Assembly (NCBI RefSeq): GCF_963665995.1
Contig: NZ_OY762512.1
Coordinates: 682,001-746,000 of the forward strand
DNA: 64,000 nucleotides
Reading direction: 5' to 3'
Origin: Pleurocapsa sp. FMAR1
GTDB taxonomy: Bacteria > Cyanobacteriota > Cyanobacteriia > Cyanobacteriales > Xenococcaceae
The translations under genes were made by a program, and so were the position numbers. Of the stretch, positions 1-64,000 are shown one piece after another; positions within the stretch are counted from its first letter, which is position 1; every line of letters begins with the position of its first letter. The notes beneath the pieces were generated by a model. That model was not told the DNA's origin and searched no databases. It was given only the letters and a program-made list of their open reading frames with translations.

Positions 1-122
1 ATGCTTCCTCTAGCTGTTTTCGCTAACAATTAGTTTACTAGCTAGCTTGAATTTTTAAAGCTTTTGCCAAAATCTATCAGAACGAAGCTTATTTATCTCA
101 TTGCAACATTTCTTAATATTCT

Positions 123-443
123 TTAAACATCGTCCAGAATCCATTCAGAACTGCGTTCACCCAAATCTAATTGCAGGCTGACAGCCTTGCCTAATCTAGG
201 ACGTTCTTTAGTTTTCTGAATAAAAGACTGTAGCTGCTCTACACCATTCCAAGCGTTGAGATAATTAGCGATCGCATTTAAATTCTCCGCATACTCTTGA
301 GGAGACAGGGGAAAAGAGGCTTGTTCAAGGTATTTCCACATTACCTGCACAAAAATTCGGCCCTTGACTTTTCTTAGTTGCACATCATAGGAACAGCCCC
401 ACTTTTCTAATAAAAGCTGGTGTAATTGTTCGCCTGTAATCAT
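123..443 (-). CDS. DUF3067 family protein
   Basis: A 106-residue soluble protein with no signal peptide or membrane segment. I recognise it as the DUF3067 family, conserved in cyanobacteria and plastid-bearing organisms; its biochemical function is not known to me. It begins with ITGEQLHQLLLEKWG and ends in an acidic tail. It lies divergently from petC, about 117 bp away, so the two may share a regulatory region; a link to cytochrome b6f or photosynthesis is only inferred from that neighbourhood. The ATG at 443 gives the usual family length. Confidence 0.8.
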   Translation of the reverse strand: MITGEQLHQLLLEKWGCSYDVQLRKVKGRIFVQVMWKYLEQASFPLSPQEYAENLNAIANYLNAWNGVEQLQSFIQKTKERPRLGKAVSLQLDLGERSSEWILDDV

Positions 444-560
444 ATTTTTATTAAAAAAGAAACTAACTTGGAGTGGAATCGATACTCAATCTCTGTAATA
501 ATTTAATACATTGGTTCATAATCCTAGTTTACAAAAAATACAATTTATCTATAGTTAGTT

Positions 561-1118
561 ATGGCTCAAATTTCTGGCAACGTTCCTAACATGGACGACA
601 ATGATGTCCCTGATTTGGGGCGAAGACAATTCATGAACTTGCTCACCTTTGGCTCAATCACAGGAGTAGCCTTGGGAGCTTTATATCCAGTTGTAAAATA
701 TTTTATTCCTAACACTGGCGGTAGTGGTGCTGGCGGTGTAACTGCTAAGGACGCTTTAGGCAACGATCTTGTTGTCAGCGAATTTTTAGCCGAACATCAG
801 CCAGGCGATCGCACTTTGGCACAAGGTCTTAAAGGTGATCCTACCTATGTTGTAGTTGAAGGAGATTCTACCTTACGCAACTACGGTATTAATGCCGTGT
901 GTACTCACTTAGGTTGTGTAGTGCCTTGGAATACTAGTGAAAACAGATTCATCTGTCCTTGTCATGGCTCTCAGTATAACGAGGCTGGTAAGGTAGTCAG
1001 AGGCCCTGCACCTTTATCATTGCAACTAGTTCATGCTGAAGAAAAAGATGACAAACTAATATTTAGTCAGTGGACAGAAACAGATTTTCGTACCGACAAA
1101 AAACCTTATTGGGTGTAG
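561..1118 (+). CDS. petC: Cytochrome b6f Rieske iron-sulfur subunit
   Basis: Rieske 2Fe-2S protein of the cytochrome b6f complex, which passes electrons from plastoquinol to cytochrome f in the thylakoid membrane. The 185 residues have a twin-arginine-type N-terminus (GRRQFMNLL) followed by one hydrophobic anchor at about 30-50. The two cluster-binding boxes, CTHLGC and CPCHGSQY, sit at about 113-118 and 131-138 and supply two Cys and two His ligands. The length is close to the usual 179-180. petA follows 132 bp downstream on the same strand, the standard cyanobacterial petCA operon. Confidence 0.97.
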
Positions 1119-1250
1119 AGAAAGGATGAAAGATAAAAAATGAGGGATGAGGAAATAAAAAAATTTCCTTACCCGTGGATTTTGAGTCTCTTTATCAACA
1201 TCAAATATTTATTCATAAAATTAATCTTTTTGGGATTATCGATCAAACAA

Positions 1251-2237
1251 ATGAGAACATTGAAACCATTGGCAGTTATTAAATTTGCCAAAAAGGTGAT
1301 TGCTAAATCTGCCGTTGTGGCGATCGCGACTATTGCTATTTTCTTTGCTAGTGATATTGCTATTTCCCAGTCGGCTGCTGCATATCCTTTTTGGGCGCAA
1401 CAAACTGCTCCAGAAACTCCTAGAGAAGCTACAGGCAGAATTGTTTGTGCTAACTGTCACCTAGCAGCAAAAGAAGCAGAAGTAGAAATTCCGCAGTCAG
1501 TCTTACCTGACACTGTATTTGAAGCCGTAGTCAAGATCCCTTACGACTTAGAAAGTCAACAGGTGCTTGGAGATGGTTCAAAAGGCGGTTTGAACGTCGG
1601 TGCAGTCTTGATGCTGCCTCAAGGATTTAAAATCGCTCCTGAAGACCGTATTCCTGAATCCATGAAGGAGGAATCGGCGGGTGTTTACTTCCAAGAATAC
1701 AAAGAAGGCGATGATAACGTAGTTCTTGTCGGACCTCTTCCTGGAGATCAGTATCAAGAAATTACTTTCCCCGTACTTTCTCCTAATCCCAAGACAGACA
1801 AAAATATCCGTTTTGGTAAGTATCCAGTTCACTTAGGAGCTAACCGAGGACGCGGTCAAATATATCCTACTGGTGAAGCAAGCAACAACAACCAAATTAA
1901 AGCTTCTGCTGCGGGAACAATTGCTTCTATTGCACCTCAAGAAGCTGGTGGTTACGAAGTTACTATCAATACTGAAGATGGCACTGCAACTGATACTGTT
2001 CCAGCCGGTCCTGAATTAATCGTGGCTGAAGGACAGCAAATTGCTGTGGGCGAAGCTTTAACTAACAATCCCAACGTTGGCGGTTTTGGACAAATGGATA
2101 CCGAAGTAGTTCTGCAAAGTCCTGCTCGTATTGCTGGCTTGATGGCTTTTGCTGGCGGTATTATGATTTGCCAAATTCTACTAGTTATTAAGAAGAAACA
2201 AGTAGAAAGAGTTCAAGCGGCAGAAATGAATTTCTAA
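1251..2237 (+). CDS. petA: Apocytochrome f
   Basis: Cytochrome f of the b6f complex. The reading frame is open from 1140, but the ATG at 1251 gives a normal 328-residue precursor with a typical signal sequence; the extra 37 residues upstream are AT-rich and unlike the family. Cleavage before YPFWAQQ would leave Tyr1 as the axial haem ligand, and CANCH is the covalent haem c site a few residues on. A single C-terminal membrane anchor (about 290-312) ends in a basic KKKQVERVQ tail. It lies downstream of petC and is followed by a strong intrinsic terminator. Confidence 0.96.
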
Positions 2238-2277
2238 TTAATTCAGTTCTAGGCTTGGTTTAAATTAATAACATTTA

Positions 2278-2304
2278 GACAGGTACAAAACCTGTCTTTT
2301 TTTT
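2278..2304 (+). terminator. Rho-independent terminator of petCA
   Basis: Perfect 6-bp stem GACAGG / CCTGTC with a 7-base loop, followed directly by eight T. It begins 41 bp after the petA stop codon. Confidence 0.9.
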
Positions 2305-2432
2305 GCCTGAATATTATTGTTGTTTGTTCTATTTTACAAAACTACTTTGCAATCAAGACTTGGATGTCATTCCATTCATAAGCAATTTCTACAAACTCAC
2401 TACTGTTGACTTTAAGCTGGTTCATGCTTGTA

Positions 2433-2705
2433 TTATTTTTGTCGTTTTAATATTTTTAAAGATAATTCTTTTGCCAAAGCAAAAATTACCAAAAGAAATG
2501 TAATTGCAACTAATGTCCCAATAAAATAAGGAGCAAAGAAAATTATTATCTCTTTTAAAATATTAAATATATTTATTAAAAAAACAAATACTGAATATAT
2601 CATGGCAAAGATTTCTGATATCCATGCTGAAATCATTACCCATAAAACAATCCATGCGGGGAAAGTAATAATCAAAAATATTATAAGTAAAATAATTAAA
2701 ATCAT
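2433..2705 (-). CDS. Small hydrophobic membrane protein, unknown
   Basis: A 90-residue reading frame made almost wholly of hydrophobic residues, readable as two or three membrane segments, ending in a basic KELSLKILKRQK tail that fits a cytoplasmic C-terminus. I recognise no family. The region is very AT-rich, so a chance frame rich in Ile and Phe is possible; the coherent membrane topology with a charged end is the only support. Confidence 0.4.
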   Translation of the reverse strand: MILIILLIIFLIITFPAWIVLWVMISAWISEIFAMIYSVFVFLINIFNILKEIIIFFAPYFIGTLVAITFLLVIFALAKELSLKILKRQK

Positions 2706-2771
2706 AATAATAATTCAGAAATTGTATTATTAAATTTTAATTGTTTAACCTACTATCCAAAACGATCTTAA

Positions 2772-3257
2772 TCACAATTTATTTAAGATTAACGCTATTT
2801 TTTTAACTATAACTTCTTGAAAACCAAGAGTTTGATAGAATTTAACTGCTGAATTATCTTTCAAAACCCAGACTAAAATTGAAGTCAAATCCGATTGAGA
2901 TAGTTGGGATGCTGTTTGTTGAACTAAATTACGTCCGATACCTTGGCGTTGATAATCTTCCAAAATATACAGGGCATATATTTCACCTTGATAACTTGAA
3001 TTGTTGCTTCTTTCCAAGCCGCCATCTATAAAACCAGCAATTTCTCTATCAGGGTTTTCAGCTACATAAGTAACATAATTTGTCTCTTTTTCAGTACTTT
3101 TGCCTAGACTGTTCTCCCAATGATTTTTGTGTTTCTCGTATAATCGTTTATCAATATAGTCATCAGGTAACAGTCCACGATATGTAGTTTGCCAACTATC
3201 ATAGTGAACAAATGCGATCGCTGCTGCATCAGTTAACTTGGCTTCACGGATAATCAT
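2772..3257 (-). CDS. GNAT-family N-acetyltransferase
   Basis: A 161-residue single-domain acetyltransferase of the GNAT fold. The acetyl-CoA pyrophosphate-binding motif Q/RxxGxG/A appears as QRQGIG at residues 103-108, after the beta-strand IYALYILEDY. The N-terminus (IREAKLTDAAAIAFVH) is the usual beta1-alpha1 opening. The substrate cannot be read from the sequence. It lies alone between a putative membrane protein and apcE and is transcribed away from apcE. Confidence 0.85.
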   Translation of the reverse strand: MIIREAKLTDAAAIAFVHYDSWQTTYRGLLPDDYIDKRLYEKHKNHWENSLGKSTEKETNYVTYVAENPDREIAGFIDGGLERSNNSSYQGEIYALYILEDYQRQGIGRNLVQQTASQLSQSDLTSILVWVLKDNSAVKFYQTLGFQEVIVKKIALILNKL

Positions 3258-3471
3258 CTTGAAAAAACTTTTAACTGATTACAAAAGTTAATATTAGCAA
3301 ATTAATTTCCCAGCTTTAAATAAGATGAAAGATTGAGTAAAATATTTATTGGGTGGGCTTTAGAGCTTAAAAATAAAGACAGGCGATCGCTCTATTCAAA
3401 ATTCTGATAATAGTACATACTTCTTAATAATCCCCCTGTTCGAGACCGAAAAGATTTAATCTAAAAGCTGA

Positions 3472-6207
<2,736 letters not shown>

Positions 6208-6901
6208 AACTGAAGTAATCTGCATTATTAAGTAATCAATATCTGTGATTGGTAAACTCAGTTCCTTATTAACTGAAGACTCAAAAAATCACCTACATGA
6301 TATTGGTTACTTATCTCCTATTCCTTAAGGCTAAAAAGGGTCTAGCGAAAGAAGCTTCGACCAAGAAAGGTCGACAGGATCTAACATTAAATTCTGTTAA
6401 GGTAAACTAATAAACCTCAACAAAATATTAGATGATAGTTAGGTTGGGTTATCGCTCAAATAAAAAATTAGCCTTTTGAGATCGGCAATACTGCTAACTC
6501 AAGGGCATTTTAAAAGCAAAAGTTAGCGTAGAGCAATATTTATCCTTAATTACGTTATGTATTGACTCTATGTAAAAGTTTGTTAAGGCAGTAGCTACTT
6601 TTTGCGCATTAGTTTGGGCAAGCTGCAATACTAATTTGTAGCTAAAAGTTGAAAACTGGGTAACAAAACAAAGTAACCTATTATCCAGAGGGATTTGACT
6701 AGCAACAGCCAAGCGTAGATTTTAAACATAGAACCTAAGTTTAGTTGCACAGCCTTATTTAACTATGCTTAAAGCTGAAAGCTCAGGCTAAATGCTTAAT
6801 CGTGGTTTGAAGGGCGGCTAGAAATCTTGTTCAGATAAAACTATCGACTTAAAGATAGCTTGTTAATTATTTGATTTCATTGTATTGGGAGGAATCCATC
6901 G
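6208..6901 (+). other. Long apcE-apcA intergenic leader
   Basis: 694 bp without a convincing gene. The only frame of note is a 72-codon one on the minus strand (6494-6712), which has no recognisable family. A gap of this size upstream of apcA, ending in GGGAGGAATCC just before the ATG (a strong ribosome-binding site), fits a strong independent promoter and long 5' UTR for the allophycocyanin operon. I could not fix a promoter by eye. Confidence 0.5.
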
Positions 6902-7387
6902 ATGAGTATAGTCACGAAATCCATCGTGAACGCCGATGCAGAGGCTCGTTACTTGAGTCCTGGCGAATTAGAAAGAATTAAATCTTTTGTCACAACTGGC
7001 GAAAGCCGTTTACGTATTGCTCAAACTCTAACTGAGTCTCGTGAGCGTATCGTTAAACAGGCTGGCGATCAGTTATTTCAAAAGCGTCCTGATGTTGTTT
7101 CTCCTGGCGGTAACGCCTATGGTGAAGAAATGACAGCAACCTGTCTTCGTGACATGGACTACTACTTACGCCTAATTACTTATGGTGTAGTAGCTGGTGA
7201 TGTAACTCCAATTGAAGAAATTGGTTTAGTTGGTGCCAGAGAGATGTACAAGTCTTTAGGTACTGACGTTGGTGCTATGGCTCAAAGCATCCGTGAAATG
7301 AAAAACGTAGCTACTTCTATGATGTCTGGTGATGACACTAGTGAAGCTGCTTCTTATTTCGATTACGTTATCGGAGCTATGCAGTAA
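6902..7387 (+). CDS. apcA: Allophycocyanin alpha subunit
   Basis: 161-residue phycobiliprotein, the standard length, forming alpha-beta monomers with ApcB in the phycobilisome core. The chromophore cysteine lies in [12 protein letters not shown] (about residue 81), the conserved site for phycocyanobilin at Cys84 in family numbering. The start follows a GGGAGGAATCC ribosome-binding site. apcB follows after 109 bp and apcC after that. Confidence 0.98.
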
Positions 7388-7496
7388 GTATTTAATTTAT
7401 ACTTTGCTGATATACCAGTAACAAACTTTTTCAAACAACACACTAACTTATCAGTGTTAAATAATTTAAGACTAGGTGAGATAAGGAAACAAAACT

Positions 7497-7982
7497 ATGC
7501 AAGACGCAATTACCTCTGTAATTAATTCAGCTGATGTTCAAGGCAGATACCTCGATGGTGCTGCTATGGACAAGTTAAAAAGCTATTTTCAAACTGGTCA
7601 ACTAAGAGTCCGTGCAGCCAGCGTAATTAGTGCTAACGCAGCTAGCATCGTTAAAGAAGCAGTAGCAAAGTCATTGCTATATTCTGATGTTACTCGTCCT
7701 GGTGGCAATATGTACACCACTCGTCGCTATGCAGCTTGTATTCGCGACTTAGACTATTACCTTCGTTATTCTACCTACGCAATGCTAGCTGGAGATCCTT
7801 CCATTCTAGATGAGCGTGTACTTAACGGTTTGAAAGAAACTTATAACTCTTTAGGAGTTCCTGTTTCTTCTACAGTTCAAGCTATCCAAGCTATGAAAGA
7901 AGTAACCGCTAGTTTAGTAGGTGCTGATGCTGGTAAAGAAATGGGCGTTTATTTCGACTATATCTGCTCTGGCTTAAGCTAA
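7497..7982 (+). CDS. apcB: Allophycocyanin beta subunit
   Basis: 161-residue partner of ApcA. The bilin-binding cysteine is in [12 protein letters not shown] (about residue 81) and the conserved methylated-Asn region GGNMY lies just before it. Globin-like fold, full length. It sits between apcA and apcC in the usual apcABC order. Confidence 0.98.
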
Positions 7983-8026
7983 ATTCTTTTTTGACCTGAG
8001 CTAGACGTAGGATAGTTAACGTATAG

Positions 8027-8131
8027 ATTCGGGAAGTCTAGAGTGAGTGCTAGTTCTAATAAAGCTTAGTTTTTCGAGCGCGAAAAAAAGATAAGTTTAG
8101 ACGATCTAGTATTGACTCCTGACTCCCGAAT
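8027..8131 (+). promoter_or_regulatory. Inverted repeat between apcB and apcC
   Basis: ATTCGGGAAGTC (8027-8038) and GACTCCCGAAT (8121-8131) can pair, with one bulged base, across about 80 nt that themselves hold shorter complementary segments. This lies in the 270-bp apcB-apcC spacer. A structure here could limit read-through into apcC, whose product is needed in smaller amounts than ApcA and ApcB; that role is inferred. Confidence 0.4.
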
Positions 8132-8252
8132 TTTGGCATTTTAAGACTATTCAATAATTTAAACAGCATCAAACAGCCAACATAATTTTTGCTGATTCAA
8201 ACTTGTCAGAAGATTAAACTTTTTTTTATTAAATTAGGAGAGAATTCATCTC

Positions 8253-8456
8253 ATGCGTATGTTTAAGGTGACTGCTTGTGTTCCCAGTCAAACTAGAATT
8301 CGTACTCAAAGAGAACTGCAAAATACTTTCTTTACTAAGCTTGTACCTTACGATAATTGGTTTCGCGAACAACAGCGAATCATGAAAATGGGTGGCAAAA
8401 TCATTAAAGTAGAGTTGGCAACAGGTAAACAAGGTATGAATACAGGTTTGTCATAA
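8253..8456 (+). CDS. apcC: Allophycocyanin core linker (LC 7.8)
   Basis: 67-residue small core linker (CpcD-like domain), beginning MFKVTACVPSQTRIRTQREL, which binds inside core trimers and tunes energy transfer. Length is exactly typical. An AGGAG ribosome-binding site sits about 12 bases before the ATG. A strong terminator follows about 75 bp after the stop. Confidence 0.97.
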   Translation: MRMFKVTACVPSQTRIRTQRELQNTFFTKLVPYDNWFREQQRIMKMGGKIIKVELATGKQGMNTGLS

Positions 8457-8530
8457 GATCAGAAATATGAATTTGAGTTAACGTCATATCACCCTGAAAC
8501 TATGGTGTAACGTTGACCGTCTTCCGCGAT

Positions 8531-8559
8531 AAAAAAGAGGTCAGATTGACCTCTTTTTT
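8531..8559 (+). terminator. Rho-independent terminator of apcABC
   Basis: Thirteen-base arms AAAAAAGAGGTCA and TGACCTCTTTTTT around a GAT loop. The A and T runs make it work on either strand. It closes the allophycocyanin operon. Confidence 0.93.
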
Positions 8560-8743
8560 ATTGATTGAATCAACACAATTTGGACAATATAAAATCAGCA
8601 AAAAAAATAAACACAAGCTCTAAGTCTTTACGGTTGCGTCTTTCTCATTTTGTTTTTTGATTTATTTCCCAGATGAGGCTCGCGTATAGCGACTAAGCTG
8701 TTACCTTTAAACAGAAAAAACTATATTTGTTGAGATTTTAACC

Positions 8744-9934
8744 GTGAGGCAATATCTCGGATACTTAATTCCTTTTATCGATCCTAAAATCAAGTTTTGG
8801 ACATGGGAAGCTCGCTTATTGAATTGGTTGACCTGCGTTTGGTTAATCATTGGTTTAGTTACTTTAGTATCAGCCTCTTATCCTGAAGGAATTGTCAACA
8901 ACAATGATGGACTATACATTTTTAAACGACAGCTAATCGGAGTTGGGGTAGGAATTTTTGGATTCAATTTTATAGCAAATCAACCTCTCCAAAAAACTAT
9001 CAGGATTTCTCCTCTGATGGTTTTAGTTTTTCTTTTGCTTATCTTTGCTACCTTAATTCCAGGTTTAGGTAAGACAACGATGGGAGCTAGTCGCTGGATT
9101 GCTATTGGACCATTCTCATTGCAGCCATCAGAATTAATCAAACCTTTTCTAGTACTACAGGCAGCTTATTTATTTTCTCGCTGGGAAAAGCTAACAAATA
9201 AAATACGTCTAGTTTGGCTAGCTGTGTTTGCGTTAGTATTGGCAGGAATTCTCAAACAGCCCAATTTAAGTACTACGGGATTATGTGGTATGAGTTTGTG
9301 GTTAATTGCTTTGGCAGCAGAATTACCTTGGAGTCAGCTAATGGCAGTTTCTCTAGGTGGAATAAGTATAGCTAGCTTGAGTATTGCCTTGAATTCTTAT
9401 CAGCTAGACCGAATTACTTCTTTTATTAATCCCTGGAAAGATTACCATAATAAGGGATACCAGCTAATTCAAAGTTTATTGGCGATCGCATCAGGGAGCT
9501 TTGACGGTTCGGGTTTTGGATTATCGCAACAAAAATTATCATACTTACCAATTCGCTCTACAGACTTTATTTTTGCGGTTTATGCCGAGGAATTTGGTTT
9601 CATTGGCTGTGTGCTACTATTATTGCTGATTATTGGTTATGGAACACTAGCTTTGAGAGTAGCCATTAAATGTCGCCAAAGTATCCCCAGATTGGTCGCC
9701 GTAGGAAGTATGGTATTTATCGTTGGTCAATCATTAATCAACATTGGGGTAGCAACAGGTTCTTTGCCTACTACTGGACTGCCCTTACCCTTCTTTAGCT
9801 ATGGCATCAATTCAATTATTGCCTCATTATTGCTGGCTGGATTGTTGGTGCGAGTTGCCAGAGAAAGTAATACTTCTAAGGTAATTAACCTTAAAGAAAT
9901 TTCTCCGACTCAGCAAGCTTTAACAAGGGAATGA
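8744..9934 (+). CDS. ftsW: SEDS-family peptidoglycan polymerase, FtsW type
   Basis: 396-residue integral membrane protein with about nine to ten transmembrane helices. SEDS signatures include the GASRWIAIGPFSLQPSELIK segment and the C-terminal GLPLPFFSYG loop. SEDS proteins polymerise lipid II with a partner class B PBP; the FtsW rather than RodA assignment rests on similarity to cyanobacterial division proteins and is less sure. The start used is GTG at 8744; no upstream ATG in frame gives a better choice. Confidence 0.85.
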   Translation: MRQYLGYLIPFIDPKIKFWTWEARLLNWLTCVWLIIGLVTLVSASYPEGIVNNNDGLYIFKRQLIGVGVGIFGFNFIANQPLQKTIRISPLMVLVFLLLIFATLIPGLGKTTMGASRWIAIGPFSLQPSELIKPFLVLQAAYLFSRWEKLTNKIRLVWLAVFALVLAGILKQPNLSTTGLCGMSLWLIALAAELPWSQLMAVSLGGISIASLSIALNSYQLDRITSFINPWKDYHNKGYQLIQSLLAIASGSFDGSGFGLSQQKLSYLPIRSTDFIFAVYAEEFGFIGCVLLLLLIIGYGTLALRVAIKCRQSIPRLVAVGSMVFIVGQSLINIGVATGSLPTTGLPLPFFSYGINSIIASLLLAGLLVRVARESNTSKVINLKEISPTQQALTRE

Positions 9935-10047
9935 AAAATGATTATACAATAGGGCATCTAAAAATAATTAAGATTAAATTAGTAATCAAAACAAATTTAA
10001 CTCGGCATCTAGCCAAAATCTGCCTTATTTTCTAATCTGGATTAACT

Positions 10048-13000
10048 ATGTCCACTCCCGACAGGTATCTACTCAATTCTGCCTCTAAAGTCACCAATTC
10101 CGAGAAAAAAATTCACGTTCCTGGCTCAATTATTGGTAATCGTTATCAGATTATTCAAAAGTTAGGTAGAGAAGAAATAAGAAAAACTTACTTAGCTAAA
10201 GATTTACAGGCTACAGGAGATGCTAGATGTGCTGTGGAGCAGTTAAGTCCAGTCTGTAATAAGACAAATTGGCAGCTTATTAAGCAGCACCTAATTAGAG
10301 AAGTAGAGGTTCTCAAAAGGCTGGGAGATCACCCCCAAATCCCTCAATTTTATAATTACTTTATCGAAGATCGGCAGTTTTATCTGGTTCGAGAGTATAT
10401 TGATGGGGATAATTTAGAGCAGGAAGTTGAGCGTAAAGTACTAGATGAAGCACAAGTAATTCATCTAATGCAAGATGCCTTGAGAATTCTTGATTTTGTT
10501 CACAAAACTAACGTTATTCATCGCGATGTTCAACCAATTCACTTAGTGAGAAGAAAGCGCGATCGCAACTTTGTTTTAATTAATTTTGGGGCTATTCGAG
10601 AGATCGAATCAACGGCACTTGATTTTCAAGGAGAAGTAATCTCCAGCAAATCTTTAGATTGGGCTTATATTGCTCCAGAGCAGCAATCAGGAGAATCTAA
10701 CTTTGGTAGCGATATTTATGCCCTTGCTCAAACCGCTATTTATGCCTTGACGGGAAAATCTCCCCAGGAACTTGAGCAAGCAAATACTACTTGGCAAAGT
10801 CAGTGTCAGATAAGCTCTAAGCTAGAGGCAATTCTTAGCAGAATGACGTTATTCAACATTGAAGAACGATATCCCTCTGCCCTAGAAGTTTTGTATGATT
10901 TACGACCATTACTTAAGCTCAAGCAGGTGGTAGGAGGACGTTATGCTATTACTCGTTATTTAGGCGGAAAAAAACGCATAGAAACCTATTTAGCCGATAA
11001 TCTGCGCCGTCAATATCAGTCTCCTTGTTTAATTAAGCAAATTGAATTACCGAATGTTCAGGGTAATGGCGAGACCACAATAGAAAAGCGTTTTGCCGAA
11101 GAATTATCAATTTTAGAAAGACTAGGATATCACGAGCAAATCCCTCAGCTTAGAGATCATTTTACAGAAAATGATCAATTTTATTTGGTTCAAGAATATA
11201 TTCCCGGAGAAAATCTAGCTCTGAAAATAGAGCAGCAAGATTTATCCACCGCTCAAATAATCAATATTTTAATTAGTACTCTGGGAGTTCTAAATTTTAT
11301 TCATCAAAACCGTATTATTCATCGTAATATTAGACCTTCCAATTTACTAATTCGCTCAGAAGATCAGCAGGTGGTACTTACTGACTTTGGAATTTTGACA
11401 GATATAGGAACTTTGCCCAATGCTACTTTGGACTCTAGCCAAACTCAGGATAAACAAAACTACTGCTCTCCTGAACAAATTGCTGGTAGACCAACGATTA
11501 GCAGCGATATCTATGCTTTGGGCATGACAGCAATAGAGGCTTTGACTAAAATTAAACCAGGTAGGTTTTCTAGAGATAGACAAACGGGTAAGCTACTATG
11601 GCAGGAAAATCTGGCGGTCGATCGCCGTTTTGCCAAAATTATTGACAAAATGGTTTATTTAGATTTGGGTCAACGTTATCAATCTGCGTCCAAGATTCTT
11701 GATGATCTGCAAAAAATTAAATCTGTTTCTAAGTCAGCAACCAGAAAACCACTAGGGCAGAAAAAAAGAAAAACTGCAAATCATCGCCAGTCTCAATTTA
11801 AACTACCTATATTACCAGTTTTGATCGGATTCTTAGGTCTGATCTGTTTATTAGGCAGTATTGAATTTGCTTTTCCTACAGTTAGACCGATTTATTACTG
11901 GTATCAGGGAAAAAAACTATTGCCTAAAAAACCTCAAGCTGCTCTCAATGTTTTTACAAAAGCCATTGAGCTTAAAGCTGGCAGTTCCCTGGCTTGGTCA
12001 GGCAGGGGAGATGCTTTATATAATTTAGGACGTTATTCCAAAGCTTTAGAAGCATACTCTGAAGCGACAAAATTAAGTGAAGCCGACTTTAAAATTTGGA
12101 AAAAACAGGGAGACAGTTACTATCAATTAGAACAGTTTACCAAAGCGATCGCTGCTTATAATCGCGCTTTAGAATTAGAACAGAAAGATGGCGAACTATA
12201 TAATCACAAAGGTAAAGCTTTATATGAGTTGAAAAACTATGATGCAGCCTTGAGTATGCAGGACTCTGCCATAGACTTAGATTCATCTAATGCTGAGTTT
12301 TTGAGCGATCGCGCTAAAAATTTACTCGCTTTAAATAAATATGACAATGCTTTGACGGTGCTTAATCGAGTTCAGGCAATTGAACCTTCTAGCGTAGAAC
12401 TATGGCAAGATAAACCTTTGGTCTTAGCAGCTTTAAACCGTCCTCAAGAAGCAGAGCGAGTCAATCAAGAAATTATTGGCAACTATCAACAATTACTGCA
12501 AAACCAGCTTCAAGATCCTCAAATATGGCTAACACAAGCAGAGTTTTTCGCCAATAGCCAAATGTACCAAAAAGCCATTAATTCCTTTGAACAGGCGATT
12601 AAGTTAAAACCTAATTTTTATCAGGCTTGGCTGGGTAAAGGTAAGGCTTTGGCTAAATTAAATCAAGGACAAAAAGCTTTAACCGCCTTGGACAAAGCTT
12701 TGCAAATTCGCTCAGAATCATATCTGGCTTGGCAAGCAAAGGGTCAAGTATATCAAAATCAACAAAACAATTTAGCTATGGCGATCGCTAGCTATAGTCA
12801 GGCTATTAGCCTTAACTCTAATTATGCTCCTCTTTGGCGCGATCGCGGATTGGCGTTTAATCAGCAACAGAATTATACCCAAGGCATTGAATCTTTAACT
12901 AAAGCTAGCAAAATTGCGCCCCAAGATCACGAAACCTGGATCGGTTTAGCCACTGCATGGGATATGGTTGGTCAAGATACTAAAGCCTTGACTGCTTTAG

Positions 13001-13179
13001 ATCGCGCTATTGAAATTCAACCACAAAATGTTGCCGCCTGGAGTCAAAAAGGTTTAATTTTTACTAAAAATGCTCAATATAATGAAGCCTGTGAAACCTA
13101 TCGGCAATCTCGTTTGGCTATCCCTAATTCCCAAATAATTCTTGATTCTATGAGAACTTTGGGCTGTCGAATTGAATAA
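10048..13179 (+). CDS. Tandem kinase-like (pseudokinase) TPR membrane protein
   Basis: 1043 residues: two Ser/Thr kinase-like domains in a row (about 33-290 and 299-555), a Lys/Arg-rich linker, one membrane helix (about 585-607) and a long series of TPR repeats (about 625-1040). In domain 1 the Gly-rich loop is lost (LGREEIRKTY), the VAIK lysine is Glu64 (CAVEQ), HRDxKPxN reads HRDVQPIH with Asn replaced by His165, and DFG is NFG (179-181). Domain 2 keeps Lys330, Asn432 and DFG (446-448), but HRD is HRN (425-427) and the Gly loop is gone (LGGKKRIETY). Both domains may therefore be catalytically dead and act as scaffolds. Upstream is ftsW, same strand, 113 bp away. Confidence 0.9.
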   Translation: MSTPDRYLLNSASKVTNSEKKIHVPGSIIGNRYQIIQKLGREEIRKTYLAKDLQATGDARCAVEQLSPVCNKTNWQLIKQHLIREVEVLKRLGDHPQIPQFYNYFIEDRQFYLVREYIDGDNLEQEVERKVLDEAQVIHLMQDALRILDFVHKTNVIHRDVQPIHLVRRKRDRNFVLINFGAIREIESTALDFQGEVISSKSLDWAYIAPEQQSGESNFGSDIYALAQTAIYALTGKSPQELEQANTTWQSQCQISSKLEAILSRMTLFNIEERYPSALEVLYDLRPLLKLKQVVGGRYAITRYLGGKKRIETYLADNLRRQYQSPCLIKQIELPNVQGNGETTIEKRFAEELSILERLGYHEQIPQLRDHFTENDQFYLVQEYIPGENLALKIEQQDLSTAQIINILISTLGVLNFIHQNRIIHRNIRPSNLLIRSEDQQVVLTDFGILTDIGTLPNATLDSSQTQDKQNYCSPEQIAGRPTISSDIYALGMTAIEALTKIKPGRFSRDRQTGKLLWQENLAVDRRFAKIIDKMVYLDLGQRYQSASKILDDLQKIKSVSKSATRKPLGQKKRKTANHRQSQFKLPILPVLIGFLGLICLLGSIEFAFPTVRPIYYWYQGKKLLPKKPQAALNVFTKAIELKAGSSLAWSGRGDALYNLGRYSKALEAYSEATKLSEADFKIWKKQGDSYYQLEQFTKAIAAYNRALELEQKDGELYNHKGKALYELKNYDAALSMQDSAIDLDSSNAEFLSDRAKNLLALNKYDNALTVLNRVQAIEPSSVELWQDKPLVLAALNRPQEAERVNQEIIGNYQQLLQNQLQDPQIWLTQAEFFANSQMYQKAINSFEQAIKLKPNFYQAWLGKGKALAKLNQGQKALTALDKALQIRSESYLAWQAKGQVYQNQQNNLAMAIASYSQAISLNSNYAPLWRDRGLAFNQQQNYTQGIESLTKASKIAPQDHETWIGLATAWDMVGQDTKALTALDRAIEIQPQNVAAWSQKGLIFTKNAQYNEACETYRQSRLAIPNSQIILDSMRTLGCRIE

Positions 13180-13196
13180 CATAAGATGAATCTTAG

Positions 13197-13222
13197 TTGG
13201 GGCAAGCGGCGGTTTGCCCCAA
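13197..13222 (+). repeat. GC hairpin after the kinase-TPR gene
   Basis: Arms TTGGGGCAA and TTGCCCCAA pair perfectly around an 8-base loop, 18 bp after the stop. There is no T run after it, so it may be a dispersed hairpin repeat and not an intrinsic terminator. Confidence 0.55.
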
Positions 13223-13276
13223 CGTAAACTTGATGTTATAACCTAAAGGCGTGATGCTATAAATATCTCAAGCAGA

Positions 13277-14083
13277 TTAACTGGGATTAATTTCAGGAGC
13301 ATTATAAATAGTATTTTGTTCAATACTATTGGCGGTCTTTACAGGTGAGAATGTTTCAATAACCGCTGCTTTTTTGGGTTGCATTTTGCCTATAGGAGGA
13401 ATTTCTAATAAGTCTCTTGTTCCCGTAGCTGCTTGACCAAAAAACAATAACAGTGCCAAACAATTAAGAATTATATGGATATTGCGCATGGTTAAACTGC
13501 GATAGATATCGTCTAAAATTGCAATCGAAAAAATCATCAGTAGCGATGCGGCAATTCCATAATAGTAATGTGACCAATACCATTCATCAGGTAATCGCCA
13601 AACCCCATCTTGTTGACCCAAAATAATCAAGCCCATGCCTGTCATAGTCGCAAAAATACCTCGCCACAGCTTAGGTCTGGCTCGTAGCAGCAGAATCAAT
13701 GAAGCAATCGTCGCCACAAATAATAAAATAATCAAAATCGCCTGGGGGTTATTCTTCTCCCAAAGCTTGCCTTTGATAAAGCTTTTGTAAACAATCGAGT
13801 AAGCGATCGCAATTAAGGAAACAATAACTACGCTAGTAGCCAGCCAACGACCAACTTGAACGTGTTCTCGTCCCACAACCGCAGGAATTTTGCTTTTTCC
13901 TTTTTTGCTTTCCAAACGACGCTGACGAGTTTGCCAGGCAAAATTGGCTACTATGCCTACCATAGGAAAAACAAAGGCAACTACTAGTATCGGGTGAATC
14001 AGACCAAGTAAATCTTCACTTCCAAGATTACTAAAAGCGAGATAGTTTTGATGGACAATTAAAGTCCATATATAGCTATTCAT
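13277..14083 (-). CDS. DUF4079 family membrane protein
   Basis: 268-residue membrane protein with about six hydrophobic segments. I recognise the cyanobacterial DUF4079 family (N-terminal LIHPILVVAFVFPMVGI with a conserved His; paired His in WYWSHYYYGIAA). Such His-bearing helices resemble those of haem-binding membrane proteins, but haem binding here is inference. The C-terminal 40 residues are low-complexity and hydrophilic. It converges on the kinase-TPR gene. Confidence 0.7.
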   Translation of the reverse strand: MNSYIWTLIVHQNYLAFSNLGSEDLLGLIHPILVVAFVFPMVGIVANFAWQTRQRRLESKKGKSKIPAVVGREHVQVGRWLATSVVIVSLIAIAYSIVYKSFIKGKLWEKNNPQAILIILLFVATIASLILLLRARPKLWRGIFATMTGMGLIILGQQDGVWRLPDEWYWSHYYYGIAASLLMIFSIAILDDIYRSLTMRNIHIILNCLALLLFFGQAATGTRDLLEIPPIGKMQPKKAAVIETFSPVKTANSIEQNTIYNAPEINPS

Positions 14084-14185
14084 GATGGTTAAAGATTAGG
14101 GGTAATTAATTTAGAGATTTTCAACGTTCTCTCAGTAAGTTAAAACACAATTATGAAAACAGACTGAATTTCTTCTGATTTTAAA

Positions 14186-14551
14186 ATGTGTTACATACCC
14201 CATCGCCAAAATGTTGATACTTCTTTGGATAATGTCTTAGTCGTTATTCCTGTGCGTAACGAAGAAGCAACAATTGCTGCTGTAATTAAAGATTTACAGA
14301 GCTTTGGCTTAACTAAAATTCGGGTAGTAGACAATGGCAGTAGCGATCGCAGTGCAGAAATAGCTAAAGAAGTTGGGGCAGAAGTTTCATTTGAGTTTAG
14401 GGCTGGTTATGGGCAAGCCTGCTGGAGAGGATTACAGAATATGCCCTCAAAAATTGACTGGATTTTATTTTGTGATGGTGATGGCAGTGATGGTTTAATA
14501 TCGCAGTACGTTAATCGGTTAGCGGTGCGACCCCCGCAGGGAGTGTCCTAA
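14186..14551 (+). pseudogene. Glycosyltransferase family 2, N-terminal fragment
   Basis: The first ~105 residues are a clear GT2 (GT-A fold) nucleotide-sugar domain: VVIPVRNEEATIAAVI, VVDNGSSDRS and FCDGDGSD, the last being the metal-binding DxD region. The similarity stops at 14497, exactly where a small inverted-repeat element starts; the last residues and the stop codon come from that element. GT2 domains are normally more than 200 residues, so the enzyme is truncated in the middle of its fold. Confidence 0.8.
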
Positions 14552-14572
14552 CACAGCCTCGTATTGCTATAT
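14498..14572. mobile_element. MITE-like element inside the glycosyltransferase locus
   Basis: 75-bp segment whose ends match those of a second copy at 29761-29860. Left end ATATCGCAGTACGTT, right end GTATTGCTATAT, with TGTCCTAA internally in both copies. The ends form an imperfect terminal inverted repeat (ATATNGCANTACG). It supplies the stop of the upstream fragment. No transposase is encoded. Confidence 0.7.
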
Positions 14573-14959
14573 CTACTCGCACAAGTTTGGCATCCGCCCG
14601 TCAAAAGCAACAGTATTTTTGCTCTACCTTTAAGAATCATAACTATATTTTTATTCTGGAAAGCTCGTAATTTTCAACAGTTTGCTCTCAGCTTCCTTGC
14701 CTCGTTGCTAATTATCTCTCCCATAGTTCACGGCTGGTATTTCACCTGGATAATTCCCTTTGCAGTAGGTACAAAAAATTGGGGAGTACGCCTAGTTAGT
14801 CTTTCGGCTTTTGTGTATTTTGTTTTGCCCTATCGTCAAGCATTGGGCGATCGCAGTTGGCATCTGACAGACACCGAAACATGGCTGTTATGGCTACCCT
14901 TTATCTCAGGCTATGGCTGGAGTTTATGGCGATCGCAGACTAACCCAGATCTGCTTTAG
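14564..14959 (+). pseudogene. C-terminal part of a membrane glycosyltransferase-like protein
   Basis: About 129 residues with three or four membrane segments, resembling the C-terminal end of polytopic DUF2029/GT87-type enzymes (SPIVHGWYFTWIIPF motif, with the usual tryptophan-rich end). It has no proper N-terminus or start and begins at the right edge of the 75-bp element. The simplest reading is that it and the GT2 fragment are the two ends of one fusion gene, or of two adjacent genes, whose middle was deleted. Confidence 0.65.
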
Positions 14960-15734
14960 TTGCCAACTTTAACATTCCTTGAGTGATACCAGGAAACAAA
15001 CGATTTAAAAACGCAGGCACTTTGGCAGAACCCACTATTATCTCGGCTTGAGGGTGCTTAACTGCATCCAAAATTGCTTTAGCTACATCTTCAGGTTGAC
15101 TCGATAAAGGACTAGACATCATTTGCTTCATTTGTTGAGGGTCGCTGTCCTTAAATACCGCTCGTTCTAAAAAGTCCGTGTTGGTGACGCTGGGATGTAC
15201 TCCAGAAACATGAATACCTTGAGGCTCTAATTCTAAGCGGAGGGTTTCTGTTAAGCCGACAATAGCGTGTTTGGTGGTGCAGTATGCCGTCATTTTAGGT
15301 AAGGGTACTTTTCCTCCAAATGAACCAACGTTGATAATATTTCCCTGCTTTCTAGCTAAAAAATGAGGCAAAAGGGCATTGATCGTGTAAATATAGCCCC
15401 AAAGATTAACGTTGATCATTCTTTCCCAATCTTCAATGGTAGTTTTTGCCATTGGTGCGCTCATACAGACACCTGCGTTATTAACTAAAACATCAATTTG
15501 CGAAAAACGTTCTAGACCTAAATTAATTAAGGCTTCAATAGCACTGCGATCGCTCGTGTCGGTGGTAATTGCCAATGCTTGCCTGTCCAAACTTCTAATC
15601 TCTTCGGCAACAGATTCCAATCTATCTTTAGTGCGAGCAGTAATAATTAAATCGTAACCGTTTTTGGCAAAGAGCAAGGCTGTAGCTTTACCAATGCCTT
15701 GAGATGCACCTGTAATAAAAGCAGTAGGAGACAT
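14940..15734 (-). CDS. Short-chain dehydrogenase/reductase
   Basis: 264-residue classical SDR. The NAD(P)-binding motif TGASQGIG is at 8-15, NNAG at 85-88, and the catalytic Ser138, Tyr151 and Lys155 (YCTTK) are present. Arg34 after the second strand suggests NADP preference. The substrate is unknown. Its 3' end overlaps the tail of the neighbouring glycosyltransferase fragment by 20 bp on the opposite strand, which fits that fragment being dead. Confidence 0.88.
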   Translation of the reverse strand: MSPTAFITGASQGIGKATALLFAKNGYDLIITARTKDRLESVAEEIRSLDRQALAITTDTSDRSAIEALINLGLERFSQIDVLVNNAGVCMSAPMAKTTIEDWERMINVNLWGYIYTINALLPHFLARKQGNIINVGSFGGKVPLPKMTAYCTTKHAIVGLTETLRLELEPQGIHVSGVHPSVTNTDFLERAVFKDSDPQQMKQMMSSPLSSQPEDVAKAILDAVKHPQAEIIVGSAKVPAFLNRLFPGITQGMLKLATKADLG

Positions 15735-16107
15735 AGTGATGAAATTAGAAGTGATTAACGCTATTTTAAATATTACAAATTAATACTTAGTCGAGACATC
15801 AATAGAAAGATATAAAAACCCTTGGAATCTCTTTGACCTCAACAAAGCCAGCAAATTGCCGTAAAAACTCGCAAATCTATCTTTAGGAATAGCTAAAAGC
15901 CTTTCATACTAGCAAGATTGCCGAACTTTTACAAGTTAAATAAGGCTACCATAAAGTTAGAAGTTGTTTATTAGACATATTGAATATTCAAAGCCAGCTA
16001 AATCAGAGATTACTTGCAAATCTTCTACAATCTCTGACAGCCGTAAAACCGTTATTTATTCATAAATACTATAGTCGGACGAAGTTTTAAGATTAGGAAA
16101 TATATAG
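15735..16107. other. Divergent intergenic region, SDR / HlyD
   Basis: 373 bp, AT-rich. I see no gene and no strong hairpin. It must hold the promoters for both flanking genes. Confidence 0.5.
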
Positions 16108-17529
16108 ATGAAAATAGCTATAAATAAGCGAAAAAAACGCCATAATATCTTCATCCCAATTTTGGTGTCATTGGGCTTAATTTTACTTGGTTTTACTACC
16201 TATCGCCTTGTCAAAAGTTCCAAATCAGAAGTAGATATTAACGCTTTAACTGTTCCTGTAAATAGAGAAAATTTAAATGTAGAAATTGCAGCTAGTGGCA
16301 GGGTTGAGCCGATCAAAAGCGTCAACGTCAGTCCAAAAGAACCTGCGCGGTTAATCAAACTACTAGTAGAGCAAGGCGATCGCGTCAAGGCAGGACAAAC
16401 CCTAGCCATCATGGAAAATGCCGAACTGGGAGTGGGAGTTACTCAAGCAGAAGCCGATTTCAAACAAGCCCGCGCTAGCCTTACCGAAGGAGAAGCAAAT
16501 GTACAAGCCGAAATTGCTCAAGCAGAAGCTAGACTCAAACAGGCTGAAGCAAAATTAAATCAGGCTCAAAATAGAATCCCCGCCGACGTGGGGCAAACTC
16601 AGTCCCAAATTGCTGCTGCCGAATCTCGTTTAAGACTTGGGCAAGAGCGACTTAAGCGCAATAAATATCTTTTGCGACAGGGAGCAATTACTCAAGATGC
16701 TTTTGACGAAATTACTAATAATTATGAAAATGCCCAATCTGAGATTAAGGAATTGCGTCAACGACTAGAACAGTTTCAGAGTACAGGAGGTTCAGAAGTT
16801 GAACAACTCAAAGCAGAAATAAAAGAGGCTAAAGTCTCTCTCGAACAAAAACAGGCAACTGCACCAGACCAGATAGCAGGATTGGAAGCATCCTCAGAAA
16901 AAGCAGAAGCATCCCTGAAGCAATCAGAAATTCAATATACCGATAGCTTAGTCAAAGCTCCTTTTGCAGGTGTTGTGACCCAAAGATACGCCGTGGAGGG
17001 GTCTTTTGTTGCCCCTAGTACTTCTGGCTCTAGTACTGAGTCAGCTTCTGCCACTTCAATCTTGGCATTAGCCCAAGGATTAGAGGTAATTGCCAAAGTT
17101 CCAGAGTTAGATGTAGGTCAGCTACAGCCAGGACAAAAAGTTAAGATTGTCGCCGATGCTTACCCAGATAGAGAATTTACAGGTGAAATTAAACGGATTG
17201 CTCCTGAAGCAGTAATTGAAGAAGAGGTTACTTCTTTTGAGGTACGGGTCAAGCTGCTTACAGGCGAGGATGTACTACGCTCTAAAATGAATGTTGATGT
17301 CACTTTTATTGGCAAAGAACTAAATAACAGCTTGGTAGTTCCTACTGTGGCGATATTTACCCAAAATGGAAAACAGGGAGTAATGATACCTGATGCGGAA
17401 AACAAGCCTAAATTTCAGCCTGTCAAAGTTGGTTTGTATTTAGGTGATAAAACGCAAATTATTGATGGAGTTAAGGCTAATCAAAAAGTATTTATTGACC
17501 TCCCTAATCAAAAAAAGAAAGAAAAATAA
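16108..17529 (+). CDS. HlyD/MFP-family efflux adaptor (DevB-like)
   Basis: 473-residue periplasmic adaptor subunit anchored by an N-terminal helix (about 13-33). Order: lipoyl/barrel-sandwich half (NVSPKEPARLIKLLVEQGDRVKAGQ), a long alpha-helical coiled-coil hairpin (about 110-275, rich in AEA/KQAE repeats), second lipoyl half (VKAPFAGVVTQRYAVEGS), then beta-barrel and membrane-proximal domains. Such proteins link an inner-membrane ABC or RND pump to an outer-membrane channel. In cyanobacteria the closest kind is DevB with a DevCA ABC pump, but no pump genes follow here, so the partner is unknown. Confidence 0.88.
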   Translation: MKIAINKRKKRHNIFIPILVSLGLILLGFTTYRLVKSSKSEVDINALTVPVNRENLNVEIAASGRVEPIKSVNVSPKEPARLIKLLVEQGDRVKAGQTLAIMENAELGVGVTQAEADFKQARASLTEGEANVQAEIAQAEARLKQAEAKLNQAQNRIPADVGQTQSQIAAAESRLRLGQERLKRNKYLLRQGAITQDAFDEITNNYENAQSEIKELRQRLEQFQSTGGSEVEQLKAEIKEAKVSLEQKQATAPDQIAGLEASSEKAEASLKQSEIQYTDSLVKAPFAGVVTQRYAVEGSFVAPSTSGSSTESASATSILALAQGLEVIAKVPELDVGQLQPGQKVKIVADAYPDREFTGEIKRIAPEAVIEEEVTSFEVRVKLLTGEDVLRSKMNVDVTFIGKELNNSLVVPTVAIFTQNGKQGVMIPDAENKPKFQPVKVGLYLGDKTQIIDGVKANQKVFIDLPNQKKKEK

Positions 17530-17600
17530 TTAGACATCTTGCACAAATCAGAAATATTGATTGAGAATGAGGTCAGAGGTTTATTGTTACTCGACACTTT

Positions 17601-18692
17601 TTAACCACCTATGCGGAATTCAATTACATCTCCTTCTTGAACAATATAATCTTTACCTTCTAAACGCAGCAAGCCTTTTTCTTTGGCACCATTTTTAGAA
17701 CCCGTGGCGATTAAATCTTCATAGCTAATTGTTTCTGCTTTAATAAATTTCTTTTCAAAGTCAGTATGAATTACTGCTGCTGCTTGAGGTGCTTTCATAC
17801 CTGCAATAATTGTCCAAGCGCGGGATTCTTGCTCTCCTGTGGTAAGGTAGGTACGCAAACCTAAAAGATCGTAGGTAGCTCTAATCAAAGATTTTAGTCC
17901 TCCTTCTTCTACCCCCAAGGCTTCGAGAAAATCCTTAGTTTCCGCTTCTGATAGTTCAACTAACTCCGACTCAACCTGAGCAGAAACTACAACTACCCTA
18001 GCCTCTTCGTCTTTAGCAAATTCTCTGACTTCTTCTACCCAAGAATTACCCGTTGCCAAATCATCCTCAGCAACATTAGTAGCATAAATAATCGGTTTAT
18101 TTGTCAGTAAGCCCAGTGGTTTAATCATTAGCAAGTCATCTTCAGACAAGTTCATACTGCGAACAGATTCACCATCATTTAAAACTGTACTAATTTTTTC
18201 TAATAGCTCAACCTCGGCTTGAGCGTTTTTATCATTCTTTGCCTGTTTACGCAGTCTGGTGATGCGCTTTTCTACCTGAGCCAAATCTGCTAAAACTAGC
18301 TCTAAATTAATTACTTCAATATCTCGTACCGAATCTACAGAGCCATCGACATGAATAATGTCGTCATCATCAAAGCAACGAACCATGTGAACAATAGCAT
18401 CAACCTCACGAATATTAGCGAGAAATTGATTGCCCAACCCTTCTCCCTCGCTAGCACCCTTAACTAAACCCGCAATGTCGACAAACTCGATTCTCGTTGG
18501 CACGATTTTTTGCGAGCTATTCAATTTAGCCAGTACCTCTAAACGTGCATCAGGTACGGATACCACGCCGACATTGGGTTCAATGGTACAAAAAGGGAAA
18601 TTAGCGGCTTCTGCCTTAGCATTGGCAACCAAGGCGTTAAACATAGTAGATTTACCCACGTTTGGTAATCCCACGATTCCTGCTCTTAACAT
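17601..18692 (-). CDS. ychF: YchF/Ola1-type P-loop ATPase
   Basis: 363-residue translation-associated Obg-like NTPase. G1 is GLPNVGKST (8-16), G3 [20 protein letters not shown], and the C-terminal TGS domain ends with the typical [13 protein letters not shown]. Family members prefer ATP over GTP and bind the ribosome. Full length and highly conserved. It lies 25 bp downstream of a response regulator on the same strand, so the two may be cotranscribed. Confidence 0.96.
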
Positions 18693-18717
18693 GACGACTT
18701 ATTATAGACTTATTGCT

Positions 18718-19470
18718 TCAGTCTGCTAATTTTACTGCATTACAACTAGATAACTCAAACATATAGCCTCTACCCCACACAGTTTTGATAAAGTCAGCAT
18801 TAAGATCGCCAATTTTTTTGCGAATTCGACCAACATGAATATCGACTTTGCGATCGTCTCCATCATAGTCATCTTTATTCCAAATTGCCGAAATTAATTC
18901 GGCTCGATCCCATACTCGATTAGGATTATTTGCCAAGAAATATAGTAAATCAAATTCTAAGGCAGTTAGAGGAATTATGCGCCCATTTAAAACAACTTCG
19001 CGCCGATAAAAATTGATTTTTAAGTTGCCTAAATTTATCGAATTATTCTGAGTTGGTTGTAAATCATTTGTAGCCCTTCTTCTAAATAAAACATCAATTC
19101 TAGCCTTGAGAATTTGCAGATCGAAAGGTTTACTAATATAGTCGTCTGCTCCTCTAGAAAATGCTTCTAAAATATAGTTATTATCTGTCATGGAACTTAG
19201 CATAATAATCATGACGTTACTTTTATGCATTTCTTCGCAGAGAGTTAATCCAGTATCATCAGGTAGATTGATATCTAGAATTGCTAAATTTGGCTGAAAC
19301 TCTTGGAACTTTTCTCTGGCGGTTCTACAATTAGAAGCAATTTCAGTAAGATAATTATTGTAGCTAAGAAATCTGTTCAGCAAATGCTGTAGGGCTGCAT
19401 CATCATCTACAATCAGAATTTTTTTTTGGGGCTTCTCGACAAGATTGTAATAGTTATTCAATAAATACAC
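18718..19470 (-). CDS. OmpR-family response regulator
   Basis: 250 residues: receiver domain (about 17-130) with acidic pocket Asp22-24, phosphoacceptor Asp66 ([10 protein letters not shown]) and Lys114 (YISKPFD), then an OmpR/PhoB winged-helix DNA-binding domain (about 145-245, [18 protein letters not shown]...VGRIRKKIG...TVWGRGYMF). No histidine kinase is next to it, so it is an orphan here. The annotated ATG precedes a 16-residue poorly conserved extension; a later start near the receiver is possible but no Met is available. Confidence 0.9.
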
Positions 19471-20021
19471 TTGTTATATATCCTTTTTGTTATTAATTTT
19501 ACTTTTTTAAAGGATATCAGAGTAAATACGCAATAAGCGACAGTAGAAGACGGTTTTTTACTCAATCTTTATATATTAAGCAGTCTGTATAAAGTTATAA
19601 TTAAACAATTACAATTCTCGATAAAAAATAGTAAGTCAATCTTAATTATTCGAGAAACCAAAAGGTTGGGTTGAGAAATAATTAGTCAAATAACTTTAGC
19701 GGTTCTCATTTTTAACGCCTGATGTGAATAATAAAGCTCAAAATTCAATAGTTTGAGCTTTATTATTCGTGAACGTTTTATTTTTTGGTAGAAACTTGTT
19801 TTAATTAAGCGAAATTTTTAGCGACAGATGATCTTGAGCTAATTCTAAAGAATTAGCTTCGCGTCCGTAGTATTCTAAAGCTGAAAGCTAAGAGCTAATA
19901 GCTAATAGCTACGAGCCGATTAATATCAACGAAGACAATCCACATCAAGCGTTTTTAATAAGGTACGTTAATAAGGTACGGTCTTAATGATCTAATTTTG
20001 TTAATTAATCATAAATAGCTA
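19471..20021. other. Intergenic region with hairpin and heptad repeats
   Basis: 551 bp with no gene. It holds a perfect 17-bp-arm hairpin at 19726-19768 and an AGCTAAT-type short tandem repeat at about 19879-19916. The remainder is AT-rich and featureless. Confidence 0.6.
19726..19768. repeat. Perfect 17-bp inverted repeat
   Basis: GAATAATAAAGCTCAAA and its exact complement around a 9-base loop. The preceding ACGCCTGATGT matches the terminal repeat of the element at 42800-43587, so this may be a small relative or a solo end. T-rich sequence follows (GTTTTATTTTTT), so it could also terminate transcription. Confidence 0.7.
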
Positions 20022-21464
20022 ATGATGGAGACTCCTTTATTAAATGCTTTAAAAACGTCTGCTCACAAATCTCATGCAGCTTTTTATGCCCCTGGACACA
20101 AACAGGGTAAAGGAGTTAGCGATAATATTAAAGACTTAATAGGAAGTGCAGTATTTGCAGCAGATTTACCAGAGTTACCAGAATTAGACAACTTATTTGC
20201 TCCAGAAGGTGTAATTAAGGAGGCACAGAAATTAGCAGCAAAGACTTTTGGCGCAGAGAAAACTTGGTTTCTAGTTAATGGCTCTACCTGTGGCATTATG
20301 GCAGGTATTTTAGCTACCTGTGGTGCAGGGGATAAGATTATCTTACCGAGAAATATTCATCAATCGGCGATCGCAGGTTTAGTTCTCTCAGGAGCAATAC
20401 CGATATTTATTAATCCCGAATATGATGCCACCGAAGGATTGGCTTATAACGTGACTCCAGAAGCGGTACAACAAGCTTTAAAGACACATCCTGATACTAA
20501 AGCGGTAATGATGCTCCATCCCACTTACCAAGGAGTTTGCGCTGATTTAAAGGCGATCGCCGAAATTGTCCATCAATATAATATTCCGCTACTGGTAGAT
20601 GAGGCTCATGGCGCACATTTTGCTTTTAATAATGATTTACCTCCTTCTGCCTTGAGTGTTGGTGCAGATTTAACGGTACAGTCGACTCATAAAGTCTTGA
20701 GTGCCATGACTCAGGCATCGATGCTGCACATCCAGGGCAAGAGAATTTGCGATCGCCGAATTAGTAAAGCCTTGCAGCTAGTTCAATCTACCAGCCCTAG
20801 TTATCTGCTGCTTGCCTCTTTAGATGCAGCCAGACAACAAATGGCAACCAAAGGCAAAGAGTTAATGAATAGCACCATTGCTCTAGCTACCAAAGCCAGA
20901 AATCAACTAGCCGAGATCCCGAACTTATCGGTATTTAAACCAGAAACAAATTCTGGCTGTCGGCACTTTGACTGTACCAGACTAACCCTTAACGTCTCTC
21001 AACTAGGCATCACTGGCTTTGAAGCTGACGAAATACTCCACGAACAATTAGGAGTAACCTGCGAACTTCCTTTGCTGCATCACCTAACTTTTATTATTTC
21101 TCTGGGCAACACGTCAGAAGATATTCAAAAACTTGTCCAAGCCTGTACAACTCTTTCACAATTAGCTATTAGCCCTCAACCGTTAGCTATTAGATATCAG
21201 CTATCAGCCATCAGCTATCAGCCATCAGCTATTAGCCCCCGCGATGCTTACTTTAGACTTACTAAGACTATAACCATTACCAAAGCAAGCGATCGCCTTA
21301 GTGGTGAATTAATTTGTCCCTATCCTCCAGGAATTCCTGTCTTAATGCCTGGAGAAAAAATCACCTCTCAAACAATTGACTACTTACAACAGGTGCTAGC
21401 TGCGGGAGGAACTATTACGGGGTGTAACGATCCGACTCTTAAAACAATACAAGTACTGAAATAG
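20022..21464 (+). CDS. Orn/Lys/Arg decarboxylase family (likely arginine or lysine decarboxylase)
   Basis: 480-residue fold-type I PLP enzyme of the aspartate aminotransferase-like basic amino acid decarboxylase family. It has APGHKQGKG near the N-terminus, DEAHGAH (Asp193 and His196) for PLP contacts, and the Schiff-base lysine Lys224 in STHKVLSAM. The C-terminal domain is present. Probable product agmatine or cadaverine, entering polyamine metabolism; the exact substrate cannot be read. An in-frame heptad repeat interrupts the C-terminal third (about residues 381-407). The next gene, cbiT, starts 36 bp downstream. Confidence 0.88.
   Translation: MMETPLLNALKTSAHKSHAAFYAPGHKQGKGVSDNIKDLIGSAVFAADLPELPELDNLFAPEGVIKEAQKLAAKTFGAEKTWFLVNGSTCGIMAGILATCGAGDKIILPRNIHQSAIAGLVLSGAIPIFINPEYDATEGLAYNVTPEAVQQALKTHPDTKAVMMLHPTYQGVCADLKAIAEIVHQYNIPLLVDEAHGAHFAFNNDLPPSALSVGADLTVQSTHKVLSAMTQASMLHIQGKRICDRRISKALQLVQSTSPSYLLLASLDAARQQMATKGKELMNSTIALATKARNQLAEIPNLSVFKPETNSGCRHFDCTRLTLNVSQLGITGFEADEILHEQLGVTCELPLLHHLTFIISLGNTSEDIQKLVQACTTLSQLAISPQPLAIRYQLSAISYQPSAISPRDAYFRLTKTITITKASDRLSGELICPYPPGIPVLMPGEKITSQTIDYLQQVLAAGGTITGCNDPTLKTIQVLK
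21196..21237 (+). repeat. Heptad tandem repeat (ATCAGCY) within a coding region
   Basis: Six consecutive 7-bp units ATCAGCT/ATCAGCC (the last ATTAGCC), with related degenerate copies from about 21162. It is translated in frame as a YQLSAIS/YQPSAIS-type stretch. This resembles the short tandemly repeated sequences common between genes in cyanobacteria, here inside a gene. Confidence 0.85.
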
Positions 21465-21500
21465 AACTTAAGTAGGTAAACTAAAAACTAAAAACCAATT

Positions 21501-22091
21501 ATGCTTTGGCCTTACAAAACCCCTGGAATTCCCGATAAATTGTTTGAGCGTTTGCCTGGAATTCCTTTAAGCAAGAGAGAAGTTCGTGTTTTAATTATTT
21601 CCTCGCTGCGAATGAAGCCAGATTCAGTCCTGTGGGATATTGGTGCTGGGACAGGAACAATACCTGTAGAGATTGGTTTACTTTGCCCTCAAGGACAAAT
21701 TATTGCCATCGAAAGAGATGATGAAGTAGCAAAATTAATTAAGCGCAATTGCGATCGCTTTGAAGTTAATAATGTCAAGGTAGTCCAGGGAAGTGCGCCC
21801 AAATGTTTAGAAGATATACAGCCAAAACCAGATCTGGTTTGTATTGAAGGAGGTAAACCCATTAAAGACATACTCAAGCAAACTTGGAAATACCTTCAGC
21901 CAGAAGGACGTATTGTTGCTACCGTTAGTAATTTAGAAAATCTCTATATTATTTCTGAAGGTTTAGCAGAACTTCAGGCTCGTAATATTGAGGTTGTCCA
22001 GTCGGCAGTAAATCGCTTAGAAACAAGAGGAATTCATCAGACTTTTGCAGCAGTTAATCCGATGTTTATTCTCAGTGGCGAAAAACTATAA
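21501..22091 (+). CDS. cbiT: Precorrin-6Y C15-methyltransferase subunit CbiT
   Basis: 196-residue class I SAM methyltransferase with motif I at DIGAGTGTIPVEIG and the acidic end of strand 2 in IAIERDDE. It matches CbiT, which methylates C15 and decarboxylates the ring C acetate in cobalamin synthesis. The N-terminal WPYKTPGIPDKLFERLPGIP is characteristic of the cyanobacterial form. It may be cotranscribed with the upstream decarboxylase, though the pathways differ. Confidence 0.9.
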   Translation: MLWPYKTPGIPDKLFERLPGIPLSKREVRVLIISSLRMKPDSVLWDIGAGTGTIPVEIGLLCPQGQIIAIERDDEVAKLIKRNCDRFEVNNVKVVQGSAPKCLEDIQPKPDLVCIEGGKPIKDILKQTWKYLQPEGRIVATVSNLENLYIISEGLAELQARNIEVVQSAVNRLETRGIHQTFAAVNPMFILSGEKL

Positions 22092-22154
22092 ACCTTTATT
22101 GATGGGTTTTGCCTTTAGCTTGACCCATCCTCTAAAAAATCAGGTCAATATTGA

Positions 22155-22670
22155 TTATCCGTTCGCTTTCTTTGCTGCTTTCCAGGCATCTTTAGTTCTG
22201 CCGAGGTTAATTTTAAACTCATCAAACCCCATCAGAGTACCCGCACGATCTTCATCCCAACAGGCTGAAAAAAGACCGTAGCTTAAGCCTAAAACTCCTA
22301 AACCTAAAAAGCCAAAGGAAACAGCGAAAGCTAGATAGGGAGGTAATTCGACGATCTCTTTGACCTTAAGCCAGTAGAAAATAAACAGGGAAGACATACC
22401 CAAAACAGAGGGAATACCGCAAAATACCGCCATGCGTTTCCCCATGCGTTTGCTGACTAAATCAGGAATTGCTGAAAGATTAGAGTTCGGACGAGAATTT
22501 CTAGAAGTCGATTTAGCTTTTTTGACTACCTTTGCTGATTTGGGAGATGGGGATGTAGAAGCTTTCTGGGGCTTGTTTTCTGAACTATTTTCCTTGGATG
22601 CAGCAGGCTTGTTTTTATTGTTTTTACGGGGTTCAAATGGTAGACGACCCCGTTTAGAATCTGATGGCAT
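22155..22670 (-). CDS. PAM68 family photosystem II assembly protein
   Basis: 171 residues: a Lys/Ser/Pro-rich disordered N-terminal half (about 1-75) and two membrane helices (about 80-100 and 113-132), ending in the conserved CWDEDRAGTLMGFDEFKINLGR segment. It matches PAM68 (plant) and its cyanobacterial homologues, which help insert or assemble early photosystem II intermediates such as CP47. It lies directly downstream of rpsO (12 bp) on the same strand, so they probably share a transcript. Confidence 0.9.
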   Translation of the reverse strand: MPSDSKRGRLPFEPRKNNKNKPAASKENSSENKPQKASTSPSPKSAKVVKKAKSTSRNSRPNSNLSAIPDLVSKRMGKRMAVFCGIPSVLGMSSLFIFYWLKVKEIVELPPYLAFAVSFGFLGLGVLGLSYGLFSACWDEDRAGTLMGFDEFKINLGRTKDAWKAAKKANG

Positions 22671-22682
22671 GAGTTTTAATGA

Positions 22683-22952
22683 TTAACGACGAATGCCGAG
22701 ACGAGCAATCAGTTTTTGGTAGCGTTCAAAATCTTCTTTTTGGATGTATGCCAAAAGACCTTTACGACGACCAATCATTTTAAGCAGACCACGACGGGAA
22801 GAATGATCTTTTTTGTTAGCTCTTAGATGAGAAGTTAGTTGATTAATTCTTTCAGTTAGAACGGCAATTTGTAAATCGGCAGATCCAGTGTCGGTTTCAT
22901 GGATCTGATATTCTGCCATTAATTCCTGTTTACGCTGTTGAGTCAAAGTCAT
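22683..22952 (-). CDS. rpsO: 30S ribosomal protein S15
   Basis: 89-residue S15 of normal length. Typical motifs are [22 protein letters not shown] and [24 protein letters not shown]. It binds the central domain of 16S rRNA. Transcribed ahead of the PAM68 gene. Confidence 0.97.
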
Positions 22953-23077
22953 GTTGGTTTAGTCTGGTATTCTCTGGTTATATTTAAACTACAAACTATT
23001 ATATTACCATCGATTTTTTAGATCTTTCATCCCGATCGCAACTGACGATTCTGGATACAATTACCAGTGACAGATTA

Positions 23078-23098
23078 CTCCGCCCTAAACGGACGGAG
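23078..23098. repeat. CTCCG...CGGAG palindrome, possible IS200/IS605 end
   Basis: CTCCGCCC and GGACGGAG pair with one mismatch around a 5-base loop. This sequence type resembles the hairpins at the ends of IS200/IS605-family elements in cyanobacteria. No transposase or TnpB is nearby, so it would be a remnant. It overlaps the in-frame N-terminal extension of the following transporter. Confidence 0.4.
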
Positions 23099-23183
23099 CC
23101 TGCTGTCACCGTTGGTCAAGATTTTGATCTGTCATAATAGGCAAGCCTTATATTATATTGTAAGCATTTATTTATATTTAAAA

Positions 23184-25445
23184 GTGAAATCACCTTCTGA
23201 TCCTAATTCTTTACCTACTGGCTCTGATTCAGTAGTTCAAGCTACAGGCTTGGGTACATTTGGCGGTGTGTTTACTCCTTCGATTTTGACAATCTTGGGA
23301 GTCATCATGTACTTGCGTTTTGGCTGGGTAGTTGGCAATGCAGGATTGATAGGCACCCTGGCTATTGTGACTATTGCTACCTCAATTACCTTTTTGACGG
23401 CACTGTCAGTATGTGCGATCGCTACTGACAGAGTTGTGCGGGTGGGTGGTGCATATTATATGATCAGTCGCTCCTTGGGCATTGAAACAGGTGGCGCAGT
23501 AGGTATTTCACTTTATTTTGCTCAGGCGATTTCTGTAGCACTCTACACCATTGGTTTTGCTGAAAGTGTAGTCAATGCCAAGATCAATATTTTCGGTCGG
23601 GCTATTAATCTGCAAAATTATGACTTAAATCAAACTTATGTTGCCCTAATTATCACGGTTTTAGTTGGTATTTTGGCAATTACTTCTGCTAGCTTGGCGA
23701 TCAAAGCCCAGTATTTTATTATGGCAGCGATCGCCATATCTCTTTTGATGTTTGTCTTGGGCAGTCCTTTACCTAACGTCGAACCCCAGATGTTTTCTGC
23801 ACCGCCTAAAACAGCCCTTCCTTTTTGGACAGTGTTTGCAGTGTTTTTCCCTGCGGTAACGGGAATTATGGCGGGGGTAAATATGTCAGGAGATTTAAAA
23901 GACCCGATTAAATCTTTACCGACAGGAACACTGGCAGCAGTAGGAGCAGGATATGTGATTTACATGATCTTGCCAATTTTTATGGCAATGCGGGCAGATT
24001 CAGCCAGCCTAATTAATCCAGATGTCTTTGTGATGCAGGAAACTGCTCTTAAAGGCTTTGGTTTTACCATGTTGCTGGGAGTCTGGGGCGCAACCTTGAG
24101 TAGTGCTATCGGTAGTATTCTGGGCGCGCCTCGCGTATTGCAGGCATTAGCTAGAGATGGAGTCTTACCGCCAATTCTCAGCTTTTTGGGTAAGGGACAC
24201 GGCTCAGAAGATGAACCCCGTAACGGTACTCTGGTTAGTTTAGCAATTGCGATCGCTGCGGTTTGCGTGGGTGATTTGGATTTGATTGCCCCTGTGCTAA
24301 CGATGTTCTTTTTGACTACTTACTTGGTATTAAACGTTTCGGCGGCGATCGAAGGTTTTTTACAGAGTCCCTCCTATCGCCCAAGCTTTCAGGTGCATTG
24401 GTCATTATCCCTATTGGGAGCACTGGGCTGTCTGGGGGTAATGTTTTTGATCAATGCCATTGCTACGGTTGGTGCTGCGATAATTGTTTTGGGTATCTAT
24501 CTTTGGTTACAGCGTCGGGAGTTACAAACGACTTGGGGTGATGTGCGTCGCGGAATGTGGATGGCGTTAATCAGCCAAGGGATCTTCCAAATAGAAGAAC
24601 AAGACGACCCCAAAAACTGGCGACCTCATATTTTGGTTTTATCGGGCGCACCTCAAAAACGCTGGTCGTTGATTGAATTAGCCGATGGCTTTAGCCATAA
24701 TCGCAGTCTGATGACGGTTTCTAGCGTTCTTCCCAGTGGTTCGAGGGATCTCAAGCAGCAGCTTAAGTTGGAAAAAACCATCCGCGACTATATCCAAAAA
24801 CGAGGAGTTAAAGCTTTAGTTAGGGTAGTGAGTGCTGACGATCCTTTTGATGGTGCGGTGCGTTTGGTAGAAACCTATGGTTTGGGGCCGCTTGTGCCTA
24901 ATACTGTGGTTATGGGAGATAGCGAACAACCAGAAAGAAGAGAAGGTTTTTGTAATGCGATCGCCGAGATTCATGCTAGCCGTCGCAATGTAGTTATCTT
25001 TCATGAAAATCAACAGCAAGGATTTGGTTTTCGTCGTAGTATTGATGTCTGGTGGGGAGGTATGCAGTCTAACGGCAGTCTAATGCTATTGCTGGCATAC
25101 TTGCTGCGCACTGACATTAATTGGCGTAATGCAAAAATCTATCTTAAGTTAGTCGTAGCCGATCAGGCTGCTGCTGCTGCTGCCAAAGATAATCTCAATA
25201 CTTTTAGCCAAAGCTTACGTATTGATGTAATTCCCCAGGTTATAGTGGCTGAAGGTAGGTCTTTTGATGAAATTCTAAATTCATCTTCCCGCAATGCCGA
25301 TTTAATCTTTTTAGGTATGGCTCAACCATCGGCAAAATTTATTGAGTATTATGAACAGCTGCAAAATAGAGTAGCAGATTTACCTTCTGCCATTTTTGTG
25401 TTGGCTGCTCCTGATTTTGCTTTTGGAGAAGTTTTGACAGAGTAG
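23184..25445 (+). CDS. SLC12-type APC-superfamily transporter
   Basis: Membrane transporter of the cation-chloride cotransporter-like branch of the APC superfamily. The conserved opening GTFGGVFTPSILTILGVIMY is followed by about twelve membrane helices (to about residue 440) and a soluble C-terminal domain of about 300 residues, as in SLC12 proteins. The transported ion or solute in cyanobacteria is unknown. The frame is open from GTG 23067, but the extra 39 residues are atypical and overlap a palindrome, so GTG 23184 (VKSPSDPNSLP) is preferred, giving 753 residues. Neither start has a strong ribosome-binding site. Confidence 0.82.
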   Translation: MKSPSDPNSLPTGSDSVVQATGLGTFGGVFTPSILTILGVIMYLRFGWVVGNAGLIGTLAIVTIATSITFLTALSVCAIATDRVVRVGGAYYMISRSLGIETGGAVGISLYFAQAISVALYTIGFAESVVNAKINIFGRAINLQNYDLNQTYVALIITVLVGILAITSASLAIKAQYFIMAAIAISLLMFVLGSPLPNVEPQMFSAPPKTALPFWTVFAVFFPAVTGIMAGVNMSGDLKDPIKSLPTGTLAAVGAGYVIYMILPIFMAMRADSASLINPDVFVMQETALKGFGFTMLLGVWGATLSSAIGSILGAPRVLQALARDGVLPPILSFLGKGHGSEDEPRNGTLVSLAIAIAAVCVGDLDLIAPVLTMFFLTTYLVLNVSAAIEGFLQSPSYRPSFQVHWSLSLLGALGCLGVMFLINAIATVGAAIIVLGIYLWLQRRELQTTWGDVRRGMWMALISQGIFQIEEQDDPKNWRPHILVLSGAPQKRWSLIELADGFSHNRSLMTVSSVLPSGSRDLKQQLKLEKTIRDYIQKRGVKALVRVVSADDPFDGAVRLVETYGLGPLVPNTVVMGDSEQPERREGFCNAIAEIHASRRNVVIFHENQQQGFGFRRSIDVWWGGMQSNGSLMLLLAYLLRTDINWRNAKIYLKLVVADQAAAAAAKDNLNTFSQSLRIDVIPQVIVAEGRSFDEILNSSSRNADLIFLGMAQPSAKFIEYYEQLQNRVADLPSAIFVLAAPDFAFGEVLTE

Positions 25446-25504
25446 AAGTCAGAGGTCAAAGGTTCATTAAAGAAGAACGCTTGTTCGCCCGTACAGAAAT
25501 AATA

Positions 25505-25891
25505 ATGAAAAATTATCAGGTTAAATCAGATTCACGATCAAGTCAATGGCAATGCGTTGCAAGCTGTGGTGCTTGTTGTAATTTGACTCCAGAAGATAGA
25601 CCAGACCTAGATAAATACTTGTCTAGTGCAGAGCTAGAGCTATATATGAGTATGGTAGGAAAAAACGGCTGGTGTATTAATTATGACCATGATAATCGCC
25701 AATGCAAAATATATGAAGAGCGACCTCGCTTTTGTCGAGTTAAGCCTGAGAACTTTCAGGATATGTACGGGGTAGAAACAGCAGAATTTAATCAATTTGC
25801 GATCGCCTGTTGTCAGCAACAAATTGTTGGTGTGTATGGCGAAAATAGCCAAGAACATGAACGCTATAATCAGGCTATATTTCCTAACTAA
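25505..25891 (+). CDS. YkgJ-family cysteine cluster protein
   Basis: A 128-residue zinc- or iron-chelating cysteine cluster protein (CxxCxxCC family): CVASCGACCNLTPEDRP near the N-terminus, then CINYDHDNRQCKIYEERPRFCRV and a CCQQ pair. The function of the family is poorly known. The ATG at 25505 is chosen over the TTG at 25481, which adds eight unlike residues. It follows the SLC12-type gene by about 60 bp. Confidence 0.8.
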   Translation: MKNYQVKSDSRSSQWQCVASCGACCNLTPEDRPDLDKYLSSAELELYMSMVGKNGWCINYDHDNRQCKIYEERPRFCRVKPENFQDMYGVETAEFNQFAIACCQQQIVGVYGENSQEHERYNQAIFPN

Positions 25892-26028
25892 CTTCAACCC
25901 GATGTGGCGATCGTGCAGAAACTGGGATGAGAATATTTATCTTATCAATACTAAAATAGAAGAGAATTAGGTTAGAATTTTCTTATAAAGCGACTTAGAT
26001 TTTTAACTTTAATTAGGAAGTACAGCTA

Positions 26029-26241
26029 ATGACTACTTTAAGGTTGATCAAGCAAAACATCGTTAAAATGACCGAAGAAGACGTAGCGACCATTGCTAGT
26101 CGCTTAGAGCAGGATGAATATGATACTCCTTTTGCGGCTTTAGAAGATTGGCATTTACTTCGAGCGATCGCCTTCCAAAGAGAAGAATTAGCTGAACCCT
26201 ATATTCATCTATTAGATATCGAAGCATACGACGAAGCCTAG
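26029..26241 (+). CDS. DUF2555 family protein
   Basis: 70-residue acidic protein conserved in cyanobacteria (DUF2555; signature EEDVATIASRLEQDEYDTPF and WHLLRAIAFQREEL, ending LDIEAYDEA). Role unknown. Its stop codon overlaps the left end of a small inverted-repeat element (26240-26313). Confidence 0.85.
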   Translation: MTTLRLIKQNIVKMTEEDVATIASRLEQDEYDTPFAALEDWHLLRAIAFQREELAEPYIHLLDIEAYDEA

Positions 26242-26313
26242 TAGGGGACGGGGCTTATAAACGCCTGGGAAACCACAGGCGACAGCCCCTTCGCTTCGCG
26301 AATCGCCCCTACT
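26240..26313. mobile_element. MITE-like repeat, AGTAGGGG ends
   Basis: 74-bp element with terminal AGTAGGGG / CCCCTACT and an inner ATCG-rich segment (GCGAATCGCCCCTACT). It belongs to the same family as 62805-62888. Its two ends provide part of the stop codons of both convergent flanking genes. Confidence 0.75.
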
Positions 26314-29300
26314 AAATCATGGCATCGTCGCAGAAGGCGAGATAAGGACAAAAAGCGCATTTTTCCAGAGTCGGAGTAGCGGTATAGTTACCCTGATAAA
26401 TTTGTTGTGCCAAATTGTTTGCCTGTGGGGCGATCGCCGCCAAATCATCTTTAGTAAAGCTATGGATACGATCGTGGCGTAGATAGACTATATGTGCGTT
26501 AGGGTGTTTTAGGGCTTGGGCATATACCCACAGTTGAAAACGATGATCTCTAGGCTGCATAGCGCGATCGCTTTTGTAGTCTAGTACCCAATCATTACCT
26601 ACCAGATCGATTACGCCGTTAAAAGTTAGCTTTCCTAGCTCTAGACTAATTTGCTGTTCCTTAGCAATTGCGGTCTGACGAAAATGCTGATATATAGGCA
26701 GTTGAAAGAATCTTTGCGCTAGAGCGATCGCCTGTTCAAATACTTCTTGTGACCAGTCTCCCTCAGCAAAGGGTAATAAATCTTGCACTTGGGTAATATT
26801 ATTCTCTAAGGCTTTGTGAACCAAAGTACCGATTTGCATTCCATAAGCCAATCCTTCTCCCAAACCTGGATGTCCATCAATAAAACGAAGCTTAAACCGT
26901 TGAGGACATCTTGCATAGTCAGTTAATGCCGTCACAGGCAGTTCTGATAATCCTGAACCAACAGAATTGAGCAATAGCGGTGGCAAATGCTCTGCAATAG
27001 GCGGGGTTTGAGGCAAAGGAGGCAAGGCTTTACCATCTGTATAGGGAATGGTGAGAGTCGGAATTGACGCAGCCATTAAGCCACGCTGAAGGCGATTTAA
27101 TTCTCCTTTATAGGGTTCGGCAGCACTGAGAATCAAATAATCTCTGGCTCTAGTTAGTGCCACGTATAATACTCTAACTGCTTCTTCTCTATCTTTTTGT
27201 TCTTGTAGATATGCTAGCCAACTATACAGCACTGGTTTTTGCATCTCTCCTTGAGCATCCTTAGTTTTAACCGCTACTCCCAATTGAGCATCAAAATAAA
27301 CATTGGGCGAAAACTTAGGACGTTCTTTACTCAAGTCAGCAACTATAACTAAAGACCACTCTAAACCCTTGGAGGCAAAAATAGTCATCAAAGAAACAGC
27401 ATTAGTTACCGCCAGTACAGGGCGGGGGACAGCAACTTCTTGAGCGAATAAGCGTTTGAGGCGACGTACTACCCCAAATAAATCGTAAGTACCCTGTTCT
27501 AAATCTTTAACTAGTTGCTGAAAACCTTGCCAGTCTGCCATTCTTCTTGATGCACCAGCAAGGTTGGCAATTACTGCCGTATATCCCGTTAGGCGATCGC
27601 ATATCTGCAAAATACGAGACGGTATTTCAGATTGACGGTATTTTAATAACTGCTGCAATACTTTTACAGGATGTTCTAATTCAGCAAACTGTAATGTTTG
27701 TAATTCATCCCACCAACAACTATCTTGATCGGCTTTAATAAATGAATTACGGATTTGCCATAAAAGGCGATCGCTGATGGCAAAAAAGGGACTTCGCAAC
27801 ACTGCCACCAAGGCAATATCATCTCTTGGGTTAGCCAAAAAGCGTAACATTGCGCTAGCATCCTTGGCTTCTCTAGTAGCTAATAAATTTCCTCCTCCTG
27901 CGGGGGCAACGGGAATACCAATGGAGGTTAAAGCCTCACTATACACTTCTAGAGGTTGCCAAGTACGAGTAAGAATAGCAATGTCTTTTGGTTGAATCGA
28001 GCGAATTTGTTTAGTTTGCTTATCAAAGACGGGAGTTTTATTGTCTAGCATCTGCTTGATTTTTTCTGCCAAACAAAATGCTTCTACTTGCTGACGTTGA
28101 GCTTTATTCGGCTTGGGTAGTTTTTCTTCTCCCTCTTGAGGAAAGCGAAGCAGCGCGGTCTTGCGAGACAGTCCGTTGCGGGGGTTTCCCCCGTTATAGG
28201 AACTGTCGAGGGCGGGGGTTTCCCCCATGAGCGACTGCTTCAAGAAGGGATCGCCAATAGTTAATACTTGCAAATAATTGTAGTTTTTTCCTTCACTTTG
28301 GATCGGAGTTTCTCGATAGGCATTTAAATCCTGATGATTTTCTGCCAGTAGAGGTGCAAAGATTTGATTAAAAGCAGTGATTAAAGTTTGATGAGTGCGA
28401 AAACTAGTGCTGAGAATAACTTCCTTACCATTGTTGCTGAGAATGCGATCGCGAAACTGTTGAAAAACGCGAATATCTGCCCGTCGAAAGCCATAAATTG
28501 ACTGTTTGATGTCTCCGACTATAGTTAATTCTGCCTTGGCGGTTAGAGTACTAAGCAACTCTGCCTGAGTAGGGTTTGTATCCTGAAACTCATCTACTAG
28601 AAATACTTGCCATCGTTGATAATAATAGTTCTGTACCTGGATATGCTCTAAAGCCCTTAACGCATATATTTCTAAATCGCTAAAGGTAAGTACTTTCTTT
28701 TGCAGCTTAAGACGACTTAAATAACTTGTAACTTCTTGATATGCCTCAGTCAAAGCAGGAAGCATTAGCTTTAATTGTTCATCACTATCGCTCAAGGCTA
28801 AATCTAGTAAACCTTGATTAATGACTCTTTTGACGCACTCTCGAAGAATTTTTAATGCTTCTTTAACTGTCTTTAGATCATCACCCTGCCAATTCTTTTT
28901 ACTGCCGACTCTCAGATTAACTTGATCGATAGTTTCAATGGCAGCATTAATATTTTTTGCCTCTTCGAGATCTTCCATCGCTTTGATAACAGACTGACGA
29001 ATTACCTCTAGCTTGTCGTCTTCTTTTCCCCGATGCTGTTTTAGCGTTGTCCAAGTTTCTCGCCATGAGCGATCGCTAATAATTATTTTTACAGCTTTAG
29101 TACGAGCTTCGATAATTAGCTGTGACCAATCTTGGATACCCTGTCTCAAAGCCTTATCAGCCGTATAAGGATCATCTAAAAGTTTATTTAATACATCCTG
29201 CAACAAAGAGTAGGGAATTGCTTGAAAAATCTCTGGAGGTAATTGAGTTAAAGCATTTTGTAAAGCATCTTTTGACCATACCTGCCCTTCTAAATCATCT

Positions 29301-29650
29301 AGTACCTGAAAATCTGCTGGGATATTAATTAGCTGAAAGTGTTCTTGACAGACACGGGCAGAAAGAGCATGAATAGTACTTATTTGAGCAGCTTCTAATT
29401 CAGCTAATAGATCTAAACGTTGAGGTAATTGTTGACTGACTAGGGTTCGGATGCGCGATCGCAATTCTGTAGCAGCCTTTTCTGTAAAGGTGACTGCAAC
29501 TATCTCCAAAGGTGATAAGTTTCTCGACCGCAGATAATAAAGATATCTCTCTGCCAACATATGCGTCTTTCCCGTACCTGCCCCCGCAGTAATCACCACG
29601 CTACAGGGTGCATAAGCTGCCGCTTGTTGTTTTAGGGTTAGATTAGACAT
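26312..29650 (-). CDS. UvrD/AddA-like helicase-nuclease
   Basis: 1112 residues. SF1A helicase: Walker A ITAGAGTGKTHML near residue 20, TFTEKAATEL, motif II DEFQDTNPTQ, motif III GDIKQSIYGFRRAD, SFRTHQ, and C-terminal helicase motifs (FASKGLEW, VLYVALTRARDYLIL). The C-terminus has a PD-(D/E)XK nuclease (FNGVIDLVG, VLDYKSDR) and four cysteines in the CPQRF ... CAFCPYLAFC pattern of iron-sulfur nucleases. Role: recombinational repair of double-strand ends, AddA/RecB-like; no AddB partner is adjacent. A ~35-residue repeat-derived insert lies at about 468-503. Confidence 0.88.
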   Translation of the reverse strand: MSNLTLKQQAAAYAPCSVVITAGAGTGKTHMLAERYLYYLRSRNLSPLEIVAVTFTEKAATELRSRIRTLVSQQLPQRLDLLAELEAAQISTIHALSARVCQEHFQLINIPADFQVLDDLEGQVWSKDALQNALTQLPPEIFQAIPYSLLQDVLNKLLDDPYTADKALRQGIQDWSQLIIEARTKAVKIIISDRSWRETWTTLKQHRGKEDDKLEVIRQSVIKAMEDLEEAKNINAAIETIDQVNLRVGSKKNWQGDDLKTVKEALKILRECVKRVINQGLLDLALSDSDEQLKLMLPALTEAYQEVTSYLSRLKLQKKVLTFSDLEIYALRALEHIQVQNYYYQRWQVFLVDEFQDTNPTQAELLSTLTAKAELTIVGDIKQSIYGFRRADIRVFQQFRDRILSNNGKEVILSTSFRTHQTLITAFNQIFAPLLAENHQDLNAYRETPIQSEGKNYNYLQVLTIGDPFLKQSLMGETPALDSSYNGGNPRNGLSRKTALLRFPQEGEEKLPKPNKAQRQQVEAFCLAEKIKQMLDNKTPVFDKQTKQIRSIQPKDIAILTRTWQPLEVYSEALTSIGIPVAPAGGGNLLATREAKDASAMLRFLANPRDDIALVAVLRSPFFAISDRLLWQIRNSFIKADQDSCWWDELQTLQFAELEHPVKVLQQLLKYRQSEIPSRILQICDRLTGYTAVIANLAGASRRMADWQGFQQLVKDLEQGTYDLFGVVRRLKRLFAQEVAVPRPVLAVTNAVSLMTIFASKGLEWSLVIVADLSKERPKFSPNVYFDAQLGVAVKTKDAQGEMQKPVLYSWLAYLQEQKDREEAVRVLYVALTRARDYLILSAAEPYKGELNRLQRGLMAASIPTLTIPYTDGKALPPLPQTPPIAEHLPPLLLNSVGSGLSELPVTALTDYARCPQRFKLRFIDGHPGLGEGLAYGMQIGTLVHKALENNITQVQDLLPFAEGDWSQEVFEQAIALAQRFFQLPIYQHFRQTAIAKEQQISLELGKLTFNGVIDLVGNDWVLDYKSDRAMQPRDHRFQLWVYAQALKHPNAHIVYLRHDRIHSFTKDDLAAIAPQANNLAQQIYQGNYTATPTLEKCAFCPYLAFCDDAMI
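28143..28250. repeat. Hairpin repeat inserted in frame in the helicase gene
   Basis: GC-rich block with two copies of GCGGGGGTTTCCCCC and ends reading GAAGCAGCGCG ... GCGACTGCTTC. The same modules occur between genes at 43.1-43.6, 44.7-45.0 and 62.8 kb. It is translated through without a stop. Confidence 0.85.
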
Positions 29651-29760
29651 AGGGATAATTTATAACACCAAAGTAGTATTTTAATTGGCAGAAATAAGGC
29701 GATTAGGCTTACGCCTAGCCAAAGCGATCGCGCCTTAGAGCTTTAGTTACAAAACTGAAT

Positions 29761-29860
29761 ATATCGCAGTACGTTGACTAGTTAGGACAGAAAAATGAAC
29801 TGCTCGTAAGTAACGAGTAACAAGTAACAAGTGTCCTAATATAAGTACGTATTGCTATAT
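29761..29860. mobile_element. MITE-like element, 100 bp
   Basis: Ends ATATCGCAGTACGTT...TTAGGACA and TGTCCTAA...ACGTATTGCTATAT form an imperfect inverted repeat (about 18 of the outer 29 positions, clustered as two conserved blocks). The interior carries GTAACAA-type heptads and a CTCGT-AAGTA-ACGAG hairpin. Second copy at 14498-14572. Confidence 0.7.
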
Positions 29861-30184
29861 TAGATTCTCATTTACTCAGATTAATCTTACCGCTACAGAT
29901 TAATCCATTAATCATCCATGTCAATGCTTTCGGTTGTGATTGCTGCTGAGTAGCTTATCTTGATTACTTTTATTGTAAGTAGAAATTTAGAGTAAAGACT
30001 TTTGTCTCAGGCATATGTACTAGAAGAATAAGCGAAAGTTAAAGAGTTTTTATTTCTTTAGTTTGGATAATTCGAGACTTTGGCCTGATCTTGCTATTTT
30101 AGATTCCCTTTAGTATCTAATGTATGGTTTTCAACCTTGAAGTTTAGATTATGGAAGAAAGTACTGGTTTATGAGCAATGGCAA

Positions 30185-30240
30185 ATTTAAAGAAAACCAT
30201 GATGATTTTTTTTGCTTTCTAATGCTTTTATACCTATAGC
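30185..30240 (+). repeat. Upstream copy of RTX-gene flanking repeat
   Basis: ATTTAAAG, AACCATGA and CTTTCTAATGCTTTTATAC recur in the same order at 32166-32219, on the other side of the RTX gene. Confidence 0.65.
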
Positions 30241-30354
30241 TGTTTATACCAAACAGTCAAATTGAATGCCTGCATTTTTCCCGAACTATCAACATATTCA
30301 AACAGAAATAACACAAATCAGCTACATAATACATAAAGCTGTAAAAACAATTAG

Positions 30355-31790
30355 GAGAAAATTTTATTATGGACGAAAATACTGGTAATTTGATTAGTGG
30401 AACTGATGGAAATGACACTCTCAATGGTGGTGTAGGTAACGATACCATTGTCGGCGGTAAAGGCGATGACCTTCTAACTGGCAGTGAAGGGGATGATCGC
30501 TTCATTTGGGCTAATGGTGACGGTAGCGACATTATCGAAGGTGATGGTGGCAATGACGTAAGCCAAGTCAACGGTGCTTTAGAAGATGGAGATAGCTTTG
30601 AGTTAAGAGCCAACGGCGATCGCGCTGAGTTTGAAAGACTCAATTTAGGTACCTTTGTCTTAAACGAAGATAATGTTGAGCGGTTTGAAGTCAATAGTTC
30701 TGGTGGTGACGACATCCTCACGGTTCAAAATCTAACTGGCACCGACGTTCAACAAGTTGTTTTTAATGGTGAAGACGGTATAGATTTTCTAGATGCTTCT
30801 CTTGGCAATGTCGCCGTTGTGGCTGATGGCGGTGCTGGAGACGATATTCTATTTGGTAGTAGCGTGCCTGAAATTATCGACACCCTTAGTGGTGGTGAGG
30901 GTAATGATACTTTGGTCGGCAATAAAGGCAATGACATTCTAACTGGCGGTGAAGGAGACGATATCTTCGCTTGGTTTAATGGTGAAGGTAGCGACATCAT
31001 CGAAGGTGACGGAGGCAATGACGTTAGTCAAGTCGTCGGCGATTTAGCAGATGGAGATAATTTTCAATTAAGAGCCAACGGCGATCGCACTGAGTTTGAA
31101 CGACTTAATCTAGGTAACTTTGTCTTAAACCAAGATAATATTGAGCAGGTTAAGGTCTTTGGTGTTGATGGTGACGACATCCTCACGGTTCAAGATTTAA
31201 CTGGCACCGACGTTCAACAAGTTGTTTTTGATGGTGGATACGGTAACGATCTTCTAGATGCTACTCTGGGCAATGTCGCCGTTATGGCTGATGGCGGTGC
31301 TGGAGACGATATTCTATTTGGTAGTAGCGTGCCTGAAATTATCGACACCCTTAGTGGTGGTGAGGGTAATGATACTTTGGTCGGCAATAAAGGCAATGAC
31401 GTTCTAACTGGCGGTGAAGGAGACGATCGCATCATTTGGAGCAATGGTGAAGGTAGCGACATCGTCGAAGGTGATGCTGGCAATGACGTAAGCCAAGTCA
31501 ACGGTGCTTTAGAAGATGGAGATAACTTCGAGTTAAGAGCTAATGGCGATCGCGCTGAGTTTGAACGACTCAATCTAGATAACTTTGTCTTAAACCAAGA
31601 TAATGTTGAGCAGGTTGAGGTCAATAGTTCTGGTGGTGACGACATCCTCACACTTCAAGATTTAACTGGTACTGACGTTCAACAAGTTGTTTTTAATGGT
31701 GAAGACGGTAACGATGTTCTAAATGGTACTCTAAGCAATGTCGCCATTGTGGCTGATGGCGGTGCTGGAGACGATATTCTGGGTGGTAGT
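30355..31790 (+). repeat. Three tandem 465-bp units in the RTX gene
   Basis: The block starting GGCTGATGGC recurs at 30821, 31286 and 31751, each exactly 465 bp apart, with long stretches identical at the nucleotide level between units 1 and 2. Confidence 0.9.
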
Positions 31791-32054
31791 TTAAATAATG
31801 ATGATACTTTAACTGGCAATACTGGTGCTGATACTTTTACTCTCGGTTCTGGTGGCACAGATACCATTACTGACTTTAATTCCGCAGAAGGTGATATGAT
31901 TGCGCTTTCAGGTCTTGATTTGGGTATATCTTCTCTCGAATCATTGAGCTTTAACACTAATAATAATACGTTAAATCTAGGCGAAACTGAATTAGCGATA
32001 TTTGAAAATCTAGAACCAGGAGTCAATCCAATAGATTTCAGCTTTCTGGTCTAA
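30369..32054 (+). CDS. RTX-type calcium-binding repeat protein
   Basis: 561 residues, acidic, no signal peptide. It contains many GGxGxDxLxGGxGDD nonapeptides (for example GGEGNDTLVGNKGND), which form Ca2+-binding parallel beta-rolls. The protein is three tandem units of about 155 residues (465 bp each), followed by a C-terminal GADTFTLGSGGTDTITDFN segment typical of RTX C-termini and type I secretion. Probably secreted or at the cell surface; no enzymatic domain is seen. No type I secretion genes are adjacent. Confidence 0.88.
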   Translation: MDENTGNLISGTDGNDTLNGGVGNDTIVGGKGDDLLTGSEGDDRFIWANGDGSDIIEGDGGNDVSQVNGALEDGDSFELRANGDRAEFERLNLGTFVLNEDNVERFEVNSSGGDDILTVQNLTGTDVQQVVFNGEDGIDFLDASLGNVAVVADGGAGDDILFGSSVPEIIDTLSGGEGNDTLVGNKGNDILTGGEGDDIFAWFNGEGSDIIEGDGGNDVSQVVGDLADGDNFQLRANGDRTEFERLNLGNFVLNQDNIEQVKVFGVDGDDILTVQDLTGTDVQQVVFDGGYGNDLLDATLGNVAVMADGGAGDDILFGSSVPEIIDTLSGGEGNDTLVGNKGNDVLTGGEGDDRIIWSNGEGSDIVEGDAGNDVSQVNGALEDGDNFELRANGDRAEFERLNLDNFVLNQDNVEQVEVNSSGGDDILTLQDLTGTDVQQVVFNGEDGNDVLNGTLSNVAIVADGGAGDDILGGSLNNDDTLTGNTGADTFTLGSGGTDTITDFNSAEGDMIALSGLDLGISSLESLSFNTNNNTLNLGETELAIFENLEPGVNPIDFSFLV

Positions 32055-32165
32055 GATTAGACCTCGAAAGTGTTTGAAGATTTGATATTTGCTGTGTATC
32101 ACCAGAGATATTAGTTGGTCGTAAAAAGGGGGTATTGAACATGAAATGTAAGCTTTAAAACGTCT

Positions 32166-32219
32166 ATTTAAAGCGAACCATGAATATCCCTTTTCTTTTT
32201 AATGCTTTTATACTATATC
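32166..32219 (+). repeat. Downstream copy of RTX-gene flanking repeat
   Basis: Direct-repeat partner of 30185-30240 (ATTTAAAGCGAACCATGA ... TTTTTAATGCTTTTATAC). Confidence 0.65.
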
Positions 32220-32439
32220 TATACATCAGCTTTGCATAATTTCAGGCGATCGCTTTAAATATGTTAATAGCTACTATTTTGGTTTTTCTCTAAAATATTA
32301 TTTCTATACCTCTATTTTTTTCATACTCTCGGTGTCTCCTCGTTTTCTCACCATCAATCTTGTGTCGTAGTCTACATCGGTTTTTAACGACAAAACTTGT
32401 ATATACTTCTGTAGCTATTAAACTTTTTTGCTGAAGTTT

Positions 32440-32934
32440 ACAAGAAATATTTCAATTACATTTGTTTCATCTTTTTCTACTTGCTGTATTATTTTCCCTC
32501 TTGCTTCTAGTTCGATCTCCAAAATTAAATATCGTATCTCTGATTAAGAATATATTCTCTCGCTTACTGCAAATTTTTCTCTGTATATTCTAACCCTCGT
32601 CTTGATAAAGCTTATATATTCTTTTAGCTGCCTTATTTCTTGTGTTAACTATACATCCCCTTCTTTGACGATAATGCTTTTGTCAGCCTTTATCAAGGTA
32701 TGTTTCTGCTGCTCTGTTTGGGTTTGTATTGTATAAAATAACTCAAGATATTTGTATATGTAACTAACAGAAAATCCTGTTTTTCTAGCAACTATACAGA
32801 TAGTAATTTATTGCTTTTTATCTACTAAAGTAGCGATCGCTTCTTGATTCAGTCACTTCTTCTGTTTTTGATAATGCTTTTTGTCTTCTTTTCTATCTAT
32901 ATTCAACCAGTGCTGCTATCTGTTCATCTGACAT
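32440..32934 (-). pseudogene. DUF6262 / Tn554 TnpC-like gene, decayed
   Basis: Reading from ATG 32934, the start MSDEQIAALVEYR is followed by a stop; then, after a frame change, AIATLVDKKQ, VARKTGFSVSYIYKY (the helix-turn-helix-like core) and, further on, QEIRQLKEYI from the coiled-coil part. Order and spacing match the DUF6262 family found beside Tn554-type tyrosine recombinases. Several stops and shifts make it dead. End approximate. Confidence 0.75.
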
Positions 32935-32989
32935 TTTTTTACCTGGATACGATTTAGTTAGTAGCGATGTAAATATTGTAGACGTTTTC

Positions 32990-33027
32990 AAGGCAGTACC
33001 GATAATTACTGTTATCGGTACTGCCTT
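32990..33027. terminator. Strong symmetrical hairpin
   Basis: Arms AAGGCAGTACCGATAA and TTATCGGTACTGCCTT pair perfectly (16 bp) around a 6-base loop. There is only a short T run, so it could be a weak terminator or a palindromic repeat. It lies 6 bp beyond the stop of a possible small ORF on the minus strand. Confidence 0.55.
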
Positions 33028-33033
33028 AAATTC

Positions 33034-33177
33034 CTATACCTCAATCATTCCCAGCATGACATCTGAAATAGATTTTACTTTCTCAAGATAGTCAACGCTA
33101 TATACATTATTCGCCAGAGTTCTTGTCATTTCACCCTGTTTAATATCTTTTAGGACATAGATCATCATCTTATTCAT
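33034..33177 (-). CDS. Possible small protein, unknown
   Basis: 47-codon frame beginning MNKMMIYVLKDIKQGEM and ending VMLGMIEV. The open frame continues upstream of this ATG. It has a protein-like composition with alternating hydrophobic and charged residues, and its stop is followed closely by the hairpin at 32990-33027. I recognise no family; it could be a gene remnant. Confidence 0.25.
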   Translation of the reverse strand: MNKMMIYVLKDIKQGEMTRTLANNVYSVDYLEKVKSISDVMLGMIEV

Positions 33178-33378
33178 TATATAAAAAGCATTTAATTTAA
33201 GCTCTAATACCAGATTTATAATGGCACAGCCAACCTAGATCATGCTTCTATTAAATAGCATAGATAATCTAGATTATTTTCTGTTAAATTTGCTTTCTAC
33301 TATTGAATTTCAGATAATAAAATCAATAAAAGCTTTACTAAACTTCGGCATCTATATCTATATTTAACGTACGCCTAA

Positions 33379-33404
33379 TGTGTCATTACTTTAAGTATGA
33401 CACA
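33379..33404. repeat. 26-bp site (a): TGTGTCA-N12-TGACACA
   Basis: Perfect 7-bp inverted arms with a 12-bp spacer. First of seven sites of this kind within 8.4 kb. It lies 57 bp beyond the 3' end of the PNPOx-like gene. Confidence 0.85.
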
Positions 33405-33461
33405 CATAAATTGAGTGAATTTTAGCAAACGTCTTTTCTGTTTTCTACATAGATTTAATTC

Positions 33462-34127
33462 TTATTTCCCTCGACGATAATTGGTCAAATTAGACGATGG
33501 CGTAATCTCGTTAGTAAGTTTGGGATCTCGGATAAGAACTCCTGGTGTTATTTCCAATGGTAATTCTCCTGCCCAAATCGGCAATGCGTAATCTTCTGCA
33601 TCATCTGATGGTGAGCCAGTACGAACTTTCGCCGAACCTTCTTCAATCGGAAAAGAAAGCACAGTTGTGGCTTTTAATTCTTGAGAATTGGGAAGACGAG
33701 CATCTTCCCAGCGTCGAGGGATCATTTGTTCTGTAAAAGCTCGTAGAGCAGTCATTTTCTCGGTTTCACTTTCAACTAACTTAGCTTTACCAAACAAGAC
33801 TACAGAGCGATAATTCATTGAGTGATGAAATAAAGAACGCGCAATTACTAGTCCATCTAGTAACGTCACGGTGAAACATACATCAACGCCTTGTTGTAAA
33901 GTTTTGAGTAAGCGACTAACAGAAGAACCATGAAGATATAGGCGATCGCCTTCTCTGCCGTATGCCATCGGAATTACAAAAGGCTGAGTATCACTAATAA
34001 ATCCCACATGGGCTATCAGTGCTTCATCTAAAATATTGTAGATCAGTTCTCGCTCCTGACTACCTCGTTTTGGTAAGCGTTTAATTTTACTGCGTTTGGT
34101 TACTTGAAGATTATGAGAATCAGACAT
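33462..34127 (-). CDS. Pyridoxamine 5'-phosphate oxidase-like flavoprotein
   Basis: 221-residue split-barrel FMN-binding protein of the PNPOx-like/NimA type. The N-terminal AHVGFISDTQPFVIPMAYGREGDRLYLHGSS segment is typical of this fold. Such proteins bind FMN or F420 and vary in function; a true PdxH role is not shown. It is divergent from a MocR-type PLP-dependent regulator 102 bp away, a common pairing in which MocR controls the flavoprotein. Confidence 0.85.
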   Translation of the reverse strand: MSDSHNLQVTKRSKIKRLPKRGSQERELIYNILDEALIAHVGFISDTQPFVIPMAYGREGDRLYLHGSSVSRLLKTLQQGVDVCFTVTLLDGLVIARSLFHHSMNYRSVVLFGKAKLVESETEKMTALRAFTEQMIPRRWEDARLPNSQELKATTVLSFPIEEGSAKVRTGSPSDDAEDYALPIWAGELPLEITPGVLIRDPKLTNEITPSSNLTNYRRGK

Positions 34128-34172
34128 TGGTTATCTTTGTAGTTGTCTTTCTCTGACCAAGATAAAAAGAAT

Positions 34173-34214
34173 ATTGGTATGATTCAAGAGCCAATTTGAG
34201 TTTTTTATACCAGT
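34173..34214. promoter_or_regulatory. Possible MocR operator region
   Basis: ATTGGTAT (34173-34180) and ATACCAGT (34207-34214) form a 7-of-8 inverted repeat in the 102-bp divergent gap between the PNPOx-like gene and the MocR gene. An autoregulatory operator is a reasonable guess only. Confidence 0.35.
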
Positions 34215-34229
34215 CCACTTTTTAAAATT

Positions 34230-35681
34230 ATGGACTTAGCTATCCATCTAGATCGCGCTTCTACAACACCCTTGTATCAGCAGCTAATAGAAAAAATTCG
34301 TGATGCTGTATTAGAGGGAAGACTTAAGCCCAACCAAAAACTACCTTCATCTCGAAGTTTGGCAAAGTCTTTAACTATTTCTCGCTCTACAGTAGTTCAA
34401 GGCTACGAACAATTAGAGAGCGAAGGATACTTAGAAACTCGTCGTGGTAGTGGTACTTATATCTGTCATCGAATACCTGATGAATGGCTAAAACCGCAGT
34501 CAATAAAACCTGTAACAGCAAAGGTATTTAAGGCTTGTACCTTGTCCCGATTTGGCTTGAGTTTAACCTCTATAAAACAATTAGAAGTCTCAGAACCAGA
34601 TTATGAAATTAGCTTCCGCTACGGTAATCCTGCGGTAGAGTATTTTCCAATGCAACAATGGCGGAAGTTTTTGGCTCGCCACTATAAAGATTCGACCTTA
34701 CTTAATTATGCTTCTGATGCTACGGGATATTTCCCTTTGAGAATAGAAATAGCTAACTATTTAGGACGTTCTCGTGCGGTTCGCTGTACTCCAGAACAAA
34801 TAGTTATTATTAACGGTTCACAGCAAGCATTGGACTTGATTGCTCGTCTAACCTTAAATCCAGGGGATTGGGTAGCAATGGAAGAGCCTGGTTATCTTGG
34901 CGCACGCTACTGCTTTATGGGACAAGGGGCTAATTTACAACCTATAGCTGTGAACTCCGAAGGTTTAGACGTATCCGTTCTTAGTAAGAATCGTCAAAAA
35001 TTCAAGCTGATTTATGTCACACCTTCACATCAATTTCCTACAGGGGTTACTATGTCATTATCTCAGAGAATAGCACTTCTCCAGTGGGCGCAGGAAACAG
35101 ACACCCTGATTATCGAAGATGATTACGACAGCGAGTATCGTTATGGAGAACAGCCAATTCCTGCTTTGCAAGGAATGGATCGAAGTCAGTCAGTAATTTA
35201 TATTGGTACTTTCTCCAAAATTCTCTTTCCGTCTTTACGAATTGGCTATTTAGTTGCTCCTCCTGCATGGATACCGATTATTCGTCAAGCTAAGTGGTTA
35301 TGCGATCGCTTTTGCCCAACTTTAGAACAGTATGCCCTTACCGATTGGATTGCATCAGGACATTTTGAACGACATATTCGGCGAATGCGACATCTCTACG
35401 ATCTGCGTCGCCAAGTTTTAATCAAAGCTCTTAAAGGCTATTTTGGAGCCAGGGTAACTATTTTGGGAGAAAATGCAGGTATTCATGTAATGGTAAAAAT
35501 TGAAACTGGTTTAGCCGATGATATTGTTATCCAAAAAGCTGCTGCTGCTGGAATTGGCTTGATAAGTGCCAGGGAGTATTATTTAAAACCTCAACATCAA
35601 GGAGAATTTATCTTCGGTTATGCCCAGCTAGAAGAAACTCAAATAGAACAAGGCATCTTGAAGCTGTCTCAGATATTTTGA
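34230..35681 (+). CDS. MocR/PdxR-family transcriptional regulator
   Basis: 483 residues: N-terminal GntR winged helix (about 10-75; PLYQQLIEKIRDAVLEGRL, LPSSRSLAKSLTISRSTVVQ) fused to a fold-type I aminotransferase-like domain (about 110-480) with IIEDDYDSEYRY and the PLP lysine in IGTFSKILFPSLRIGYL. MocR proteins sense PLP or amino-acid adducts and often control PLP salvage or GABA genes. Divergent from the PNPOx-like gene. Its last ~25 codons and 3' flank are duplicated at 38168-38300. Confidence 0.92.
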   Translation: MDLAIHLDRASTTPLYQQLIEKIRDAVLEGRLKPNQKLPSSRSLAKSLTISRSTVVQGYEQLESEGYLETRRGSGTYICHRIPDEWLKPQSIKPVTAKVFKACTLSRFGLSLTSIKQLEVSEPDYEISFRYGNPAVEYFPMQQWRKFLARHYKDSTLLNYASDATGYFPLRIEIANYLGRSRAVRCTPEQIVIINGSQQALDLIARLTLNPGDWVAMEEPGYLGARYCFMGQGANLQPIAVNSEGLDVSVLSKNRQKFKLIYVTPSHQFPTGVTMSLSQRIALLQWAQETDTLIIEDDYDSEYRYGEQPIPALQGMDRSQSVIYIGTFSKILFPSLRIGYLVAPPAWIPIIRQAKWLCDRFCPTLEQYALTDWIASGHFERHIRRMRHLYDLRRQVLIKALKGYFGARVTILGENAGIHVMVKIETGLADDIVIQKAAAAGIGLISAREYYLKPQHQGEFIFGYAQLEETQIEQGILKLSQIF

Positions 35682-35754
35682 TTGGCAGAGAAAAGACTAG
35701 GAAAAATAAGATTTTGTTACATTCTCTGCATTATTTTCTGTGGAACAAATAATA

Positions 35755-35780
35755 TGTGTCATAAATAAAGTTTTGACACG
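35755..35780. repeat. 26-bp site (b): TGTGTCA-N12-TGACACG
   Basis: Seventh base of the right arm differs; spacer TAAATAAAGTTT is 12 bp. It lies 74 bp after the mocR stop, between mocR and a metG fragment. Its left half matches site (c) and its right half site (d). Confidence 0.85.
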
Positions 35781-35868
35781 CTACTAAAATAAGTTCGTTA
35801 GGCTGATATGTAAAATATGCAAATGAATGGTAAATCAAAAGAAATTAAGCAAATAATTAGGAGAAGCA

Positions 35869-35958
35869 ATGAGGTATTTAATTACCAGTGCATTACCTTA
35901 TATCAACGGCATTAAACATCTTGGCAATTTGGTGGGTTCGATGTTGCCACCAATGTAA
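35869..35958 (+). pseudogene. metG 5' fragment, copy 1
   Basis: [27 protein letters not shown], the class I Met-tRNA synthetase N-terminus with its HIGH-like motif, ends in a stop after 29 codons. An intact AGGAG ribosome-binding site and ATG remain. A second, longer copy lies at 39105-39352. Confidence 0.85.
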
Positions 35959-36254
35959 AGCGATCGAGTAGCCAAGAATTACAGCGATCGCTGTACCAAA
36001 TAAACTCTAGTTTATTTAGTACAGAAAATTGGAACGAGATTTCAATGGTTTGATGGGGCTAATTCTCCGAGGGTCTAACTGGTACACAAAATTAAATTCC
36101 CAAAGAATCTCTGTAAAGGAGATGCAGTAAAGCTTTGTTCTACGTTGTCCACTAAATTGGACGGCAAGCGCGTGATTCTTGGTTCGCTTGCTACGCAAAC
36201 CCCTTTAATTGATGTAAATATCCATTTAGTGCAAAAGCAATCCTTATTCTACGT

Positions 36255-37751
36255 TTACTCGCATTTGACAACTGGTGAAGCCGTTGAATAAATAGGTCGA
36301 TGATATAATGCTTGCGAATTATTAGGTCGAAAAGGTTTCTGAAAAACAGATTCCATTAGCTTATGGAATATCCCATATTGTTTAATTTCTGGAATCTCGC
36401 TTGTTTCTTCTTTTAGTAGGTGAAGCTCTATTGTTTGAGTAGAGCGTTCTCCCTTGATAAGCCATCCTATCGATTTATTAACTATAGAAAAGTCAGAAAC
36501 TTCAATCGGTAGTTGCTCTGAAGACGATTCCCAAAAAGGAATAAATTGATCTACATAAAAAGCAGTAACTAAAGATCTCAAAGACCATAAACAGCTACCC
36601 GCTCCTGAATATCTATTCAAAACACTTATGTTCTGACCACAATAGCCTTGTGTTACTGTACCCTCACGTAAGGCATCATGCTGAATAAAAAATGACCAAG
36701 TTAGATCTAGAACTCGATAAGCAAAACCTGGAGATATAAGGTCTGGTGCTATTAACGTTCCCGCGATTATTGGTGCTGGAGCTCCAAGACGATAACAGGT
36801 ACTTCTTCCCATCATTGGAAATCCATTCTTACTAAATAAGTATCGATAAAACTCTAAAAACTCTGTCTGCGTAGATTGAATAAAATCTGGATCGAATTGC
36901 GGGTCTATTTGATCTAGCCAGAAAAGAGTATAGTGAACTGCCCAGGCATTATAATAATCAAATCCCTTAGGAGGATCGTTAAACCAACCTTCGCCGGAGT
37001 AAAGGCGTTTGTACTTTTGATATTTTTCTTGGATTTCCTTATTGTATTTAGGATTATTAACTCCCAAACCTTGTAAAGACTTCAAAGTAACTACTGGAAA
37101 TAGTAGCCAATTATTATCAATAACTTTTCGCTTTATAACTCCCTCTAGCCAAGATACAACTTGATTTTGTTCTTCAATCGAAAAATTTGAGTATAAAATA
37201 TTGCGACTAATCCACAAACCTAGCGCAATGTCTGCTGCTTCGACAATGCGCTGGTCTTGATCTTTTATGTCTCCCCAATATTCAGGGTTGTTTGGATCTG
37301 TACCAGCAATTATTCCTTGACGCAAAATTTGAATGAAATTTACTTTTTCGCCATCAAGCTCTAACGTAGCCTCATTTCCAGATGCGAGATATGCCGCCGC
37401 TAGAGGAAAAAAGCGAGAAAATCCTTCTAAAGCATCAACTCTGAGTCCATGAGAACTATGTTCTCCAGGATAATAGACCAATGCTCCATTTTGTGACCGA
37501 TACTTAACGAAACCCAACGCAAAATACTCAAATAGCGATTGATAACGAGTAGCTGGCGATTTATTATTATCGGTAAGAAAAGATTTTTTGATACTTATAT
37601 CGGCTATATTATGGTCTTGAAATGGTTGATTTTTTTTACTCCAACCCTCTACAGGTGGATATTTATTTGTCAGTAGTTTTATGCTTGTAACAATTGCAAG
37701 CATAATTAAAAAAATTGCTACTAATTTAACTATTTTCTTTGATGAAAGCAT
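36255..37751 (-). CDS. DUF2264 family protein, membrane-anchored
   Basis: 498 residues with an N-terminal signal-anchor (about 7-27, KIVKLVAIFLIMLAIVTS), so the rest is probably periplasmic or extracellular. Conserved DUF2264 features: GALVYYPGEHSSHGLRVDALEGFSRFF and SPGFAYRVLDLTWSFF. DUF2264 proteins have an alpha/alpha-barrel fold suggestive of glycan-processing enzymes, but the activity is unknown to me. It lies inside the segment between the two copies of the mocR-3'/metG-5' duplication, so it may have arrived with that rearrangement. Confidence 0.75.
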   Translation of the reverse strand: MLSSKKIVKLVAIFLIMLAIVTSIKLLTNKYPPVEGWSKKNQPFQDHNIADISIKKSFLTDNNKSPATRYQSLFEYFALGFVKYRSQNGALVYYPGEHSSHGLRVDALEGFSRFFPLAAAYLASGNEATLELDGEKVNFIQILRQGIIAGTDPNNPEYWGDIKDQDQRIVEAADIALGLWISRNILYSNFSIEEQNQVVSWLEGVIKRKVIDNNWLLFPVVTLKSLQGLGVNNPKYNKEIQEKYQKYKRLYSGEGWFNDPPKGFDYYNAWAVHYTLFWLDQIDPQFDPDFIQSTQTEFLEFYRYLFSKNGFPMMGRSTCYRLGAPAPIIAGTLIAPDLISPGFAYRVLDLTWSFFIQHDALREGTVTQGYCGQNISVLNRYSGAGSCLWSLRSLVTAFYVDQFIPFWESSSEQLPIEVSDFSIVNKSIGWLIKGERSTQTIELHLLKEETSEIPEIKQYGIFHKLMESVFQKPFRPNNSQALYHRPIYSTASPVVKCE

Positions 37752-38167
37752 TATCTGAATTAAAACTTTTTGACATTTTTTTTTTCCGTAGTTGCACTAT
37801 TAAAAATAAAACGATTAGTTTTTCCGTTTCTATTTCCTCGCTCTGTACTGCTAAAAATTGCTTGATCTCTTTTTTTTCGGCTACTAACTTTGGTTTTTTA
37901 CTCTAATTTCTCTTTTGGAACTTTTTTCATGAGATTTCTGCTGCATCAAATAAATCGCAGCAGCTCGATCTCCCTACAAATGTGACCTCGAACTCAGAAG
38001 CAAGATAGTATTCTAATTCATTCAGATTCCATTCATTTTTACTTTATAGAAAAAAGGCGAGTTGCATTTTTGATAAAATTGTAGTAGGGTGCTGCATATT
38101 TGTCTATCAATATTACCACAATCAATGGGATTAGCAAAAAAGACATCTCCAATAACTTGTAACTAAG

Positions 38168-38300
38168 TTTTATCGGTTATGCCCAACTAGAAGAAACTCA
38201 AATAAAGCAAGGCATCTTGAAACTATCTCAAATATTCTAATAAGTAGAGAAAAGACTAGGAAAAATAAGATTTTATCTTATGCGCTGCATTGTTTTCTGT
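38168..38300 (+). pseudogene. Duplicated 3' end of mocR
   Basis: Codons for GYAQLEETQIKQGILKLSQIF and a stop, plus about 60 bp of 3' flank, closely match 35614-35742. Only the last ~25 codons are present. It marks a segmental duplication. Confidence 0.85.
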
Positions 38301-38324
38301 TCCGTTACTCAAGTAAAACTAAAA

Positions 38325-38350
38325 TGGGTCATAAATAAAGAAGTGATACA
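38325..38350. repeat. 26-bp site (c): TGGGTCA-N12-TGATACA
   Basis: The most diverged of the seven sites, but the spacer is again 12 bp (TAAATAAAGAAG). It ends 26 bp before the MOSC gene start. Confidence 0.75.
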
Positions 38351-38376
38351 TTTCTTCAAAATAAGGAAATATTTTA

Positions 38377-38925
38377 ATGAATGCAAAAGTAATCGCCGTA
38401 AGTATTAATACAAACCATTCATTTAGCAAAGACAACCAAGAAAGCATCAAACTATTAGCAAGATTGGGTGTAGAGGGAGATGCTCACGCAGGAGAAACAG
38501 TTAAGCATAGATCCAGGGTAGCTAAAGATCCCAGTCCCAGTCAACCTAATTTAAGACAGGTACATTTAATTCATGCAGAATTACATGATGAATTAAAAAC
38601 CAAAGGTTTTGATATCTTTCCTGGTCAGATGGGAGAAAATATAACTACCAAAGGAATAGACTTACTTGGTTTGCCTACTAATACCAAGCTGCACATTGGA
38701 AATAAGGCTGTAATTCAAATAACTGGATTGCGTAATCCCTGCGCTCAACTAGACAGTTTTAAAACGGGCTTAATGGCTGCTGTTTTGAATAAGGATAGAA
38801 AAGGTAATCTTATTCGTAAAGCGGGAATTATGGGCATTGTGCTTGCGGATGGAACAGTAAGCGCAGGAGATAGTATTCTTATTCAACTTCCAGCCAAACC
38901 CTATCGATCGCTTGAACGAGTTTAA
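38377..38925 (+). CDS. MOSC-domain protein
   Basis: 182 residues, a stand-alone MOSC (molybdenum cofactor sulfurase C-terminal) domain. Conserved GENITTKGIDL, and Cys122 in LRNPCAQLDSF, the cysteine that in related proteins carries sulfur or binds molybdenum cofactor. YiiM-like proteins of this size detoxify N-hydroxylated bases; that role is possible, not shown. An AAGGAA ribosome-binding site precedes the ATG. The gene is flanked exactly by sites (c) and (d). Confidence 0.88.
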   Translation: MNAKVIAVSINTNHSFSKDNQESIKLLARLGVEGDAHAGETVKHRSRVAKDPSPSQPNLRQVHLIHAELHDELKTKGFDIFPGQMGENITTKGIDLLGLPTNTKLHIGNKAVIQITGLRNPCAQLDSFKTGLMAAVLNKDRKGNLIRKAGIMGIVLADGTVSAGDSILIQLPAKPYRSLERV

Positions 38926-38950
38926 AAACATATTTTAAAAGAGCAGCGAA

Positions 38951-38976
38951 TGTTTCATTAATTTATTTTTGACACA
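38951..38976. repeat. 26-bp site (d): TGTTTCA-N12-TGACACA
   Basis: Spacer TTAATTTATTTT, 12 bp. It starts 25 bp after the MOSC stop. Confidence 0.85.
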
Positions 38977-39104
38977 TATAATACAAATTATCCAGCAATG
39001 CCTGATATGGAAATAATTAGACGTAATGCCTTAGATGCGATCGCTATAAAATATGTAAATGAATGGTAAATAAAAAGAAATTAAGCAAATAATTAGGAGA
39101 AGCA

Positions 39105-39352
39105 ATAAGGTATTTAATTACCAGTGCATTACCTTATATCAACGGCATTAAACATCTTTGCAATTTGGTGGTTCAATGTTGCCAGCCGATGTGTATGCTC
39201 GATTCTTAGGACAAGAGTGAGAAACAGTACTTTTTATTTGCGGTACAGATGAACATGGAACTCCTGCTAAACTAGCTGCATGGGAAGAAGGATTAAATGT
39301 CGAAGATTATTGCCAACGTCAGCATGAGCGACAAGCAAAAGTTTATGATGAG
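39105..39352 (+). pseudogene. metG 5' fragment, copy 2
   Basis: The start codon is ATA where copy 1 has ATG. The sequence then reads [17 protein letters not shown], a frameshift, PADVYARFLGQE, a stop, and [20 protein letters not shown]...[15 protein letters not shown], covering about the first 85 residues of methionyl-tRNA synthetase. Clearly non-functional. The upstream 50 bp match copy 1 closely. Confidence 0.88.
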
Positions 39353-39411
39353 AGAACCTATTTAACTATAGTTTCAAATTTAGAAAATTAAGACGTTAAA
39401 AAAACAAAATT

Positions 39412-39711
39412 ATGGCAACTTATCAAGTAACGCTGGTTAACGAAGCAGAAGGCATCAATCAAACTATTGAGGTGGCAGACGATCAATATATATTCGACGC
39501 AGCAGAAGAGAATGACCTAGATTTACCTATATCTTGCCGTTCTGGTTCTTGTTCTAGCTGTGCAGGTAAAATCTTGTCAGGAACAGTGGATCAATCTGAG
39601 CAAGCATTTTTAGATGATGAGCAAATGGAACAGGGATTTGTTTTAACCTGTGTTGCTTATCCCACATCCGATTGCAAAATCCAGACTCATCAAGAGGATG
39701 AGATTTTATAA
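39412..39711 (+). CDS. [2Fe-2S] plant-type ferredoxin
   Basis: 99 residues with the four cluster ligands Cys42, Cys47, Cys50 (CRSGSCSSC) and Cys80 (VLTCVAYP), typical of photosynthetic ferredoxin. The acidic surface and end (HQEDEIL) resemble PetF, but the position outside a photosynthetic context suggests an accessory paralogue. It follows the metG fragment; no partner enzyme is adjacent. Confidence 0.93.
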
Positions 39712-39741
39712 GCTGGTTTTTTCACCAACATCCATCTAAAT

Positions 39742-39863
39742 AATGGTTCGGACAAAATTTAATTAGTAACGAAAAAATTAGGTATTTGAGGCTTATCTTA
39801 GACTGGGATAGCTAACGATAAAGTGGGCTTTTAGAGCTTTTATCTAAAGCTGTCCGAACTATT
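39742..39863. mobile_element. MITE-like element, 122 bp
   Basis: Terminal inverted repeats AATGGTTCGGACA and TGTCCGAACTATT (12 of 13 positions). AT-rich interior, no gene. It lies just downstream of the ferredoxin gene. Confidence 0.6.
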
Positions 39864-39962
39864 GCTTAAATCAATACTGGCTTTAATTTCCTTTCTAGCT
39901 ATTTCTAAAGCCTTATCTGCTGTGTAATATATTTCGTCGGGCTGATATAGCGAAACAGGCAT
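39840..39962 (-). CDS. Possible small ORF or gene remnant
   Basis: 40-codon frame beginning MPVSLYQPDEIYYTADKALE with protein-like composition; its last codons run into the 39742-39863 element. On the other strand, 39965-40056 reads LEILNLDDFEVDEGLDNYQHMKRVMAEI, another coherent tail without a head. Both look like leftovers of small genes; I recognise neither. Confidence 0.25.
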   Translation of the reverse strand: MPVSLYQPDEIYYTADKALEIARKEIKASIDLSNSSDSFR

Positions 39963-40063
39963 TTTTAAACTTGGAAATTCTCAATTTAGACGATTTTGAA
40001 GTAGACGAAGGATTGGATAATTATCAGCACATGAAGCGAGTTATGGCAGAGATTTAATGGCGA

Positions 40064-40666
40064 TTAATTAGGTAGGGCTTGAACAAAATCAGCTTCAATA
40101 GTTAGAGGGCTTTCCTTTAGTCCTCGGTTGATAAAATTAATTAAAAAAGTAGAACTCAATCTAGGTAGGCGATCGCTTATCTTTATTTGCTGATAATTAG
40201 TGCTGGTTAATCTATAGAACTCAACATTTCCATTCTGCCAGAACCAGACTTCCTCAACCCCAAGCAGCTTGTATTTATCTAGATCGGCAGTACCGCCACT
40301 ACTATAAACTACTTCTATAGCCAGATCGGCAATAGGCTTACGAGTATCGAAGGAATAAGAACTATCGGGTTCTTTGCCAGCTAGAGGAGGATTTTTTAGC
40401 GTGGTTGAACCCATTGGGAAATAGGGCAAACTATACTTACGACAGTAAGCAGTGATTAACCCAGATATTGTTCGCTCGATGACCTCATGATTATAAGATG
40501 GCGACACAATAGTAATAATTCCCTCTAAATAAGATAGGCGATAGCTATTCGCTTCTTGAGTTAGGCAATCGTAATCCTCCCAAGTCATACCTGACAGGCT
40601 TAAGACCTGATCTTGTAAAGTCGATCTATCTCGATTAATTGATAAATTTAATAAGTCTGTAAACAT
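40064..40666 (-). CDS. Uma2-family putative endonuclease
   Basis: 200 residues of the DUF820/Uma2 family, a PD-(D/E)XK-fold group greatly expanded in cyanobacteria. Core motif: EPDSSYSF, IADLAIEVVYSSG then KYKLLGVEEVWFW, giving the D-x-E-x-K catalytic layout. Family function is unproven in most cases. The gene has its own ATG and lies 53 bp downstream of a small HTH gene on the same strand. Confidence 0.88.
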   Translation of the reverse strand: MFTDLLNLSINRDRSTLQDQVLSLSGMTWEDYDCLTQEANSYRLSYLEGIITIVSPSYNHEVIERTISGLITAYCRKYSLPYFPMGSTTLKNPPLAGKEPDSSYSFDTRKPIADLAIEVVYSSGGTADLDKYKLLGVEEVWFWQNGNVEFYRLTSTNYQQIKISDRLPRLSSTFLINFINRGLKESPLTIEADFVQALPN

Positions 40667-40719
40667 TTTTTGAATGACAGTTTCTAGATTAAAGGTGGAA
40701 TAGATTCATTCAAAGCTTA

Positions 40720-40986
40720 CTAATTCGTTTTTGTTTCAGAATTATAATTTTGAAACATCTCATAGTAGGGAATGTTCTTTTTAATCGCATAATCAGTTTT
40801 AGAAGAATAAAACTCTCCATGGCGATCGTGAAAAGCCCAGGTAGTAGGAAAGTGTATAATAGCTCCCATTGTTAAGGGAACACCCGATTCTTTAAGAGTT
40901 TTAATACGTCGGTGTAGAGTGCTTCTAGATAAGCCAGTTTCTTCAATTAACTGGCGGTAACTATATTTTTTGCCATCAATTAGCAT
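40720..40986 (-). CDS. Small helix-turn-helix protein
   Basis: 88 residues. The N-terminal YRQLIEETGLSRSTLHRRIK is a clear HTH; the rest (TTWAFHDRHGEFYSSKTDYA) is not recognised. It could be a DNA-binding regulator or a mobile-element accessory protein. Site (e) lies 26 bp upstream of the start, the same spacing as site (c) to MOSC. Confidence 0.6.
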   Translation of the reverse strand: MLIDGKKYSYRQLIEETGLSRSTLHRRIKTLKESGVPLTMGAIIHFPTTWAFHDRHGEFYSSKTDYAIKKNIPYYEMFQNYNSETKTN

Positions 40987-41012
40987 AATGATTGTTTAGA
41001 ATTTGATTGAAC

Positions 41013-41038
41013 TGTGTCAGAAATTTAATTTTGACACA
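41013..41038. repeat. 26-bp site (e): TGTGTCA-N12-TGACACA
   Basis: Perfect 7-bp inverted arms, spacer GAAATTTAATTT. Confidence 0.87.
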
Positions 41039-41111
41039 TACTTAACTATTTGGCTTTAAAATCCTATTAGCGCGAATGAATATATACCGAGTAGTTAGAA
41101 TAAAGACATTT

Positions 41112-41137
41112 TGTTTCATTATTTTAATTTTGACACA
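41112..41137. repeat. 26-bp site (f): TGTTTCA-N12-TGACACA
   Basis: Spacer TTATTTTAATTT, close to those of (d) and (e). It lies 70 bp before the next gene. Confidence 0.87.
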
Positions 41138-41207
41138 AAACAATAGCAAAATTCAGCTTATTTAGAATCACTTTTAATCTGTATCCTTATCCTTCATCCT
41201 TGAAAAC

Positions 41208-41675
41208 ATGGCTTTACCCAGAATAAAAATAGCAAAAGACAAAGCTGAGTTGGTTCAAAAACTATTAGATGCAAAAGGAACAACGGGGGCGTTTCAAACC
41301 TATGCAGATATTATTGCTTTTGCAGCCAGTTTAGGAGTCAAACATCAGAAAAGAGTCAAGTTGACGGAAATATCCCAAAGTGAACCTGCACCAATCAGTT
41401 TAGAAGTATTTATCTCTCGTGGCTACGATCGCCTGATTAAACTTATTGCAGTTACCGAAACTCAAAATATCAAAATTCTCTCGGCGGAGAATATAGCCAT
41501 AGAAGCACAAAGAGTTCTTATTTTTGAAGAATATGCCAACGGTGGTCTAGAAAAACTAGGCTATGAATTACGAGGGGCGGTAGATTATGCAGAAAGATTA
41601 GTTTTGATTCTTAATGCAGAGAGATTTAGGACTGAAACTAGTGGCGAAGAATTTGATTTAAGTAGATTTCTTTAG
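41208..41675 (+). CDS. DNA phosphorothioation-associated protein 4-like
   Basis: 155 residues. I recognise the cyanobacterial-type dnd-associated protein 4 family: RIKIAKDKAELVQKLLD, FQTYADIIAFAASLGVKHQKR, EPAPISLEVFISRGYD, IFEEYANGGLEKL and the C-terminal GEEFDLSRFL. Such genes normally sit with dndBCDE phosphorothioation and restriction genes; none is seen in this window. It is framed by sites (f) and (g). Confidence 0.75.
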   Translation: MALPRIKIAKDKAELVQKLLDAKGTTGAFQTYADIIAFAASLGVKHQKRVKLTEISQSEPAPISLEVFISRGYDRLIKLIAVTETQNIKILSAENIAIEAQRVLIFEEYANGGLEKLGYELRGAVDYAERLVLILNAERFRTETSGEEFDLSRFL

Positions 41676-41684
41676 TAGCTATAA

Positions 41685-41710
41685 TGTTTCAAAAGTAAAA
41701 TAATGACACA
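41685..41710. repeat. 26-bp site (g): TGTTTCA-N12-TGACACA
   Basis: Spacer AAAGTAAAATAA. It starts 9 bp after the stop of the phosphorothioation-associated gene. Confidence 0.85.
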
Positions 41711-41876
41711 TAAAAAAGTATTGAAAAATACAAAATGATTTCGTTTGTACTAACCAGTGCAGTTGGTCAAGAGACTTAATAGCATATAGCTAGCTGCCTC
41801 AACTAATTAATTGCCTTAACCCGAACTGAGGTTTTTATAGCTAATTTGAACATAGTCCTTAAATTTTAAATAATGA

Positions 41877-42779
41877 ATGATTTTTCCAGTCAACAATTTT
41901 ATTGGCGAAATAGCTGCTTTAAGTGCTGCTTTACTTTGGGCGATCTCCTCCGTTGTCTATATTCATTTGGGGTTAAAGATTCCCCCGCTACAGCTTAATC
42001 TTTATAAGGGCATAATAGCGATCGCTTTTATTGCCATAACTTTACTTATTCAAGGTGCAGCCTTGAGAGATTTATCCCCCCAGACACTATCTTTACTATT
42101 CCTTAGCGGTATAGTTGGCATTGGCTTGGGAGATACAGCTTATTTTGCAGCCTTAAACAGCTTAGGGGCGAGACGTACTCTCTTGTTAGAAACCTTTTCG
42201 CCACCAATAGGTGCATTGCTGGCTTTAATTTTCATTGGCGAACAGCTAACTACGAATGCTTGGTGCGGTATTTTGTTAACTATTTTGGGGATAGCCTGGG
42301 TTATTAGCGAACGAAACCCTGTAGATAATATCAGCGTGTCACGGCAAGGTATAATCTGGGGAATCCTAGCTGCGATCGCTCAAGCAGTTGGCGCAGTTAT
42401 CTCTCGTTTTGCTCTAACACAGTCAGATATAACCCCTTTAGCCAGCACTTTAATTCGTTTACTAGGTGGTACGGCGATTGTTTTGGGTTTAATATTTATA
42501 CCTCTACCTGTTGCTCAAAAACCTGGCATTAAATGGAAACTATCTTGGCATAGTCTAAAGATAATTGCGATCGCAGCTATGGGGAGTACCTATCTTGGCA
42601 TCTGGCTACAGCAAACATCACTTAAGTTTGCACCCACAGGAATTGCTCAAACTTTTTTAGCCACCAGTCCTTTATTCGTAATGCCCATAGTTGCCCTACA
42701 AGGAGAAAAGATTAGTTGGCGAGCAATACTAGGGGTGATAGTCTCTTTAAGTGGAATTGCTCTCATTTTTGTTCGCTAA
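41877..42779 (+). CDS. EamA/DMT-family transporter
   Basis: 300 residues with ten predicted membrane helices in two EamA repeats (about 5-140 and 155-298). Drug/metabolite transporter superfamily; typical IAALSAALLWAISSVVY opening and GEQLTTNAWCGILLTILGIA at the end of repeat 1. Substrate unknown. An alternative ATG lies 4 bp upstream but in another frame. Confidence 0.88.
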   Translation: MIFPVNNFIGEIAALSAALLWAISSVVYIHLGLKIPPLQLNLYKGIIAIAFIAITLLIQGAALRDLSPQTLSLLFLSGIVGIGLGDTAYFAALNSLGARRTLLLETFSPPIGALLALIFIGEQLTTNAWCGILLTILGIAWVISERNPVDNISVSRQGIIWGILAAIAQAVGAVISRFALTQSDITPLASTLIRLLGGTAIVLGLIFIPLPVAQKPGIKWKLSWHSLKIIAIAAMGSTYLGIWLQQTSLKFAPTGIAQTFLATSPLFVMPIVALQGEKISWRAILGVIVSLSGIALIFVR

Positions 42780-42799
42780 ATATCGAGAAGATTCATAAG

Positions 42800-43587
42800 T
42801 TACGCCTGATGTGAATTAACTTTCTTTTTTCATCTTAGAAAAGATTTATCTATTCCCGTAAATAGAGAGATTTATCGTTTAAATTAAATTCAAGCGAGTT
42901 TAACATTATGCGGATTCAGACTCTAGCTAATCATGGGAAGAATCGATATTAATGTTTACGTCAGGGGTTTGGGGAGGGTCGTAACGTCCCCAACAGGGGG
43001 TTTGGGGGAATTTTTCCCCAGGAATAAATCACGGTTTTTACAGACCAATTTCATTTAGAAGCGATAATAAGCATTTTTTTCTTGGTCAGCATTCCCTTGC
43101 TAGCGGGCGTGGAATAAGCTTCTTGGACAGAAGCTTATTCCACGCCCGCTCTGACGGCGACGCGGTGAAGCAGTTGCGGTGGTGAGACACTTGCGTTGCG
43201 GACGGCAGTTTTTGAGGCGAGGAAACGCCCCCGTTTAGGGGGCTTGTTCCACTCGCCTGTTGGGACAGAATACTCTGACCCAACCTCGACAGTTCCTTTA
43301 AGCGGGGGAACCCCGCCAACGGACTCAGATGCGGACGAAGCGTCCTTTCTCGCAAAACACGCCTCGTCTATGACCCGTTGCGAGACACCCTCAACAGTCC
43401 TCTGCGGAGGGAAACCCTCCTGCAAGGCTGTTTCGCAAAACCGTTGCGGGGGTTCCCCCCGTTGAGGTACCTGCGGGGGGTATCCCTTGGTTGTCGAGGG
43501 CGAGCAAAGTGTCGAAAAGGTTCCCTGGCATAAGCAAAGGCACGAACCATGCGCGGGGGTCTGACCGCTAATTCACATCAGACGTAA
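42800..43587. mobile_element. Repeat-filled element bounded by terminal inverted repeats
   Basis: TTACGCCTGATGTGAATTA (42800-42818) is repeated inverted at 43569-43587 with one mismatch. The inside holds a perfect 20-bp-arm hairpin (43102-43150) and a dense GC-rich array of CCCCCG/CGGGGG hairpins from about 43150 to 43560. Long open frames on both strands here are composition artefacts. No transposase. Confidence 0.65.
43102..43150. repeat. Perfect 20-bp-arm hairpin
   Basis: AGCGGGCGTGGAATAAGCTT and its exact complement separated by 9 bases. It is not followed by a T run. Confidence 0.9.
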
Positions 43588-43996
43588 ATTTAAGGCGATC
43601 GCCTTAAATGCTTGCCGAAAACCAATCAGTGAAACATTAAGATTAGCCAGTTATTTAGCTCAAATCGGCAATGCTATTTAGTAATGCTATAATGCTAAAG
43701 CAACATTTTGTTACATAAATTTTAATAAAACGTTGCCAAAAATGTACTAGTTCGCTATAGCTCTATTGGCAGTAGGGCTGCAAATACTATTAGTGAAAGA
43801 CAGTAAATTAAGTCGTATAAACACTCACAGTATTTTATATTTAGCGTCATTGATGGTCAAAATATTTAGTAATATCAAGCTGTTAATGATCGATAAGGCA
43901 ATTTAAAAGGATGCAATTAAAGCGCGGCGTTCTTAATTACCTGTGAAAGAGTGCAATTTTTATAGTTAGTAGTTGGGCAAACAAGCTCAAATAATA

Positions 43997-44731
43997 ATGA
44001 ATCCATCCTCAAATCAACTACGGGCAATAGTGACAGGTGCAAGTAGTGGTATTGGAAAAGCAACTGCCTTAGCCTTTGCTAAATCAGGTATTGAGGTTGC
44101 TCTAGTAAGTCGTTCTGCAAAAAATCTCAAAATCGTAGCTGATGAAATAAATGCTCTAGAAACTCAAGCTAAAGCAAGCGTTTATCCTATAGATTTAGCA
44201 ATTGTAGATCGAGTCAAGCTAAAGATTGCTGAAATTTGCGACCATTTTGGCTCTATTGATATTCTAGTCAATAATGCAGGAATGGCATATACCAACTCTT
44301 TAAGTAATACAACCTTGGAAGATTGGCAAAAAGTGATCGAGCTGAACCTAAATAGCCCTTTTCAATGTATACAGGGAGTCTTACCGCAAATGCGCGATCG
44401 CCGTAAAGGTACAATTATTAACGTTGCCTCAATTGCTGCGTTTAATGCCTTTCCTGACTGGGGTGCTTATGGTGTAAGCAAAGCTGCTTTGGTGGCGTTG
44501 GGCAAAGCTCTATCAGTAGAAGAAAGAGCTAATGGTATTCGCACAGTAACAATCTCTCCTGGTTCGGTTAACACTCCAATTTGGGATACAGATACCGTCC
44601 AGGCAGACTTCGATCGCGAAGCAATGTTGACCCCAGAGATTGTTGCCCAATCAATACTCCATACAGCTTTACTACCTGATTACGCAGTAGTAGAAGAGAT
44701 GATTGTTACGCCTAGTGGAGGGGCATTATAA
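43997..44731 (+). CDS. Short-chain dehydrogenase/reductase
   Basis: Classical SDR of 244 residues. TGASSGIG cofactor motif, NNAG, and the catalytic Ser-Tyr-Lys (NVASIAAF, YGVSK). SR after the second strand favours NADP. The ATG at 43997 is preferred over an in-frame TTG at 43973. It is distinct from the SDR at 14.9 kb. Substrate unknown; it stands alone between two clusters of GC-rich repeats. Confidence 0.88.
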   Translation: MNPSSNQLRAIVTGASSGIGKATALAFAKSGIEVALVSRSAKNLKIVADEINALETQAKASVYPIDLAIVDRVKLKIAEICDHFGSIDILVNNAGMAYTNSLSNTTLEDWQKVIELNLNSPFQCIQGVLPQMRDRRKGTIINVASIAAFNAFPDWGAYGVSKAALVALGKALSVEERANGIRTVTISPGSVNTPIWDTDTVQADFDREAMLTPEIVAQSILHTALLPDYAVVEEMIVTPSGGAL

Positions 44732-44744
44732 GTAACGTTAGATC

Positions 44745-45030
44745 ACGGCGCGTTTTGGGGCGAGGAAATGAGGGAAGACCCCGCGTCGCCGTAGGGCGCA
44801 AGGGAATGCTTCCCGATGCTCTCAGGCTCTATCGAGCCTCGACGTTGCTTTGCAACGGCGGCGGACAGAGAGTCCGCGAGAGCATATTCCACTCGCCCGT
44901 TGCGGTGAGGCAGTTGCGTTGCGGAGGTTCCCTCCGTTGAGCAAAGGCACGAACCCGAAGGGGGGTTTCCCCCGTTGAGCGGAGGAAACGCTCCCGTTTA
45001 GGGAGCTTGTTCCACTCCGCTGTTGAGGTT
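44745..45030. repeat. GC-rich hairpin repeat cluster
   Basis: Modules shared with 43.1-43.6 kb, for example GAGGAAACG, CCCGTTTAGGGAGCTTGTTC and GGGGGTTTCCCCCGTTGAG. Multiple short hairpins (GCCTCGA/TCGAGGC type, GACAGAGAGTC). It lies directly upstream of folE and contains no supported gene. Confidence 0.8.
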
Positions 45031-45122
45031 ATTGTCGAGGTTCTGCATGAATCTTCATACATAAAAGCCGCCTTACTAAATTTAGTAGCAAGAGGACAGA
45101 GTTTTACTCGCATTAATTAATT

Positions 45123-45851
45123 ATGACAACAGTTTCTTCTAACGGTTCTAGTAGTTCAGAATCTTTTAACAATAATGCTTCTAACCCATTAAAATCAAGT
45201 TTGCGAGAGCAGATTACTAGTAGACCCGATCGCAATACCCATAATGGCAAAGCTGCTCAAATAAAAGCAAAATCTGAAGCTGCCAAAGAAAAAATGATGG
45301 AAGCAGTTTATACAATGTTAGAGTGTGTCGGCGAAGATCCACAGCGAGAAGGATTACTCAAAACTCCTAAGCGAGTAGCTGAAGCAATGGAATACTTGAC
45401 TAGTGGCTATAACCAATCTTTAGAAACCCTGGTTAATGATGCCATTTTTGACGAAGGACATAATGAAATGGTCTTGGTCAGGGACATCAACTTCTTTAGT
45501 CTCTGTGAGCATCATATGCTGCCCTTTATGGGTAGAGCGCACGTAGCGTATATTCCTAATCAAAAAGTAGTCGGTCTAAGCAAGCTTGCCCGTATTGTCG
45601 AAATGTATGCTCGTCGTTTACAGGTACAAGAGCGTCTTACTCGCCAAATTGCTGAGGCAATTAAAGAAACATTAGAACCCCAGGGAGTTGCCGTGGTTAT
45701 GGAAGCGACTCATATGTGTATGTCCATGCGTGGAGTGCAAAAGCCTGGATCTTGGACAGTAACTAGTGCTATGTTAGGCGTATTTCAAGATGAACAGAAA
45801 ACTCGTGAAGAATTTCTTAATTTAATTCGTCATCGACCTAGTTTTATGTAA
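45123..45851 (+). CDS. folE: GTP cyclohydrolase I
   Basis: 242 residues. Catalyses GTP to 7,8-dihydroneopterin triphosphate, first step of folate and pterin synthesis. Zinc ligands Cys128, His131 and Cys199 are present in [10 protein letters not shown] and [11 protein letters not shown]; the FSLCEHH and [10 protein letters not shown] motifs are intact. The N-terminal ~50 residues are Ser/Asn-rich and not part of the fold. Confidence 0.96.
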
Positions 45852-45949
45852 AAGCATAGTATCAGCAAGTTTTTAGTTTAGATAACCTGATAATCCGATC
45901 GGTGTTTTGTCAATTTAAATTTGCTGTTGCTCAATTAATGTCAACGAGC

Positions 45950-46035
45950 GACCCCGCGTCGGCGGTAAGCTGTTCCTAAACGGAACAGCACGGGGACTCC
46001 TAAACGGGAAGCCACGCGGACTTGGGAATGCTGAC
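45950..46035. repeat. Hairpin repeat between folE and pyrB
   Basis: Contains CTGTTCC-TAAAC-GGAACAG, CCGCGT modules and TAAACGG spacers like the clusters at 43.1-43.6 and 44.7-45.0 kb. Confidence 0.75.
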
Positions 46036-46066
46036 TTAGCAAGAAAATGCGCGAGTCATAACTGAT

Positions 46067-47062
46067 ATGGTAATTAGCACTTGGACAAGAAGACATATCC
46101 TGTCTTTAATTGATTTTACGGCAGCAGAATACGAGATTGTATTACAAACCGCAGCTAGCTTTCAAAAAGTACTCTCAGGGAGAACTAAAAAAGTTCCTGC
46201 GCTTCAGGGTAGAGTTGTGGCAAATATGTTTTTTGAACCTTCTACCCGCACTCGTAGTAGTTTTGAATTAGCAGCCAAAAGGTTATCCGCTGATATTTTA
46301 AATTTTTCTCCTGGTAATTCTTCCCTCAGCAAAGGGGAAACAATCTTAGATACGGCAAAAACATATCTAGCAATGGGTGCGGACATCATGGTGATTCGCC
46401 ATCAAGAAGCTGGTGTGCCTCAGGCGATCGCCATGGAGATGGATCGCCTAAATTCAGGAGTAACCATACTCAATGCAGGAGATGGTTTACATCAACATCC
46501 TTCTCAGGCTTTGCTGGATCTATTTACCCTTACTTCTGTCTTAGATGCCGATAATCCTCGTTTAGAATTATTAGCAGGTAAAAAAATTGCGATCGTCGGT
46601 GATATTCTTCATTCTAGAGTAGCCCGTTCTAATATCTATAGCCTAACCACAGCAGGAGCAGAAGTTCACTTAGCAGCACCTCCTACCCTTCTACCTAAAG
46701 CCTTTTTAGCAATGGTAAACCAACAGCGTCAGGGTAAATTATTTCTCCATTGGGAATTAAACCCCGCCCTAGAAAACGCTGATTTTGTGATGACGTTGCG
46801 GTTACAAAAAGAACGAATGACGGCGAATTTTATTCCCAGCTTACGAGAATATCATCAACTGTTTGGGATTACACGCGATCGCCTAAAAATATGTAATCCT
46901 AATGTTAAAGTACTTCATCCTGGTCCAACAAATCGCGGCGTAGAAATAACCTCAGACCTAATGGACGATCCTAGCTTGAGCCTCATTCCTCAACAGGTGG
47001 CAAGCGGTGTATCAACTCGTATGGCATTATTATATTTAATCGGCATAAAGGGCGAAAGTTAG
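46067..47062 (+). CDS. pyrB: Aspartate carbamoyltransferase catalytic subunit
   Basis: 331 residues. Carbamoyl-phosphate loop [12 protein letters not shown] (56-67), HPSQALLDL, and the aspartate-domain [12 protein letters not shown] are all intact. It makes N-carbamoyl-aspartate in pyrimidine synthesis. No pyrI partner is adjacent, as usual in cyanobacteria. Full length. Confidence 0.97.
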
Positions 47063-47098
47063 AAGCTTGAAGGTTAAATAACTTCCGTACTTATTTGT

Positions 47099-47224
47099 AT
47101 GGCGTTGCTGAATCGAGGTATGATTCTGTTTTTTAGACAACTAAACCAATTGGCAGGACAACTAAAAACTAAAAACTACGAGCAGATTACTGTTCGGTTT
47201 CATATTTTCAATCAGCAACGCCAT
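47099..47224. mobile_element. MITE with 4-bp target duplication
   Basis: Ends ATGGCGTTGCTGA and TCAGCAACGCCAT are perfect 13-bp inverted repeats, with further similarity inwards (TATGAT / TTTCATA). Flanked by TTGT on both sides (47095-47098 and 47225-47228). The ends resemble those of cyanobacterial DDE insertion sequences. No transposase inside; 126 bp. Confidence 0.82.
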
Positions 47225-47459
47225 TTGTCTTTATCAATTTCAACATTAATTAACAGTTCAGAAAGGCGATCGCCTAGTTTTCAGTTATTGAGCAAAAATT
47301 CTCATCTCATGTCGCCACAAAAGCCTGTGAATAATCTTTTATAGTCATTCTATCTAGTTTGCTTATGGTAGTTTTGTATTGATAACTAGGTTAAATGCTA
47401 ATTGTTACTCGTTACTTTTTCCCAAAACCAACTGGTTGCTATTTAAAATGACTATCAGT

Positions 47460-47999
47460 CTAAATGGATCTGTCCAAGACGAAAAAGAATGGTTGTTGCA
47501 TTGCTTTAAAATCCATCAAACCCAACACCGTATTTTCATTCACCTTTCTAAAAATGTCATTAATTGGCAGGTAGTCATAGATCATAGTTGCGCTTACTTT
47601 GCCTCGATGTTCCATCATCCGAACTCTGGCTTTACTTTCTTCGGTTTTGAACATTTTGAGCGTCAAACTATAAAACGGTTTTAGCGCATCGTTTTTGGGA
47701 ATAGATATGTTGAGTCCCAGATTCGTGGCGGTAGGATTTAGATCTACCTTAAAAATCTTGTTGCCATCAGAGAATAGTAAAGGATGAACCGAATCTGCCG
47801 AGACAAATTCTTTTCCGTACCAACCAATAGTCTCTAATAAACCGTCCATCGGATGATTGGTGTGAAAGCCAGATCCTTTCCATCTACCCATCATGAACTT
47901 TAAATCCACAGTATCCAATTCATCAAAGAGTTTTAATGCTTCATCGGTACTAGTTTTCCCTTGTCGAGTTATCTGGAATTTCTCTAAAGTATTCATCAT
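47460..47999 (-). CDS. GXWXG / DUF4334 domain protein
   Basis: 179 residues. The N-terminal GXWXG domain is seen as MMGRWKGSGFHTNHPMDGLLE, and the C-terminal DUF4334 domain as HRGKVSATMIYDYLPINDIFRKVNENTVLGLMD. The two domains normally occur together in small soluble proteins of unknown role. An open frame on the opposite strand (47379-47684) is its shadow. Confidence 0.82.
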   Translation of the reverse strand: MMNTLEKFQITRQGKTSTDEALKLFDELDTVDLKFMMGRWKGSGFHTNHPMDGLLETIGWYGKEFVSADSVHPLLFSDGNKIFKVDLNPTATNLGLNISIPKNDALKPFYSLTLKMFKTEESKARVRMMEHRGKVSATMIYDYLPINDIFRKVNENTVLGLMDFKAMQQPFFFVLDRSI

Positions 48000-48207
48000 T
48001 TTTCAGGGAATGAAATAAAAATGCCCCCTTGATAGATTATCTTATCAATTGCTCGATCTTTCTCACCGACTCATCCGTATCCATCTCACTTAACAAAGGA
48101 CATGATTAATTTTGTAGTTTTACGAGTTACTGTAGTTGCGATTTTTAAATAATTATTTAAGTATTAAATTAAGTAAATAATATAATAATACAGTAATTCA
48201 TCAGAAA

Positions 48208-48360
48208 CAGGCGATCGCTGTTACTTCGGGACAATGGGCTACAGTCTGGGACATACCAGGAAGACTGGCTAGTGAATCTGCATCAAAATACAAAAAATTA
48301 TTTAAAGAAAAGAATCGATCGAGCAACTACCATGACCAAAAAACAACGCAAGCCACTTGA
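48208..48360 (+). pseudogene. ParA-like ATPase, C-terminal remnant
   Basis: Frame reading AIAVTSGQWATVWDIPGRLA, then SESASKYKKLFKEKNR, to a stop at 48358. It resembles the end of plasmid-type cyanobacterial ParA proteins. The rest of the gene, with Walker motifs, is absent. Its end overlaps the start of the ribbon-helix-helix gene below, as in parA-parB-like pairs. Confidence 0.5.
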
Positions 48361-48643
48361 TGATTCTCTAGCTTCAGAATTTGTCTTTGGCGGAGATAAA
48401 CCCCAAACAGGAGCAGCACCCACACCAGATATTGAATTAGGTGTCGAAGAGGAATCAACACCCATTGCACCTATCGAAGAAAAACTACAGGTTGAAGCAA
48501 AAGAGGGAACTAAGGGTTTTACTATTGACTTGAAAGAATCAATACACCGAAAATTGTCTATTCTTGCAGCTAAAGCAGGTAGAAGTAAAGCAGATATCGT
48601 CATAATGTTACTTGATAATGCACTTGAAAATGTAAATGAGTAA
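48332..48643 (+). CDS. Ribbon-helix-helix protein (ParG/CopG-like partition partner)
   Basis: 103 residues from ATG 48332 (an open frame continues upstream but is the ParA overlap region). Disordered, acidic N-terminal half beginning TKKQRKPLDDSLASEFVFGG, then a C-terminal ribbon-helix-helix: GFTIDLKESIHRKLSILAAKAGRSKADIVIMLLDNAL. This arrangement fits the small DNA-binding partner of a plasmid ParA. With ParA truncated, it may be an orphan. Confidence 0.65.
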   Translation: MTKKQRKPLDDSLASEFVFGGDKPQTGAAPTPDIELGVEEESTPIAPIEEKLQVEAKEGTKGFTIDLKESIHRKLSILAAKAGRSKADIVIMLLDNALENVNE

Positions 48644-48722
48644 ATACTTACTTGCTTAAGCACTGCATTAATTATAGCGATCGCCATTTCTTTAAAAGAT
48701 CTTTTCTCGGTTGTAAAATTTC

Positions 48723-49118
48723 ATGACTAATTCACCAGACCAAGAAGCAGTATTAGCTGCCAATCAAGCCTTTTACGATGCCTTTTCCAGCAAAGAACTG
48801 GGAAACATGAACCGTTTGTGGTGGCAAGGTTCGTCCAGTTTGTGTATTCATCCTGGAGGCGGGATGCTGGTGGGATGGGATACAATTCAAGCTTCTTGGA
48901 AATCTATTTTTAGCAACACTGATTCAATAGAAATTGATGTAGAAGTTATTAAGGTCGAAGTCGATCAAGCTATTGCTTATATAGTAGTCCGCGAAACCGT
49001 GTTGCAGTCGAGCCGAGGCAGAAAACTAAAAGCACAATCAATAGCAACCAACATCTTTCAGAAGATGGCACAAAAATGGTATCTAGTTCAACATCATGGT
49101 AGTCCGATCATGCGCTAG
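48723..49118 (+). CDS. SnoaL/NTF2-like protein
   Basis: 131 residues of the nuclear transport factor 2-like fold: AVLAANQAFYDAFSSKELGNMNRLW, WQGSSSLCIHPGGGMLVGWDTIQASWKSIF and a C-terminal WYLVQHHGSPI. Such proteins are usually small-molecule binding or protective; no catalytic assignment can be made. An intact gene close to the GH116 gene downstream. Confidence 0.85.
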   Translation: MTNSPDQEAVLAANQAFYDAFSSKELGNMNRLWWQGSSSLCIHPGGGMLVGWDTIQASWKSIFSNTDSIEIDVEVIKVEVDQAIAYIVVRETVLQSSRGRKLKAQSIATNIFQKMAQKWYLVQHHGSPIMR

Positions 49119-49255
49119 TTTTTAGTTAAAAGTGCGATCGCGGTTAAGCAAGTCAAGCAGCAGAAGATATATTTCTAAATAATATTTGTGGGGTTTCTGG
49201 TTAATCAAGGATTTAACTGTTATCCTGAATTTTGCTTAATTACTTATTTAAGTAC

Positions 49256-51658
49256 ATGACACCTAACTCTCAGATTCCTCATTGTGCTTGGCAACGTCCT
49301 ATAGGAAAAGGATGGTCAAAACCCTATACTGTTCGCTATGCAAGTAATCTGGATGATGGCCCTTGGCACGGAATGCCTTTGGGTGGAATGGGTGCAGGCT
49401 GTATTGGGAGATCCACTAAAGGGGATTTTAATCTTTGGCATTTAGATGGAGGAGAGCATATCTTCAAGTCTTTACCTGCCTGTCAGTTTAGTATTTTTGA
49501 ACAGACAGAATCAGCGACTCAGGCTTATGCTTTGTGTACGGAAGCCCCAGAAGATGATACCTTGTCTCGTTGGTCTTGGTATCCGCAGTCAAAGGGGACT
49601 TACGGTGCGCTATATCCTCGCAGTTGGTTTGAATATGAAGGTGTATTTGCTGCGGATCTTACCTGTGAACAGTTTTCACCAATTTGGGCAGAAAATTATC
49701 AAGAGTCTAGCTATCCGATAGTTAACTTTGACTGGACGGTGCATAATCCAACAGATAAGCCGATAACCCTGAGTATTATGCTCACTTGGCAGAATGTTAT
49801 CGGCTGGTTTACTAATGCGATTAAATCGCCAACAGTCAAGGTGCGAGATGATGGTAGTCCAGAATATGAATATCAACCAAAATGGCGAGACAGTACGGGT
49901 AACTATAACGAATGGATTGAGGATAATTATCGAGTCGGTTGCTTGCTGAATCGAGTCCAGGCACATGAGGAGGTACAGGAAGGAGATGGACAAATTGCGA
50001 TCGCATCTGTATTTAATCCTAGTCTAGAAGTATTTTATCTCAGTCGCTGGAATCCTGACGGGAATGGTTCAGAAGTTTGGGATTACTTTGCAGCCGACGG
50101 TTCATTACCTGACCAGCAAGACGAAACTCCCGCCGATCCTGGGGAACAAATTGCCTGTGCGATCGCCATTCGGTTTACAATTAAACCAGGAAAAACTAAG
50201 CAAATTCCTTTTACTTTAGCTTGGGACTTGCCTGTTACCGAATTTAAGCAGGGAATTAACTATTTTCGTCGCTATACAGACTTTTTTGGGCGCAACGGTA
50301 AAAATGCCTGGAGTATGGTCAGGACTTCTCTCAAACACGGTGACTTATGGAAAGAGAAAATAGCAGCTTGGCAAAAACCTATTTTGCAACGGGATGACTT
50401 ACCCGACTGGTTTAAAATGGCACTGTTTAACGAGCTATATTTACTGGCAGACGGTGGGACTCTCTGGACGGCAGCCACAGAAAACGACCCTGTAGGACAG
50501 TTTGGGATCTTGGAATGTATGGACTATCGCTGGTACGAAAGCCTAGATGTGCGTCTATACGGCTCATTTGGTCTAATGATGCTCTGGTCGCGCCTCGATA
50601 AATCCGTCTTAGAAGCTTTTGCTAGAACTATTCCCCATCACGATAATACACCCCGCATAGTAGGTTACGATGGCTCAAGTGCTATTAGAAAAGAAGGTGG
50701 TGCAACTCCCCATGACCTTGGCGCACCCAACGAACATCCTTGGGAAGAAGCTAACTATACTTCTTATCAAGATTGCAACCAATGGAAAGACTTACCCAGT
50801 GATTTTGTCTTGCAGGTATATCGAGATTATGTCCTAACCGATGGCGCAGATATTAACTTCCTTTGGGAATGTTGGGACAGTATTACTCAAACCTTGGCAT
50901 ATCTAAAGAAATTTGACCGCGATCGCGATGGCATCCCCGAAAACTCTGGCGCACCCGATCAGACCTTTGATGACTGGAGATTAAAGGGTATTAGTGCCTA
51001 CTGCGGTGGTTTGTGGATAGCAGCCTTAGAAGCAGCTATCAAAATCGGCGAAATATTAATTGCCAACCCACCGACAAATCCTAACCTGCAACCTTCAGAT
51101 TTTCCCGCAGGTATAGAAAATGCAGTTGATACCTATCGTAGCTGGTTACATCAAGCGCGATCGCTTTATCATGATGCTCTTTGGAATGGTGAATACTATC
51201 GTCTCGATACCGAAAGTGGCTCAGATGTAGTCATGGCAGATCAACTCTGTGGACAGTTTTATGCTCGTTTATTAGGTTTACCCGACGTAGTAGAAGAACA
51301 ATATACCAAATCTACTCTTAACAAAATATACGATTCTTGTTTTCTTAAGTTCCATGATGGCAAATACGGTGCAGCTAATGGTGTATTACCTGATGGTAGT
51401 CCCGTCAACCCCGATGATACCCATCCTTTAGAAGTATGGACGGGAATCAACTTTGGTTTAGCTGCTTTTATGCTGCAAATGGACATGAAAGAAGAAGCCT
51501 TTAAGCTAACAGAAACCGTGGTTAAGCAAGTATATGAAAATGGCTTACAGTTTCGTACTCCTGAAGCCATAACAGCAGTTGGTACTTTTAGAGCCAGTCA
51601 CTATTTAAGAGCGATGGCTATCTGGGGTATTTATGGTGTTTTGTGTGGCTGGGATTAG
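49256..51658 (+). CDS. GH116-family glycosidase (GBA2-like)
   Basis: 800 residues from ATG 49256 (an in-frame TTG at 49232 adds eight residues). N-terminal beta-sandwich (GMPLGGMGAGCIGRSTKGDFNLWHLDGG), then an (alpha/alpha)6 catalytic domain. The region equivalent to the GH116 nucleophile is ECMDYRWYESLDVRLYGSFGLMMLW, and the acid/base Asp is in VVMADQLCGQFYAR (about residue 662). The family includes beta-glucosidases, beta-xylosidases and the human glucosylceramidase GBA2; the substrate here is unknown, probably cytoplasmic as no signal peptide is seen. Confidence 0.9.
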   Translation: MTPNSQIPHCAWQRPIGKGWSKPYTVRYASNLDDGPWHGMPLGGMGAGCIGRSTKGDFNLWHLDGGEHIFKSLPACQFSIFEQTESATQAYALCTEAPEDDTLSRWSWYPQSKGTYGALYPRSWFEYEGVFAADLTCEQFSPIWAENYQESSYPIVNFDWTVHNPTDKPITLSIMLTWQNVIGWFTNAIKSPTVKVRDDGSPEYEYQPKWRDSTGNYNEWIEDNYRVGCLLNRVQAHEEVQEGDGQIAIASVFNPSLEVFYLSRWNPDGNGSEVWDYFAADGSLPDQQDETPADPGEQIACAIAIRFTIKPGKTKQIPFTLAWDLPVTEFKQGINYFRRYTDFFGRNGKNAWSMVRTSLKHGDLWKEKIAAWQKPILQRDDLPDWFKMALFNELYLLADGGTLWTAATENDPVGQFGILECMDYRWYESLDVRLYGSFGLMMLWSRLDKSVLEAFARTIPHHDNTPRIVGYDGSSAIRKEGGATPHDLGAPNEHPWEEANYTSYQDCNQWKDLPSDFVLQVYRDYVLTDGADINFLWECWDSITQTLAYLKKFDRDRDGIPENSGAPDQTFDDWRLKGISAYCGGLWIAALEAAIKIGEILIANPPTNPNLQPSDFPAGIENAVDTYRSWLHQARSLYHDALWNGEYYRLDTESGSDVVMADQLCGQFYARLLGLPDVVEEQYTKSTLNKIYDSCFLKFHDGKYGAANGVLPDGSPVNPDDTHPLEVWTGINFGLAAFMLQMDMKEEAFKLTETVVKQVYENGLQFRTPEAITAVGTFRASHYLRAMAIWGIYGVLCGWD

Positions 51659-51663
51659 TTTCT

Positions 51664-51687
51664 CGCAAAGACGCAAAGGCGCAAAGG
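51664..51687 (+). repeat. CGCAAAGR tandem repeat
   Basis: Three consecutive 8-bp units CGCAAAGA, CGCAAAGG, CGCAAAGG just after the GH116 stop; a common cyanobacterial short tandem repeat type. Confidence 0.8.
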
Positions 51688-51782
51688 ATTTAATTGCTTG
51701 TAAGGAATGTTATAAAAGAAAAAATTAAGTATTGATGATTATTCTCGTAAAGCTATTTATGAGCATTTGAGTCAAATTAAAA

Positions 51783-52868
51783 ATGCAATTAAAAACCTTA
51801 ACTATTATTTTCTCCTTATTTCCTCTTCTTGCGGGATGCCAGGGAATATTCCTAGACTGCACAAGTAAACAGACTACCAATCAAAGACATCTTAAACGTT
51901 TACTCAAAACCAAAAAATGTACTAATTGCTATTTGGGAGATGCCGATTTAAAAGGTGCCGATTTAAAAGGTGCCGATGATTATTTTCTGTCGGGATCTTA
52001 TTTAGTTAAAGCCGTTTTAGATGATGCTGATTTAAGGAATGCTAATCTTGGCAACACTCAGTTTAGCTGGTTCGATGGGAATTATGGTGCGGGAGCAAAT
52101 GGTTATATTGGACCACCCACCAGTTGTTATGTAAGTTTATCGGCTTCTCTTAAGAGAGTGAATTTAAGCGGTGCAAACTTAAGCGGTGCTAATTTGCGAG
52201 ATGTTGAGTTGCAAGGAGCAAACCTACAAGGTGCTGATTTATCAGACACTAATCTATATCAGGCAAGATACACTAAAGCAAGAATGTTTGAGAAGGAAAG
52301 TATAGAAAATGGAGATACAAATTTTCCCGCTCAGTTTGAACCATCAAAGGCAGGTATGATTCGAGCTGGGGAATATCCTTCTGGGGAATATCCTTTAGAT
52401 TTTAGTAAGGTAGACATCAAAACTGTAGATCTAAGAGGTAAGGTTATTTACCAAGAAAACTTTGACGGTCGAGATTTGAGTGGATTAAGTTTTAGAGCTA
52501 CAAAATTCATCGAGGTTTCTTTTGAAAACGCCAATCTAAATAACACCGACTTCGACCATGCAGAATTTTTTAAAGTATCTTTCAAAAAAGCTCAACTAGT
52601 TAAAGCTAGTTTATCCAGTGCAAATCTATCGCAAACAGACTTACAGAAAGCGAATCTTAGCTATGCTAGACTTACTCACGCCAACTTACAGGGAGCTAAT
52701 TTACAAGAAGCGAACCTCAGCTACTCGCGATTAGGTCTAGCAAGTTTTCAACAGGCAAATTTGTCAAATGCGACCCTTCCCGATTTAGGAATGAATTACA
52801 ACAAGTCTAGAATGTTCAAAGGCGCAATTATGCCTAACGGTTCAGTTTATCAAGAAGATACTAAATAA
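51783..52868 (+). CDS. Pentapeptide-repeat lipoprotein
   Basis: 361 residues. A signal peptide with lipobox LLAGC puts the lipidated Cys at residue 19. Two blocks of A(D/N)LxG/X pentapeptide repeats follow: about 55-160 (LKGADLKGADD..., LSGANLSGANLRDVELQG) and about 245-340 (ENANLNNTDFDHAEF, LQKANLSYARLTHANLQG), separated by an insert. They should fold as right-handed beta-helices. Probably attached to a membrane facing the periplasm; function unknown. Confidence 0.88.
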   Translation: MQLKTLTIIFSLFPLLAGCQGIFLDCTSKQTTNQRHLKRLLKTKKCTNCYLGDADLKGADLKGADDYFLSGSYLVKAVLDDADLRNANLGNTQFSWFDGNYGAGANGYIGPPTSCYVSLSASLKRVNLSGANLSGANLRDVELQGANLQGADLSDTNLYQARYTKARMFEKESIENGDTNFPAQFEPSKAGMIRAGEYPSGEYPLDFSKVDIKTVDLRGKVIYQENFDGRDLSGLSFRATKFIEVSFENANLNNTDFDHAEFFKVSFKKAQLVKASLSSANLSQTDLQKANLSYARLTHANLQGANLQEANLSYSRLGLASFQQANLSNATLPDLGMNYNKSRMFKGAIMPNGSVYQEDTK

Positions 52869-53101
52869 TATAATTAAGCTGCAAATTTTAGCGGATAAAG
52901 GTTCGATATTTAAGAATGTGGACTCACTACGAATAAACATTTTCTAGTGTAGCTAATTTACAGAAAAGCGATCGCGCCGTCATAGTAGAGAATGCGTTGA
53001 TAGACATAGCTCTTATCCTTCTTGTTCATTTGGACAAAGAAACTTGACCTCAATACTTTATACTTTTTGAATAAAACTCCAGTTTTCAAAGTGGGCAGGG
53101 T

Positions 53102-53554
53102 TTAAGAGGCTGGATATTGGTCAAATTTTTGCATTAATTCCAATAGTTCTTCTTGACTGGGTTGTCGTCCATCTTTTTTCAATTCTGCCAAGCCGATAAA
53201 ATATTGCTCTCGCGAATCTGCGGGACAAAACATAATTAAGAACTTAGCTCTTTTCGCACTACGATTGGAAAAACCATGAGGCGTGTTTTCTGGCACGCTC
53301 ATCAAACTTCCTGAGACAGCGGTTATTTTCTGTTGACCTAGCACCAATTCTAGTTCCCCTTCCACAACATAAAAGATCTCGGTCATCTGTTTGTGTATAT
53401 GAGGACTTGGACCTTCGGTTTCTGGCTCTAAGGTATATTCAAATAGTCCAAAGTGACCATGAGTATCCTTTCCTGTCAGCTTAAAAGTACAGTTACTCGT
53501 ACCAATTGTTACCGACTGTCCTTCTCCTGGATGAAGAATGATGGGTAATGACAT
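53102..53554 (-). CDS. Cupin-domain protein
   Basis: 150-residue single cupin: motif 1 SPHIHKQMTEIFYVVEGELEL with metal-binding His/His/Glu, motif 2 PENTPHGFSN with the fourth His. Function not given by the fold. Last gene of an apparent GntR-uraD-RidA-cupin operon (12 bp after RidA), which suggests a part in the same catabolic pathway. Confidence 0.87.
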   Translation of the reverse strand: MSLPIILHPGEGQSVTIGTSNCTFKLTGKDTHGHFGLFEYTLEPETEGPSPHIHKQMTEIFYVVEGELELVLGQQKITAVSGSLMSVPENTPHGFSNRSAKRAKFLIMFCPADSREQYFIGLAELKKDGRQPSQEELLELMQKFDQYPAS

Positions 53555-53566
53555 TTTAAAAACCTC

Positions 53567-53962
53567 TTAAGAATTAGGAATTACTGTTACTGCATCAATC
53601 TCAAACAACATTTTATCGTCTGCTAGTCTAGGTACGGGAATTAGAGTACTAGCTGGCTTCTGACTTGACCAGAAAGAATTTCTCTTGGCAGAGATTAAGC
53701 GTAGTTTATCTTCATCGTGATCGACTGAAAGAATGGTAATCTTTACCACGTCTTCTGGAGTAGCACCCACTGCGGTAAGTGCTATTTGTAAATTAGCAAA
53801 TGATTGTTCTAATTGCTCGGCAAAACTACCATAATTGCCGTTTTTGTCTGCCCCGCCTTGTCCTGCTATATAAACTAAGTTTGAACCAGATGGCACAATA
53901 ACAGCTTGAGTATATCCATAGCCAGATGAATCTCCAAGTTCTGGTGGATTGATATGCTTCAT
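53567..53962 (-). CDS. RidA family (YjgF/YER057c/UK114) protein
   Basis: 131 residues, full length: GYTQAVIVPSGSNLVYIAGQGGADKNG, FANLQIALTAVGATPEDVVKITI, and FEIDAVTVI at the end. RidA proteins hydrolyse enamine/imine intermediates; the usual active-site Arg in the C-terminal part (PVPRLADD, also found in some subfamilies as ALP-x-x) suggests a divergent subgroup. It lies 21 bp downstream of uraD. Confidence 0.85.
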   Translation of the reverse strand: MKHINPPELGDSSGYGYTQAVIVPSGSNLVYIAGQGGADKNGNYGSFAEQLEQSFANLQIALTAVGATPEDVVKITILSVDHDEDKLRLISAKRNSFWSSQKPASTLIPVPRLADDKMLFEIDAVTVIPNS

Positions 53963-53983
53963 GTTTTTAAAGTGTTTATATGC

Positions 53984-54490
53984 TTATTTTGTTAATGTTT
54001 CTAGACGAAGTTGAGCAATTTTACTAATTTCTGATAAAGCCTGCTGTTTTTCTTGTTCTGGAGTATTTTTTAAACGAGTTTCAAAAGCTTTTAAAATACT
54101 ATCTTTAGTTTGGTTTTTAACTGCAATAATAAAAGGAAAATTGAACTTATCTTTATAAGCCTGATTGAGAGATTGAAAACGCTGATATTCTGACTCGGAT
54201 AAGCGAGCTAAGCCAACTCCTGCTTGCTCTTGTACCGAAGCTTCTGCCATCTTCGTTTTACTACCTAAGTCGGGGTGAGCTTTGATTAATGCTACTTGTT
54301 CAGCCTCACTCATATTATTTACTACTGCAACCATAGCTTGATACAAAGCATCAATATCTTTAAAAGGTCTGCTGTGCCATGTTTGGTTGGCAATTTCAGG
54401 CGTTTCTTCCCAAATCTCGCCCAAAGCAGCAGTAAACGACCCTTGAGACATCTGATTTAATTGAGCGATTTCATATTGTTGATTATTCAT
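53984..54490 (-). CDS. uraD: OHCU decarboxylase (2-oxo-4-hydroxy-4-carboxy-5-ureidoimidazoline decarboxylase)
   Basis: 168 residues. Third step of urate degradation, giving S-allantoin. Family features: IAQLNQMSQGSFTAALGEIWEETPEIA, the active-site His in LIKAHPDLGSK, and QSLNQAYKDKFNFPFIIAVKNQT. Neither uricase nor HIU hydrolase is in the window, so the pathway is incomplete here. It is 18 bp downstream of the GntR gene. Confidence 0.92.
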   Translation of the reverse strand: MNNQQYEIAQLNQMSQGSFTAALGEIWEETPEIANQTWHSRPFKDIDALYQAMVAVVNNMSEAEQVALIKAHPDLGSKTKMAEASVQEQAGVGLARLSESEYQRFQSLNQAYKDKFNFPFIIAVKNQTKDSILKAFETRLKNTPEQEKQQALSEISKIAQLRLETLTK

Positions 54491-54508
54491 TTTTTCTCTA
54501 TTAAAATC

Positions 54509-55240
54509 CTAAATCTTGTTTTTTAATGATACTGAGTAGCAAGTGCGATCTGCGCGTGAAAGGGTTTCACCGCAAACTAAAGGTTGTTGCTTCTTCCCAT
54601 AAGCAACATAACGATAGACTAAAATTGGAGTGCCTAAAGGTACTTGAAGATGTTCGGCAATATCAGATGTGGCATGGGTGCTTTCTAGAACAACTTCTGT
54701 AGATGCTAAGTAATAGCCAGATTGATGAAGAGTAGCGTAGGTAAAGCCCATTTGCAATAATTCTGCCAGATTTTCTGCTATATCTACTGGAAAATAGGAA
54801 ATATCTAGAGCGATCGCCTGACGGTCTGCTAGAATAATTTTTTGCTGTTGATAAACCTCAGTTTTAGGCTGAGATAATTCTAATTGAGTGCAAATTTCTG
54901 AAGAAGCTTTAATAAGTTGGAAACTGAGATTACAAATTTCACCTGTTATTCCTTGTCGAGATAAATCTTCGTTAAAAAAGGTGAGGGGATTTGATAAGGA
55001 AAAGCTAATCTTTTGCTGCTGTTTGACAAAAGCACCTTTTCCTTGCTGCGTATATACAAGTCCTTGATTGATTAAATTGGCGATCGCTTTTCTGACTGTA
55101 GTTCTACTTACTCCAAACAAAGCACCAAGATCGAATTCGCTAGGCAATAGTTCTCCTGGGGAATAAACTCCAGCTTCGATTTCGGTTCTCAGCTTTTCTG
55201 AGATTATTCGATGCAGTGGTTTTTTAGTCTGCTTTGCCAT
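54509..55240 (-). CDS. GntR/HutC-family regulator (UTRA domain)
   Basis: 243 residues: N-terminal winged helix (about 8-75; PGELLPSEFDLGALFGVSRTTVRKAIANLINQG) and C-terminal UTRA ligand-binding domain (about 95-235). First gene of the uraD operon and a likely local repressor sensing a purine or ureide intermediate. A piece of its HTH coding region is duplicated at 55789-55866. Confidence 0.92.
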   Translation of the reverse strand: MAKQTKKPLHRIISEKLRTEIEAGVYSPGELLPSEFDLGALFGVSRTTVRKAIANLINQGLVYTQQGKGAFVKQQQKISFSLSNPLTFFNEDLSRQGITGEICNLSFQLIKASSEICTQLELSQPKTEVYQQQKIILADRQAIALDISYFPVDIAENLAELLQMGFTYATLHQSGYYLASTEVVLESTHATSDIAEHLQVPLGTPILVYRYVAYGKKQQPLVCGETLSRADRTCYSVSLKNKI

Positions 55241-55326
55241 AGTAAAAGTAACGATCGCAGAAGATTTATTTTTAAATAAGTTAAATTATTAAAAGCGATC
55301 GCTTCTATCTCATCAAAATCATAATT

Positions 55327-55545
55327 TTAAGCAATTTGCAGCGTACTAGGTTTGGGAATGGGTTCGTCTTCTGCTTGCCAAGCTTTTAAATACATCTCAA
55401 TTACTTCTTCTGCTTGGCGAATTGCCTCTTCACGAGTTTTACCATGAGTACAAGGCATGATAACGCGATCGGCAAATTCTGGAATCGTAACTAGAAAGAG
55501 TCGATCCTCATTACTCCATTGAACAATCATGCTGTATTGGTTCAT
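55327..55545 (-). CDS. hicB: HicB-family antitoxin
   Basis: 72 residues: partial RNase H-like HicB fold, MIVQWSNEDRLFLVTIPEF and HGKTREEAIRQAEEVIEMYLKAW, with no added DNA-binding domain. Its ATG overlaps the stop of the hicA reading frame (ATGA). The toxin gene carries a nonsense codon, so this antitoxin may have no partner. Confidence 0.88.
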   Translation of the reverse strand: MNQYSMIVQWSNEDRLFLVTIPEFADRVIMPCTHGKTREEAIRQAEEVIEMYLKAWQAEDEPIPKPSTLQIA

Positions 55546-55766
55546 GAATCTTTATCCTCTCTTAATTCTTCTAGTTTAGTTAATAACTTAGCTAACTGCT
55601 TTTCTAAGTAAAGTGGTACATCATTCCCATCTTTACCTGGAATTGTTAGTGTTTTCTCAAGCAAAGGGTGTCGCCAACGTTCATGACTACCTTTACCACG
55701 CTAGGGTAGATACACAAATCCCTCACGGGCAATTTGAGCTTTTAACTCTCTAATTTTTCTGGGCAT
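55542..55766 (-). pseudogene. hicA: hicA toxin with a single in-frame stop
   Basis: MPRKIRELKAQIAREGFVYLP, TAG, then RGKGSHERWRHPLLEKTLTI and PGKDGNDVPLYLEKQLAKLL to a stop overlapping hicB. The GKGSHERWRHP motif with the catalytic His of this double-stranded-RNA-binding-like mRNase is intact after the stop. The only lesion seen is TAG at 55701-55703 (minus strand), one base from CAG. Confidence 0.88.
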
Positions 55767-55788
55767 AAACTTTGTTTGTCTACCTTAT

Positions 55789-55866
55789 GCGATCGCTTTT
55801 CTTACTGTAGTTTTACTTACTCCAAACAAAACACCAAGCTCGAATTCGCTAGGCAATAGTTCTCCT
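55789..55866 (-). pseudogene. Fragment of the GntR gene
   Basis: 78 bp matching 55080-55157 of the GntR gene with four mismatches. It encodes the HTH segment ELLPSEFELGVLFGVSKTT. It lies just upstream of hicBA, so hicBA is flanked by the real gene and this copy. Confidence 0.88.
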
Positions 55867-55942
55867 TTGAATGGGGATAAATAATTACTGTATCTCAGCA
55901 CAGCATCTTATTTGATGTTATATGAAGCATAGTTTAAACCTT

Positions 55943-56869
55943 TTAATATTTTACGAACATCATCAACCCACCTAAAATCAGAAACAAACCAATAGTAGAT
56001 ATGATATTGGGTATTGGTTTGCCTAAGAACACCATGCCACCAATTAAGGCAAACACAACCTCACTTGATTGGGTTGCATCAACGCCAGCTATTTGACTTG
56101 AATTAGAAGCCAGATTCCTGGCATATAAAAAAATACTGGTACCAATTATCCCTGAAAATAGAGCTACTAAAAGCGTATTCAATAGTTGAGAATAGCTGGG
56201 TAAGGGTGGCTGTGAAATTAGAATCAGAATTATCCACAGAGGGAAAGATCCCAAGGTTAACAGCATAACTTTATTGAAAACATTAGTTAAAAGAGGGGAG
56301 TCAATCTTAGGAACTCTTTTATGGCTTCCATGTTTTGCTTCCCAAACGAGTTGATTGCCTAACGGATAACAGAACGCTGCAATGATTACGGGAAATCCTC
56401 CAAGCACCAGCACTCGTAGATTAAATTCATCTATACGGGATAAATTGACCATACATACGCCAGCAAAGATAATTAATGCATAAATCCAGACTCTTTTGGG
56501 AAATGACCGACCAAACAACATCAGCACCAAGAGAGTAGCGACTGTGGTGAACTGGTACGTTGCAGCAATTACCCACCCTGGTGAAAAGTCGGCACTAAAA
56601 CAGATAAGTGCGTAAAATGCCCCAAATCCAATACTTCCGCTTAAAATCCAAAACTGCCAGTTTGACAAAAAAAGCTTGAGTACGTCTTTTATCCGATTAA
56701 TCCCACCCTGAACAAAAAGAATTACGACCAACATCAAAGCCATAAAAACATAGCGTAAGGATGCTGACCAAACCCAATGACCGCCAGACGAACTCATCAC
56801 TTCATTTAATAGGAAAGTCGAACTGAAAAATGCACTTGAGAATATACCCATCAAAATCAACTTCGACAT
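55943..56869 (-). CDS. Multidrug resistance efflux transporter family (EmrE/DMT-like)
   Basis: 308 residues, about ten membrane helices, starting LILMGIFSSAFFSSTFLLNEVMSSSGGHWVWSAS. It matches the PF13536-type DMT branch rather than EamA proper (compare the gene at 41.9 kb). Substrate unknown. Its start lies 3 bp after the stop of the upstream GNAT gene, so the two are probably an operon. Confidence 0.85.
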   Translation of the reverse strand: MSKLILMGIFSSAFFSSTFLLNEVMSSSGGHWVWSASLRYVFMALMLVVILFVQGGINRIKDVLKLFLSNWQFWILSGSIGFGAFYALICFSADFSPGWVIAATYQFTTVATLLVLMLFGRSFPKRVWIYALIIFAGVCMVNLSRIDEFNLRVLVLGGFPVIIAAFCYPLGNQLVWEAKHGSHKRVPKIDSPLLTNVFNKVMLLTLGSFPLWIILILISQPPLPSYSQLLNTLLVALFSGIIGTSIFLYARNLASNSSQIAGVDATQSSEVVFALIGGMVFLGKPIPNIISTIGLFLILGGLMMFVKY

Positions 56870-56871
56870 TT

Positions 56872-57333
56872 TTAATCAAGGTTTTTGGACATATAAACGC
56901 GATCATAACCGTTTTCGCGAACTCGTCTAATTTCACGATAGCCGATATGTGTATACAAACTGATATTCTCAGTCATCTTTTCGTGAGTGTAGAGCGTAAT
57001 CGTCTTGAATCCCAATTCTAGAGCTTTATTTTCGGCGGTTTCTAAAAGAATTTTGCCAATGCCTTTATTTTGATGATCTCGATGGACGGCAATGTTATCG
57101 AGAAGAAAAATTGAGTTGACTATCTTCAGGACAATCAAGCCGAATATGGAGTCTTGCTTTTCAGCTACATAGACGTAATCCATTTCGATGACTTCTTGAT
57201 AGTTTTCTAGCATTGGTGCAGGAGGTTTTCCTATTCTTTCGATATATGAGCAATAGGCATCGTGGATAAGGGTGGCGATCGCCTGGACATCGCCACCCTG
57301 TGCCCGTCGAATGTTAATAGTCATTGACAGCAT
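56872..57333 (-). CDS. GNAT-family N-acetyltransferase
   Basis: 153 residues. Acetyl-CoA loop HQNKGIGKILL after the IAVHRDH strand; the C-terminal ENISLYTHIGYREIRRVRENGYDRVYMSK is typical of small-molecule GNATs. Residues 1-3 may be extra; Met4 (MTINIRRAQ) is another start. Paired with an efflux transporter downstream, which would suit modification and export of a toxic amine, an inference only. Confidence 0.85.
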   Translation of the reverse strand: MLSMTINIRRAQGGDVQAIATLIHDAYCSYIERIGKPPAPMLENYQEVIEMDYVYVAEKQDSIFGLIVLKIVNSIFLLDNIAVHRDHQNKGIGKILLETAENKALELGFKTITLYTHEKMTENISLYTHIGYREIRRVRENGYDRVYMSKNLD

Positions 57334-57378
57334 ATTCTCTAAGAAAGTTTTATATCGTCAGATTGAAATTTGTGAATC

Positions 57379-58533
57379 CTATACGGCTACCTGCTGAAAA
57401 CGAGACAGCTTAAACAAGCTAGTGTCATGTTGAGTTTTTCCTTTTAAAGCTAATTCCGCCAGCATCTTACCCATTAGGGTGGTGAATTTAAAACCGTGTC
57501 CAGAAAAGCCCGCCCCAAATGCTATGTGGGGATAATTAGGATGGTTATCGACTACAAAATGTTTGTCAGGTGTGAGGGTATAAAGACAGCGACGAGTAGA
57601 AATTGTCTCCCCTGCTGCATCAGGAATATATTGACGGGAAAAGTTACGGATATATTCTACCCACTCTTCATCGGGAGTATAGTCTACCTCACTGGGATGA
57701 TCTACAGTTTGCCAGCCATAAAAGGTTGTTACTTTTACGCCAATGCTTTCATCTTCGTGGGGAATACCATAGGGCATTTCGCCGTATTCGCCATTCATGT
57801 GAGCAAAAAATACGGGAAAGTTTCCAGGCTTAAATTTTGCTGATTTTGGTTGGTAAAATCCTAGCTGACAGGGCATAATTTTTAGCGGTAGATTAATACC
57901 TTGTTCGGCTAACAAGGCTTTTGACCAACTACCTGCGGTGATTACGAGTCTTTCTGCTAGATATGTCTCGGTTTCGGTTTTTATTTCTACACGATCGCTA
58001 TGAGGAATAATCTTAATCACGGGAGTGCGATCGCAAACTGTCGCCCCATACTTTTGAGCCAAACGAACATGAGCCAGCACACAGCGAGAAGCTTTTAGCA
58101 ATCCCGTGTCCGCCTGAAACAAAGCTGCCATACCATCATCTAAATTAAACTGAGGAAAACGCCGATCAACTTCTTTTTTTTCTAAATATTCATAGTCCAA
58201 TCCCGCTCGATCCATACTTTGCTTTAGCTTTTGGAATGTTTCTTCACTGGGAAAGCCAAAATCTAAACCACCTGTCTTTACATAAAGCTGCTCTCCAGCC
58301 TCTTCTTGTAGGGCAAACCAAAGAGGATAAGCAGCCCGCATTAGCTCAATATAGATCGGATTGTCGTAGGTATAGCGAATTACCCGCGAGAAGCCATAAG
58401 AACTTCCTTGTTGGTGGTTGAGTTCAAATTGTTCGAGTAATAAAACTTTTTGTCCTGATTTAGCAAGATAGTAAGCAGCAGCACTACCTACCCCACCAGC
58501 ACCAAGAACGATCGCATCAAATTGTTGTACCAT
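57379..58533 (-). CDS. Monomeric sarcosine oxidase / N-methyl amino acid oxidase
   Basis: 384 residues. N-terminal FAD motif GAGGVGSAAAYYLAKSG (11-27) and Cys316 in RRCLYTLTPDKHF, the position of the covalent 8alpha-S-cysteinyl-FAD in monomeric sarcosine oxidase. Reaction: sarcosine + O2 + water to glycine, formaldehyde and H2O2. N-methyltryptophan oxidase (SolA) is the near alternative. The neighbouring betaine transporter, Rieske oxygenase and DMGDH-like genes favour sarcosine. Confidence 0.9.
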   Translation of the reverse strand: MVQQFDAIVLGAGGVGSAAAYYLAKSGQKVLLLEQFELNHQQGSSYGFSRVIRYTYDNPIYIELMRAAYPLWFALQEEAGEQLYVKTGGLDFGFPSEETFQKLKQSMDRAGLDYEYLEKKEVDRRFPQFNLDDGMAALFQADTGLLKASRCVLAHVRLAQKYGATVCDRTPVIKIIPHSDRVEIKTETETYLAERLVITAGSWSKALLAEQGINLPLKIMPCQLGFYQPKSAKFKPGNFPVFFAHMNGEYGEMPYGIPHEDESIGVKVTTFYGWQTVDHPSEVDYTPDEEWVEYIRNFSRQYIPDAAGETISTRRCLYTLTPDKHFVVDNHPNYPHIAFGAGFSGHGFKFTTLMGKMLAELALKGKTQHDTSLFKLSRFQQVAV

Positions 58534-58592
58534 TACGAATCAATAATTTACAGTATTTATTATAATTATTTTTTTGAGTCACTCATAAATAG

Positions 58593-59309
58593 CTATTTGC
58601 TGCTACGACCAGCAAAGGCAGTCATCATACCTAGCCCAATAAATGCACCACCGCTCATATAACGTCCGAGTTGGCGAAATCCCTTTGCCCGTGCCAATGT
58701 TGGGGCAATAGAACCCGCAGTTAACGCATATACAGTATCGGTTGTTGCTGCTATAGCGACGAATAACGCACCAAGCATCACGCTTTGCAGCATGGGCGTT
58801 GTTGTTTCCATAAATTGAGGCAGAAAAGCAGCAAAAAAAATAGCTGTTTTGGGATTAAGTAAGGCAACAATAAAACCATCTCGAAAAATCCTCCAGGGTT
58901 GAGCAGAATTGAGTTTTTTCCTTACTTCCGACTCAGGCAATAAGCCTGACGGACAGGGCGTTAGCCCAGATCGTCGTCTTACGACGACTGGCGATGCTTC
59001 CGCATCGCGTGCTTCGCTACGCAATACTTGAATCCCAAGATAAACTAGATACAAAGCTCCTGCATACTTAACTATCGTGAACGCAACCGAAGACACAGCA
59101 AATACAGCAGCGAGTCCCACCGATGCACCGATAGCATTGCCAAGGTTGCCCAACGCCACCCCTGCAACTGAAGCCAGTCCTGAACGCCTACCTTGAGCTA
59201 GGCTGCGAGTGACAATATAGAAAACGCCTGGTCCAGGAGTTACAGCCAGAACGAAGCTTGCAGCCAAAAAAGTTGTAAGTAATGACCAAGGCGGTAAAAG
59301 TTCATTCAT
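58593..59309 (-). CDS. LysE/RhtB-family amino acid exporter with a repeat insert
   Basis: 238 residues, six membrane helices: TPGPGVFYIVTRSLAQGRRSGLASVAGVALGN is the family signature, and FRDGFIVALLNPKTAIFFAAFLPQF the second. Between them, about residues 94-128 (RSEARDAEASPVVVRRRSGL...) is a hydrophilic stretch encoded by a hairpin-rich repeat absent from normal family members. It lies in the cytoplasmic loop where insertion may be tolerated. It sits 15 bp downstream of the BCCT gene. Confidence 0.88.
   Translation of the reverse strand: MNELLPPWSLLTTFLAASFVLAVTPGPGVFYIVTRSLAQGRRSGLASVAGVALGNLGNAIGASVGLAAVFAVSSVAFTIVKYAGALYLVYLGIQVLRSEARDAEASPVVVRRRSGLTPCPSGLLPESEVRKKLNSAQPWRIFRDGFIVALLNPKTAIFFAAFLPQFMETTTPMLQSVMLGALFVAIAATTDTVYALTAGSIAPTLARAKGFRQLGRYMSGGAFIGLGMMTAFAGRSSK
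58925..59030. repeat. Hairpin-rich repeat in frame in the LysE gene
   Basis: Three small perfect hairpins in a row: TCAGGC-AATAA-GCCTGA, TCGTCGT-CTT-ACGACGA and GCGATGC-TTCC-GCATCGC, with CGTGCTTCGCTACG after. GC content and structure differ from the flanking gene. Confidence 0.85.
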
Positions 59310-59324
59310 TAGACTTTTGACTTC

Positions 59325-60959
59325 TTACTTATTCACAACCAGACTCTTTTTCATCTCAGTTGCTTGTAACTCTTCCGCCTCAAGCATCGCCATTTCTTCA
59401 TTCAGCCCACGATAAAGACTAAAACACATTACCAAAAGCACGACCGCAAAAGGTAAACCTGTAGTAATAGAAGCAGTTTGTAGAGCCTGCAAGCCACCGC
59501 CTAAAAGCAAAGCTGCTGCTACTACCCCTTCGGTAACTGCCCAAAATACTCTTTGAGGAGTAGGAGAATCTAATTTCCCTCCAGAGGTTATGCTATCTAC
59601 CACTAACGAGCCTGAGTCGGAAGAGGTAACAAAAAATACGGTTACTAAGATAATGCCAATAAAAGAAGTGATCGCGGTTAGAGGCAACTGCTGTAACATC
59701 ACAAACAGGGCAGTTGCTACATTATCTTCAACCGCTTGGGTAATTGCTGTCCCTGGTTGATTCAGTTCTAAAAACAGTGCCGTACCGCCAAAAGTAGACA
59801 TCCATAAAAAAGTCAGTAAAGAAGGTAGCAGTAAAACTCCTAAGACAAACTCCCGTATAGTTCTACCCTTAGAGATGCGAGCGATAAAAATACCAACAAA
59901 AGGCGACCAAGATACCCACCAACCCCAGTAAAATACTGTCCAGCTATTTTGCCAGTCGGTTTGCTCAAAAGTCTCCGTCCAAAGGCTAAGAGTCGGCAGC
60001 GAGGCAATATAATAACCAAGGGTTTGCACAAATGAGCCGAGAATGAATAATGTTGGTCCAGCTATCAGTACAAACGCCATAAATAAACCAGCTAGCAACA
60101 TATTCAGTTCGCTCAAACGGCGCACGCCACTATCCAAGCCAGATACTACCGAGGCGGTGGCAAAACCCGTAATAATTGCAATTAAAGCAACTTGAACTGA
60201 TGTATTGTCTGCCAGTCCGAACAAGAAATTTAGTCCTGCGTTAACCTGCTGTACGCCCAAACCCAAAGAAGTGGCTAACCCAAACAAAGTTGATGCTACC
60301 GCTAAAATATCAACTACGTTACCCCACCAACCATAAATGCGATCGCCCAACAGGGGATAAAATACAGAACGAATAGTTAGGGGTAATCCGCGATTATAGG
60401 CAAAGAAAGCCAAAGCCAGACCAACAAGCGCATATACTCCCCAGGCATGAAGTCCCCAGTGAAAAAAGGTAATCCCCAACGCTTCCTGGGCCGCTGCTGC
60501 CGTATCGGGCTTTACTCCACCAATCGGCGGAGTCTGAAAGTGAAAAACTGGTTCGGCAACGCTCCAAAACATCAGTCCAATTCCCATCCCTGCGCTAATT
60601 AGCATGGCAATCCAGGCAAAGGTGGGAAACTCTGGGCGAGCATCTTGTCCTCCAAGGCGGATTTTGCCAAACCGACTAAATGCCAGAATAACAACTACGC
60701 TTAGGTAGATACTAACCACCAAAATCATAAACCAACCCATTGCATTAGCAATAAAGGTTTGTAAGCTGCTAAAGGCTGCTTCTGCTGGTTTTTGAAAAAT
60801 AAGAGTTACCAATACAAAAAGTAGAATTAGTCCCGCCGAAACAAAGAATACTTCTGGGTGAATATCAAATCCCCATTTTTGTAGATTCCTATCTCCAGGA
60901 ACTCGCTTTGAAGAATTAGGGCTAGAACTTTCTCTCGAACGAGGCTCTTTTCCATTCAT
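59325..60959 (-). CDS. BCCT-family betaine/choline/carnitine transporter
   Basis: 544 residues, twelve membrane helices. BCCT signatures include SAGMGIGLMFWSVAEPVFHF (glycine-rich helix 3) and the Trp-rich WGWWVSWSPFVGIFIARISKGRTIREF segment of helix 8. It couples Na+ or H+ to uptake of trimethylammonium compounds. No long C-terminal osmosensing tail. Head of a probable BCCT-LysE-sarcosine oxidase operon, divergent from the Rieske gene. Confidence 0.92.
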   Translation of the reverse strand: MNGKEPRSRESSSPNSSKRVPGDRNLQKWGFDIHPEVFFVSAGLILLFVLVTLIFQKPAEAAFSSLQTFIANAMGWFMILVVSIYLSVVVILAFSRFGKIRLGGQDARPEFPTFAWIAMLISAGMGIGLMFWSVAEPVFHFQTPPIGGVKPDTAAAAQEALGITFFHWGLHAWGVYALVGLALAFFAYNRGLPLTIRSVFYPLLGDRIYGWWGNVVDILAVASTLFGLATSLGLGVQQVNAGLNFLFGLADNTSVQVALIAIITGFATASVVSGLDSGVRRLSELNMLLAGLFMAFVLIAGPTLFILGSFVQTLGYYIASLPTLSLWTETFEQTDWQNSWTVFYWGWWVSWSPFVGIFIARISKGRTIREFVLGVLLLPSLLTFLWMSTFGGTALFLELNQPGTAITQAVEDNVATALFVMLQQLPLTAITSFIGIILVTVFFVTSSDSGSLVVDSITSGGKLDSPTPQRVFWAVTEGVVAAALLLGGGLQALQTASITTGLPFAVVLLVMCFSLYRGLNEEMAMLEAEELQATEMKKSLVVNK

Positions 60960-61620
60960 AATTTTTTCTCCTTAAACAAGGTGTTATAAGCACAAAGTTT
61001 GAATAGCTATAAATTAAGCAATATATTTAAAATTCATTTTGGTAAGGTAAGATACTTTTTATTTTTTAGTTATTTTGTCAATAATAGTTGGTTGTTACTT
61101 ATGTTTTTACAACTTAGTGGTTCAAATATTTAGTTAGATATTACTTTGATATTAATCGCCAAAATAAGCCATGAGTTTATGAGTACTCAAATCGCTCATT
61201 AAATTAAACATGATGCTCTTGGGTAATAAACTCAAGATCTCCTGACATATGCCATCAGCACAGTTTGTAGTTTTTTGAATCTAAATACTTTAACTTGAAT
61301 AAAAAGCTTGGTATTTCAGAATCAGAGTTTTGTATCATCTATTCTTTTTACGCCTAATGCAATTTTAAAACTGTAAAAAAGCTCACATTTTTACAATAAA
61401 AAACAAAAGCCGAATTTTGGTTTTTACACTTGTAATTACAAGTTAAATTGGTTAAGCTAATTTTACGTTACGTTTGCTGAGTTGGGTTTATAGTTTTATA
61501 CCCAACGGCAACTATCGAGCTGTTCTTTAGTTACTTAAAGACGGCTTACGTGCGAATTTTATTAGTGAGATAATCACTGTTTAAGCATATTTATAATTTT
61601 TGCCTGTGACGAGGTAAGTC
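60960..61620. promoter_or_regulatory. Divergent regulatory region of the betaine cluster
   Basis: 661 bp with no gene. It carries the promoters of the BCCT operon and of the Rieske gene. A 16-bp perfect palindrome lies at 61428-61443, and an ACGCCTAATG segment at about 61350 resembles the end of the 42800-43587 element. Confidence 0.6.
61428..61443. promoter_or_regulatory. 16-bp perfect palindrome, possible operator
   Basis: ACTTGTAATTACAAGT. The form TTGTAATTACAA is like GntR-type operators. Its position, about 180 bp upstream of the Rieske gene in the divergent gap, suits a regulator of the betaine genes. Confidence 0.45.
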
Positions 61621-62808
61621 ATGACCGAGAAAGTGTTGGCGCGTCTGAGCGATGACCAAAATTCAAATAGCAACAAAATTGAACGAGCGATCGCAACTTT
61701 AGATAATTCTACGGCTGATGCTGTTGGCTTACCTGCTATGGCATATACCAGTGAGGATTTTTTAGATCGAGAACGACGTACTGTATTTACTAATCATTGG
61801 GTTTGCGTTGGTATAGGTTCAGATTTGCCAAATTTTGGGGATTTAGTTCCCGTAGAGGTGGCGGGGATGCCCATAATGCTGGTGCGCGATCGCTCTAGTA
61901 AAATCCGCGCTTTTCACAATATTTGTTCTCATCGAGGCTTACAGTTAGTTACTCAACCCTGTCAGCAACAAAAGCTAATCCGCTGTCCCTATCATTCTTG
62001 GTCATACGCTTTAGACGGCGAACTCAAATCCACGCCTCACTTTGGCGGTTACTGGCAGGATACCTATGAAGGATTTGATCGCGCTAGTAAAAATTTACAG
62101 TCTATCAAATGTGAACAGTGGCTTGACCTGATTTTTATTAATTTGGTTGGCAATGCACCACCGTTAGAAGATTATCTACAACCAGTTATAGAAAGATGGT
62201 CGGATTACGATCTTAGCTTACTCTCTCATGGGCGAGATCTCAGTTTTGAGTTCGATGCCAACTGGAAACTAGCAGTAGAGAACTTTTCGGAGAGCTACCA
62301 TTTACCTTGGGTTCATCCTCAGCTAAATAATTGTTCGCGGATGGAAGATCATTTTGGTTTTGAGGTAGGAGAGAATCATGTCGGTCAGGGTAGTAAGCTT
62401 TATCGCATCGGTGCGATGGGCGATCTAACTCTACCTGTATTTCCGAATTTACCAGAAAGTCGAGAAACCGTAGCCGAGTATATTTCTGTCTTTCCCAATC
62501 TAATGCTGGGCATTCACCCCGACTACTTTTTGGCTTTGACTGTTAATCCTCTCAGTCCCACTCGTTCGGTAGAGAGAATGTCATTTTATTTCATCGGCGA
62601 CGGGGCAACGAGTATCGAATATGAAGCTTTGCGCCAGATTCCCATTGACCTTTGGAAAATTACTAACGAAGAAGATTTAGAAACCATCGAAAGGCTGCAA
62701 AAAGGTAGAAAATCACCTGCTTTTGATGGTGGTTGCTTTTCACCTGCTTTGGAAACTACCGTTCATCAATTTCAACGTCTGGTCGCCAAGGCGATCGCAA
62801 ACAAGTAG
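61621..62808 (+). CDS. Rieske-type oxygenase alpha subunit, glycine betaine monooxygenase-like (GbcA)
   Basis: 395 residues. Rieske 2Fe-2S ligands Cys102, His104, Cys122 and His125 (CSHRG...CPYHSW); mononuclear iron site His227 and His232 in ENFSESYHLPWVHPQ. This set matches the group including GbcA, carnitine and choline monooxygenases. With BCCT, DMGDH-like and sarcosine oxidase genes beside it, betaine demethylation to dimethylglycine is the best guess. A reductase partner (GbcB-like) is not seen in the window. The stop codon lies in a small repeat. Confidence 0.88.
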   Translation: MTEKVLARLSDDQNSNSNKIERAIATLDNSTADAVGLPAMAYTSEDFLDRERRTVFTNHWVCVGIGSDLPNFGDLVPVEVAGMPIMLVRDRSSKIRAFHNICSHRGLQLVTQPCQQQKLIRCPYHSWSYALDGELKSTPHFGGYWQDTYEGFDRASKNLQSIKCEQWLDLIFINLVGNAPPLEDYLQPVIERWSDYDLSLLSHGRDLSFEFDANWKLAVENFSESYHLPWVHPQLNNCSRMEDHFGFEVGENHVGQGSKLYRIGAMGDLTLPVFPNLPESRETVAEYISVFPNLMLGIHPDYFLALTVNPLSPTRSVERMSFYFIGDGATSIEYEALRQIPIDLWKITNEEDLETIERLQKGRKSPAFDGGCFSPALETTVHQFQRLVAKAIANK

Positions 62809-62888
62809 GGGCGATTCGTGAAGCAGCGCGATCTTGTTGGTTTCCAACAAAGAGCGACTGCTGAACCCAAAGGGCGAATCGCCCCTAC
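62805..62888. mobile_element. MITE-like repeat, GTAGGGGCGATTCG ends
   Basis: Perfect 14-bp terminal repeats GTAGGGGCGATTCG / CGAATCGCCCCTAC, an inner TTGTTGG-TTT-CCAACAA hairpin, and the GAAGCAGCGCG / GAGCGACTGCT modules also seen in the helicase insert. It provides the TAG stop of the Rieske gene. Same family as 26240-26313. Confidence 0.85.
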
Positions 62889-62911
62889 CCTAAATTCTAA
62901 TTTAACAACAA

Positions 62912-64000
62912 TGGAAAATACGGCAAAACTGGTAATTATCGGTGCGGGAATAGTTGGCTGTAGTACTGCTTACCATTTGGCAAAGCTAGGCTGGCGCGAT
63001 ATTGTAGTTATCGATCGCGGTTCTCTATTTGCTACTGGCGGTTCTACTTCCCATGCCCCTGGTTTAGTTTTTCAGACCAACTCTTCTCAAACCATGACCC
63101 GACTGGCAAAATACACCGTAGAACTTTACAGTCAGCTTGAAAGTAGTGAAGGTTCGGCTTTTTATGGGGTAGGTAGTGTAGAAGTGGCTTATACCGAAGC
63201 CCGTTGGCAGGAACTAAAGCGCAAGCTAGGATGGGCAAAATCCTGGGGAATTGAAGGGGCAATGCTTACTCCCGAACAGGCAAAAGAAAAAATACCTCTC
63301 CTCGATGAAACTAAAATACTCGGTGCTTATTATGTTCCTACAGACGGTATTGCTAAAGCGGTAAGGGCAGCAGAGGCACTAGCCAACTTTGCCATAAACT
63401 CCAGTGCAGCTAAGTTTTATGGCAATACTCAGGTATTAGATATTGAAGTAGAACAGGGACAGGTAAAATCTGTAATCACTAACAAAGGTAATATTGCTAC
63501 CGATAAAGTTGTCGTTTGTGCTGGCATCTGGGGTTCTCTCATTGGCGAGATGGTAGGAGAAGTAATTCCTCTAGTTCCCGTACAGCATCAATATGTTAAA
63601 ACTTCCCCACTATCAGAATTAGCAGGGGAAACTCGTGAAGTGGTGCAGCCGATCCTGCGCCATCAAGATCGGTCGATGTATTTTCGTCAACATTCCGACT
63701 GTTATGGCATTGGCTCTTATCAACACGAACCTTTATTGGTAGACCCCAAAGATATTCTGACTCACAAAGATTCACCGATGATGCCTTCTGTAAAGCAATT
63801 TACCGAGTCACATTTTCAAGCAGCATGGCAATCTACAGTAGAACTGCTGCCAAGTTTGGCACAGACGGAGTTGCCTTATAAAATAAACGGCATGATGTCT
63901 TTTACCCCCGATAGCTTCCCGATAATCGGCGAATCTTCTCAAGTCAGAGGCTTTTGGGTCGCAGAAGCAGTTTGGGTAACTCATGGTGGTGGCGTAGGTA
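62912..64000 (+). CDS. DMGDH/sarcosine dehydrogenase-like FAD oxidoreductase (partial)
   Basis: 363 codons, open to the end of the window. FAD motif IIGAGIVGCSTAYHLAKLG (about 9-27) and His48 in GGSTSHAPG, the position of covalently bound FAD in dimethylglycine and sarcosine dehydrogenases; then MMSFTPDSFPIIGES near the window end. A full member would be ~800 residues with a folate-binding GcvT-like C-terminal half, outside this window. Expected reaction: dimethylglycine to sarcosine. It lies 103 bp after the Rieske gene, same strand. Confidence 0.88.

Follow-up and report, generated by a model that had tools for sequence, protein, structure and literature searches.

Integrons carry variable cargo between directional palindromic sites that face mostly one way, and the core boxes of their attC sites follow the consensus RYYYAAC / GTTRRRY. 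The hix sites of invertases are 26 bp long and combine an A/T-rich inner part and an asymmetric central dinucleotide with an outer part suited to a helix-turn-helix (HTH) protein. Small autoregulated HTH repressors have a site directly before their own start. In the dif (pdif) modules of Acinetobacter plasmids, according to PMC6449649, the sites are 28 bp long, with two 11-bp arms and a 6-bp centre, XerC/XerD serve as the enzyme in trans, and a title in the reference list speaks of modules flanked by inversely oriented sites. The Tn554, GInt and SE elements with their accessory proteins TnpC, GinD or Srap (PMC3414803, PMC5385486, PMC10214605) complete the set of systems compared here.

The window, by which we mean the whole 64,000-nucleotide stretch of Pleurocapsa sp. 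FMAR1 DNA that was analysed, holds eight 26-bp sites between 33379 and 41710, each with two 7-bp arms around 12 bp (7-12-7), and among them lies the gene of a small HTH protein, C0. Directional palindromic sites facing mostly one way and variable cargo recall integrons; however, the arms TGTKTCA / TGAMACA do not fit the attC core boxes, cargo lies on both strands and the window array has no integrase gene among the ten proteins scanned. Length, A/T-rich interior, asymmetric centre and HTH-suited outer part are shared with hix, although the distribution of serine recombinases does not match that of the sites and C0 has no match to the Resolvase catalytic domain. A site directly before C0's own start is what an autoregulated HTH repressor would have, yet the sites here are directional and show no promoter preference. 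As in pdif modules, short dyad sites surround variable accessory genes and the enzyme is predicted to act in trans, whereas the 26-bp length, the 7-12-7 layout, the mostly single orientation, the matching HTH protein and the cyanobacterial setting differ from pdif modules. With the Tn554, GInt and SE elements the locus shares C2, an array-adjacent DUF6262 protein whose relatives on plasmids come immediately after genes for a tyrosine recombinase or an integrase; in contrast, no recombinase stands beside the C2 remnant among the ten window proteins scanned, and the excerpted accounts make no mention of multi-copy 26-bp sites. A description of the C0-site system was not found among the literature matches listed, and C0 together with mostly same-facing 26-bp sites around changing genes has the look of an undescribed array for gene swapping or gene control. 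Its features in the window are:

32598..32870, minus strand: C2 remnant, a broken DUF6262 / TnpC-like gene
33379..33404, minus strand: site a, TGTGTCATTACTTTAAGTATGACACA, oriented as C0
33462..34127, minus strand: Pyridox_ox_2 protein gene, cargo between sites a and b
34230..35681, plus strand: MocR-type regulator gene (GntR and aminotransferase domains), cargo between sites a and b
35614..35793, unstranded: flank A, from the MocR 3' end to just beyond site b
35755..35780, plus strand: site b, TGTGTCATAAATAAAGTTTTGACACG; left part and left flank resemble site c, right part site d
35811..35956, unstranded: flank B
36255..37751, minus strand: DUF2264 protein gene, between sites b and c
38173-38365: flank A', second copy of A (77% over 193 columns), extending past site c
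38325..38350, plus strand: site c, TGGGTCATAAATAAAGAAGTGATACA, with 2 mismatches, 26 bp upstream of the MOSC gene; centre opposite to C0; outside the 103-site set defined below
38377..38925, plus strand: MOSC-domain gene, recurrent cargo
38951..38976, minus strand: site d, TGTTTCATTAATTTATTTTTGACACA, 25 bp past the MOSC stop; central bases face as C0
39047-39192: flank B', second copy of B (95% over 147 columns), after site d
39412..39711, plus strand: 2Fe-2S ferredoxin-type protein gene, between sites d and h
40064..40666, minus strand: Uma2-family gene, between sites d and h
40720..40986, minus strand: C0, 88-aa HTH protein (Pfam HTH_24, E 1.4e-7), proposed site-binding protein
40732..40757, unstranded: site h, TGTTTCAGAATTATAATTTTGAAACA, over the 3' end of the C0 gene; centre palindromic, orientation ambiguous
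41013..41038, minus strand: site e, 26 bp upstream of the C0 start
41112..41137, minus strand: site f, between C0 and C1; central bases face as C0
41208..41675, plus strand: C1, DNA phosphorothioation-associated protein 4 (TIGR04062, E 6.5e-58)
41685..41710, plus strand: site g, 9 bp past the C1 stop; centre opposite to C0

Seven of these sites had been named in the original prediction, and all seven are real, at the coordinates claimed for them and with 12 bp between the arms in each; the inventory had overlooked an eighth, site h at 40732-40757. The distances of 26 bp claimed between sites c and e and the start codons after them are likewise correct. The genome of 5.43 Mb has 6 exact copies of TGTKTCA-N12-TGAMACA, all inside the cluster rather than evenly spread, and none of the reversed control. 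Counted by mismatches, the whole genome holds 5 sites with none, every one within the cluster, and 5 places with one, of which two (35755 and 40732) belong to the cluster and three lie outside; the outside places have 4, 7 and 8 G/C among the 12 spacer bases, whereas spacers inside it have 0-2. Both strands of the window together give 20 matches when as many as 3 mismatches are allowed, versus 9.5 +/- 3.5 in 100 shuffles (largest 18). Some 3-mismatch matches elsewhere in the window are due to chance. The suggested search of related genomes found the pattern again, mostly clustered, in 20 of the 27 genomes of the family, which are Pleurocapsales cyanobacteria. Chance or a composition artefact is so improbable an origin that it can be neglected, given forward matches in these 20 genomes and a single match (in G018) for the reversed control. 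Known RNAs were not found in 32000-43500, nor tRNAs in the window.

For counting we used 103 sites (at most 1 mismatch and an A/T-rich spacer) from 25 loci of the 20 genomes, 99 of them distinct; the list itself was chosen by the arms, and the counts take inherited sites as independent. When spacer lengths of 6-19 were scanned in these loci, 103 sites had 12 bp, 1 had 18, 3 had 19 and the other lengths had none. T12 is present in 97 and A15 in 98 of the 99 distinct sites. A palindromic dinucleotide at the centre is found in just 7 of the 99 (7 of all 103) versus 39.4 expected, positions 8/19 are complementary in 18 versus 37.2, and a subset of one genome from each of six genera gives 2/35 versus 11.2. 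Relative to C0, 66 of 91 sites face the same way, 18 the opposite way and 7 are ambiguous; with C0's own sites left out (n=57), the figures are 43, 11 and 3. The sites are directional, with rarely palindromic centres and with C0's orientation in 66 of the 84 that could be scored. As for the proposal of a common direction for sites d, f and g, it is true of their arms only; by central bases d and f face with C0 and g is reversed.

The distribution of C0 follows that of the sites. Its profile matches in the same 20 family genomes, and the remaining 7 have neither, so that C0 and sites agree in 27/27 genomes and C0 supplies the DNA-binding protein that either a recombination or a regulatory reading needs. 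In the class as a whole, C0 occurs in 2 of 242 genomes, both from the window's genus; when genomes of about 85,000 species were scanned, 14 Pleurocapsales C0 loci and two Streptomyces loci (a match over 35 residues) came up, and none was found in plasmids, phages or viral contigs. Because a site lies 15-33 bp upstream of the C0 start in 20/20 genomes (G014 with 2 mismatches, the other 19 with 1 or none), C0 very probably is the protein that binds the sites. A further site at the 3' end of C0 is kept in 18/20 genomes (at most 2 mismatches). The HTH part of C0 resembles BirA-type and PH1519 regulators; in the search for a Resolvase catalytic domain in C0 there was only a weak HTH_7 match (E 0.017). 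The structure model of C0 is of moderate confidence (mean pLDDT 76.8, pTM 0.51) and has no fold match in the PDB at E <= 0.001. A likeness of the second half of C0 to a NUMOD-type motif was considered, but Pfam gave it no support.

The genes bracketed by sites vary from genome to genome, as the cassette idea had anticipated. C1 is a frequent cargo gene that occurs also off the arrays and without sites; its structure model is unusable (mean pLDDT 37.2). Within the window, A-b-B stands next to A'-c-MOSC-d-B', an empty/filled pair that supports gain or loss of a segment between sites; flank B resembles a piece of metG. Homology on one side of a pair of sites within a genome was seen in L041 (10194/10526; right 36, left 2), L044 (9577/10068; left 24, right 8) and L045 (9169/9651; left 16, right 3), with a null maximum of 13 in 20,000. 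Judged from the sequence, these few sites with one flank in common and the other not look as recombination junctions would. Whether the site halves follow the shared flank gave no significant result (mismatches 7/65 versus 14/65, five pairs, p = 0.15). In stretches of seven relatives checked for an empty chromosomal site, EamA alone of the window's genes was present, which proves nothing.

The original prediction had offered two readings, sites for recombination in a gene-cassette system or operators for a regulator acting as a dimer, and it is supported in part. What speaks for recombination is that the sites are directional and biased in orientation, with variable cargo, indifference to promoters, one-sided flank homology at a few of them and the empty/filled pair. 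We tentatively favour, at close to an even chance, a family-specific, cassette-like array in which C0 marks directional sites of recombination type, with a recombinase predicted to act in trans. C0 would bind the 26-bp sites, probably as a dimer with one subunit per 7-bp arm, and the sites would be directional crossover-type points at which gene-sized segments were joined, duplicated or lost. The recombinase that would carry out strand exchange, most plausibly a tyrosine recombinase, would have its gene elsewhere; putative accessory factors are C0 and, in many genomes, the orphan TnpC-like C2. Against this reading, no recombinase, including any Phage_integrase match at E <= 0.001, was found among the ten window proteins scanned, eight of them array genes; the losses of MOSC in G008 and of NUDIX in G006 look like internal deletions rather than site-to-site events; the gene order C1-C0-MOSC recurs more than free shuffling predicts; and C2, which adjoins the array in several relatives, is broken in the window genome, G000. 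C2-type DUF6262 proteins (E <= 3e-63) are found in 11 genomes, all of them C0-bearing, and relatives on three plasmids sit directly after tyrosine recombinase or integrase genes. Tyrosine recombinases are present in 27/27 genomes, which makes pairing by distribution uninformative. A serine recombinase as the cognate enzyme is not supported, as its distribution fails to track the sites: Resolvase matches also occur in 27/27 genomes, the best ones in the site-bearing G000, G014 and G021 being partial (E 6e-7 to 2e-6, above Pfam's cut-off).

The main rival, that the sites are instead an operator cluster, with C0 an autoregulated repressor or activator of its own gene and its neighbours and with turnover of the accessory region accounting for variable cargo, is conceivable but less likely than not. 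The HTH protein adjoins its own sites, the site before C0 in every one of the 20 genomes suits autoregulation, the HTH part has regulator-like relatives and the scanned window array is without a recombinase; sites also stand 26 bp (G000) or 22 bp (G003) upstream of MOSC and, in several genomes, 43-79 bp upstream of C1. However, copies do not all keep one set distance to co-regulated genes downstream, and the 103 sites fall between convergent genes in 26 cases, divergent in 27, tandem in 31, at edges in 13 and inside genes in 6, versus 25.6, 27.2, 36.9, 13.3 and 0 for random non-coding places, so that no promoter preference is seen. Operators with dyad symmetry need neither a directional centre nor an orientation bias, a site is retained at the 3' end of C0 as well, and regulation leaves the one-sided flank homology unexplained. 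It is unlikely that C0 bridges sites in an architectural role, to fold, silence, anchor or segregate the region in a partition- or insulator-like manner. Several sites do surround the gene of their likely binding protein with indifference to gene direction, and the pair is kept in 20 of 27 family genomes, but site-to-site gaps range from 23 to 7,551 bp, a partition-type ATPase is unmatched among the ten window proteins scanned, the C0 model lacks a fold match at the threshold given above, and cargo variation and flank sharing are left unaddressed. Fossil repeats, left from the ends of a mobile element that is now gone and increased in number by segmental duplication and by short-repeat slippage, with C0's own sites alone still at work, would fit the duplicated segments next to sites, the broken C2 in G000 and degenerate sites such as c; they are very unlikely in view of the strict spacing, near-invariant T12/A15 and conserved arms over 99 distinct sites (an arm-chosen list), which suggest continuing selection or recent copying, and of the absence of clustered sites wherever C0 is missing.

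Returning to the recombination reading, it is tempting to speculate on a more specific form, which we regard as possible though less likely than not: a previously undescribed integron-like mode of gene capture confined to one Pleurocapsales family, in which the small two-HTH protein C0 would mark directional 26-bp crossover sites, its gene would itself be a bracketed unit, and a recombinase borrowed from another part of the genome, with an orphan TnpC-like helper in many strains, would move gene-sized segments from site to site. If true, cyanobacteria would have a gene-capture platform made of a DNA-binding protein and sites but with no recombinase of its own; it would be another lineage's equivalent of integrons and dif modules, and cyanobacterial engineering might make use of it. 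If the sites form an operator cluster instead, they represent a lineage-specific regulator-site pair whose directional, promoter-indifferent sites need explaining. Under either reading, the C0-site agreement provides a directly testable candidate binding partner.

The idea that the sites are stop-codon-proximal elements in general is not supported: 15 of the 103 lie near stops, where non-coding places would give 13.8, which is no enrichment, and positions drawn from anywhere 6.1. Stop-proximal sites are seen at single genes, namely at C1 in several genomes and at NUDIX in G011.

All seven 26-bp sites of the original prediction, inverted arms of the form TGTKTCA-N12-TGACACA at 33379..41710 of the window, were found in place, and an eighth (site h) lies at 40732-40757. 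Across the single contig of 5,429,540 bases that makes up the genome, this pattern has five exact matches, every one of them in the cluster. Five further places differ by one mismatch; two are in the cluster and three outside, the latter having 4, 7 and 8 G/C among the 12 spacer positions against 0-2 in the cluster. A slightly wider pattern, TGTKTCA-N12-TGAMACA, gives six exact matches genome-wide, all within the cluster, and its backward-read control gives none in the whole genome.

Features in and beside the array (window positions)
30369-32054: RTX-type calcium-binding repeat protein, adjoining the array
32598-32870: C2 remnant, broken DUF6262 (TnpC-like) gene with three stops in the match; no other array-type C2 in this genome
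35811-35956: stretch B, after site b
39047-39192: second copy of B (B'), after site d; the two copies are 95% identical
40720-40986, minus strand: C0, 88-aa helix-turn-helix (HTH) protein
43102-43150: inverted repeat of 49 bp (90%) on the downstream side of EamA, not of the site family

The wider pattern is found in 12 of the 13 genomes of the genus and in 20 of the 27 family genomes, for the most part clustered. In G007, G013, G025 and G026, matches are spread over two or three contigs; that on contig 154 of G013 looks like background. The backward control over the 27 family genomes yields a single match (in G018). Of 242 genomes sampled from the class, 13 contain the pattern; 11 of these belong to other genera than the window's and have one match each. 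The C0 profile has one match each in 20 of the 27 family genomes, exactly the site-bearing ones; the seven lacking C0 also lack a site match, and three of these are 98-100% complete. C0 is present in two genomes of the class sample, both from the window's genus. A scan of ~85,000 species' genomes, for which two short peptide patterns served as seeds, turned up 16 loci: 14 in Pleurocapsales (the order name in their sequence records) and two in Streptomyces, where the match spans 35 residues. Searches of the phage, plasmid and viral collections yielded no C0. The C0 of the window shares 72-86% identity with 14 aligned relatives, HTH models match its N-terminal half, and the AlphaFold model predicts a further helix pair (residues 63-84). 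In all 20 genomes the C0 start is preceded by a site at a distance of 15-33 bp, with at most one mismatch in 19 and two in G014. Another covers the 3' end of the gene in 18 of 20 (two mismatches allowed), the usual reading of the gene there being ..MFQN or ..MFQD. Since the two distributions match and a site precedes the gene, C0 is predicted, with high confidence, to bind the 26-bp sites. No published description of such a C0-site system was among the matches listed, bioRxiv preprints and most subscription journals being outside the scope of that search.

One reading takes the sites as operators clustered around C0. The site before C0 argues for this, as does the lack of a recombinase: none was found among the ten window proteins scanned. 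The distributions of serine recombinases and sites do not match, and tyrosine recombinases occur in all 27 family genomes. We consider an operator cluster possible but less likely than the alternative. We tentatively favour a cassette-like array, a reading to which we give slightly less than an even chance, because of the directionality of the sites, their orientation bias, their indifference to promoters, the variable cargo between them and one-sided flank sharing.

Site structure was assessed on 103 sites from 25 loci in 20 genomes, taken with at most one mismatch and a spacer in which A/T make up at least 8 of the 12 positions; the window's site c has two mismatches and is left out. Spacers of 6-11 and 13-17 bp give no matches, whereas 12 is the rule and lengths of 18 and 19 give one and three. 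The 99 distinct sites carry T at position 12 in 97 cases and A at position 15 in 98; seven have a palindromic middle dinucleotide (39.4 expected), and 18 show complementarity between positions 8 and 19 (37.2 expected). With one genome per genus (six genera), the centre is palindromic in 2/35 versus 11.2 expected. Palindromic centres and complementary 8/19 pairs being so few, the sites are therefore directional. Judged by the centre alone, 66 of 91 sites in C0-bearing loci face with C0, 18 are opposite and 7 ambiguous; without C0's own sites the figures are 43, 11 and 3 of 57. Because related sites are inherited, the binomial values for this bias (7e-8 and 7e-6) are not to be taken as probabilities. 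Of the seven sites counted in the window, a, d, e and f face with C0, b and g against it, and h is ambiguous; site c, outside the count, faces as b does.

Sites fall within genes less often than at random: of the 103, 23 are contained entirely in an ORF of at least 80 aa, compared with a random mean of 60.5. Apart from that they are indifferent to gene direction. Gene context was read against core genes and ORFs of 150 aa or more, a set from which C0 of G003 is absent: 26 sites have convergent neighbours, 27 divergent and 31 tandem ones, 13 are at an edge and 6 inside; random places outside genes give 25.6, 27.2, 36.9 and 13.3 for the first four classes. Nor are sites enriched at stop codons: 15 of the 103 lie there, against 13.8 for other non-coding places and 6.1 for places anywhere. 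The cargo varies from genome to genome and includes C1 (TIGR04062), MOSC, NUDIX, GNAT, ferredoxin, Uma2, MocR, DUF2264, TPR, multicopper oxidase, Na/Ca exchanger, histidine kinase, FAD-binding oxidoreductase and TetR genes; a partial order C1-C0-MOSC recurs. C1 is not tied to the C0-site system: of the 27 family genomes 21 have it, including five that lack C0, and it is absent from four C0-bearing genomes (G003, G009, G014 and G025). None of five stretches with off-array C1 (G013, G018, G023, G024 and G026) has a site nearby, two mismatches allowed. On contig 183 of G025, which is without C0 there, sites (loci L045, 6962-9758, and L046, 10200) surround AraC-type genes and lie near a large non-ribosomal peptide synthetase gene, the next listed site being ~18 kb further along.

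In the window, stretch A, which ends around site b, has a second copy that takes in site c (193 columns, 77%), and stretch B, which follows site b, has its second copy past site d (147 columns, 95%), thus placing A-b-B beside A'-c-MOSC-d-B'. The B copies resemble the start of a methionyl-tRNA synthetase gene. Site b is like c in its left part and like d in its right. The arrangement resembles an empty next to a filled version, and other histories might produce it as well; the A and B copies are unequal in divergence, and B homology begins ~30 bp past site b and ~70 bp past site d. Flank sharing was assessed on 113 sites (at most two mismatches, at least 9 A/T) by site-anchored similarity of within-genome pairs (1,164 flank tests), the null comparing flanks with the reversed flanks of randomly chosen sites (maximum 13 in 20,000). 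Three pairs exceed this maximum on one side only (L041 10194/10526, L044 9577/10068, L045 9169/9651), L045 7131/9733 has a left score of 22 and a right score of 9, and L040 1636/4321 just reaches the maximum. An 11-bp gap keeps the window pair b/c from being picked up. In five chosen pairs, the half of the site that adjoins the shared flank is not significantly more similar than the other half (mismatches 7/65 vs 14/65, p = 0.15). The losses of MOSC in G008 and NUDIX in G006, with gene ends and sites still in place, look like internal deletions.

C2 (DUF6262) adjoins the array in eight genomes, besides the remnant in the window. Array-type C2 (E <= 3e-63) occurs in 11 genomes, all C0-bearing, being far from the array in G003 and on a separate contig in G006 and G025; weaker, other DUF6262 matches are found in genomes with and without C0. 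On three plasmid stretches, one or two genes for a tyrosine recombinase or integrase stand immediately before a C2 relative, the similarity covering its first 25-40% and two of the three being annotated as DUF6262. TnpC of Tn554 is described as stimulating transposition and influencing orientation (PMC3414803), as corresponding to Srap and GinD according to predicted structures (PMC10214605) and as having low but significant identity to GinD (PMC5385486). A tyrosine-recombinase link is thereby hinted at rather than proven. As for viruses, the sole match of the stricter site pattern in the viral collection lies at 332-357 of contig IMGVR_UViG_3300001485_000144 (L112).
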